A stretch of 34,941 nt of DNA from a virus, in IMG/VR virus record IMGVR_UViG_3300006071_000043, positions 1 through 34,941 of that record; one strand, given 5' to 3'. The translations under genes were made by a program, and so were the position numbers. The notes under the pieces are model-generated. The model ran no database searches, was not told the DNA's origin, and was given only the letters and a program-made list of their open reading frames with translations. Shown piece after piece: positions 1 through 34,941 of the stretch (positions are counted from its first letter, which is position 1; every line of letters begins with the position of its first letter).

Positions 1-738
1 GGTCCAGATCTAGAGGATCACATTGCACGTCTTATGGCTACCCAGGCTGGTAACGATATTGAGGATACCCTTATTAACGGTACTGGAACTGGTTCAGGTT
101 TGATGTCAGCTTTCGCAGGTTTCCGCACATTGGCTCTTAACAACGCACACGTTGTAGACGCTAATGGATACGGACTTGATAAAACAGTCTTTAACCAAGC
201 TATTAAGACCCTTCCACGTAAGTACAAGCAACGCCGTAATCAACTTCGCTTCTTCACAGGATCGAACTTGGTTCAGGACTACTTGTTCAATTTGACAGCT
301 AACGCTGGCTCAGCAAACCCATTTGATATCGCTTCAGGTATCATCCGTGGTGATGTTGCAGCTAACGATGGTGGTCCAGGAACAGTAACTCCTTTTGCAT
401 TCGGTATCCCAGTTATCAACGTTCCGTTGATCAACGAGACCGTAGCAGGAGACTATTCTGGTGCTTCAGGTTACCATGGTGATGTCCACTTGACATTCCC
501 ACAGAACTTTATCATCGGTATCAAGCGTGATGTAACAGTCTATCGTTTGTTCCAGCCAAAGAAAGACACAATTGAATACACACTATTCATTCGTGTTGGT
601 TGCGTAATGGAAAACTACGATGCACACGTTATCGTCAAGAACGTTAAGGTTGCAGGTTCTACTATGTCTTCTCCTTCATTCGGTTCCGCTATTAACGGCG
701 CCAATGTAACAGGTGGACAAAACGGAAACACATACTAA
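1..738 (+). CDS. Major capsid protein, HK97 fold (5' end missing)
   Basis: C-terminal part (about 245 aa) of the shell protein; the frame is open from base 1, so the true start lies upstream and the internal ATG at 34 is not a start. The tail of the protein has the layout usual in actinophage capsid proteins: a loop region, a segment with GIPVINVP, then a strand with FIIGIKRDVTVYR, then a closing IEYTLFIRVGCVMENYDAHV stretch typical of the P-domain end. Arg is written almost only as CGT/CGC and Phe as TTC, unlike most neighbouring genes which favour AGA and TTT; that suggests selection for high expression. It is followed at once by a hairpin and a new promoter, separating it from the connector genes. 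The family assignment is from memory of the fold's sequence pattern, not from a search. Confidence 0.88.
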   Translation, partial: GPDLEDHIARLMATQAGNDIEDTLINGTGTGSGLMSAFAGFRTLALNNAHVVDANGYGLDKTVFNQAIKTLPRKYKQRRNQLRFFTGSNLVQDYLFNLTANAGSANPFDIASGIIRGDVAANDGGPGTVTPFAFGIPVINVPLINETVAGDYSGASGYHGDVHLTFPQNFIIGIKRDVTVYRLFQPKKDTIEYTLFIRVGCVMENYDAHVIVKNVKVAGSTMSSPSFGSAINGANVTGGQNGNTY

Positions 739-753
739 TTTTTAATTAGTTGC

Positions 754-793
754 AAGGCGGGGAGTTACTTAGGTAGCTCCCTTAGCCATTTTC
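754..793 (+). terminator. Probable intrinsic terminator after capsid gene
   Basis: GGGAG (760-764) pairs with CTCCC (777-781) and an outer GGC (756-758) pairs with GCC (85-87 of the 700s, 785-787) across a small internal loop; a short ATTTT follows. It lies 16 bases past the capsid stop codon and immediately before the promoter at 794. The T tract is short, so termination may be partial. Confidence 0.6.
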
Positions 794-802
794 TGATATA
801 AT
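794..802 (+). promoter_or_regulatory. Extended -10 promoter TGATATAAT
   Basis: Perfect TATAAT hexamer (797-802) with an upstream TG. No clear -35 box. Transcription would start near 808-809, which is exactly at an in-frame ATG (808) and 17 bases before the better-supported start at 826. It belongs to a family of near-identical sites in this window. Confidence 0.7.
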
Positions 803-825
803 TAACAATGACGAGAGGAAGTCAA

Positions 826-1227
826 ATGTCATTTACAGAATTAAAAATTGGTGAGTTGAGAAAAGTAGCAGATTCTTTTGCTATTGAAACTCAAGGATTA
901 AAGTCAAAACAAGAAATCATTGCAGCTCTTGAAGAAGAGGGCATCACTTGGCAGATGTATGCTAAGTTTGATAATGCAGAAAAGCAAGATATTGAGATTC
1001 CAGAGAACGAGAAGAAAAAGAGAGAAAGTAAGATTATGTCAAAAGCAGCAAATCAGATCCTTGTAAAAATGGAAAGAAATAATCATTCATATCAAACAAT
1101 GGGCTTTGAGTTTTCTCAAGAGCACCCATTTGTTGCAATGTCAGAAACAGATGCTCAAAAGATTTTTGATACTCAGGACGGGTTCCGTATTGCTACCCCG
1201 AGAGAAGCTCAGGAATACTACGCATAA
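826..1227 (+). CDS. Small protein with SAP/Rho-N-like N-terminus, head region
   Basis: 133-aa protein directly after the capsid gene. Residues 1-35 (LKIGELRKVADSF, then KSKQEIIAALEEEG) resemble the helix-extended-loop-helix of SAP or Rho N-terminal domains, a domain often met next to capsid genes in actinophages, where its role is unclear. The middle (about 60-75) is Lys/Glu-rich, and the C-terminal half has no family I know. I chose ATG 826 because GAGAGGAAG stands 6 bases upstream; an in-frame ATG at 808 falls right at the predicted transcription start, so a leaderless 139-aa form is possible. First gene of the unit driven by the promoter at 794. Confidence 0.7.
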   Translation: MSFTELKIGELRKVADSFAIETQGLKSKQEIIAALEEEGITWQMYAKFDNAEKQDIEIPENEKKKRESKIMSKAANQILVKMERNNHSYQTMGFEFSQEHPFVAMSETDAQKIFDTQDGFRIATPREAQEYYA

Positions 1228-1250
1228 ATAAAAAATAGGGGGTGTTCTGA

Positions 1251-2201
1251 TTGCAAACAATCAACACTAATAGTCAGGAAAAGATACAACTAGAAGTCTT
1301 TAATAATGGAGTTCTAGCCCAAGCGGATAGCCTTCCAACATTGTCAATATATGATGCTGATAATGATGCAAATCCAATAACAGGATTTTCGGGACTTAAT
1401 GCCGTGGATGAAAACCCCGCTGGTGTTTATTCTTTCTTGCTTACCCCCGCAATAACAAATATTAACAGAACTTTGGAAATTCGATGGAGTTATACAGTAA
1501 ATGGTGTCTCAACTGTTCAAACTGATTTCTACTCCATCGAAACTCCATATTCTACGGTTTCAGAAACTATAGACTTTCTAGGTTTTGGTTCAATCCCATC
1601 ACAAATAAATTATATGGATCCAAAATCTATTGTCAGTGCAGAAAAAGTTGCAAGAACTATTATTGAAGGATATACGGGCATTAAGTTTTATACTTATTAT
1701 GGTGCTCAAGAGATATATGCAATTGGTGGCAATACAATCCAATTGACAGAAAGAATGTTAAGAATTGATCAAATTTGGGAAAACCAAATATTGGTTTATG
1801 ATGGAACTCAAAATCCAGTTTACGATACATTTGGATACAATACTGAAATAAGTCCAACAGGATACCAAGTTAGAATATGGTACCCAGCTTGGCCAGATGG
1901 CTGGAACAACGAGATGGACCCAGAGATTTATGAGTATGGTCGTTTTAGAGATGGATACTTATATAGATTTGTTGGTCAAGTGGGTTATAAGTATGTCCCA
2001 GAAGATATAAAGCTTGCTTCCATGCTTTTAATTCAAGATATTCTTTCAAACGATTATAACTGGAGAAATAAATATTTGTCTAAAGTTAACCTCAGTGAAA
2101 TTTCATTTGAAATGGGCGGCGGAGCTTTTGACGGTACAGGAAATATTGTTGTAGACAATATACTTGATCAATACCGTAAAGCAAATATCGTGATAATCTA
2201 A
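1251..2201 (+). CDS. Head-tail connector (adaptor) with N-terminal Ig-like domain
   Basis: 316 aa, TTG start preceded by GGGGGTG. Two parts can be seen. Residues 1-95 are strand-rich (pattern ending GVYSFLLTP, then LEIRWSYTVNG, then a TDFYSIETP exit strand), like the Ig-type domain found ahead of many actinophage connector proteins. Residues 120-316 are a helix-strand-helix body with aromatic-rich loops (YPAWPDGW) and a closing long helix, consistent with the gp6/gp15 class of head-tail adaptors that dock under the portal. The position just after the capsid region and before stopper and terminator candidates supports this. Stop and the next start overlap as TAATG, so the two are probably translationally coupled. 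The connector call rests mostly on position and general shape. Confidence 0.62.
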   Translation: MQTINTNSQEKIQLEVFNNGVLAQADSLPTLSIYDADNDANPITGFSGLNAVDENPAGVYSFLLTPAITNINRTLEIRWSYTVNGVSTVQTDFYSIETPYSTVSETIDFLGFGSIPSQINYMDPKSIVSAEKVARTIIEGYTGIKFYTYYGAQEIYAIGGNTIQLTERMLRIDQIWENQILVYDGTQNPVYDTFGYNTEISPTGYQVRIWYPAWPDGWNNEMDPEIYEYGRFRDGYLYRFVGQVGYKYVPEDIKLASMLLIQDILSNDYNWRNKYLSKVNLSEISFEMGGGAFDGTGNIVVDNILDQYRKANIVII

Positions 2202-2656
2202 TGTTTACATCAAAGACAAATGGATCTTTTACTGGCTCTGTTTTTAATATGAAGGCAGATATCTACATACAAGAAAATGTTCAAGATTCAACGGGTGCCA
2301 TAAAGCGTCAATGGTTATATGATAGAACGGTTCAGTGTAAAGTTGATCCAGTTAAAATGCGTGGTGCTTCAACTAGAAGTGATAATAAATCTTTTAGCAG
2401 GGGTTCTGATTTAACTTATGATGAAAAAATGCAGCTTAAAATGTACGGGTTTGAATTGCTTAGCAAGCGTTGGCGTGTCACCAATATTAGAACAAGTACA
2501 AATGAACAAATATTTGTTGAAGTAGATAAATATGATAAGCCAGACACTATTTTTGAAGTTACTGCTTCTCACGCTGTCCTAGACCCATTTGGAAAAATTG
2601 CTTATTATGAAGCAGTTCTTCTAAGAAGTGAAGTCCAAGATGACAGTCAAGCTTGA
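2201..2656 (+). CDS. Putative head-closure (stopper) protein
   Basis: 151 aa, start coupled to the previous gene through TAATG. The protein is predicted to be mainly beta: an opening ADIYIQENVQDSTG hairpin, a Lys/Arg-rich middle and a closing RWRVTNIRTSTNEQIFVEVDKY pair of strands followed by a short acidic tail. Small beta-barrel proteins in this slot of siphophage genomes usually plug the connector (SPP1 gp16 / lambda FII type). I cannot see a diagnostic motif, so the call is from gene order. The 3' end overlaps the next gene by 17 bases. Confidence 0.5.
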   Translation: MFTSKTNGSFTGSVFNMKADIYIQENVQDSTGAIKRQWLYDRTVQCKVDPVKMRGASTRSDNKSFSRGSDLTYDEKMQLKMYGFELLSKRWRVTNIRTSTNEQIFVEVDKYDKPDTIFEVTASHAVLDPFGKIAYYEAVLLRSEVQDDSQA

Positions 2657-3365
2657 GGTTAATGCAGCTCAAATAGGCTCAGATCTAGCAGATTGGCTGG
2701 GCGGATTAGAAGAACTAAAAAACCCTTCTGTTTTAACTCAGCTATCAAAAGCTATATTTTCAATTACAGGTGAGAGATTTGTGATTGACGTTGATAACTA
2801 TGCAAGACTTAATCCTAAAAAAATGCACCATGTTTATGAGTGGGGTCAAATAGGAAGTCCAGCGGGCAGACTTTTTGTCGTTGAAAGAAGTCAGATACTT
2901 TATGGAAACCTTGTAGTATCAACAAATTTTTTACAATCAAAAATGCCAGTACCTATAAGTCCAGAACTTTTGACTCCAGGAAAAACAGGCAAAGTTGTTT
3001 CAAGAAGAAACATATTTAGAAATAAGGCAGAAGTTATGGAATCAGGAACACCTGTTTCATTTTCAGCAAAAAGAGTTTTAGCTTTTATGGGAAATAATGG
3101 AATAACTTTTATAAAGCCAGGCACACAAGTAAATATATTACATCCAGGCGGGATCAACACTAAAAATGCTTTTGCTAGTTATATGCTTGAATGGTATACT
3201 ACAAAAGCAAATACAGTTATGGATGCTTCTGGGTTTTATGAGTCTTTGGCTAATGATGTTTCAAATGCATTAAACTCAAGCACAGCTAAAGGAAGTCTTT
3301 CTGCTGTAAGAAATGCAGTTACAAATCTTGTAAATAAAGTTGATTTAGGGGCTACAATTAAATGA
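2640..3365 (+). CDS. Neck / tail-completion protein candidate
   Basis: 241 aa. ATG 2640 is preferred (AAGTGAAG upstream); an in-frame GTG at 2628 would add four residues. The N-terminal 45 residues are amphipathic helices (DLADWLGGLEELKN), followed by a stretch reading HHVYEWGQIGSPAGRLF and a Lys/Arg-rich basic middle with the SRRNIFRNKAEVMESGTPVSF segment; the C-terminus ends in helices. An HxVYEWG motif of this sort occurs in HK97 gp10-like neck proteins of other actinophages, as I recall them. It sits between the stopper and the terminator candidates and overlaps both (17 and 4 bases), so it is part of one translational chain. Confidence 0.5.
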   Translation: MTVKLEVNAAQIGSDLADWLGGLEELKNPSVLTQLSKAIFSITGERFVIDVDNYARLNPKKMHHVYEWGQIGSPAGRLFVVERSQILYGNLVVSTNFLQSKMPVPISPELLTPGKTGKVVSRRNIFRNKAEVMESGTPVSFSAKRVLAFMGNNGITFIKPGTQVNILHPGGINTKNAFASYMLEWYTTKANTVMDASGFYESLANDVSNALNSSTAKGSLSAVRNAVTNLVNKVDLGATIK

Positions 3366-3892
3366 CAATAGATTATTCAAAAATAGCTGCATTTGATGTA
3401 AGAAATGCTATATGGGCGGAACTTCAAAGAGTTGGTCTTTTAGATCCACAAGATTATTATGCTGATGGTTTTTCTGATCCACTAATACCTATAGTACCGT
3501 CACAACAAGTACCAGAATTCAACAACCTTTTGCCTGGTAAAACATATATAACCTATGATATTATTCAAAAAAATTATGGGGTTCAATGGTGGATTTCTGA
3601 AGAATCTATGGTTATGCAAATTATATCTAGAAGCAATTCACAGATTATATCTATTATTAACTTCCTTACAGATCTATTTAGAAGATATGAGCTTTCTGCT
3701 GCTGATATAAATGATGTGGCCCACGCTGCCAACAGCCCATTTAAATTCTTGTATTTTAAGCTGGAATCAGCTAATCCCGTCCAACCCTTTATTGATGAGG
3801 GCGGTTATATGAGTGGTGACATGTCCATAGGCTATACTTATACCCGTGAAGTAGATGAGGGCACAGCAACCAACACTGGGCGATATATCTAA
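3362..3892 (+). CDS. Putative tail terminator protein
   Basis: 176 aa, starts in an ATGA overlap with the previous stop. The layout is that of tail terminator proteins capping the tube: N-terminal helix (DVRNAIWAELQRVGLL), a Pro-rich loop naming a loaded strand (PGKTYITYDI), a central strand (WISEESMVMQIISR) paired with a long helix (QIISIINFLTDLFRRYE), and a final antiparallel pair ending GYMSGDMSIGYTYTREVDEG. It is the last gene of the head-neck unit and the tail tube gene follows after a promoter, the usual order in siphophages. No diagnostic motif is known to me; identification is by fold pattern and position. Confidence 0.6.
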   Translation: MTIDYSKIAAFDVRNAIWAELQRVGLLDPQDYYADGFSDPLIPIVPSQQVPEFNNLLPGKTYITYDIIQKNYGVQWWISEESMVMQIISRSNSQIISIINFLTDLFRRYELSAADINDVAHAANSPFKFLYFKLESANPVQPFIDEGGYMSGDMSIGYTYTREVDEGTATNTGRYI

Positions 3893-3914
3893 AGTTTGAG
3901 TTATATCCGTTTGA

Positions 3915-3923
3915 TGCTATGAT
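3915..3923 (+). promoter_or_regulatory. Extended -10 promoter TGCTATGAT before tail tube gene
   Basis: TATGAT at 3918-3923 with TG upstream, in the 99-base gap ahead of the tail tube gene. Predicted start of transcription is about 3930, giving a leader of about 60 bases. One mismatch from the family consensus. The gap otherwise holds only the small reading frame at 3929 and a ribosome site (AAGGTGGTGA). Confidence 0.55.
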
Positions 3924-3928
3924 TTTCT

Positions 3929-3988
3929 ATGAGGAAGCACGTCATATTTTTTGGTTTAATTTTTAAAATAAATAAGGTGGTGAAATAA
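3929..3988 (+). CDS. Possible leaderless 19-codon leader ORF
   Basis: An ATG lies 5 bases after the -10 hexamer, the same spacing as at the 794/808 site, and opens a 19-codon frame (MRKHVIFFGLIFK then basic/hydrophobic residues) that fills the entire leader and stops 3 bases before the tail tube ATG. The tail tube ribosome site lies inside its last codons. It could be a translated leader that couples to the tail tube gene, or chance. AT-rich leaders often contain short open frames, so confidence is low. Confidence 0.25.
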   Translation: MRKHVIFFGLIFKINKVVK

Positions 3989-3991
3989 AAA

Positions 3992-4801
3992 ATGGCTACA
4001 AGTACAAAAAACGTAATCGTTGGTGCAGCATCTCTATTCGTGTCTGTTGGTAACAGCTCAAATAACACAGGTCGCCCAACAACATATCAATCAGATCTTA
4101 CAACCCTTTTGCCAACAAACACATCAGCACGTTCAGGACTTTTGAATCCTAATAACGGATATCGTGAAGTTGGATACACAAACACAGGTCTTGAAGTTTC
4201 TTATGAACCAACATACGGTGAAGTAATGGTTGATCAGCTTTTGGACGCAGCTCGTATTTTCAAGCAAACACTTAAAGTTTTGTTGAAGACCGAACTTACA
4301 GAAGCAACTCTTGAGAACCTTCAGTTCTCATGGGGTCAAATGGATTCATACTATGTTGCAAACTCAACTGGCTCAGTTGTAAACGTTCCAGCAATTCTTA
4401 ATAATGATTCTAACGTTAACAGCACTCCAGATACTCCAGCAGCAACATTAAACATTGCAGCAGGTGCTTTGGGAGATGCTCCAGTAGAGCGTGTGCTTAT
4501 TGCAGTTGGACAAGCTCCAGCACAAATTGGTACATCAAAGGCTTTCAATGATCCAGCATCTAACGGCGGTGCTACACCAGTCGTTTCAGTAGGAACAGGT
4601 TCTGTTACTACAGTTGCTCGTCAGAAAGAGCGTGTCTACGTTGCACGTCGTGTTGTTTCAATTGATACAACAATGCATGCTTTGAAGCGTGATGCAGCAA
4701 CAGTGTTCCCAGTGAACTTCCGTTGCTTGCCTGATTCTGATCCAGCATACGCTGGTGCAGAATATGGTGTTGTTATTGATCGTGTCTACGGCACATTCTA
4801 A
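3992..4801 (+). CDS. Major tail (tube) protein
   Basis: 269 aa, ribosome site AAGGTGGTGA 6-7 bases upstream. Monomer of the tail tube. It opens with a low-complexity STKNVIVGAASLFVSVG strand, has a segment GYREVGYTNTGLEVSYEPTYGEVMVDQ which is the common 'G..T.GG.....' first sheet of actinophage tube proteins, a helix VDQLLDAARIFKQTL, an Ala/Pro/Thr-rich insertion (about 150-180) and a C-terminal sheet ending in VFPVNFRCLPDSD and a short strand. Like the capsid gene it uses CGT/CGC for Arg and TTC for Phe, marking it as one of the most abundant products. It is insulated by its own promoter (3915) and terminator (4833). Confidence 0.82.
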   Translation: MATSTKNVIVGAASLFVSVGNSSNNTGRPTTYQSDLTTLLPTNTSARSGLLNPNNGYREVGYTNTGLEVSYEPTYGEVMVDQLLDAARIFKQTLKVLLKTELTEATLENLQFSWGQMDSYYVANSTGSVVNVPAILNNDSNVNSTPDTPAATLNIAAGALGDAPVERVLIAVGQAPAQIGTSKAFNDPASNGGATPVVSVGTGSVTTVARQKERVYVARRVVSIDTTMHALKRDAATVFPVNFRCLPDSDPAYAGAEYGVVIDRVYGTF

Positions 4802-4832
4802 ACAATACTAAATTACAACTTAATATAGATTT

Positions 4833-4872
4833 CAGACCCCTGCCGAAAGGCGGGGGTTCTGAGTTTGTTTAT
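4833..4872 (+). terminator. Strong intrinsic terminator after tail tube gene
   Basis: ACCCCTGCC (about 4836-4844) pairs with GGCGGGGGT across a GAAA tetraloop, all nine pairs closed with one T:G wobble; CAG/CTG extends the stem past a one-base bulge. It is followed by GAGTTTGTTT. The stem carries the GCGGG pentamer discussed in the findings. A new promoter follows at 4884. Confidence 0.82.
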
Positions 4873-4883
4873 ACTAATTATAT

Positions 4884-4892
4884 TGGTATAAT
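4884..4892 (+). promoter_or_regulatory. Extended -10 promoter TGGTATAAT
   Basis: Perfect TATAAT (4887-4892) with TG upstream; start of transcription near 4899, then an AAAGGAG ribosome site at 4905-4911 and a TTG start at 4919. Drives the chaperone, tape measure and tail tip genes, over 12 kb with no other clear promoter until 17065. Confidence 0.72.
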
Positions 4893-4918
4893 TTAACTAA
4901 CAACAAAGGAGCTATAAA

Positions 4919-5254
4919 TTGGCAACAACAGTATATGATACAGTAGATATTGAAATAAGTGATGGTTCAACCATTACTCTAAAACCACTGCCTATTAAAC
5001 AGTTAAGAAAGTTCATGGAAGTTGTAAACTCCATGGGAATTGATGAAAATAAAACAGAGCTAGATGCTATGGACCAGTTTGTAGAAGCAGCACTTATATG
5101 TGTAGATGGTCTAGGAAGAAAAGATCTTGCTGATAAAGACAAGTTTGAGGAAGTTATTGACACTCCTACTATGATGAAGATTCTTGAAGTTGCTGGAGGT
5201 TTGAAGCTCACAGACCCAAACCTTCTGGGAGCGGCTCTAGTTGGGACGAACTAG
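4919..5254 (+). CDS. Tail assembly chaperone (gpG-like)
   Basis: 111 aa, TTG start with AAAGGAG 7 bases upstream. Small acidic protein with a beta N-terminus (VDIEISDGSTITLKPLPIKQLRKF) and a helical body, the pattern of lambda gpG-type chaperones that coat the tape measure during tail assembly. It lies between tube and tape measure genes, as expected. The 3' end carries a -1 slippery site (CCCAAAC, 5215-5221), so part of the ribosomes should continue into a second frame to give the longer form. Related proteins have this ITLRPL/KxLRKFM opening in other actinophages, as I recall. Confidence 0.8.
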   Translation: MATTVYDTVDIEISDGSTITLKPLPIKQLRKFMEVVNSMGIDENKTELDAMDQFVEAALICVDGLGRKDLADKDKFEEVIDTPTMMKILEVAGGLKLTDPNLLGAALVGTN

Positions 5255-5532
5255 ATCTAAGCTCCTTAGAGTCTGAGATTTTTTCTTTAGGTCATTGGAA
5301 AAATTTTGATGAACTAGAGGAAAATCTTTCTATCAATGAACTTAATGCTTTGGTAAAAGCAATAAGGGAAAAAGAAGAAAGACAAATGAAGTTCTTTGCA
5401 GCAATCAATGGTGTAGACCTTGAAGAAGGTAATAAAGAGCCAGAAGATGTTGCAGCTCTTCGGAATGCAAATATTGCATCCAAAGAAGGCTTTGGAGTTG
5501 GCGAAGGCTTAGGCTTTATGTCAATGGAATAA
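4919..5532 (+). CDS. Tail assembly chaperone, -1 frameshift product (gpGT-like)
   Basis: Joined product: frame from 4919 through the codon ending at 5221, then the -1 frame from 5221 to the stop at 5530-5532, about 204 aa in all. The second frame is open from 5188 but has no start codon with a good ribosome site before a TTG at 5350, and the DNA between 5254 and 5350 would otherwise be unexplained. The C-terminal extension is acidic and helical (SWDELDLSSLESEIFSLG, KEEERQMKF-like segments), as in lambda gpT. In tails of this class the ratio of short to long form matters for assembly. The tape measure gene follows 19 bases later. Confidence 0.8.
5215..5265 (+). promoter_or_regulatory. Programmed -1 frameshift signal: CCCAAAC plus stem
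   Basis: Heptamer C CCA AAC at 5215-5221 is in the right phase for X XXY YYZ tandem slippage. Six bases later an outer stem GGAGC (5228-5232) with GCTCC (5261-5265) encloses an inner 7-bp stem TCTAGTT (5236-5242) with AACTAGA (5249-5255). The stop of the short form lies inside the structure. Seen directly in the sequence; activity is inferred. Confidence 0.8.
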
Positions 5533-5551
5533 CAGGGGGTGAGAGCATAAC

Positions 5552-8500
5552 TTGGCAAAGATAGAATTAAATATAGTTGCACTTGGCGACTTCTCTGCGG
5601 TTAATGCTCAAATAAAATCCCTTCAAGTACAAGTTGATGCACTTAATAAAGGTGTGGCGGGCGTAGGTTTAGGTCCGCAATTAACAAAAGATTTACAAGC
5701 AGCTCAGACAGCATTTAAAAATACAATGCTGTCTACTGGACAGTTTACAATGCAAACTGTTAAGATGGCTTCTGAAACTGAAAAGTTTGGCACAGCACTT
5801 GTTGCGGGTAAATTAAAACTTTCTGATTATTTCAATATAATTACAGGAAAAGCAGGACAAGCAACAGCATCAATGAATGCTCTTGCAGAATCCCAAGTAA
5901 AATTAAATAACTCTGTTGTAATACAAAATAAACAGGGTTTTCTAGATGTATATACCCCAACAGCATTTAATGAAGTAGCTCAAGCAGAAGACCTTGTTAC
6001 AATGAAGGCAATGTTGATGCAGAAAGCTATTGATGGTGGATCAACAGCCCTTATCAACTTTGGTAAGAATACACAGTGGGCGGGTCGCCAATTAACAGTT
6101 GGTCTTACAATGCCTATGGTTATGTTTGGTGCAGCAGCAGTTAAATCATTCCAACAAACAAACGTAGAACTTACAAGACTTCAAAGACTTTATGGAGAAG
6201 GTCTTACTCCTCCATCACAAGCACAACTTAATCAAATATCTGGACAAGTTCTCCAGCTTGGGACTCAAATTGCACAAACCATGGGTATAGCCCAAACAGA
6301 AACAGTTAAAACTGCAGCAAATTTTGCAGCTATGGGTAAACAAGGTCAAGAACTTCTTAATATAACAACTCAAACAGAACGTTTGTCAAAACTTGGAGGA
6401 GTTGATTCTCAGCAAGCAACGGATGCAATTGTTGCTTTGCAAAATGTTTATAAAGTAAGTACTAATGATTTGGCAAATGCAGTTAACTTTTTGTCTGACG
6501 TTCAAAAGCAAACAACAATGTCGCTTACAGATATGACAACCGCTATTCCAAAAGTTGGTCCTATTATGGAACAATTAGGCGGAACATATAAAGATACTGC
6601 AGTCATGCTTCTTGCAATGCGTGAAGCTGGAATTCCAGCAGCTCAATCTGCCAACGCATTAAAGTCTGCAATGGCATCTATAATTGCCCCAACATCTGCA
6701 GCTGTAAAAGAGTTTGAGTCTTTTGGTATTAACTTAAACTCAATAAAGAGTGCTGGCGGACCAGTACAAATGATTCAAGCATTACAAGCTTCTCTTCAGA
6801 GTTTATCTCCACTTGTAAGAGAACAACTTATTGAAAAGTTATTTGGTAAGTTTCAATTTGCTCGTATTTCTGCTCTTATTGACAACTTTGGCAAGGCGGG
6901 GAGCCAAACAGTTAATGCATTAAAAGTTGCAGGAGCTACATCAAGTCAGTTAGCAGACTTGGCAAATCAAGAAATGAAGCAAGCAACATCTTCTGTATCT
7001 GCACAATGGACAAGAGCATTAGAAGGGTTTAAAGCAACACTTTACCCCATTGGACAAAAGTTTGTTGAAATGGGATCAATAATTTTGGGTGTTGCAAATA
7101 AAATCGGTAAAGCGTTTAGTAGTTTACCTTCACCACTCAAAGGCTTCTTTGGTTTTCTTGTAATAGGTGCAGCGTTAGCTGGACCTCTTATCATGTTAAC
7201 TGGTCTTTTATCTAACTTTGCTGGCTATATACTTAAAGGTGTTGGTTTAGTAACAAAGCTTGCAAATGGCGGTATGAGCCTTAAAGAATTACTTACACCA
7301 GAGATAATTGCATCTCAAAAAGCAGCAGAGTTGTTTTCAAATCAAATAGTTAATGACGTTGATGCAGTAGATTTATTAAACCAAGCAATTGAAAGACTTA
7401 CAGTTTCATTGTCCGAAATGTCAAGTGCAATGTCATTAGGCACTGGCGATATAGCTACAAAAACAGCAGCAGTTGCTGCAACATCAGCAAATCTTGCAAA
7501 CGTAAATGGAGTGGGCGAAGGCGGGGTCACTGGCCCAGAAGGAATTTTTTATAGAGTTCAAAAAGAAGATTATAAATATGTTTCAACACCTACAGGACAA
7601 GCTTTAGGAATTACAAAACCTGCTATTAAATTAAAACCACCTACAGGTTTTTATGGTACTAACATAGATGGCCTAAATACAAGATTGGCAAACTCAGGTG
7701 TAACTGGTCAAGAAATAATAACCAGCATGACTTCATACACAAAAGAAATCAATAATGCTGTAACTAAATTTAAAACAAGCACGTCCGACTATCTAGATAC
7801 TATTATTAAAATGAAAGATCAAGCTGGTCAAGGAATTGTTAGCGAAGAAGAAGCAAATAATTTAAAAGCTGAAATTAATAATGCTCTTCAAGCAGAGTTA
7901 ATTGCTCTTGATGAAGCAGGAGTAAAAATAACTGATCAAAACAGTCCTTTGTTTTCAGTTTCAGATAGAATAATTCGTGAAAGAGCAGCAGCAACAGGTA
8001 ATGCAGATATGCTTACTACGTGGGAGCAGGCAAATACTCAATATAGTGCTTATCCAGACTATGCAAACAGAAGCGGAAAAACAAATCCAATAAGCTTATC
8101 AGTACCTGGTCGTAACGAAGCTCAGATTGCTGCTTATAAAGCAGAAGGTGAAGGAAATGTTTTCTTTCATCAAGGCAATGATTTTTTCTTAAAAGCTAGA
8201 GCAAAAATTATAGAGCAAGCAAAATCAACTTATCAAGCAGCTGCAAATGCAATTAATACCGTTTTGGGTACTACAATCGGTAAAGATAAAAGCATTGAAG
8301 CGGCAGGAGTAAAAACTGGAGAGTCTTTCATAACTCCTATGCAGGCAACCATTGAGGCTGGTATGCCAGGGCTTGCAACAGCTTCGGCAGAGGCAATAAC
8401 TGCAGAAACAAGTGTATTTAGCGAAGCTGCGGGGGTAGCAGGTGATGCTGCAGGCCTTACGTTCATGGAAAGAATGAAGAACAAGCTAACAAGCAATGGT

Positions 8501-10732
8501 GGTATGGGCATAGGCCTAATGCTAGGCGGAACCATGCTTGGTCAAACTATGTCAAGTAGCAGCAACTCTGCTATAAATACTCTAGGCTCTGGAGTTACAA
8601 TGGGTGCAAATGCCGCTGGTATTGCAATGATGACAGGCTTAGCTACAGCGGCTGGACCACTTGCTGTTATCGCAGCTAGTGTGGCGGGAGTTACAGTAGC
8701 TACCAAAGAACTTATTAAATATATGGATGAAGTAAAAGCACATAATGCTGCTATATCATCTTCATTTAAAGCAAATTCTGATGCTATATCCGCATATGGC
8801 GGTAGCATGATAAATGCTACACAAGCAACATACAATTTTAATACTGGAACAAAACAAACTGCACAAGCTCTTTCTCAAACCGCACAAGATGTTGCAAATA
8901 TTGCTAAATTAAAACCAACAGATTCTTTAAAGCAGATTGGTGATTTGTTGAAGGGCGGGACAGATGCAAAGGGCGTAATTGGCACTGTAGAACAGTATGC
9001 AGCAGCACAAGTAGCAAATGGAATGGATCCTTCTAAAGTTTCACAGATGGTTACAGATTTACTTACATATGCTGGACAAACACAGTATCTAAATGCCGCA
9101 TTAAAAGAAGTAACAAAAAATACTCAAGATGTCTCTACAGCCACCGAGACCTGGCTTAATAAATTAACAACAACAAATGGTTTTATTCCTGTTACTTCAA
9201 GTGATTATAGCATGTTAAATACTCAACAAAAAGCTTATGCAGATAGCTTGCTTTCAACTTCAAATGTTATTTCAAATAGTTCAACACCTATTTCTACTGT
9301 TATAGCTAAACTACAAGCAATGAATACTTCTACACAAAATACTGTAAGTGCTGTTAATGCTTTAGCTGCAGCTTTATCAGGAGTAAATGTTTCAGCAAGT
9401 CAAGCTGTATCGCAGATGGGAACATTGGGTGCATCTGTACCTCAAATTATGGAGGTATTAAGACTAAATAATTTAGGTGTTGATACTTCAGCAATAACAA
9501 ATGCTAAAACTAATAGTGGATTTGCTCAGGCTTTAGGAGAAGCAGTAACAAAAGATGTACAAACTACTGCTGCTTCAGAATATGATGCAGCATTATCTTC
9601 TGTTCAGTCTGCTCAAGCTGCAATAGCAAATAATAATGTACAACAAAGTGCAACGGCAGGTCTTTCAACAGCTCAGTCAAACTTGCTTACAAATGATAAA
9701 GCTAGAATAAAAGCACTTGATGCACAATTGACTTTAATGAAACAACAAACTCAGCAATTGCAAGCACAACAACAATATAATCTTTCTCAAGCTGATTTAG
9801 ATAATCAAATTAGAATGGCACAAGCTTCGGGTAATTTCTTGCAAGCAGCTCTTTTGCAGCAACAAAAAGCTGGAAATACAAATAAGTATAATCAAGATAC
9901 CCAACAACAATCTTTACAAGATCAAAAAGATAATTTAACCGCAGAAGTTGCTAATTTAGATCAATTAGTTGCAGATTTTAAAACTGTTGCTTCTAACTCT
10001 GCTCAAAACAAAACATTAACAGATGCTTTGTCTACAGCACAAACAAATTTAAAAAATATAGCTGGTAAAGATACGGGCAAAGGATTAGCAGATCAAATAA
10101 AAACAGCTTTGTCTGCAGTTGATTTAACGCAATTTTCTACACCTGGCGGAAAAGTTTTATATGTTTCTATTGCAAGTGCACCAACTAACACTGCAAATGG
10201 TGGAGGCAGTGGTTTACCTCAAGAAAAAATAGGAAGAGGAGCTAGGGGTGCAACCCAGTACGCCCCTTATGGATATGCATATGATAAAAAAACTAATTCT
10301 ATGGTTGCAATTGATCAGTATGGAAATCCAGCCACTCCTGAAGAAATAAAGCAATGGGCAACATCAGGGAAAGCATCGGGTGGCTTGCTGGTAGGACCAG
10401 GTACTGGAACTTCAGATTCAATTCTTGCAAGGTATGCAAATGGCGGGATGTTGAGAGTATCAGCTGGAGAATATATAACTAAAGCATCATCAGTTTCTAG
10501 ATATGGCACAGCATTTATGGATTCAATAAATCAAGGTACATTTAATCCTAAATTTGCAACAGCAGGTGCACCATCTATACCCGCAGCGTCTGGTACAATA
10601 GGGGGAGCTGTTTATAATATTACGGTAAATGCTCAAACAAGTGCAAATACTGATGAAATAGTAAAAGCAGTTACAGATAGTATAAAGAGAATAGATAGCA
10701 TGACATCAAGCAATAGAAGGATTAAGATATAA
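5552..10732 (+). CDS. Tape measure protein
   Basis: 1726 aa, the second-longest gene; TTG start with AGGGGGTGAG upstream. It sets tail length and is threaded through the tube. Residues about 190-450 match the TP901 tape-measure core (NVELTRLQRLYG, then a long Gln/Ala/Thr-rich helix set and FGKFQFARISALIDNFGK). Hydrophobic segments lie at about 529-570 (FFGFLVIGAALAGPLIMLTG) and 985-1055 (Gly/Ala-rich, GLATAAGPLAVIAASVAG), possibly membrane-active during DNA entry. Between them, about 650-930, is a less repetitive, probably globular region. Residues 1330-1480 are Gln-rich coiled coil. Near the end is the common GPGTGTSDS motif (about 1615) with ANGGMLRVSAGEYITKASS after it. The stop overlaps the next start as TAATG. 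Confidence 0.95.
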   Translation: MAKIELNIVALGDFSAVNAQIKSLQVQVDALNKGVAGVGLGPQLTKDLQAAQTAFKNTMLSTGQFTMQTVKMASETEKFGTALVAGKLKLSDYFNIITGKAGQATASMNALAESQVKLNNSVVIQNKQGFLDVYTPTAFNEVAQAEDLVTMKAMLMQKAIDGGSTALINFGKNTQWAGRQLTVGLTMPMVMFGAAAVKSFQQTNVELTRLQRLYGEGLTPPSQAQLNQISGQVLQLGTQIAQTMGIAQTETVKTAANFAAMGKQGQELLNITTQTERLSKLGGVDSQQATDAIVALQNVYKVSTNDLANAVNFLSDVQKQTTMSLTDMTTAIPKVGPIMEQLGGTYKDTAVMLLAMREAGIPAAQSANALKSAMASIIAPTSAAVKEFESFGINLNSIKSAGGPVQMIQALQASLQSLSPLVREQLIEKLFGKFQFARISALIDNFGKAGSQTVNALKVAGATSSQLADLANQEMKQATSSVSAQWTRALEGFKATLYPIGQKFVEMGSIILGVANKIGKAFSSLPSPLKGFFGFLVIGAALAGPLIMLTGLLSNFAGYILKGVGLVTKLANGGMSLKELLTPEIIASQKAAELFSNQIVNDVDAVDLLNQAIERLTVSLSEMSSAMSLGTGDIATKTAAVAATSANLANVNGVGEGGVTGPEGIFYRVQKEDYKYVSTPTGQALGITKPAIKLKPPTGFYGTNIDGLNTRLANSGVTGQEIITSMTSYTKEINNAVTKFKTSTSDYLDTIIKMKDQAGQGIVSEEEANNLKAEINNALQAELIALDEAGVKITDQNSPLFSVSDRIIRERAAATGNADMLTTWEQANTQYSAYPDYANRSGKTNPISLSVPGRNEAQIAAYKAEGEGNVFFHQGNDFFLKARAKIIEQAKSTYQAAANAINTVLGTTIGKDKSIEAAGVKTGESFITPMQATIEAGMPGLATASAEAITAETSVFSEAAGVAGDAAGLTFMERMKNKLTSNGGMGIGLMLGGTMLGQTMSSSSNSAINTLGSGVTMGANAAGIAMMTGLATAAGPLAVIAASVAGVTVATKELIKYMDEVKAHNAAISSSFKANSDAISAYGGSMINATQATYNFNTGTKQTAQALSQTAQDVANIAKLKPTDSLKQIGDLLKGGTDAKGVIGTVEQYAAAQVANGMDPSKVSQMVTDLLTYAGQTQYLNAALKEVTKNTQDVSTATETWLNKLTTTNGFIPVTSSDYSMLNTQQKAYADSLLSTSNVISNSSTPISTVIAKLQAMNTSTQNTVSAVNALAAALSGVNVSASQAVSQMGTLGASVPQIMEVLRLNNLGVDTSAITNAKTNSGFAQALGEAVTKDVQTTAASEYDAALSSVQSAQAAIANNNVQQSATAGLSTAQSNLLTNDKARIKALDAQLTLMKQQTQQLQAQQQYNLSQADLDNQIRMAQASGNFLQAALLQQQKAGNTNKYNQDTQQQSLQDQKDNLTAEVANLDQLVADFKTVASNSAQNKTLTDALSTAQTNLKNIAGKDTGKGLADQIKTALSAVDLTQFSTPGGKVLYVSIASAPTNTANGGGSGLPQEKIGRGARGATQYAPYGYAYDKKTNSMVAIDQYGNPATPEEIKQWATSGKASGGLLVGPGTGTSDSILARYANGGMLRVSAGEYITKASSVSRYGTAFMDSINQGTFNPKFATAGAPSIPAASGTIGGAVYNITVNAQTSANTDEIVKAVTDSIKRIDSMTSSNRRIKI

Positions 10733-11271
10733 TGAGTAACTATCCTAATGGAAATTATTCCATACCTATCGGTGTTCAAGTATCTATAGATTATGATCCT
10801 GTTGCTCAAACTGGAACTTGGTATAAGCTTTCTGACCATAACCGCCAGCCTATTGGTATCACATATTCTCTTGTTGAACAAGCAGACAGAATGGCAAATG
10901 GCACACTTCGCAAGTATGTTGTAGCTAGAAAATTTGTTATAACTACTGACTGGAGAGACTTTCCAACACTTGACTCTAATCTTGTTGACTATAATCCATC
11001 AAATCCTACAAATACAGCTCATGCCGCAGCATGGATTAAAGCATTCTATGAAATTAATGCATTCCAACCAGTTTATGTAAAGCTTATGTATGCACAAGAA
11101 CCAGCAAGTTTATCTACTATACCCGCACTTCCAGCAAGTTCTTATACAGATTCAGCAAATACGGCGGGACAAATTTATCATGCATACATGACTACGTTTA
11201 CATATGATGTTTTAAAGAGAAGACAAGGTTACGATTACGTAAATCTTAAAATAGAATTTACGGAGATATAA
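10732..11271 (+). CDS. Distal-tail-like minor tail protein
   Basis: 179 aa, coupled to the tape measure gene by a TAATG overlap with AAGGA upstream. In this position siphophages encode the distal tail protein that joins tube to tip. The sequence is mostly beta with Tyr-rich strands: VQVSIDYDPVAQTGTWYKLSDH, KYVVARKFVITTDWRDFP, then YVKLMYAQE and a closing VLKRRQGYDYVNLKIEFTEI strand pair. The TGTWYKLSDH and final 'F.YdV.kR...yd.vnl.i.ftEI' pattern recur in actinophage tail genes placed after the tape measure. I cannot see a galactose-binding or ADP motif. Function is inferred from order. Confidence 0.62.
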   Translation: MSNYPNGNYSIPIGVQVSIDYDPVAQTGTWYKLSDHNRQPIGITYSLVEQADRMANGTLRKYVVARKFVITTDWRDFPTLDSNLVDYNPSNPTNTAHAAAWIKAFYEINAFQPVYVKLMYAQEPASLSTIPALPASSYTDSANTAGQIYHAYMTTFTYDVLKRRQGYDYVNLKIEFTEI

Positions 11272-14200
11272 TGCTAGGTACGCAATCTGTAAAAAATTAT
11301 TTTGAAAATAATACTACAGCAACTCTTCCATTAATTTCCGCAGAGTGGAATTACAATTTAGTTTATAATACATATGTAAGTTTTAGCGGTACAGGTCAAA
11401 ATATTGCACCTTCACTTTCAAGTACGGCGGGATGGAATACATATTCCAACCCTAAGCTTACATTAAATAAAACAACAGATGGATATAGTACAAGTGCTTT
11501 TACAGACTTATCATCAATTCAGTTTGGCGTTAATGTAACAACTGTAGAAAATACTTCAGATGTAACAAACTTTCAAGCAAAAGCTTCGCTTAATATTGCA
11601 TTACCAAAATCTGCTGCAAACTGCTACAAAGTTGTTTTCTATGCAAGATCATTAACAACAGATACCATTAATCTTTCAACAAATATATCAGCAACTTCAA
11701 GCAATCTTAATGCTACAAGTTTTGCTAGTATTGACAACTTTACTTGGCAAAAAGTTACAGCAATAGCGGGAGTTAGACCAACAGATAATCCGTACAATAA
11801 CTTTGATTTAACTTTAGATTTTACAAATACAACTCTTAGCTCCAATGGCATATGGGGATTAGAAATATGTCATCTAGAAATATATCAGATTACATATTTT
11901 GATTATTGCTATGGCAACTTGTGGCCTACAGATAGTATATTTACTTATTTCCGACCAGGTGAGAGTTATGTAACATCTGGCAATGCTTCAATATCAAATG
12001 TTACAAGACAAGTGACTAAAATGCCAGGAGATTACAATACTCCATTCCCGTCACAATGGACAAATGATATGCCATGTAGTCCAATAGTATACTCTCCAAA
12101 AACTTTGTTTTCTGCAAACTCAAATCCTTTGTATAAAAATGGTTTATTATCAACACTTTCTAAATACAATTATTTTGTTTCAGAGGTTCCAAACGGAGCA
12201 ACTTCGGTAGGTGCTGCTTATGAAGAAATACTTAAATCAAATAAAATCATTATTAAGTTTAACTTATCTCAATCAATACCAGATAACTTTACTGTAAGCC
12301 TTTATAACGGTTCTACGTCTGTTTCCACGACTACGTTTGATTCGTCTGCTATACAGGCTTCAGGGCTCTGTGAGCTGTATTGGAGCGGCTCAGCATGGAC
12401 CACAACCAAATGGACATGGGCTCCAGATGCTACGTCTCAGATGCCTACTATTAATTCGGCGGGGCAGATAAGTAAATACCAATCCTTTAATAAAATAGTA
12501 GTAACACAGACTAGTTCAACCCCTATATCTAATTATCAGACTATGACATATAATGCTTCAAATTCAGCAACCGTATTGTCAGAATTTAAGAGAATGCAAG
12601 TTGTTGAAATATCTCCAAGACTTGAGCTTGATCTGTCTGCATTTATTGTTGAATATGACATTCAAAAAACTTTTGATGCAAAAAATACTCCTCTTCCAAT
12701 TTCATCTATGTCTGCAAATACAGCTACTATACACCTTAGTAATATACCATTGTCTGGTACTAATAATTATCCATTATCAATATTTTCAACTAATGCTAAT
12801 GATGCAAATTACACAACTCCTTTAAAAAATCTTATTGTAAAAAACGTTAAATTTTATGTAAACTATTATATTCCCGATACAACTGTAGACACACAGGCAA
12901 ATAGAATTATCCCAGGTGGAGTATTTTATGTTGATACCTGGGACAATACAGATCTTAAAGTTGCTAAAGCAAACTGTCTAGATGTTGTAAAATTCTTACA
13001 AACTATTTCTGTTAATGATTATGTTTCTCATGAACAAGGACTTGTAAATATATTTACAAACATTATGGACTCCTCTGGATTTACAGATTATAATCTTGAT
13101 GAATTGACTTCTGTTTTAACAGATAACAACCAGGTTCTTACCGCTGGTTATTTTTATGCAGATTCTGCAAACAAAACAATATATGATGTTCTGCATGAAG
13201 CATTCATGGCTTACCAAGTGGGTTCTTACATTGATGAATTTGGTGTTTTAAGATTTAAAAATCTAAAAAATATTATTTCAAGTAATATTTCAGTACATTC
13301 AATTACAGATAGCAGTATTGTAGTTGATACTTATAATGAAACCATTAAATCTAAACCAGGTAAATTAAGAATGCTTTACCGAGAGCCACAGAGAAAGATG
13401 AGCGTTTGGACCAGTTCTTTGGCCTTGCAAAATTCAAATACAACAATTTTAAGTCAAGCTCCAGATGTTGTATGGAAACAGGACACCGAAGATTTAGTTC
13501 CATTTAATTATCTTATTGAACCAATAACAAGTTTTTCTCAAAATTATTACAGAGTAGATCCTAATAGTTTAAGCGATCCTTTCTATACCACAGTTTTTGA
13601 CCATGATTCTTATGCCATTATAGAGGGCGAAATAATTTCTACTGGCGATAAAGAATGGTCTATAGTTAGTGATAATGGTGTTCCAACATTCATCCATATT
13701 GCTAGCCAAGCTGATTACAATAATAAACTTGCTCAATTTACAAATGCACAAGGTTCAGCTAATATAACACAATCACCTACAGGTAGATTTGTGAATGTAA
13801 AAAGAGGTTTGTTTGGAACCGCCGCAACCACGCATTATCCATTAACTAAAGATGTATCTTCAAAAATGCAGTGTTACACATATGCAGCGGGCACATCAAC
13901 ATTTTCTTTAACTCAACCATTTTCAATATCTTCTTCTACAGGATTAATTCAAGTACCAATATTTTCATCAGGAGCAACTGCTGTTATGTTGCCAACAAAT
14001 CAATCCGATCAAGGTTATTATACATATTCTACAAAATTAAGGTTTCCTAACGTCATCCCTGGTAACTATATCTCAGCTGGAATCCAAATGGGCATAAGCT
14101 CTTCTTTAGGTAATTCAAACGCTTTCTTTGTAGAAATTAAAGCTGTAGAAGGTAAAACTAATAAATACTTATTAAATTATGGAGTGGGTGGGGTTGCATC

Positions 14201-17051
14201 TGGCACAGTTGATATAACTAATATATTAAATGCAGATTTTAATAACGAACCAGTACTACCTTTATATGCTGTTAAAGAAAAAGGATTAATTAGTCTAAAA
14301 TTAACAGAGGGTGCAGTACCAAGAAAAGACTCAAATAATAACTATGTCTATCAAACAATTACTGCCCCAGACGGAACAACATATAAAGATTTTGTTTATG
14401 ATAACCATATTGTTATTTATATAAATAATCATAGAATAAATACATATTTAAGTTCTGATATTTTGGCTCAGGTGGGTACTAAATTTGGAGTGTATGCCCA
14501 CGGAGACGGTTCTGCTTCTTCTACTGTAGAATTTGCCGAGATATATGCTTGCGAAACTGCTCTTGATGACAAGATTAGTTATCATTTTCAGTCTTTTAAT
14601 TTTCTTGATAATCTTGTTGCTAATAAAAGAATTATTGAAAAATTCTGCATGATTCAAGCACAGCCACAAATTATTGGACTTAATCTTTATGATGTTCAGT
14701 TAAGCACCACTCCTTCATCAGGCGTAGAGCCATTAAAGGTTATGTATAATCTTTATTATACAGATCCTAATGCAGTACTTAACCCTAATAATACAAGTAA
14801 CTCAACGTCTAACTGGATATCTGTTTATGATGACGCTATACAATATTCATCAATTGCCAGCACTGGCTTCAGAGCAAAATTTGCATTAGTTAATAATTCG
14901 CCCTATTCAGTTTGGACAAAAACTGGAACAGAGGATAAGCAAGCTGTATCTGCACAGTTTGCATTGTTTTCAAGAAATATGATTGTTTTAACAGATCAAC
15001 AAACCATTGAAAGAATACTAAACCCACAAAACATCAACGAAGTAATTGAACTACAGTCTGACTGGGTGCAATCTAAAAATTCTGCAGAATCAATATTAAA
15101 GGTTTTATCAGATGCTACAGATGCATTTAGTAAAGACATACAGATTACAGTATTCGGTGATCCATTAATTCAAGTCGGCGATGTTGTTTCTTTAACTTAT
15201 TCATTAAAAAATATGGTTAATTTGAACTTTTTTGTACAGAGTGTTACTCAAACATTTAAACAAGGTCTTGTAACTGAGCTTATATTAAATCAAATAACTT
15301 ATAATGGAACAGGAGTAGATTCAAAACCTACAAGATTCCCTTACCCTACAGCAATAAATTCAAACACATCTGCAAAAATTTCTTTGTCACCAGCATTTGG
15401 CTCCGTAACGGGCGGAGATGTTATCACAATAACTGGTGGTAGTGGGTTTACTTCAAGTTCTTTACCCACAGTATTTTTTGGAACACAACAGGCTTATAAC
15501 GTTACTTATGTAAATCCAACAACTGTTACCGTTCAAACCCCACCTCATGCGGCGGGAGCTGTAAATATCACCCTGGCTTTTGGTAGCACAATATATACTA
15601 CAGCAAATTATTATGGGTATACCTATAAAGCAGTAGCACCAACAGTTGGAGCTATCATTGATTTATATTTACAAAGCAGTTATTATGACCCAACTAATAA
15701 AAATCAAGATGTTTATTTGAACTGGACTCAACCAACTAATAGTAATTTGTTTGATTATACATTAACTGGGGGAGCGACTCAACGTCCAGATAACAGAAGC
15801 GGAGTCAATTTAACATACCCAGATCCAAGCTCTGTTTATAAACTGGCATTCTCTGGTGCGGGGATAACTGGCGACCCACTAACAATTAATGGCGGCGGTT
15901 TGGAAAACGGTCAAACATATACAGTAACAGTAACACCAAAAAATTCAACAAATGGTGTAGTAACTTCTGGTAAAGCTATGACATTTAATTTTGTAGCTGG
16001 TAATATTACAGCTACCCCAAATGTTCCAGCAATACCAGTACTAACAACAAATTATGTTCCATATACTACTAATTCTGATGGAACAATAACAATGACTTTA
16101 ACAATCATTCCAGACTCTAGTGGAAACCCGCCTACTTCATATAAAATTCAAGTAAACCCAGATCAAGCAGGTACTCCAAATACTACTGCAATATTTACAC
16201 CTCAAGTCTCTCAATTAACTAAAGATGGCTCAGGTAACTATGTGTATGTTATCGGTAGTGAAGTTAGCAATACTAAATTTGCGGCTGGACAACAATATGC
16301 TGTAAACATATATGCATTAAACTCTGCAGGTCAAAGTGACATTAGCCCTTATACAACGGCGGCCGTTACTCAAAGCAATGCTCCAACACCAACAAATGTT
16401 TCAGTAACTCCAGGAAGTAATATAACTGTAAATTGGACAGGTAACTCAGCATTTAATTCTTATCTTGTAAATTATACTGGTTCTGTAACGGGACCAGCCG
16501 TAGGAGAACCACCATTTACCACAACAGACAATATAAACTTTACAGATACTACTTATCAGGGTCTTTTTAAACCAGGAGAGATTGTTGAAATAAGTGTTCA
16601 GCCGTTCTTGGCGGGACTTGGAAGTATTCCTGGTAATCAATCAGCTACAATATCCTATACAATCCCAACTCAAACAACCAACTCGGGAGGATCAACTTAT
16701 ATTAACCCAACTCCAGATATAGAATTCCCTTATGCAGAAAATTATCATGAAGACTCAACAGGCAAAACAGTACACGCAACTGGTGGTTCTTTCTGGTGGT
16801 TTGGTGCTGATCCAGCGGGAGATTTTAATAGCTACACTTGGCAATGGGAATTAAGAAGAGGCTCAAGTTCAAGCGGAACATTATTGTCTAGCAATAGTTT
16901 ATCATCCCCAAATGGCGGAAGTGGTAGATATTATATCGTTCAAACAAGCAACACTGGGCAGCTTTATTTTAGAATAAGACAAGTTGTCATTGGTAAAGAT
17001 GGCAATACATATAACGGTGCGTGGGAAAGTGCCACGGGTACATTTACCTAA
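11271..17051 (+). CDS. Giant tail tip / receptor-binding protein, multidomain
   Basis: 1926 aa, TAATG-coupled start. N-terminal third (to about 520) has jelly-roll-like beta stretches; about 530-800 looks like a tail hub (DSSGFTDYNLDELTS, then FMAYQVGSYIDEFGVLRF), the part shared by actinophage tip proteins. About 875-1095 resembles a concanavalin/LamG-type lectin (KLRFPNVIPGNYISAGIQ through KFGVYAHGDG). About 1370-1455 is an IPT/TIG domain (SLSPAFGSVTGGDVITITG, later TVTVQTPPHAAG). From about 1455 to 1800 follow three fibronectin-III-like units with the usual SYKIQVNPD and YAVNIYALNSAGQS strands. The last 110 residues are a Trp-rich beta domain (WWFGADPAGDF, WQWELRRG). Domain limits are by eye. 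The whole chain probably forms the tip and host-contact fibre. Confidence 0.82.
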   Translation: MLGTQSVKNYFENNTTATLPLISAEWNYNLVYNTYVSFSGTGQNIAPSLSSTAGWNTYSNPKLTLNKTTDGYSTSAFTDLSSIQFGVNVTTVENTSDVTNFQAKASLNIALPKSAANCYKVVFYARSLTTDTINLSTNISATSSNLNATSFASIDNFTWQKVTAIAGVRPTDNPYNNFDLTLDFTNTTLSSNGIWGLEICHLEIYQITYFDYCYGNLWPTDSIFTYFRPGESYVTSGNASISNVTRQVTKMPGDYNTPFPSQWTNDMPCSPIVYSPKTLFSANSNPLYKNGLLSTLSKYNYFVSEVPNGATSVGAAYEEILKSNKIIIKFNLSQSIPDNFTVSLYNGSTSVSTTTFDSSAIQASGLCELYWSGSAWTTTKWTWAPDATSQMPTINSAGQISKYQSFNKIVVTQTSSTPISNYQTMTYNASNSATVLSEFKRMQVVEISPRLELDLSAFIVEYDIQKTFDAKNTPLPISSMSANTATIHLSNIPLSGTNNYPLSIFSTNANDANYTTPLKNLIVKNVKFYVNYYIPDTTVDTQANRIIPGGVFYVDTWDNTDLKVAKANCLDVVKFLQTISVNDYVSHEQGLVNIFTNIMDSSGFTDYNLDELTSVLTDNNQVLTAGYFYADSANKTIYDVLHEAFMAYQVGSYIDEFGVLRFKNLKNIISSNISVHSITDSSIVVDTYNETIKSKPGKLRMLYREPQRKMSVWTSSLALQNSNTTILSQAPDVVWKQDTEDLVPFNYLIEPITSFSQNYYRVDPNSLSDPFYTTVFDHDSYAIIEGEIISTGDKEWSIVSDNGVPTFIHIASQADYNNKLAQFTNAQGSANITQSPTGRFVNVKRGLFGTAATTHYPLTKDVSSKMQCYTYAAGTSTFSLTQPFSISSSTGLIQVPIFSSGATAVMLPTNQSDQGYYTYSTKLRFPNVIPGNYISAGIQMGISSSLGNSNAFFVEIKAVEGKTNKYLLNYGVGGVASGTVDITNILNADFNNEPVLPLYAVKEKGLISLKLTEGAVPRKDSNNNYVYQTITAPDGTTYKDFVYDNHIVIYINNHRINTYLSSDILAQVGTKFGVYAHGDGSASSTVEFAEIYACETALDDKISYHFQSFNFLDNLVANKRIIEKFCMIQAQPQIIGLNLYDVQLSTTPSSGVEPLKVMYNLYYTDPNAVLNPNNTSNSTSNWISVYDDAIQYSSIASTGFRAKFALVNNSPYSVWTKTGTEDKQAVSAQFALFSRNMIVLTDQQTIERILNPQNINEVIELQSDWVQSKNSAESILKVLSDATDAFSKDIQITVFGDPLIQVGDVVSLTYSLKNMVNLNFFVQSVTQTFKQGLVTELILNQITYNGTGVDSKPTRFPYPTAINSNTSAKISLSPAFGSVTGGDVITITGGSGFTSSSLPTVFFGTQQAYNVTYVNPTTVTVQTPPHAAGAVNITLAFGSTIYTTANYYGYTYKAVAPTVGAIIDLYLQSSYYDPTNKNQDVYLNWTQPTNSNLFDYTLTGGATQRPDNRSGVNLTYPDPSSVYKLAFSGAGITGDPLTINGGGLENGQTYTVTVTPKNSTNGVVTSGKAMTFNFVAGNITATPNVPAIPVLTTNYVPYTTNSDGTITMTLTIIPDSSGNPPTSYKIQVNPDQAGTPNTTAIFTPQVSQLTKDGSGNYVYVIGSEVSNTKFAAGQQYAVNIYALNSAGQSDISPYTTAAVTQSNAPTPTNVSVTPGSNITVNWTGNSAFNSYLVNYTGSVTGPAVGEPPFTTTDNINFTDTTYQGLFKPGEIVEISVQPFLAGLGSIPGNQSATISYTIPTQTTNSGGSTYINPTPDIEFPYAENYHEDSTGKTVHATGGSFWWFGADPAGDFNSYTWQWELRRGSSSSGTLLSSNSLSSPNGGSGRYYIVQTSNTGQLYFRIRQVVIGKDGNTYNGAWESATGTFT

Positions 17052-17064
17052 AATAAGCTTAAAA

Positions 17065-17073
17065 TGATATAAT
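17065..17073 (+). promoter_or_regulatory. Extended -10 promoter TGATATAAT
   Basis: Perfect TATAAT (17068-17073) with TG upstream in the 46-base gap after the tail tip gene. Predicted transcription start near 17080; the AAAGGAG ribosome site follows at 17084-17090. Almost the same sequence as the site at 794. Confidence 0.72.
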
Positions 17074-17097
17074 TGGTATTGTTAAAGGAGTTAGTTA

Positions 17098-17823
17098 GTG
17101 AATACTACAGAAAATAACAAATACATATATCCGTTGACCCCTGGGGCCAGAGGTAAATTTGTTATTGCTAAAAGTGATCCAAATAACACCCCATTGGGCA
17201 GAGCAAAATTAGAAGCTTTATATGGGGCAGGAAATGTAATAGTAGTTCCAGATTCACAGTTTCTTAGCTATGTTGGTTCAGATTTAGATTTGGTATCCCT
17301 GTATGCTTCTGAAAATTTTAGCCCGCTATCAGTAGCAACAGGCTCGGGCGGTAATTCTGGTGTAACACCCGCAGCTGGCCCAGTTAATATAGGTTTGCCA
17401 GCTCCAACAAATTTAAAACTTGGTTCTTCACAAACAGTTTTGGGAACAAATGGAACTAATACAATTTCAATACCAGTATTTTTTAATACTGTAACAGGTG
17501 CAGATGGATATGAAATTACTTATACATCTAATAATACTTATTCCACGGCAACTATAACAGGAGTAAGTACTTCTGGTTCAGGATTGGGATTGATCTCAGT
17601 GTCTTGGAATGCATTGTCTAGTGCAAGCAACTATACGCTTACTGTAACGAATGTATCAAATAATCAATATTCTTCTGTGCTAGTAACTCCAACATCTGGT
17701 TCATCAGTTGTTTCTAGTTCTATGTCTGTACCCACAGGATATTCATATACTGCTACTATTACACCATATAATTCAAACGGTTATGCTGGCACAGCATATA
17801 CAACAACACAGATTGCTGCATAA
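17098..17823 (+). CDS. Tail protein with fibronectin-III-like repeats
   Basis: 241 aa, GTG start 7 bases after AAAGGAG. Residues 1-85 form a compact domain (YIYPLTPGARGKFVIAKSD, LEALYGAGNVIVVPDSQFL) that I do not recognise. A Gly/Ser/Pro linker (about 85-105) leads into Ser/Thr-rich beta sheets with Fn3 character (GADGYEITYTSN, ISVSWNALSSASNYTLTVTN, YTATITPYNSNGYAG). This is typical of accessory tail or fibre subunits placed after the tip protein. It begins a new transcription unit of tail decorations and is followed 8 bases later by the next gene. Exact partner is unknown. Confidence 0.68.
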   Translation: MNTTENNKYIYPLTPGARGKFVIAKSDPNNTPLGRAKLEALYGAGNVIVVPDSQFLSYVGSDLDLVSLYASENFSPLSVATGSGGNSGVTPAAGPVNIGLPAPTNLKLGSSQTVLGTNGTNTISIPVFFNTVTGADGYEITYTSNNTYSTATITGVSTSGSGLGLISVSWNALSSASNYTLTVTNVSNNQYSSVLVTPTSGSSVVSSSMSVPTGYSYTATITPYNSNGYAGTAYTTTQIAA

Positions 17824-17831
17824 GGAGAATA

Positions 17832-18719
17832 ATGCTAAAAGGAACATATGTATTTAAACAGGGCGGGGTAGAGGTAGGTCGTTCTGAAAACATTATTACT
17901 ACAAATGGTAAGACAGCCATACTCCAGTATCTTTCAGGTGCACTTTCAGAATGGGCAGCATCAATTGCTGTAGGTACAATTAATACTACACCAACAGTAA
18001 ATGATCTAACTCTTGCTTATGAAGTTGCAAGAAGTGCAGTGACATTAAAATCATTTCAAGTTGGTTCCCCAAATCTTATTGTAGTTAAAGGAACATTAGC
18101 TGCATCAGTAGCTGCAAACATATATGAAGTTGGTGTTTTTCCAGTAACTACAGCAAATATATTTGGCACAAGAGATCAATTAATTATTGATGATTTCTCA
18201 GGTATATCAAATTGGAAGGGTACTTACACAACAAATCAATATGCTGCTCAAAACAGCATATCACCAAGAATCGGTACATACAGTGTAAATATACCAGCAG
18301 CTACTACAATAAGTAATTCAAATTTTTATCTTAATCTTTCATCTTATTCACAACTTGATAGCCTAAATATATTGGCTAATGTGCCAAGTGGAAGTTCTGG
18401 GACTTTAAATGTAGTACTTACAGATGTGAGTTCAAATACAGCAATAGTTTCCTATACATTTAATGGTGCGACAACTAACGGATATCAGATACTATCTGGC
18501 AAATTGCCATCAAATATATCAACATTAGGAACTATTACTTCAGTTTCTATACAAACAGTTGGAGTATCATCTTCAATTACTGTTGATGCTATTAAAGTTT
18601 CAGTTTTAGGCGAAATTACAAATAGTGCGGGAATTGTTAGTAGATCAGTTTTAACAACACCTATTGCTAAAATATACGGAGTTCCGCTGGATATAGAATA
18701 TTATCTCCAGTTAAGTTAG
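17832..18719 (+). CDS. Minor tail / fibre protein
   Basis: 295 aa, AAGGAG 4-5 bases upstream of ATG. The N-terminal 120 residues have a pattern widespread in phage tail proteins: 'ITTNGKTAILQYLSGA', then an alanine/glycine strand 'AASIAVGTI', then 'PTVNDLTLAYEVARSAV', which I know from tail proteins of unknown fine function. The rest (about 125-275) is a beta sandwich (DDFSGISNWKG, YSVNIPAATTISNSNFYLNLS, IDAIKVSVLG-like exit) of the carbohydrate-binding-module type. The C-terminus (LTTPIAKIYGVPLDIEYYLQLS) returns to the N-terminal type fold. Packed 8 bases from both neighbours. Confidence 0.68.
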   Translation: MLKGTYVFKQGGVEVGRSENIITTNGKTAILQYLSGALSEWAASIAVGTINTTPTVNDLTLAYEVARSAVTLKSFQVGSPNLIVVKGTLAASVAANIYEVGVFPVTTANIFGTRDQLIIDDFSGISNWKGTYTTNQYAAQNSISPRIGTYSVNIPAATTISNSNFYLNLSSYSQLDSLNILANVPSGSSGTLNVVLTDVSSNTAIVSYTFNGATTNGYQILSGKLPSNISTLGTITSVSIQTVGVSSSITVDAIKVSVLGEITNSAGIVSRSVLTTPIAKIYGVPLDIEYYLQLS

Positions 18720-18727
18720 GATAAAAT

Positions 18728-19729
18728 ATGGCAACAGCACAATGGAGTCCAGGTTCTACTGTTCAAACTTCTTTAACTCAAAGTGGTTTGACGCCAGGTA
18801 GTTCATATGTGCTGCTTGTAAGAGCATATAAAAACAATTCGGACGGGACTAGAAGCTATTCTGATTATGCTTCAATACCATATACAGACTCTGGTGTAGC
18901 ACCTAGCGGCTTAAATCCATTAGCAACTAATAATGGAACAGATATACTTTTAAATGGTGGTTCAATATTTGCACAAAGTGTATCAAACCCATTTCCATCT
19001 AATATTGGTAAATTTAATGTTGTAACGGGTAGCACATCGGGCACAGGATTAATATTAAATAGTTCAGGAATAGCAGCATTTAATAATGGCACTAAAGAGT
19101 TTTACATAGATGCGTCACGTGGAAAAGCATATTTTGCTGGCACATTAGTTGCAGCTTCAGGAACTTTTTCTGGTTCTTTATCAGCAGCTTCAGGAACGTT
19201 TACAGGCAACTTATCGGGTGCTGGGGGTACTTTTTCAGGAACAATGAGTGCTGGAACTATAATATCTCCAATTTTTAGTACAAATAATAATACGGCAGCA
19301 GGCATAACTAATAATAGTTCTCCAAGATTTTATATAAGTTATGTCGAAGTTCCTTCAAATTGGGAATCAACGGCCGCAGGTGTACAAATCACTATGGATC
19401 CAGGGGACACATCAAGGTACGATACAGTTGGAGGTATCGAGCTTGTACGTGATGCTATATATCAAAGTTTTGTAACAATGTGGGCACCATATAGTAATTC
19501 TTATAAGCAGGGCGCAGCAAGAATAACTTTACAATCAGCAGCAGGAGCTGGCAGTGCAGCAATAAGTATGCAAGGAGCCGTTATAGTGATTGGTTCGGTT
19601 GCAACAACTGCAGCAAATACTAGTCCAACAACAATAATGGATTTAAGAAGAATAATGGTGCAAACTGGATCTTTATCAAATTATCCAGCCTCAAGCTATA
19701 GTGCAGGCGATATCCTGTTAATGTACTAG
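18728..19729 (+). CDS. Tail fibre protein with GTFSG repeats
   Basis: 333 aa; TAGGAT ribosome site. The first 55 residues look like the second half of an Fn3 domain (SGLTPGSSYVLLVRAYKNNSDG), beginning abruptly. Then comes the sequence ILLNGGSIFAQSVSN and a IDASRGKAYFAGTL segment, as in fibre proteins whose shaft is built from short tandem units; three 11-aa copies (ASGTFSGSLSA type) lie at residues 143-175. The C-terminal 150 residues form a probable trimeric tip domain (PSNWESTAAGVQITMDPGD, then Ala/Gly-rich strands, PTTIMDLRRIMVQTG and a Tyr/Ser-rich end). The half Fn3 at the start hints at a split from a larger ancestral fibre. The next gene begins 7 bases on. Confidence 0.72.
   Translation: MATAQWSPGSTVQTSLTQSGLTPGSSYVLLVRAYKNNSDGTRSYSDYASIPYTDSGVAPSGLNPLATNNGTDILLNGGSIFAQSVSNPFPSNIGKFNVVTGSTSGTGLILNSSGIAAFNNGTKEFYIDASRGKAYFAGTLVAASGTFSGSLSAASGTFTGNLSGAGGTFSGTMSAGTIISPIFSTNNNTAAGITNNSSPRFYISYVEVPSNWESTAAGVQITMDPGDTSRYDTVGGIELVRDAIYQSFVTMWAPYSNSYKQGAARITLQSAAGAGSAAISMQGAVIVIGSVATTAANTSPTTIMDLRRIMVQTGSLSNYPASSYSAGDILLMY
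19154..19252 (+). repeat. Three 33-bp tandem repeats (11-aa fibre shaft units)
   Basis: Units start at 19154, 19187 and 19220 and encode ASGTFSGSLSA, ASGTFTGNLSG and AGGTFSGTMSA; a partial unit (AGTLVA) precedes them. This is a typical shaft repeat of phage fibres and a site where copy number can change by recombination. Confidence 0.85.
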
Positions 19730-19736
19730 GGCAAAA

Positions 19737-20606
19737 ATGGATATAAGAATAAATTTAGACGGATCAAATTGGTCTCCATCAATAAAAAATATTTATTCTA
19801 ATTCAGGTTCATCTTGGACCCCTATAAAAACTGGTTGGGTTAACATAGGTGGTTCTAGTTGGCAACAATTTTATGGTTCTACTACAACTACTACAACTAC
19901 AACAACTACAACCCCTCCCTCAAATACATATTATTATGCATATTCTGATTGTGATCAGAATGGAAATTATGCACCATCACCAACAAATGGTGGCACTGTA
20001 ACAACTATACCTACAGGTTATTCTGCAGACACATTAAAAACAAGATATAACGCAGTTAGTGGAATTACAACTTATGAATATTACAGCTCAATTAGCAGTA
20101 CAGATGCATTAAGACATGTTATTAATGCAAATTGTATAACTTTAAACGCTACTGGTGCAACGGGCTCAACAGATGGAACTTTTACTATTTCTTGGACAAT
20201 AAGTACTGGAAGTTTAGTTGATTCTTATCGTTTAATAGTTTCAGGCGCAAATTCTGGCAATTTATCACCAGTTTATGATTTAAATCTTATATCAAATACA
20301 ACTACTTCAGAATCCTACACTGGAGGAAATGCAGGTGCAACTTATTCATTTACCTTGTATGCCTATGACTCTGCTTCAAATATAATAAAAACTGCAACTG
20401 GGTCTGTAGTAGCAGGCACTACCTCAAGCGGCGGGGGAGGAGGCGGGGGAGGTGGCACACCAAGCACAACTTCAACTTCAACTACACCAAGCACAACTTC
20501 AAGCTCAACCAGTACTTCTTCTGGAGGATGTGTTTATGTTTCATATGCCCCTGGCTGTTATTACGGAGGAATTTATTGCAATGGCGTATTTAGTACTTGT
20601 ATATAG
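19737..20606 (+). CDS. Secreted-fibre-like protein with Thr, Gly and Cys-rich segments
   Basis: 289 aa, AGGG upstream of ATG. Order of parts: residues 1-47, a small Trp-rich domain (DGSNWSPSIKNIYSN, GWVNIGGSSWQQFYG) common at the ends of phage tail proteins; 49-59, eleven Thr in a row followed by PP; 60-140, a Tyr-rich domain with YYYAYSDCDQNG; 141-225, an Fn3-like domain (FTISWTISTGSLVDSYRLIVSG); 232-240, nine Gly; 241-262, Ser/Thr linker; 263-289, a short tip with four Cys (GGCVYVSYAPGC, then YCNGVFSTC). The arrangement suggests a spacer carrying a disulfide-stabilised or metal-binding knob. Function in adsorption is inferred from position only. Confidence 0.68.
   Translation: MDIRINLDGSNWSPSIKNIYSNSGSSWTPIKTGWVNIGGSSWQQFYGSTTTTTTTTTTTPPSNTYYYAYSDCDQNGNYAPSPTNGGTVTTIPTGYSADTLKTRYNAVSGITTYEYYSSISSTDALRHVINANCITLNATGATGSTDGTFTISWTISTGSLVDSYRLIVSGANSGNLSPVYDLNLISNTTTSESYTGGNAGATYSFTLYAYDSASNIIKTATGSVVAGTTSSGGGGGGGGGTPSTTSTSTTPSTTSSSTSTSSGGCVYVSYAPGCYYGGIYCNGVFSTCI
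19881..19913 (+). repeat. ACA/ACT triplet tract (Thr11)
   Basis: Eleven Thr codons alternating ACT and ACA then ACC, inside the tail gene at 19737. Low-complexity tract, likely a flexible linker and prone to length change by slippage. Confidence 0.85.
20430..20516 (+). repeat. Gly9 tract followed by 27-bp Ser/Thr repeat
   Basis: Nine Gly codons (20430-20456) in a G-rich run that contains two GCGGG pentamers, then ACACCAAGCACAACTTCA repeated at 20457 and 20484 with a 27-base period, coding for a Thr/Pro/Ser linker. Likely a flexible spacer with variable length. Confidence 0.75.
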
Positions 20607-20617
20607 AGGTTCTGGTA

Positions 20618-20626
20618 TGCTATACT
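20618..20626 (+). promoter_or_regulatory. Extended -10 promoter TGCTATACT
   Basis: TATACT at 20621-20626 with TG upstream; transcription would start near 20633, directly at an AAAAAAAGGAGC ribosome site, 16 bases before ATG 20649. One mismatch from the window's consensus. Confidence 0.6.
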
Positions 20627-20648
20627 GTAAAAAAAGGAGCTTATTTTA

Positions 20649-20924
20649 ATGGATCCGCAGTATTTTAATTTTAATATTAATGTTGAAGGGGAATTTGCTT
20701 TCACTTGGAGAGTAAATAAAACTGAAGAATTAGATCTTTTTAATGTTTTAATGAATAATCCTATCGTTGTTGTTCAAAGTTCAGATGAGCAATTAACTAT
20801 TTTTAATTATTTAATTAATAACGAAATCAAGTACACCCAGTCTATACCAAACAAAACAGATTTTGGTAAAATGATGATAGCAGCTTTATCTAGTAATCCT
20901 AATTTCGTACTAGTTACTAATTAA
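20649..20924 (+). CDS. Small protein of unknown function
   Basis: 91 aa with a good AAAAGGAG site. Starts MDPQYFNFNINVEGEFAFTWRV, an antiparallel strand pair, then two helices with acidic and hydrophobic residues (ELDLFNVLMNNPIVVVQ, TIFNYLINNEIKYTQS). I do not recognise a family. No signal peptide or membrane segment. It shares its promoter with the glycosyltransferase 14 bases downstream, so it may act in the same step, but nothing in the sequence says how. Confidence 0.6.
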   Translation: MDPQYFNFNINVEGEFAFTWRVNKTEELDLFNVLMNNPIVVVQSSDEQLTIFNYLINNEIKYTQSIPNKTDFGKMMIAALSSNPNFVLVTN

Positions 20925-20938
20925 TAGAAAGAAAAAAT

Positions 20939-22147
20939 TTGGAAGAACAAAGCAAAAGTCCGTGGCAAATATGGAAAGAAAGTTTAAAAAATAAAGAACC
21001 ACAGTTTTGGGATGCATTATCAGGCAATGCAGATAAAGCAAGTGAAGAACTTGCTGATTCCAGATATGAAATTTGTAAGTCTTGCCCAGAGTTTATTGGA
21101 TTAACCAAACAGTGTAAAAAATGTGGTTGTTTTATGAATGTAAAGACAAAGTTAAAACATGCTGATTGCCCTATACATAAATGGGATATTGAAAAAATAT
21201 TGGTTAGTGTGGTTAATTATTGTGATCCAGAATTTTATGAAACTATAAAATCTTTATGGGACAACGCAAGTAATAAAGACCGTTTAATATTTTCTATAGT
21301 TTCTCAAGATATAGAAAAGCATAATTTTGATTTTATTCCTACAAACCAACTAATATATCGTTATTTTGACATGTCAAAATGGGTAGGTGGAATTTGTGCT
21401 GCAAGAAATTTGGCAGTAGATGTAAACGTAGAATATGAATATTTTATACAATTTGATTCACATACAATAGCAACCGAGGGCTGGGATTCAAAATCCATTA
21501 GATTGTATAGAAGTCTGGGTGATCAAGATAAGTATATAGTTTCTTCAGGCACTCCTTCATATGTAAGAAACCAGGAAGGACACATAGAAACAGGTATGGG
21601 TGATATTTGGGGTAATAGGGCGGTTCCTTCAGATCATATTGTGCCAGGATTTTTCTTCCCATATTATGCTGCTATGCAAGAAAAAGAAAAAGTAGAAGGA
21701 TTTTGGATCACATGTTTATTTTTAATAGCACCATATGAATGGGTTAAAGAGGTCGGGATATCAAAAGATTCTTCTTATAATACAGAAGAATTTAATCTAT
21801 CACTTAGGTCACATGCTAAAGGGTGGAAAATATTTAATAAAGGTCATAGAGTTGTTTTTCATCAATGGCACGATCAAAATATAGCAATCGAAACTAGAAG
21901 AAATAAGAGACCTTGGGCTGATAAATTTACTGAAGAATACTGGAAACATGCAGAAAAAGCTACAAATTTTACAGGCAGATTGATTGCGGGCCTAGAAGAT
22001 GTTCCTTTAGATAAAGTTAAATCTTTCTTTAAATTAGCAAATATAAATGAAAAATATTGCGAAAACCCTGATAACTATTATAATATATTAGATCAAACAA
22101 AGATAGATAATAAACATATAGGAATGCCTCCAAGATTTCCAAAATAA
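20939..22147 (+). CDS. Zinc-ribbon plus GlcNAc-type glycosyltransferase
   Basis: 402 aa; TTG start (first in-frame ATG is about 70 residues in, so TTG is favoured although the ribosome site is only AGAAAGA). Residues about 45-82 hold a cysteine-rich module: CKSC, CKKCGC and CPIHKW, a zinc-ribbon pattern I have seen ahead of phage tail-region enzymes. From about 85 the protein follows the GlcNAc glycosyltransferase family (PF11397 type): opening LVSVVNYCDPEFYETIKSLW, then FSIVSQD, a GICAARNLAVD segment, and FIQFDSHTIATEGWDSKSI, where D-S-H replaces the DxD metal motif as is normal for that family. It would transfer a sugar, perhaps GlcNAc, onto a virion protein or the host surface. Located in the tail-fibre cluster, so modification of tail proteins is a reasonable guess. 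Confidence 0.78.
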   Translation: MEEQSKSPWQIWKESLKNKEPQFWDALSGNADKASEELADSRYEICKSCPEFIGLTKQCKKCGCFMNVKTKLKHADCPIHKWDIEKILVSVVNYCDPEFYETIKSLWDNASNKDRLIFSIVSQDIEKHNFDFIPTNQLIYRYFDMSKWVGGICAARNLAVDVNVEYEYFIQFDSHTIATEGWDSKSIRLYRSLGDQDKYIVSSGTPSYVRNQEGHIETGMGDIWGNRAVPSDHIVPGFFFPYYAAMQEKEKVEGFWITCLFLIAPYEWVKEVGISKDSSYNTEEFNLSLRSHAKGWKIFNKGHRVVFHQWHDQNIAIETRRNKRPWADKFTEEYWKHAEKATNFTGRLIAGLEDVPLDKVKSFFKLANINEKYCENPDNYYNILDQTKIDNKHIGMPPRFPK

Positions 22148-22156
22148 TGCTATAAT
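22148..22156 (+). promoter_or_regulatory. Extended -10 promoter TGCTATAAT
   Basis: Perfect TATAAT (22151-22156) with TG upstream, overlapping the end of the glycosyltransferase region; transcription start near 22163 and an AAGGGA site before ATG 22180. Confidence 0.72.
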
Positions 22157-22179
22157 GGAATATCAAACAAGGGAAACAA

Positions 22180-22362
22180 ATGGATAAAGCTGAATTAATA
22201 ATTACGGCTCTACAACAACGTATAGGTGAGCTTGCTTCAGGTTATGAAGGACAAATTGCTTTGTTAAGAGCAGAATTTACACAACAGTCAGACCAAATAG
22301 TAGAAATGCAGAAAACAATTGATGAATATTCAAAGCTTCTTGAAGAAAAAGAAGACTGTTAA
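22180..22362 (+). CDS. Small coiled-coil protein
   Basis: 60 aa, almost entirely helical with heptad spacing: MDKAELIITALQQRIGEL, then YEGQIALLRAEFTQQSD and EMQKTIDEYSKLLEEK. Small proteins beginning with the same 'AELIITALQQRIGEL' pattern recur near tail-fibre and lysis genes of actinophages; their role is unsettled. No membrane segment, so it is not itself a holin, but it might be an accessory. The 3' end overlaps the next gene by 41 bases. Confidence 0.65.
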   Translation: MDKAELIITALQQRIGELASGYEGQIALLRAEFTQQSDQIVEMQKTIDEYSKLLEEKEDC

Positions 22363-22720
22363 AATCTCCGCCCCACTAGTACCGAGCGGTTTGATTGCTC
22401 ATACTGCTAAAGGCTATTTTTATGTAAAGGGAAATAAAAAGTTTAAATTTATTTCTGATAGAGTAGTCCAGTCATGGAATCTTCCAGTTGTAGATGTCAA
22501 TGATGAAATATTAAATAAGTTCATGTCTATGGGCACTTTGGGGTTTAGAGATGGGACTTTGATAAAAGACATATCTGATGGTAAAATATACTTAATAAGT
22601 GATTCAAAGCGTCGTCACATTATAGATCCCGCCGTCCTAAATTGGCTAGATACAGAAATGATTCGGGCGGGGCAAAAAGAAGTTTTGATACACGAAGAAG
22701 GAGAACCCCTTGGCAGTTAA
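22322..22720 (+). CDS. Protein with cell-wall-associated repeat motif
   Basis: 132 aa if ATG 22322 is used; TTG at 22319 and TTG at 22340 are alternatives and none has a convincing ribosome site, so the start is uncertain. Most of the body after about residue 25 reads AHTAKGYFYVKGNKKFKFIS and LGFRDGTLIKDISDGKIYLISDSKRRHI. This 'RDGTLIK...YLI.DGKRRHI..P.V...L' pattern is common in repeats of secreted cell-surface proteins of Gram-positive bacteria. It may bind the cell envelope. It overlaps the genes on both sides (41 and 11 bases). In the region 22319-22362 both frames are open. Confidence 0.6.
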   Translation: MNIQSFLKKKKTVKISAPLVPSGLIAHTAKGYFYVKGNKKFKFISDRVVQSWNLPVVDVNDEILNKFMSMGTLGFRDGTLIKDISDGKIYLISDSKRRHIIDPAVLNWLDTEMIRAGQKEVLIHEEGEPLGS

Positions 22721-23156
22721 TACAACAGTAGATAATGCAGTAATTGACTATACGGCAATTGCAAGTCTTTTGCAGACAGTAAAATCACACGACGACTTGT
22801 TCGTACAGTTTTCGTCGGGTTCATTGGGAAATATTGCAGTAAATGAATCTGCAAATGGAGATGCATCACAAGTTAATGCAACAGCCATCCCAGCATCTAA
22901 TTTCCTTGTTCAGGGAGTTCAAGCACAAGGCACATTATCTGGTGGTAGTTGTTCTTTCACAGTTTATTGGGGAGAGGCATTCGGTATTGCTCCAATTGTT
23001 ACAGCAACACCTCAAATTCAAAATTCAAATTCAAGAGCTACGGCATTGATTAGTTCTGTTGATACTTCAAAAGCAACAATAGTTGTTTATGATAGTGGTT
23101 CAACGGCGGGAGCAGCAGTTCTTCTTAACGTACTGGCACTAGGAACAAGATCTTAA
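22710..23156 (+). CDS. H-type-lectin-like tail protein
   Basis: 148 aa, TTG start after a GAAGGAG site. The first 55 residues are Asn/Val-rich and may be a spacer (VDNAVIDYTAIASLLQTV). Residues about 70-148 follow the pattern of H-type lectin / phage fibre tip domains: 'VQGTLSGGSCSFTVYWGEAFGIAPIVTATPQ', then 'RATALISSVDTSKATIVVYDSGSTAG' and a final aromatic-poor 'LLNVLALGTRS' strand. Such domains bind sugars and trimerise at fibre ends. That would make this a receptor-binding candidate on the tail. The call rests on the strand pattern and is tentative. Confidence 0.55.
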   Translation: MAVNTTVDNAVIDYTAIASLLQTVKSHDDLFVQFSSGSLGNIAVNESANGDASQVNATAIPASNFLVQGVQAQGTLSGGSCSFTVYWGEAFGIAPIVTATPQIQNSNSRATALISSVDTSKATIVVYDSGSTAGAAVLLNVLALGTRS

Positions 23157-23159
23157 AAT

Positions 23160-23420
23160 ATGTACGAACCTATCAAGTTTTGGACAAAACGAGATAAGAA
23201 GGTTAGTAAAGAAGGTTATGTTTTAATTAAAGTTCCAGAACATCCTAAAAATTTTAAAGGCTGGTATTATGAACACCGCCTTATAATAGAAAAACAATTA
23301 AATAGAATTATAGAAGATTGGGAAACTATTCATCATATCAATAATGATAAGACTGATAATAGATTAATTAATCTTTTCTTATGTTCAAGATTAGAACATA
23401 ATAAAGCACACGTTGCTTGA
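23160..23420 (+). CDS. HNH endonuclease (free-standing)
   Basis: 86 aa. Classic phage HNH nuclease: GYVLIKVPEHPKN, WYYEHRLIIEKQLNR, then HHINNDKTDNRLINLFL with the catalytic His pair and Asn, ending NKAH. Start ATG 23160 follows the previous stop by 3 bases with no clear ribosome site and no own promoter seen. Such enzymes often behave as mobile genes that home into intergenic sites and nick DNA. Its stop codon lies inside the -35 of the next promoter (23417-23446), so it is inserted very tightly between a tail-region gene and the metallophosphoesterase unit. Confidence 0.9.
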   Translation: MYEPIKFWTKRDKKVSKEGYVLIKVPEHPKNFKGWYYEHRLIIEKQLNRIIEDWETIHHINNDKTDNRLINLFLCSRLEHNKAHVA

Positions 23421-23446
23421 CAAAAACTAATATAACACGCTACAAT
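23417..23446 (+). promoter_or_regulatory. Sigma-70-type promoter TTGACA-18-TACAAT
   Basis: TTGACA at 23417-23422 and TACAAT at 23441-23446 with an 18-base spacer; no upstream TG. Transcription would start near 23453, then AAAGGATT precedes ATG 23472. The best full -35/-10 pair in the window; it shares bases with the HNH stop codon. Confidence 0.75.
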
Positions 23447-23471
23447 TAACTAAACCTAGACAAAGGATTAT

Positions 23472-24227
23472 ATGAGTAATGATTTAAAATGGATGATGGT
23501 CTCAGATGTCCACTTCCCCCGCCACGATGAACGCAAGGTAGAACTATTTCTTAAAGTCATGCAGTGGTGGCAACCAGATGCAGTTGATCTGCTCGGAGAC
23601 ATTGATGATGCTGATTCCACAAGCCGTTGGGCTGATGGACTGCCAGACGAAGGTGTATCTATTATGGACGGCGGGGTTACAGGAACTCGTCAGTTCTTAG
23701 CAGACATTAGAGCAATTGTTCCAGATGCAGAATGTCATTTCCATGATGGTAATCATGGCTGGACAAGACATGGAGACTATATTGCAAAGAAAGCTCCAAC
23801 ACTACTAGATTTCGTTACACCAGATTCACTCTATGAATATAATAAGCATGGCTTTAATTGGCATCATTACAATGAACCGCCAGTTAAGCGTTTTGGTGAT
23901 ATGTATGGTCATCATGGCGAGTCCATTTCTAAACACTCTGGAGAGTCTGTTCGTAACGATGTCAACAACTGGGGGATATCTCTAGTTCGTGGACACTCTC
24001 ACCGAATGGGTGCATATTATCAGACATACAATCTAAGTGGTCAAGAACTACGAGGATATGAAATTGGTCATCTATGCGATGAGAACAAAATGGATTATTC
24101 AATCCAAAAGAATTGGCAGGCAGGATTTGCAGTGGCACATGTTGTCAATGATTATCCACATATGCAGCTAATTCAAATTACACGAGATTATACTTGTGTA
24201 GTAGACGGTAAGATCTTTACCGCATAA
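23472..24227 (+). CDS. Calcineurin-like metallophosphoesterase
   Basis: 251 aa, AAAGGATT upstream. Metal-binding motifs of the superfamily are all present: VSDVHFP (D-x-H, about 8-12), DLLGDIDD (GDxxD, about 38-42), DGNHGW (GNH, about 92-96), YGHHGES (about 137) and VRGHSHRMG (GHxH, about 169). These coordinate two metals and hydrolyse phosphoester bonds. The substrate cannot be read: phosphatase, nucleotide hydrolase and DNA-end nuclease members all share these motifs. Many actinophages carry a similar short gene near lysis or replication genes. CGT/CGC Arg codons are frequent, suggesting good expression. It starts the transcription unit that carries the holin-like gene. Confidence 0.85.
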   Translation: MSNDLKWMMVSDVHFPRHDERKVELFLKVMQWWQPDAVDLLGDIDDADSTSRWADGLPDEGVSIMDGGVTGTRQFLADIRAIVPDAECHFHDGNHGWTRHGDYIAKKAPTLLDFVTPDSLYEYNKHGFNWHHYNEPPVKRFGDMYGHHGESISKHSGESVRNDVNNWGISLVRGHSHRMGAYYQTYNLSGQELRGYEIGHLCDENKMDYSIQKNWQAGFAVAHVVNDYPHMQLIQITRDYTCVVDGKIFTA

Positions 24228-24245
24228 CCTAAATAGGAGAAATAA

Positions 24246-24440
24246 ATGAACGCAAAGACAAAGGCTCTATTTGAGCATTATGTTATCTCAACAATCGTTG
24301 CAGCAGTAGCAATTTGGCAGGGTGGAAATCATCACCTCAAGCAAGTTGCATGGGCAGCAGTAGTTGGTGTATTTGGTCCAGTATTGAAGAGTGCTTACGA
24401 GCATGCTTCAAAGGCTTCTTCAACACCAGCAGCAAAGTAA
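24246..24440 (+). CDS. Holin-like small membrane protein
   Basis: 64 aa with a strong TAGGAG site. Two hydrophobic stretches, YVISTIVAAVAIW (about 12-24) and AWAAVVGVFGPVL (about 35-47), joined by a short HHLKQ turn, then a polar tail (EHASKASSTPAAK). The size, charge distribution and N-out/C-out hairpin suit a class II holin that opens the membrane at the end of infection. No endolysin is seen beside it, so other membrane roles are possible. Located after the metallophosphoesterase and before small early-type genes. Confidence 0.6.
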   Translation: MNAKTKALFEHYVISTIVAAVAIWQGGNHHLKQVAWAAVVGVFGPVLKSAYEHASKASSTPAAK

Positions 24441-24448
24441 ATAATAGA

Positions 24449-24454
24449 TACAAT
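24449..24454 (+). promoter_or_regulatory. -10 element TACAAT of a leaderless gene
   Basis: TACAAT followed after exactly six bases by ATG 24461, so transcription should start on the A of that ATG. No TG extension or -35 is obvious. Supported mainly by matching spacing at 34872/34884. Confidence 0.5.
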
Positions 24455-24460
24455 TAAATA

Positions 24461-24646
24461 ATGATGAATTGTAAAAAATGCACAGGACGAGTATTCGTTG
24501 ACAGAGTTTATTCCCAGAACCTGCGGGTTGAATTGTTCTGTGTTATGTGTGGGAAACGATGGATGGTAAAAAGAGATAATAGGTTTGGTGCATGGGTAGC
24601 AAAACGAGAAGAGATTCTGCAACACGGTTACGGTATTTCTATCTAA
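24461..24646 (+). CDS. Small zinc-ribbon protein, probably leaderless
   Basis: 61 aa with CKKC (4-7) and CVMC (27-30), a four-cysteine zinc ribbon, followed by basic residues (GKRWMVKRD). Such small ribbons in phages bind nucleic acid or proteins; partner unknown. No ribosome site lies upstream; the ATG coincides with the predicted transcription start, and a second ATG follows at once. The 3' end overlaps the next gene by 55 bases in another frame, which is unusual and means one of the two starts may differ. Confidence 0.65.
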   Translation: MMNCKKCTGRVFVDRVYSQNLRVELFCVMCGKRWMVKRDNRFGAWVAKREEILQHGYGISI

Positions 24647-25107
24647 ACGGTAAGTTACATAAAGTTTTGCGACGTTCAAGAGCGGAAGATCTCTTGATTG
24701 CATGGGACTATGAACTCGGTAAGCGTGTTGCTTATAGTTTGGCTGATGTCAATAAAAATAAACAGTACGCTTACCCCATCTCAGAAGTTGTAAAAATTTT
24801 GGGTAAGCATGAAGATACAATTAAATGGCATATGTATAAGGGAGATATAAAATTTCCTCAGCAGTGCTATTCTCTTAATGGTAACAAGACTCCAGGAAAA
24901 TATTTTTGGAGTGAAGATGATATTAGATCAATGCACGATTTCTTTAAAACAGTTCATCGTGGCAGACCGAGAAAAGATGGCGGGATTACGCCAGGAGATA
25001 TGCCTAGTAGAGCAGAGGTAGAAGCTATGATGAAACAAGAAAATATTTTATATGTAAAGAATAACGATGGGGAGTTTGTCCCAGTTTGGAAAGCACCAGA
25101 ATGGTAA
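24592..25107 (+). CDS. HTH DNA-binding protein with AT-hook-like tail
   Basis: 171 aa. ATG 24592 has a weak GGTTTGG site and overlaps the previous gene by 55 bases. Residues about 1-55 are a basic region with strands (RYFYLNGKLHKVLRRSRAEDLL). Residues about 60-115 fit a MerR/excisionase-type winged helix (PISEVVKILGKHEDTIKWHMYKG then KYFWSEDDIRSMHDFF). About residue 124 the run RGRPRKDGG is an AT-hook core, a minor-groove binding element. The C-terminal part is acidic. Likely a DNA-binding regulator or architectural protein acting ahead of replication genes. The helix-turn-helix call is from pattern only. Confidence 0.72.
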   Translation: MGSKTRRDSATRLRYFYLNGKLHKVLRRSRAEDLLIAWDYELGKRVAYSLADVNKNKQYAYPISEVVKILGKHEDTIKWHMYKGDIKFPQQCYSLNGNKTPGKYFWSEDDIRSMHDFFKTVHRGRPRKDGGITPGDMPSRAEVEAMMKQENILYVKNNDGEFVPVWKAPEW

Positions 25108-25334
25108 ATAAGTCTGATAAAGATGCCAAGCATGTCTTGCATCAAGCACTTCGTGTGTTGGAATTCACAATGGAATTAGCACAATCTAAGGGTGACATTG
25201 ATGCTATGATAGGTATATCAGATCGTTTGATGATGTTGTATCAACATTTATCAGAAGGTAATGCTAAAAAGTTTAAGCCAGGATTTGCTTTTGCAGCAGA
25301 CAAAGAAGAAAGAGTAGAAGATGAATCAGACTAA
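25101..25334 (+). CDS. Small helical protein of unknown function
   Basis: 77 aa from ATG 25101, which overlaps the previous stop (25105-25107) and has GGAAAG upstream; TTG 25086 is an alternative start. The protein is helical: HVLHQALRVLEFTMELAQSKGD, then IGISDRLMMLYQHLSEG, with an acidic C-terminal end. Tail positions such as GFAFAADKEE are seen in other actinophage proteins near replication genes, with no assigned function. Shares a translational chain with the following genes. Confidence 0.6.
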   Translation: MVNKSDKDAKHVLHQALRVLEFTMELAQSKGDIDAMIGISDRLMMLYQHLSEGNAKKFKPGFAFAADKEERVEDESD

Positions 25335-25536
25335 TGTTAAGGTTGAACTTCAATTCACCCGCAACTTGGGTAACTATGAAAGTCTAAAGATTTCTATTGG
25401 TGTGGAAGATTTTAAGCGGGACCATGAGACAGTTGACGAAGCCACAAATAGAGTGTATACTTTCGTTGAAGGTAAAGTCATGGAGAAGGTCCATGAAATT
25501 GAAGATGAATTAAAATCTAACAAAGGTAAGAAATGA
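25321..25536 (+). CDS. Small conserved-type protein of unknown function
   Basis: 71 aa, ATG within the previous gene's last codons and 14-base overlap. Strand-rich start (VKVELQFTRNLGNYESLKISIGVED) followed by a helix of charged residues (TVDEATNRVYTFVEGKVMEKVHEIEDELK). The pattern 'NYESLKI.IGVED..R' with a following long helix occurs in small actinophage proteins placed before replicative helicases. No motif for activity. It ends in an ATGA overlap with the next gene. Confidence 0.62.
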   Translation: MNQTNVKVELQFTRNLGNYESLKISIGVEDFKRDHETVDEATNRVYTFVEGKVMEKVHEIEDELKSNKGKK

Positions 25537-25862
25537 CAAAAGATGAAGCAAAACTGGCTTACGGTTTAGTTTCGCTATATTGTGTTCTATACAAAGAGAC
25601 TTACAAAAAGCCTGTTGTTGTGAACAAGTATAGAGAAAAGTGGGCTATGCAGGATGTGATTGAGAGTGTAGGGTATGACAGGGCTAAGCAGCTTCTTGAA
25701 TATTATTTCACCACAAAGAGTAATCACAGCATATCTTGGTTCTTTTATAACTTTGAGAAGTTAGATTTGGCACTACAGCAAAAAGAAGAAGATAAGACCC
25801 GTCGGGAATTAATCAGAGCTAAGACAAAATCTATGGTTGAAGAAAGGAACAATGAACACTGA
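25533..25862 (+). CDS. Unknown protein before DnaB-like helicase
   Basis: 109 aa, ATGA overlap with the gene before. All-helical, rich in aromatic and charged residues (AKLAYGLVSLYCVLYKETYKKP, VIESVGYDRAKQLLEYYFTTK, ISWFFYNFEKLDLALQQKEED). Small helical proteins immediately upstream of a phage helicase sometimes act as loaders or adaptors; whether this one does cannot be told. Its end overlaps the helicase start by 11 bases, so the two are probably made together. Confidence 0.6.
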   Translation: MTKDEAKLAYGLVSLYCVLYKETYKKPVVVNKYREKWAMQDVIESVGYDRAKQLLEYYFTTKSNHSISWFFYNFEKLDLALQQKEEDKTRRELIRAKTKSMVEERNNEH

Positions 25863-27078
25863 ATCAGCAGTCATATCATCAGTATGTGCCAATAAGGATA
25901 TCTCTACAGTACTTGCTGAAAATATTGATGAAGTGTTTACTTCACACAGAGATGTCTGGGAAGGTTTAAAGTCTTATTATTTAAAGTTTAAGTCTGTTCC
26001 TGATATTTCTGTTCTTACTGAAAGATTCAAAGATTTTGAACCCGCCAAAGTCAAGGGCGAGACAGCTTATTATCTTGACCAATTAAAGAATGAATATCTT
26101 GCCAGCCGAGTTCGCAATCTTTTGCTAACCTCTGGTGCAAGTTTAAAGACAGAGGCATCTGCTAGAGTAATCGCAGAGATGCAATCCGAGTTAACTAATC
26201 TTGGTAGACTAACAGCCAATGTTAGAGACGTAGATTTAACTGATTACAAGTCAGCAGAAAAACATTTTGAAGCAGTTCGTACACGCTCTGATGCTATGGG
26301 CGGTAGCCCAGGTATCATGACTGGATTTAAAGCAATTGATTATGCTTATCCTACAGGAATGGCTCCAGGACACCTTATCGTCATGATTGGTTGGCCAGGT
26401 AAGGGTAAGACGTGGTTCTCCTCTTATTTAGCTTGCAAGGCTTGGGAACAGGGCTTTAAGCCAATGATCATATCCCTTGAAATGACTCCAGAGAATATGC
26501 GTGACCGTATCTACACAATGTTGGGTTCAGGACTTTTTAAGTCTTCAGATTTTGCCCGAGGCAGTGTTGATATGGAAGCTTTTGATGATTGGGGCTCTAA
26601 AAAGTTTTTGGACAAGAACGGTTTTATTCTTGTATCAAATGAAGGGGCGGGACAAGTAACTCCCACCACAGTACAAGCAAAGATTGACCAACATAAACCA
26701 GATTTAGTCATCTTGGATTATCACCAATTGTTTGCTGATTCAAATAATTCTAAAGCACCTACAGAGAGAAACATGAATATCTCTCGTGAATTTAAGATGC
26801 TTGCCATGAGAAATAATATTCCAGTCATTGATATTACTGCTGCAACTGCAGAAGAAACTTCTGACCACGATTCCCCGCCAATGCTTAACCAGGTAGCTTG
26901 GTCTAAGGCGATTGAATATGATGCTGATATGGCTATCGCTATTCATAAGAATCCTGATAGCAATATTATGGAAATTGTAAGTCGTAAGAATCGTCACGGA
27001 ACTGAATTTGGCATGTACCTAGACTGGGATTTGAACAGGGGTATTGTCAAAGAAGTTTACGACATTCCTATATCTTAG
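25852..27078 (+). CDS. DnaB-like replicative helicase
   Basis: 408 aa from ATG 25852 (GAAAGGA upstream; a TTG 15 bases before is less likely). N-terminal helical domain to about 140 (VISSVCANKDISTVLAEN, then helices), then a RecA-type ATPase: GWPGKGKT Walker A at about 180-187, ISLEMTPENMRDR (switch region, about 205-220), VILDYHQLF Walker B at about 285-293, and a NVSREFK/ITAATAEETSD region at about 310-335 corresponding to the H4 or sensor area. It unwinds DNA ahead of the replicase. It overlaps the preceding small gene. The motif order and the spacing to the primase fit SF4/DnaB family phage helicases. Confidence 0.9.
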   Translation: MNTESAVISSVCANKDISTVLAENIDEVFTSHRDVWEGLKSYYLKFKSVPDISVLTERFKDFEPAKVKGETAYYLDQLKNEYLASRVRNLLLTSGASLKTEASARVIAEMQSELTNLGRLTANVRDVDLTDYKSAEKHFEAVRTRSDAMGGSPGIMTGFKAIDYAYPTGMAPGHLIVMIGWPGKGKTWFSSYLACKAWEQGFKPMIISLEMTPENMRDRIYTMLGSGLFKSSDFARGSVDMEAFDDWGSKKFLDKNGFILVSNEGAGQVTPTTVQAKIDQHKPDLVILDYHQLFADSNNSKAPTERNMNISREFKMLAMRNNIPVIDITAATAEETSDHDSPPMLNQVAWSKAIEYDADMAIAIHKNPDSNIMEIVSRKNRHGTEFGMYLDWDLNRGIVKEVYDIPIS

Positions 27079-27100
27079 TTTATGTAATCATCGTCTAACT

Positions 27101-27109
27101 TGGTATAAT
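27101..27109 (+). promoter_or_regulatory. Extended -10 promoter TGGTATAAT
   Basis: Perfect TATAAT (27104-27109) with TG upstream in the 52-base gap after the helicase. Transcription start near 27116, then AGGAAAG overlaps that site and ATG 27131 follows. Confidence 0.72.
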
Positions 27110-27130
27110 TATCAGGAAAGATTGGTGATC

Positions 27131-27412
27131 ATGTACCCACGCAAAATACATGACTTTTGGATGAACGGAACCATCAAAGATGATTCCAAATTCCAAAGCT
27201 CAAGGGAGAACTATGAAAGACTTTTGGTCCAGCAGATGCGAGACAAAGGTTATGTTCCTGTCCTTGACATGCAGCCTCAGTTTAATGTAAAATATAACGA
27301 AGGCAAAGATCACTACACTTTCAACCTTGTAATGTATGGCATATACATTGGTAAAGCCAAAGCGTTACAATACGAAGGGTTCTCTGGTCAGAGTTTAATA
27401 CCTAAAGGATAA
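27131..27412 (+). CDS. Small unknown protein between helicase and primase
   Basis: 93 aa. ATG 27131 is preferred over an upstream in-frame start because the promoter at 27101 and an AGGAAAG/GGTGAT site sit directly before it. Reads MYPRKIHDFWMNGTIKDDS, a helical LLVQQMRDKGYVP and a beta end (FNLVMYGIYIGKAKALQYE). No family recognised. Position in the replication block and the dedicated promoter suggest an early function. The primase follows 3 bases after the stop. Confidence 0.6.
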   Translation: MYPRKIHDFWMNGTIKDDSKFQSSRENYERLLVQQMRDKGYVPVLDMQPQFNVKYNEGKDHYTFNLVMYGIYIGKAKALQYEGFSGQSLIPKG

Positions 27413-27415
27413 CAA

Positions 27416-28375
27416 ATGTCAGATGCATATACTAAAGCGGACCTCCGCTCTATTTTGCAATCTTGTGGCATTCAAATTATTTCGCAATCAGGGCAAGACT
27501 TTCTTTGCCTATGCCCATTTCACCATAACACAGATTCTCCAGCTTTTGCAGTAAGTTATTCAAAAGGCTTGTATGTTTGCTATAACCAAAGCTGTAATTC
27601 GGCGGGGACTGTATTAGATCTAGTCATGAAGCTTACTAATAGAAATAATTATGAAGCTATGAGATATATATCTACAAATAAACTTTCAGATGCAGAAATA
27701 CTTGAGGAAGAGCTTAAAGAGCTTTTAGACGAAAAACCAGAGTTTGAAGAATTCCCGCAATCTACCCTAGACAAATTGTTTAATGATTTGTGCAATTCAA
27801 CTGTAGCTCAACAGTATTTTAAGTCTAGAAACATAACATTTGAAGCAATGGATTATTTTAAATTGGGTTATTCAGAAAATCAACGCATGGTTACAGTTCC
27901 TCTTCATAGCCCCGACGGTGTCCCTGTGGGCATTATTGGGCGTTCTATTGAAGGAAAATCATTTAAGAATAGCAATAACCTACCAAGAAACAAGACTATG
28001 TTTAATCTACATAGAGCAAAGCGTGAAGGTGGAACTATTATAGTAGTTGAATCTAGCTTTGATGTTATCCGCTTGTGGCAAGCAGGTTTTCCAAATGCCG
28101 TAGCAACACTAGGCGGTAGCATATCAGACATTAACATTAATCATTTAAACAGATATGCTTCAACCGTTATATTGATGACAGATAATGACGGGGCGGGTAG
28201 AATGTTAGGCAAGACTATCGCTGGTAAATTAAAGAATAAAAATGTATTATGGGCTAAATATGACCATGATGTAATCTATCCTCGTCTTGCAAAAGATGTG
28301 GGAGATATGACAGATGAAGAAATAAAGCAGTGTATAAAGAATGCTATACCGCATTTTGAATATGCAAATATGTAG
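27416..28375 (+). CDS. DnaG-type primase
   Basis: 319 aa, AAAGGATAACAA site. CHC2-type zinc domain at about 30-70: CLCPFHHNTDSPAF, CYNQSCNSAGTVLDL (Cys/His set spaced as in DnaG). Linker to about 130, then a helical core and a TOPRIM domain: IIVVESSFDVIRLWQAGF (about 207-224, conserved Glu), ATLGGS, and LMTDNDGAGRMLG (about 251-263, DxD). It lacks the DnaB-binding C-terminal domain of cellular DnaG, which is normal for phage primases. It would make RNA primers for the DnaE-type replicase encoded downstream. Confidence 0.88.
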   Translation: MSDAYTKADLRSILQSCGIQIISQSGQDFLCLCPFHHNTDSPAFAVSYSKGLYVCYNQSCNSAGTVLDLVMKLTNRNNYEAMRYISTNKLSDAEILEEELKELLDEKPEFEEFPQSTLDKLFNDLCNSTVAQQYFKSRNITFEAMDYFKLGYSENQRMVTVPLHSPDGVPVGIIGRSIEGKSFKNSNNLPRNKTMFNLHRAKREGGTIIVVESSFDVIRLWQAGFPNAVATLGGSISDININHLNRYASTVILMTDNDGAGRMLGKTIAGKLKNKNVLWAKYDHDVIYPRLAKDVGDMTDEEIKQCIKNAIPHFEYANM

Positions 28376-28404
28376 TAGACAAAGCTAGTTTGGCATGCTA
28401 TAAT
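28376..28404 (+). promoter_or_regulatory. Promoter TAGACA-17-TATAAT with TG extension
   Basis: TAGACA at 28376-28381 and TATAAT at 28399-28404, 17-base spacer, TG at 28396. The initiation region is about 28411, with a 40-base leader that contains a small GGAC/GTCC hairpin before the strong AAGGAG site of the next gene. One of the best promoters here. Confidence 0.75.
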
Positions 28405-28450
28405 AAAGACACAGGACAATATAGAGTCCGTTATCTAAGGAGAAATATAT

Positions 28451-29131
28451 ATGGGAATCGTAAGAGGCTTAAACGCACTAAATCAACAAATGGAAAAGTC
28501 AGAGTATTCTGGTGAAGGTCAAAAGGGTACTTGGCTAAAGATTAATGACGGACAATCAGTGAAGATTCGTTTCATGCAAGAGATTGATCCAAACTCAGAA
28601 AATTATAACGAAAAAGCAGGAACTGCTTTTATTGCCGTAGAGCATACAAATCCAGACCACTATCAACGCAAGGCATTGTGTTCTATTGAGGACCAGGGTC
28701 GTTGCTTCGGTTGCGAAATGCACCGTCGTGACCCAAAGGCCAAGTGGGGTGGCAAGAAGCGTTTCTACGCAAACGTAATTGTAGATGATGGCGTTAAAGA
28801 GCCATATGTTGCAATTCTTTCACAGGGTCTTGGTCCAAAGGCTATTACTGAATCAGTAATTGCTTGGGCGGGAGAGACAGGCAGTATCACAAATACTAAT
28901 TGGAAGGTAAAGCGTACAGGTAGCGGAGCAACAGATACAAGTTATTCTGCAATTCCACTTCCTACTGCTGATATTGCACCAATTGATTTTGATAAGTATG
29001 AATTGCTTGACCTAGAAAAGACAGCAGTTCGTGATGTTCCTTATGCAGAGCAAGAAGCATTCTACTTCGGAACAACAACAGATTCTTCAAGCGAGAAGGA
29101 ATCAGCCACCTCATCAGCCGTTGAGTGGTAA
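28451..29131 (+). CDS. Single-stranded DNA-binding protein (gp32-like)
   Basis: 226 aa with a strong AAGGAG site. Middle segments (KIRFMQEIDPN, TAFIAVEHTNPDH, FYANVIVDDG, PYVAILSQGLG) give an OB-type pattern, and a zinc motif like that of T4-group gp32 is present: CSIEDQGRCFGCEMHRR at about 76-92. The C-terminus is Ser/Glu-rich (SSSEKESATSSAVEW), matching the acidic tail by which SSBs contact partner proteins. Arg is mainly CGT/CGC, so it should be abundant. It has its own promoter just before the polymerase gene. The exact family (gp32 or a related phage SSB) is uncertain. Confidence 0.68.
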   Translation: MGIVRGLNALNQQMEKSEYSGEGQKGTWLKINDGQSVKIRFMQEIDPNSENYNEKAGTAFIAVEHTNPDHYQRKALCSIEDQGRCFGCEMHRRDPKAKWGGKKRFYANVIVDDGVKEPYVAILSQGLGPKAITESVIAWAGETGSITNTNWKVKRTGSGATDTSYSAIPLPTADIAPIDFDKYELLDLEKTAVRDVPYAEQEAFYFGTTTDSSSEKESATSSAVEW

Positions 29132-29156
29132 TTTTTAACTAATAGAAAAGATAAAA

Positions 29157-32100
29157 ATGTCTGACTTTGTACATCTTCATGTTCATAGCCATTACTCCCT
29201 TATGGACGGACTTAATACTCCGTATGAACTGCTTGAGGCTGCAAAAAACCAAGGTCAGACATCTTTAGCTATCACCGATCACGGAACTTTGTCATCTCAT
29301 AGAGATATGCAAATCGCCGCTAAAGAATTAGGCATGAAGCCTATACTCGGTCTAGAAGCTTATATCTCAGCTACAGACCGTTTTGATAAAAGAGCAGTGG
29401 CAAAACGAGATGACAATACTTCCTTGTATAACCACATTATTCTGCTTGCAAAGAATGATGACGGTTTAAAGAACCTGCAGAAGCTGTCACAGATTGCTTG
29501 GACAGAAGGATACTATCACAAACCCCGCATTGACATAGAGGCACTTTGGGAATTTGGTGACGGTATAATTGTAGTGTCTGGCTGTATGAATGGGCTTATC
29601 TCTAAAGCAATTGAGCGTGGAGATAATGATAAAGCAAGAGAGTATGTCAAAATGTTTAAAGAACGATTTGACAAAGACTTTTACATTGAAGTTCAAGCAC
29701 ACAACCCAGAAAGTTTAAATACAGCTCTGCTTGCATTAGCAGACGAATTTGGGGTGAAGCCAGTTGCTACGGGAGATTGTCATTTTGCAAAGAAAGAGGA
29801 GAGGGATTTGGAAGAGTTACTCCTCATCCTCTCAACAAAACCAACGCAAAACAAAGATGCAGACTACACAAGTGGTCGTCAGCATAGTAATGTCATTGAT
29901 CGCTTTGATCATTTATATCCCGACCGCCCTATTAGTTTCGCTGACATTAACGTTTATATTCAATCCTATGATGAGATTGTATTGGACTTTGAAAAGGCGG
30001 GGGTCACAAGAAAAGATATCTACGAATCATCAGTAGAGATATCAAATAAGGTACAAGAGTATGATTTTCATGAAAACCTTGACCTGTTACCAGTGCCAAA
30101 AAAGAATGCATTAAAAACACTGAAAGAAATGTGTGAAAAGTCTCTAGTAGAAATGGGATTAGACAATGAGACATATAAAGAAAGACTCCAAGAAGAGCTT
30201 CAAGTCATTGCTGATAAAAACTTTTCTAGTTACTTCCTTGTTGTTAGCGATATGGTGGGTTGGGCAAAAGAAAACAAAATCTTGGTTGGCCCAGGCAGAG
30301 GATCCGCTGCTGGAAGTTTAGTTTGTTATCTTTTGGGTATTACAGATGTAGACCCAATCAAATTTGACCTTTTGTTCTTTAGATTTATTAACCCTGAGCG
30401 TAATGACTTCCCTGATATTGATACAGACTTTATGGATAGTCGTCGTGGCGAGGTAAAAGATTACCTAAAGAAAAAGTTTAAGCATGTTGCTTCTATTTCT
30501 ACTTATACAAAGTTTAAGGATAAAGGTGTTGTCCGAGATGTTGCAAGAGCATTTTTAATTCCGCTAGGTGAAGTAAACAAGGCTTTGAAGTCTGTTGAAA
30601 CTTTTGAAGAGTTTGAGACCAGTTCATCAACACAAGAGTTTAGAGATAAATATCCAGAGGTAGTAAAGTTTGCATCTCAACTTCGTGGTCGTATTCGTTC
30701 AAACGGTATGCATGCCGCTGGAGTTGTGGTTGCTAAAGATGATATTAGCAAATATGTTCCAATTGAAACTCGAAAAGACCCAGACAACATGGTTTCAGGA
30801 CGTATTCCCGTTGTTGCTTACGACATGGAGCAAACAGCTAATCTAGGTTTGATTAAGCTAGATGTGCTGGGTCTTAAAACTTTATCAGTAATTAATGATA
30901 CTTTAACTGCTATTGAGCATATGAAAAAGAAAACTATTGATCTTAAAAGCATAAAGCTTGATGATGCTAAGGTTTATGAAATGCTTTCCAATGGATTCAC
31001 CAAGGGCGTGTTCCAAGCTGAAGCAACCCCTTATACAAATCTTCTTATGAAAATGGGTGTAAGCACTTTTGAGGACCTTGCAGCATCTAACGCACTTGTA
31101 CGACCAGGTGCTATGAATACGGTCGGAGGAGCCTATATTCGCCGTAAGAAGGGTGAAGAAATGGTTACCTATGCTCACCCAATCATGCATGACTTTACAG
31201 AACGAACTTACGGTGTTATTATATATCAAGAGCAGGTTATGCAGGCTTGTGTGCACCTTGGTGGAATGTCTTGGGCGGATGCTGATAAAGTTCGCAAGAT
31301 TATCGGTAAGAAAAAGGATGCGAGTGAATTTGATGCTTACAAAGACCAGTTTATTCAAGGTGCGAGTAAGCATATTACGAGCGAGGATGCAGACAAACTA
31401 TGGCATGACTTTGAAGCTCATGCGGGTTATTCCTTTAACCGTTCTCACGCTATTGCTTACTCTATGTTGTCTTATTACACTGCTTGGCTTAAATATTATT
31501 ACCCTCTTGAGTTTATGCTTGCCATTCTCAAGAATGAAAAAGACACGGATGCCAGGACGGATTATTTACTTGAGGCTAAGCGGTTGGGCATTAAAGTATT
31601 ACTCCCGCATATCAACGAGTCTGAGTTAGGTTTTAGTATTCAAGGTAATTCAATCAGATTTGGTTTATCAAATATTAAATATATTTCTGACAACATTGGT
31701 AGCAAAATTGTTGCTTTACGTCCATTTAGTTCTTATAAAGATTTTACTGGAAAGGCGGGCGTTAAAGGTAGCGGTATTAACTCAAGAGCTATAGATTCAA
31801 TTAACATGATTGGTGCCGCAGCATTTTCAGATAACAAGCGTAAGGGAAATGAAAATGAAAATCTTTATGAGTATCTGGGTATTCCAAAGTTTGACACAGG
31901 CAAGCTAAGTCCTACAATCAAGGCACAGGTTAACCCATTAGAAGAATTTCTTGAGGAAGGTTGCTTTGTACTGCTGGCTATGGTTAAGTCTATCAAGAAA
32001 GGTCCTACTTGGGCTCGTGTTGAGCTTGTTGACGATACAGGTTCGGTGGGAATTTTCCATGAGGTCAATACTCAGATTGAGCCAGGAATGATGTATTTCT

Positions 32101-32432
32101 TCTTGGTGGGAGATAACCGTATCCACAAATATGTCACAATTCAGGATGTAGTTGACAGAATAGACGATCCTTTTGTACAATGGTTATATAGGGACAAATT
32201 GAAGATTGATAACGGAAAAAGACTTGTCTTAGATTTCACACATTATAAGACAAAAGCAAATAAGATGATGGCTCACATTATTCTATCTGATGCAGATAAG
32301 AATTTAGAGCGTGTGATAGCTTTCCCAAAGTTATATACAAAAGCTTTGGGTAAAATGCAGGCGGGTAGCATTTGTGACCCCGCCATTGCAAAGATGGACG
32401 ACGGTACATTATTTATCAAGGAGGTGATTTAA
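29157..32432 (+). CDS. DNA polymerase III alpha subunit (DnaE-like replicase)
   Basis: 1091 aa. PHP domain at 1-260: HLHVHSHYSLMDG, ITDHGT, LGLEAYI and a later GDCHF, so the metal ligands look complete, unlike E. coli DnaE where they are partly lost. Polymerase palm: GPGRGSAAGS (about 377), PDIDTDF with Asp 420 and 422 and KLDVLGLKTL with Asp 569, the three catalytic carboxylates. Fingers follow with HAAGVVVA and the GVIIYQEQVMQ region. OB-fold near 935-1000 (VKSIKKGPTWARVELVDDTGSVG). No separate proofreading exonuclease or beta clamp is seen in the window. Starts after AGAAAAGAT, 25 bases from the SSB. Uses host clamp or lacks one, not decidable. Confidence 0.95.
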   Translation: MSDFVHLHVHSHYSLMDGLNTPYELLEAAKNQGQTSLAITDHGTLSSHRDMQIAAKELGMKPILGLEAYISATDRFDKRAVAKRDDNTSLYNHIILLAKNDDGLKNLQKLSQIAWTEGYYHKPRIDIEALWEFGDGIIVVSGCMNGLISKAIERGDNDKAREYVKMFKERFDKDFYIEVQAHNPESLNTALLALADEFGVKPVATGDCHFAKKEERDLEELLLILSTKPTQNKDADYTSGRQHSNVIDRFDHLYPDRPISFADINVYIQSYDEIVLDFEKAGVTRKDIYESSVEISNKVQEYDFHENLDLLPVPKKNALKTLKEMCEKSLVEMGLDNETYKERLQEELQVIADKNFSSYFLVVSDMVGWAKENKILVGPGRGSAAGSLVCYLLGITDVDPIKFDLLFFRFINPERNDFPDIDTDFMDSRRGEVKDYLKKKFKHVASISTYTKFKDKGVVRDVARAFLIPLGEVNKALKSVETFEEFETSSSTQEFRDKYPEVVKFASQLRGRIRSNGMHAAGVVVAKDDISKYVPIETRKDPDNMVSGRIPVVAYDMEQTANLGLIKLDVLGLKTLSVINDTLTAIEHMKKKTIDLKSIKLDDAKVYEMLSNGFTKGVFQAEATPYTNLLMKMGVSTFEDLAASNALVRPGAMNTVGGAYIRRKKGEEMVTYAHPIMHDFTERTYGVIIYQEQVMQACVHLGGMSWADADKVRKIIGKKKDASEFDAYKDQFIQGASKHITSEDADKLWHDFEAHAGYSFNRSHAIAYSMLSYYTAWLKYYYPLEFMLAILKNEKDTDARTDYLLEAKRLGIKVLLPHINESELGFSIQGNSIRFGLSNIKYISDNIGSKIVALRPFSSYKDFTGKAGVKGSGINSRAIDSINMIGAAAFSDNKRKGNENENLYEYLGIPKFDTGKLSPTIKAQVNPLEEFLEEGCFVLLAMVKSIKKGPTWARVELVDDTGSVGIFHEVNTQIEPGMMYFFLVGDNRIHKYVTIQDVVDRIDDPFVQWLYRDKLKIDNGKRLVLDFTHYKTKANKMMAHIILSDADKNLERVIAFPKLYTKALGKMQAGSICDPAIAKMDDGTLFIKEVI

Positions 32433-32689
32433 TGACTGAAGAGACAACAGATGTGACTGCAACAGATGCTCCACAAAATAATAATATCAATATTAGTATT
32501 GAGCAGATTTGTGCATCAATTATTGCTACTCTAGATGCAGTAACAGTTCCAATTGAAACTTTACTACAAAGCTATGAAGGCAAGAGCATTGCAGTAAATC
32601 AAGACCCAGAGACAAAGGCTATAACATTTACATTAGCTGATGCCCCTGCACCAGTAGTAACAGAGGATACAGAACAAGAATCTGAATAA
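32432..32689 (+). CDS. Small acidic protein
   Basis: 85 aa, strongly acidic with Thr/Glu-rich ends (TEETTDVTATDAP, TEDTEQESE) and a helical middle (IEQICASIIATLDAVTVPIETLLQ). TAATG-coupled to the polymerase gene; its ribosome site AAGGAGGTGAT, inside the last codons of the polymerase gene, is a full match to the anti-Shine-Dalgarno sequence. Perhaps a small regulatory or DNA-mimic protein, but that is speculative. Not a family I know. Confidence 0.65.
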   Translation: MTEETTDVTATDAPQNNNINISIEQICASIIATLDAVTVPIETLLQSYEGKSIAVNQDPETKAITFTLADAPAPVVTEDTEQESE

Positions 32690-32691
32690 TA

Positions 32692-32700
32692 CGGTATAAT
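32692..32700 (+). promoter_or_regulatory. -10 promoter CGGTATAAT
   Basis: Perfect TATAAT (32695-32700) with CG instead of TG. ATG 32709 follows after 8 bases, so the transcript would start at or just before the start codon. Confidence 0.6.
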
Positions 32701-32708
32701 ATAAGTAT

Positions 32709-32963
32709 ATGGCTCAGTCCTACATACTTAAAGGTACGGAGAACGAATATCTTTTGGTCATTAGAGCAGAAGATGAAAAGGCAATCTATAACATAATAGA
32801 TTTATTAGTGACCAGCCGTAACGAACAGATTAAAGAGTTAGCAATAGAGTTAGAGAAGAGCTTACATGATAACGGAAGAGATTCTAGCAAAGCTAGACCC
32901 AAAAACAAGAGCAAGAGTACAGTTAGCAACAAAAGTAGAAGTAGAAAAGCAAAAGACACCTAG
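32709..32963 (+). CDS. Unknown protein, leaderless, overlapping recA
   Basis: 84 aa, no ribosome site; ATG sits at the predicted transcription start. Residues 1-54 form a plausible small domain (MAQSYILKGTENEYLLVIRAED, then helix KAIYNIIDLLVTSRNEQIKELAIELEK). The remaining 30 residues are Lys/Ser/Arg-rich and lie entirely in the 98-base overlap with recA. The basic tail may be a by-product of overlapping frames or a nucleic-acid-binding extension. Family unknown. Confidence 0.55.
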   Translation: MAQSYILKGTENEYLLVIRAEDEKAIYNIIDLLVTSRNEQIKELAIELEKSLHDNGRDSSKARPKNKSKSTVSNKSRSRKAKDT

Positions 32964-33864
32964 TATTGGCCTTAACATGGCTCTTAAAGGTGGGCTAGGT
33001 TTTGGTCGCCAAGTTCTTATTTGGGGCAATAAATCTGCTGGTAAATCTTCTTTTTGTTTGCAGATGATTTCAGAAGCTCAAAAAAATGGCAAGACCTGTG
33101 CTTGGATTGATGCAGAAGCATCTTACGATCCTGCGTGGGCAACAAAGTTAGGTGTAGATTCAGACAAACTTATTTATTCGCCTGCTAAAACAATTAACGA
33201 TATGGTTGACGTTGCACAGCAACTTATGGAAGCTGGAGTTGATGTTATTGTTGTAGATTCAATTTCTGCTCTATTACCCGCTATCTATTTTGAAAAAGAT
33301 AGTACAGATTTAAAAAAACTAGAAGACACCAAGCAAATTGGTGCAGAAGCAAAGGATATGACACATGCAGTCAAAATGCTTAATTATGCCAATAAGAATA
33401 CGCTACTCGTTCTTATTTCGCAACAAAGAAATCAATTCGGAAGTATGCATGCTTCACACATTCCAACAGGGGGTATGGCGGTTAAGTTTTTCTCCTCTAC
33501 CGTCATCAAACTCTGGTCTTCGGAAGCTGAAGCAAATGCAATCAAATCTGGTGTTCAAGTTGGCGACAAGATTATTGAACAAAGAGTTGGCAGACCAGTT
33601 AACTGGATCATTGACTACAATAAGCTTGGTCCCCCCAATCTTTCAGGTCAATACGACTTTTACTATCAAGGGGAAGCTCTTGGAGTTGACTCTGTTGGAG
33701 AAGTCCTTGATACAGCAGAAATGATGGGCATAGTCCAAAAGGGCGGTGCTTGGTACACAGTTGGAGAAGAAAGATTTCAAGGTCGTGCAAAGACTGTAGA
33801 ATATCTTAGAGCTAACCCAGATATTGTTGAAAAGTTACAAGGAGAGATTTATGACAAGTCTTGA
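32866..33864 (+). CDS. RecA-like recombinase
   Basis: 332 aa, ATG 32866 with GAGAAGAG upstream; the early part (ILAKLDPKTRARVQLATKVEVE) has no other good start before the core. Core: GNKSAGKSS Walker A at 54-62, a WIDAEASYDP segment with the catalytic Glu (about 82-91), VIVVDSISALLP Walker B at about 125-136, and ISQQRNQFG (L2-type loop, about 185) with TGGMAVKFFSS (about 200-210). It binds single-stranded DNA and pairs it with homologous duplex. It lacks the C-terminal extension of cellular RecA. Phage RecA in a replication block supports recombination-dependent replication and repair. Overlaps the gene before it by 98 bases and the one after it by 14. Confidence 0.93.
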   Translation: MITEEILAKLDPKTRARVQLATKVEVEKQKTPSIGLNMALKGGLGFGRQVLIWGNKSAGKSSFCLQMISEAQKNGKTCAWIDAEASYDPAWATKLGVDSDKLIYSPAKTINDMVDVAQQLMEAGVDVIVVDSISALLPAIYFEKDSTDLKKLEDTKQIGAEAKDMTHAVKMLNYANKNTLLVLISQQRNQFGSMHASHIPTGGMAVKFFSSTVIKLWSSEAEANAIKSGVQVGDKIIEQRVGRPVNWIIDYNKLGPPNLSGQYDFYYQGEALGVDSVGEVLDTAEMMGIVQKGGAWYTVGEERFQGRAKTVEYLRANPDIVEKLQGEIYDKS

Positions 33865-34048
33865 AAATTTTCTTAATGGTAGCAAAAAAGTAAATCCACC
33901 ATTGCAATCAATGGAACCAGCAAGCGGTTCGTTTGCCTGTCAAAATAAAGAATGCAATGAAGTTGTTTACGAAGGATATATTGACAGAGCACACAGCAAG
34001 TTAAAGTGGGTTTGTAGTCAAGGTCATGATTCAGCGGTATCTATTTAA
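33851..34048 (+). CDS. Small zinc-ribbon protein after recA
   Basis: 65 aa from ATG 33851 (AAGGAGAG 5 bases upstream; an upstream in-frame TTG is not favoured). Cys/His set CQNKEC (30-35) and CSQGH (57-61) suggests one zinc site. The rest is an unremarkable VVYEGYIDRAHSKLKWV strand pair. It overlaps the RecA stop by 14 bases and its stop overlaps the next start as TAATG. Possibly a nucleic-acid adaptor; function not known. Confidence 0.65.
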   Translation: MTSLENFLNGSKKVNPPLQSMEPASGSFACQNKECNEVVYEGYIDRAHSKLKWVCSQGHDSAVSI

Positions 34049-34356
34049 TGTCAGAGCGTGGGGAAGTTAAAAGAGATGGTGCTAAAGCTCAAAAGAATTC
34101 TGGACGTGGTGATTATCAAAAGGGTGATGCAGTCTGGCATGATTTCGTGGTTGATTACAAAGAGTATGAAAAGTCAATATCCATTAGCCAATCAATTTGG
34201 TCTAAAATTTGTACGGATACTTTTAAAGTATCACGTGAAAAGTACCCAGTACTTAAACTTATACTTGGAGGAACAGGTCAGAAGACTAGACTTGCTGTAA
34301 TTGAATGGGCTTTATTTGAACAAATGGTAGAGTGTTGGGAGACACATAATGATTGA
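34048..34356 (+). CDS. Possible PD-(D/E)xK nuclease-like protein
   Basis: 102 aa, TAATG-coupled. Reads SERGEVKRDGAKAQKNSGRG, then GDAVWHDFVVDYKEY: a G-D ... (8 residues) ... D-Y-K arrangement like that of archaeal-type Holliday junction resolvases and other PD-(D/E)xK nucleases (the 'KGDA...VDYKE' segment at about 26-40). The SISQSIWSKI helix and LAVIEWALFEQMVE end are also seen in this group of actinophage proteins as I recall. Lies next to recA, which would fit junction processing. The motif is short and the call is tentative. Confidence 0.5.
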   Translation: MSERGEVKRDGAKAQKNSGRGDYQKGDAVWHDFVVDYKEYEKSISISQSIWSKICTDTFKVSREKYPVLKLILGGTGQKTRLAVIEWALFEQMVECWETHND

Positions 34357-34531
34357 TGAAACAAATGTTGATGAGTTTCAAATTTGGTTTGAAAACGGAG
34401 TAAATCGTGGTTGGATTTCGAATGTTGTCTGTGCGACACATGACGGTATCCCGCCCATTAATGAAGAAGAAGAGCAAGAATGGGAAGCGGGCGGAGACCC
34501 ATGCCAATTCGTAGTTAGAATTCTTGAATGA
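34349..34531 (+). CDS. Small acidic protein with Cys pair
   Basis: 60 aa, 8-base overlap with the gene before; GGAGACAC upstream. Pattern W...GWISNVVCATHDGIPP, then EEEEQEWEAGGDPCQF. Two Cys and a central His might bind metal. Very similar 'GW.S..vC.tHDG.P...eE...w..GgDPC' proteins are frequent in actinophages, as I recall, with no known role. Stop overlaps the next start as ATGA. Confidence 0.6.
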   Translation: MIDETNVDEFQIWFENGVNRGWISNVVCATHDGIPPINEEEEQEWEAGGDPCQFVVRILE

Positions 34532-34854
34532 CAGAAAAACCAGTTATTGAATTAATCAGCGAACTTACAGAGTTCAATGATATGAAATCGTACATGAATG
34601 ATCCTGATTTAGACTATGCTCTTGATTTGATTATTAAGCTTATTACTAAGCCAGATGTTCCTTCATCCAAAATTCCAGACCTTATTGTTAAGATGCAGGC
34701 TTTGTCTGCTAAATTTGCTATGATGTCACGCTACTATACCACCTTTGAAAAAGGCGGGGAGAATAGCAAAAAGAAAAACGTATATTACACTGCTGAAGAA
34801 GCAATAGACAAGCTTGTTGCAGCATTAAAATATTCAATGAAAGGTAATTACTAG
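34528..34854 (+). CDS. Helical protein of unknown function
   Basis: 108 aa, ATGA overlap with the gene before. Helical with Leu/Ile spacing (VIELISELTEFNDMKSYMND, YALDLIIKLITKP, IPDLIVKMQALSAKFAMMSR) and a basic YYTTFEKGGENSKKKN segment. Predicted all-alpha, perhaps a small adaptor. No family recognised. It ends the run of coupled genes before the next promoter. Confidence 0.6.
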   Translation: MTEKPVIELISELTEFNDMKSYMNDPDLDYALDLIIKLITKPDVPSSKIPDLIVKMQALSAKFAMMSRYYTTFEKGGENSKKKNVYYTAEEAIDKLVAALKYSMKGNY

Positions 34855-34868
34855 AACACTTGAGTGTG

Positions 34869-34877
34869 TGATATAAT
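34869..34877 (+). promoter_or_regulatory. Extended -10 promoter TGATATAAT
   Basis: Perfect TATAAT (34872-34877) with TG upstream. The transcription start would fall at 34884, which is the A of an ATG, so the downstream gene should be leaderless. Confidence 0.7.
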
Positions 34878-34883
34878 AAACAT

Positions 34884-34941
34884 ATGAAACCACACAACAA
34901 GCTTCCAGAACCAGAAATTGGTCAAATTTTTGAAGGTTGGA
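34884..34941 (+). CDS. Start of a leaderless gene (3' end outside window)
   Basis: First 19 codons of a frame open to the window edge (MKPHNKLPEPEIGQIFEGW). Seven bases after the -10 hexamer's end lies the ATG, with no ribosome site. Too short to classify. Confidence 0.6.
   Translation, partial: MKPHNKLPEPEIGQIFEGW

Follow-up and report, generated by a model that had tools for sequence, protein, structure and literature searches.

The gene at positions 20939-22147 (+ strand) of the window, which is the whole 34,941-nt stretch of IMG/VR virus record IMGVR_UViG_3300006071_000043, encodes a 402-aa protein in which a DUF6171 cysteine ribbon is fused to a GT60-type glycosyltransferase domain. The gene probably represents, in fused form, a fibre-modification cassette through which the phage decorates its own fibre with mucin-type O-glycans; the ribbon would serve to deliver the transferase to the fibre. 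This reading draws on the domains, their predicted fold, the order of the genes, the repeated fusion of ribbon and transferase, and trends in fibre composition.

The ORF has a TTG start and contains the motifs CKSC, CKKCGC and CPIHKW. The sequence-only reading had placed a cysteine cluster before a GlcNAc-transferase-like domain, and both parts are found by profile searches. PF19668 (DUF6171) matches residues 33-82 with 27.9 bits for the whole protein and 33.1 bits for the ribbon alone (cut-off 27), and PF11397 matches residues 151-312 with 56.2 bits (cut-off 21); the PHROG assignments are phrog_13558 and the glycosyltransferase phrog_24687. The ribbon (residues 33-82; 21035-21184, + strand) contains C46, C49, C59, C62, C64 and C77 and terminates with W82. 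All of these residues are invariant in an alignment of 58 ribbons, together with R42, M66, K69 and P78, and all 58 match PF19668. There is no linker at the joint; W82 is followed by the GT60-type domain (21185-22144, + strand) at the position of the start codon of stand-alone relatives. A second assembly is 100% identical to the window over 20844-28127 (7,284 bases) with the fused ORF intact, which rules out an error of one assembly as its origin. Comparison of a ribbon profile with solved structures gave only weak matches to the RING-like domain of NSE1 (best E 0.17), thus no significant solved relative, and the ribbon model found no match of note in Foldseek. A pattern scan of bacterial and archaeal genome contigs via short conserved peptides, which was not exhaustive, found no relatives of either the ribbon or the transferase.

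The FDSH motif anticipated from the sequence is present in the transferase domain, where D173, S174 and H175 (21455-21463, + strand) are invariant in 10/10 close relatives. We take a DxH motif to be diagnostic of GT60 (PF11397), and DSH is presumably the metal/nucleotide-sugar motif, as in the polypeptide GalNAc-transferases. The domain has also kept H308, H311 and both Glu residues of a TEE motif. An AlphaFold2 model calculated from 21 sequences has a mean pLDDT of 76.5, with most of the transferase core between 85 and 97 and a poorly predicted ribbon. The predicted fold is GT-A-like and related to polypeptide HexNAc-transferases, those nearest to it being the initiators of mucin-type glycosylation. 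Among the 50 best Foldseek matches in the PDB, 49 are polypeptide GalNAc-transferases and one is B4GALNT1. With VIA-align 2 these enzymes fill ranks 1-29 (Z from 20.1 to 17.4), followed by SpsA (Z = 16.5); by the rule of that program the lowest of them are tied with SpsA, while the best lie 3.6 above it. The proximity of the fold to polypeptide GalNAc-transferases points to a protein acceptor. A profile of the transferase, built from an alignment that included one stray single-codon row, matched nothing among solved structures; the alignment behind the AlphaFold2 model lacked this row. The domain is 45-48% identical to nine stand-alone phage glycosyltransferases and is the most divergent member of this close branch, for which no cultured relatives were found; it matched three phage records, all of jumbo phages, and the transferase type of locus L112 matched two phage records.

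The proposed acceptor is the product of the ORF at 19737-20606 (+ strand), a fibre-like protein of 289 aa that is rich in threonine (18.3%) and serine (16.6%) and contains 3.8% proline. Its structural role as a fibre is suggested by its place in the gene order, which is that of the Thr/Pro-rich fibres of related phages. The Thr11 tract and Ser/Thr linker originally remarked upon are both in this ORF. The tract (19881-19913, + strand) is followed by two prolines and is a candidate acceptor stretch. It is a diverged short tandem repeat, and its mixture of five ACT, five ACA and one ACC codons rules out a pure microsatellite. The Ser/Thr-rich linker near the C-terminus (20457-20525, + strand) is another possible acceptor stretch, directly preceded by a poly-Gly repeat (20430-20456). 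Upstream of the fibre lie two further tail- or fibre-like ORFs of 295 and 333 aa (17832-19729, + strand), with matches to the tail protein phrog_9983 and, below cut-off, weakly to FN3. Between the fibre and the fused gene is a small ORF of 91 aa (20649-20924, + strand) that jackhmmer joins to small ORFs located between fibre and ribbon in related cassettes (L085, L097, L103-L106 and L065; 52 matches in total). This membership indicates that the window belongs to the cassette arrangement described below, here with ribbon and transferase fused and no oxygenase detected.

The fused gene lies in the late tail cluster, and the replication genes start ~3.7 kb downstream. The DNA polymerases of the window and of Streptomyces phage BillNye share 57% identity, and the order of tape measure, minor tail, large tail protein, HNH, phosphoesterase, helicase, primase, SSB and polymerase genes is BillNye-like, some of the names having been taken from the BillNye annotation. 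The polymerase and gene order point to an actinobacterium as the likely host and show that the window covers only a part of a larger genome. In the window the interval from the large tail protein gene to the HNH gene contains additional fibre-like genes and the ribbon-transferase gene; for this interval the BillNye annotation lists three short hypothetical genes and no fibre or glycosyltransferase set. The region immediately downstream (22180-24440) has small ORFs, an HNH-like gene, a metallophosphoesterase (phrog_221) and a holin-like ORF, an order that BillNye shares.

In most relatives ribbon and transferase are separate genes. A search with three of the transferases gave 39 IMG/VR loci, and in the close relatives (45-48% identity) the ribbon gene lies 0.8-1.3 kb upstream of the transferase gene, with one or two oxygenase genes in between and a protein with long Thr-Pro tracts before the ribbon. 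A second search used the conserved gene before the fibre as anchor. In the best 80 of its 476 loci the order is fibre, often a small ORF, the ribbon, and then oxygenases and/or GT60 and/or epimerases and others, followed by a gene on the opposite strand. Of these 80, 70 are closed cassettes, containing a ribbon in 69, an oxygenase in 59 and GT60 in 28. A third search, with transferases of the Thr-rich type, gave 79 loci with the same order. Many have a gene of ~334 aa for a radical SAM/SPASM protein between ribbon and GT60 (for example L080:3269-4270); these cassettes are Thr-rich and Pro-poor, and the radical SAM/SPASM protein might also modify the fibre. The ribbon is upstream of or fused to GT60 in 29/35 and 66/70 informative loci, near-copies included. 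Individual loci contain further genes. The fused ribbon-transferase of L063 is followed by a member of the HtrL_YibB family (L063:10374-11159; PF09612, 160 bits), and one oxygenase cassette includes a GT61-like glycosyltransferase with a C-terminal cupin-like part (L079:11022-12635). The fibre before GT60 at L016:4556-5914 seemingly has a Hint-like C-terminal end (PF05203, below cut-off), in a locus with neither ribbon nor oxygenase, and at L050:1-12519 a protein of 2,903 aa (28% Thr, 15% Pro) is encoded ahead of two GT60 genes that have no ribbon.

A tree was built from 61 GT60 representatives (80% identity), of which 48 have a ribbon near or fused. In 45 of these the ribbon is nearby, and the remaining 13 of the 61 have none close by. 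Well-supported branches require at least two separate events for the ribbon-transferase fusions, one for the window and another for L063 and L101; the program flags long branches that join close to the fusion rows.

The oxygenases of the cassettes are of two types. Those of type B are firmly assigned from their sequences, with PF13640 matches of 42-63 bits (cut-off 27) in all seven scanned (L115, L085, L126, L275, L112, L082 and L037). Type A, which corresponds to phrog_2954, is weakly assigned; PF13532 matches two of three at 18.4 bits, below its cut-off, with no match for L045, and a type-A profile matched nothing among solved structures. The oxygenase of L030 matched no cultured phage record. 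Both types may act as prolyl hydroxylases. Phage 2OG-Fe(II) oxygenases are described as structurally like human prolyl hydroxylase in the Phold paper (PMC12774648), and a statement in a cyanophage paper (PMC9602691) is that these enzymes have not been specifically investigated in viruses.

Fibre make-up roughly tracks the enzyme set, with exceptions. In 53 of 66 ribbon clusters with enough neighbours, no other ORF of at least 155 aa in the locus exceeds the gene directly ahead of the ribbon in Thr plus Pro content (10.8 expected), with an automatic choice of fibre that took the wrong gene in some loci (e.g. L064). The analysis was repeated with fibres placed by the anchor gene, where 149 closed cassettes gave 36 ribbon clusters and 38 cluster-by-enzyme representatives. 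Among these 38, Thr runs of seven or more are found in 9/24 fibres with GT60 and 0/14 without (p 0.014), and fibre proline is higher in oxygenase-positive than in oxygenase-negative cassettes (p 0.026), both p values being a guide only because the clusters and groups are not independent by descent. Median proline is 13.5% with oxygenase and GT60 (n = 13), 19.4% with oxygenase only (n = 14) and 9.9% with GT60 only (n = 11). Dropping the fused loci gives p 0.0025, a value not used since that choice was made after the data had been seen. The fibre of the window, with its Thr11 tract, has the lowest proline content of the 38, and no hydroxylase HMM matched within the 34.9 kb of the window, which are a part of the genome. 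The exceptions to the proline trend run both ways: L063 and L101 have 24.5% and 22.1% proline with a fused ribbon-transferase and no detected hydroxylase, and L112, L271, L281 and L210 have an oxygenase and 6-7% proline.

In the reverse direction, starting from at least 120 loci per sequence pattern, a cassette gene (ribbon, GT60 or oxygenase) lies within 2.5 kb downstream of 5/65 informative Thr11-Pro ORFs, 7/63 (Pro-Thr)6 ORFs and 1/49 Gly11 control ORFs. Neither pattern differs significantly from the control (p 0.23 for Thr11-Pro and 0.08 for (Pro-Thr)6), and the Thr tract was dropped as a specific signpost of the cassette. The earlier suggestion that the phage O-glycosylates its own fibres is sustained in part. 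The GT-A-like fold agrees with it, as does the Thr/Pro-rich fibre directly before ribbon and GT60 and/or hydroxylase in many phages; the Thr11 tract taken by itself is weak evidence, as cassette genes so seldom follow Thr11-Pro ORFs closely.

The ribbon is also found beyond the cassette. Ten cultured phages that carry it have no PF11397 gene, and five of them match PF13640 with E ≤ 0.001, in one case below cut-off. In the ten regions the ribbon lies beside a tail or large structural gene in four (S-CBS2, S-CRES3, PSS2 and S-LBS1), beside oxygenases in two (S-H35 and Sf-FS3) and 1.2 kb before a glycosyltransferase in one (Sf-CH8); the other three (Yut2, RHph_TM2_3B and V45v66, the last a record that carries no annotation) have no annotated fibre or modifying neighbour. 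In S-H35 (L004:563-4219) an unannotated ribbon ORF (4037-4219) comes directly after five consecutive 2OG-Fe(II) oxygenase genes, with virion and fibre genes downstream. Two DUF6171-type ribbon proteins, S-CBS2 gp034 (L006:4749-5168) and that of PSS2 (L014:3635-4192), are annotated as 'RNA polymerase-like' and 'DNA-directed RNAP', labels that are probably misannotations. GT60 action does not depend on the ribbon, as the jumbo phages XacN1 and RAS14 and a clade of eight GT60s in the 61-representative tree have the enzyme and no ribbon. Nor is the ribbon a GT60 subunit as such, given the cultured ribbon phages that lack GT60 and its varied neighbours. Its role may be a wider one, for fibres or for modifying enzymes. 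Our best guess, from its occurrence in both transferase-only and hydroxylase-only cassettes and its fusion to GT60 at least twice, is that it is a targeting module. We tentatively extend this to a proposal that could well be wrong, in which the DUF6171 ribbon would be a common adaptor recruiting exchangeable enzymes (prolyl-hydroxylase-like oxygenases, GT60 and other glycosyltransferases) to the fibre encoded just before it, giving mucin-like (Thr) or hydroxyproline-rich (Pro) glycosylated fibres whose composition co-evolves with the enzyme set. It is somewhat unlikely that the ribbon instead contributes to fibre structure or assembly, or is a phage protein of general use, and only hitch-hikes with the enzymes. 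Such a role would fit the four ribbons that neighbour tail or large structural genes where there is no GT60, and the three that lie among small genes or in a record lacking annotation, but the two independent in-frame fusions to GT60 and the position of the ribbon directly before the enzymes in 69/70 closed cassettes speak against it.

For fibre glycosylation we infer the substrate, the donor sugar, the role and binding of the ribbon and the benefit to the phage as follows. During late expression the GT60-type domain would transfer HexNAc to Thr and Ser residues of the adjacent Thr/Ser-rich fibre. The donor would most likely be host UDP-GlcNAc, and the sugar α-GlcNAc. The Thr11 and Ser/Thr linkers would thereby become mucin-like, stiff and shielded, while the ribbon would tether the transferase to the fibre or to the complex that assembles it. 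Relatives with oxygenases may hydroxylate prolines within their Thr-Pro tracts, hydroxyproline then providing a further glycan site.

The transferase could act elsewhere. Phage glycosyltransferases have been proposed to modify the host surface (PMC10202952, PMC12619734), and epimerases and a GT61-like gene are present in some cassettes; here the target would be teichoic acid, polysaccharide or another glycan, the effect would be against superinfection, and adjacency to the fibre would be a host-range island effect. This is improbable, as the nearest fold modifies polypeptides, fibre Thr/Pro content follows the enzymes, and the prolyl-hydroxylase-like genes in the same cassette suit a protein substrate. 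Quite improbable too is a target in another virion or host protein, or in phage DNA, with the Thr-rich fibre a bystander. Most phage ORFs with Thr11-Pro or (Pro-Thr)6 have no cassette nearby, and the known mycobacteriophage glycans are on capsid and tail tube (PMC12619734), but the fibre lies directly before the cassette and co-varies with it, and the transferase gene is in the tail cluster with the replication genes some way downstream. That the enzyme is inactive or decaying and kept only as a fold is very improbable: its divergence within the close branch would allow this, but the DSH motif, the two TEE glutamates and both histidines are kept, and two assemblies agree in an unbroken ORF.

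Fibre glycosylation by this cassette would have parallels in known systems. GT60 enzymes are polypeptide α-GlcNAc-transferases, such as Skp1 Gnt1 of Dictyostelium and Toxoplasma and the initiator of T. cruzi mucins, and are related to GalNAc-transferases (PMC6939170, PMC8724618). The transferase of the window resembles them in its PF11397 match, its GT-A-like fold and its proximity to Thr-rich sequence, as in protist mucins; it differs in being phage-encoded, fused to a ribbon (which precedes it in the relatives) and located beside a fibre gene, with a sugar and an acceptor that are as yet putative. Gnt1 requires hydroxyproline (PMC6939170) and pairs with the prolyl hydroxylase PhyA (PMC6939170, PMC8724618), just as the phage relatives pair with prolyl-hydroxylase-like enzymes. 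Hydroxylase and GT60 act in series in the Skp1 pathway and are encoded side by side in the relatives, whereas the window has no detected hydroxylase. The GT27 polypeptide GalNAc-transferases have the closest solved folds (Z up to 20.1) but only 11-13% identity, and in place of their lectin domain the window protein has a ribbon, at the other end. Mycobacteriophages (Che8 and others; Freeman 2023, as cited in PMC11256854 and PMC12619734) glycosylate their own structural proteins with phage glycosyltransferases, the C-termini of capsid and tail-tube proteins being modified, in contrast to the mucin-like fibre linkers, GT60 and ribbon proposed here, with hydroxylases in the relatives. Glycans on phage virion proteins have already been reported; a mucin-type GT60/oxygenase/ribbon cassette at fibre genes is probably new. 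A literature search covering few subscription papers, for the ribbon and for hydroxylase and glycosyltransferase with phage fibres, gave no account of such a cassette.

If the cassette acts as proposed, aquatic phages, probably of actinobacterial hosts, would carry self-contained mucin- or hydroxyproline-type O-glycosylation of their receptor-facing fibres, a chemistry best known from eukaryotes. The sequence of such a fibre alone would not predict host range, since the exposed surface may be sugar. DUF6171 (PF19668, phrog_13558), a family without assigned function that is here tied to fibre-modification enzymes, would gain its first function. If the ribbon is indeed an adaptor, a role, and one that can be tested, would follow for part of the numerous 2OG-Fe(II) oxygenases of phages.
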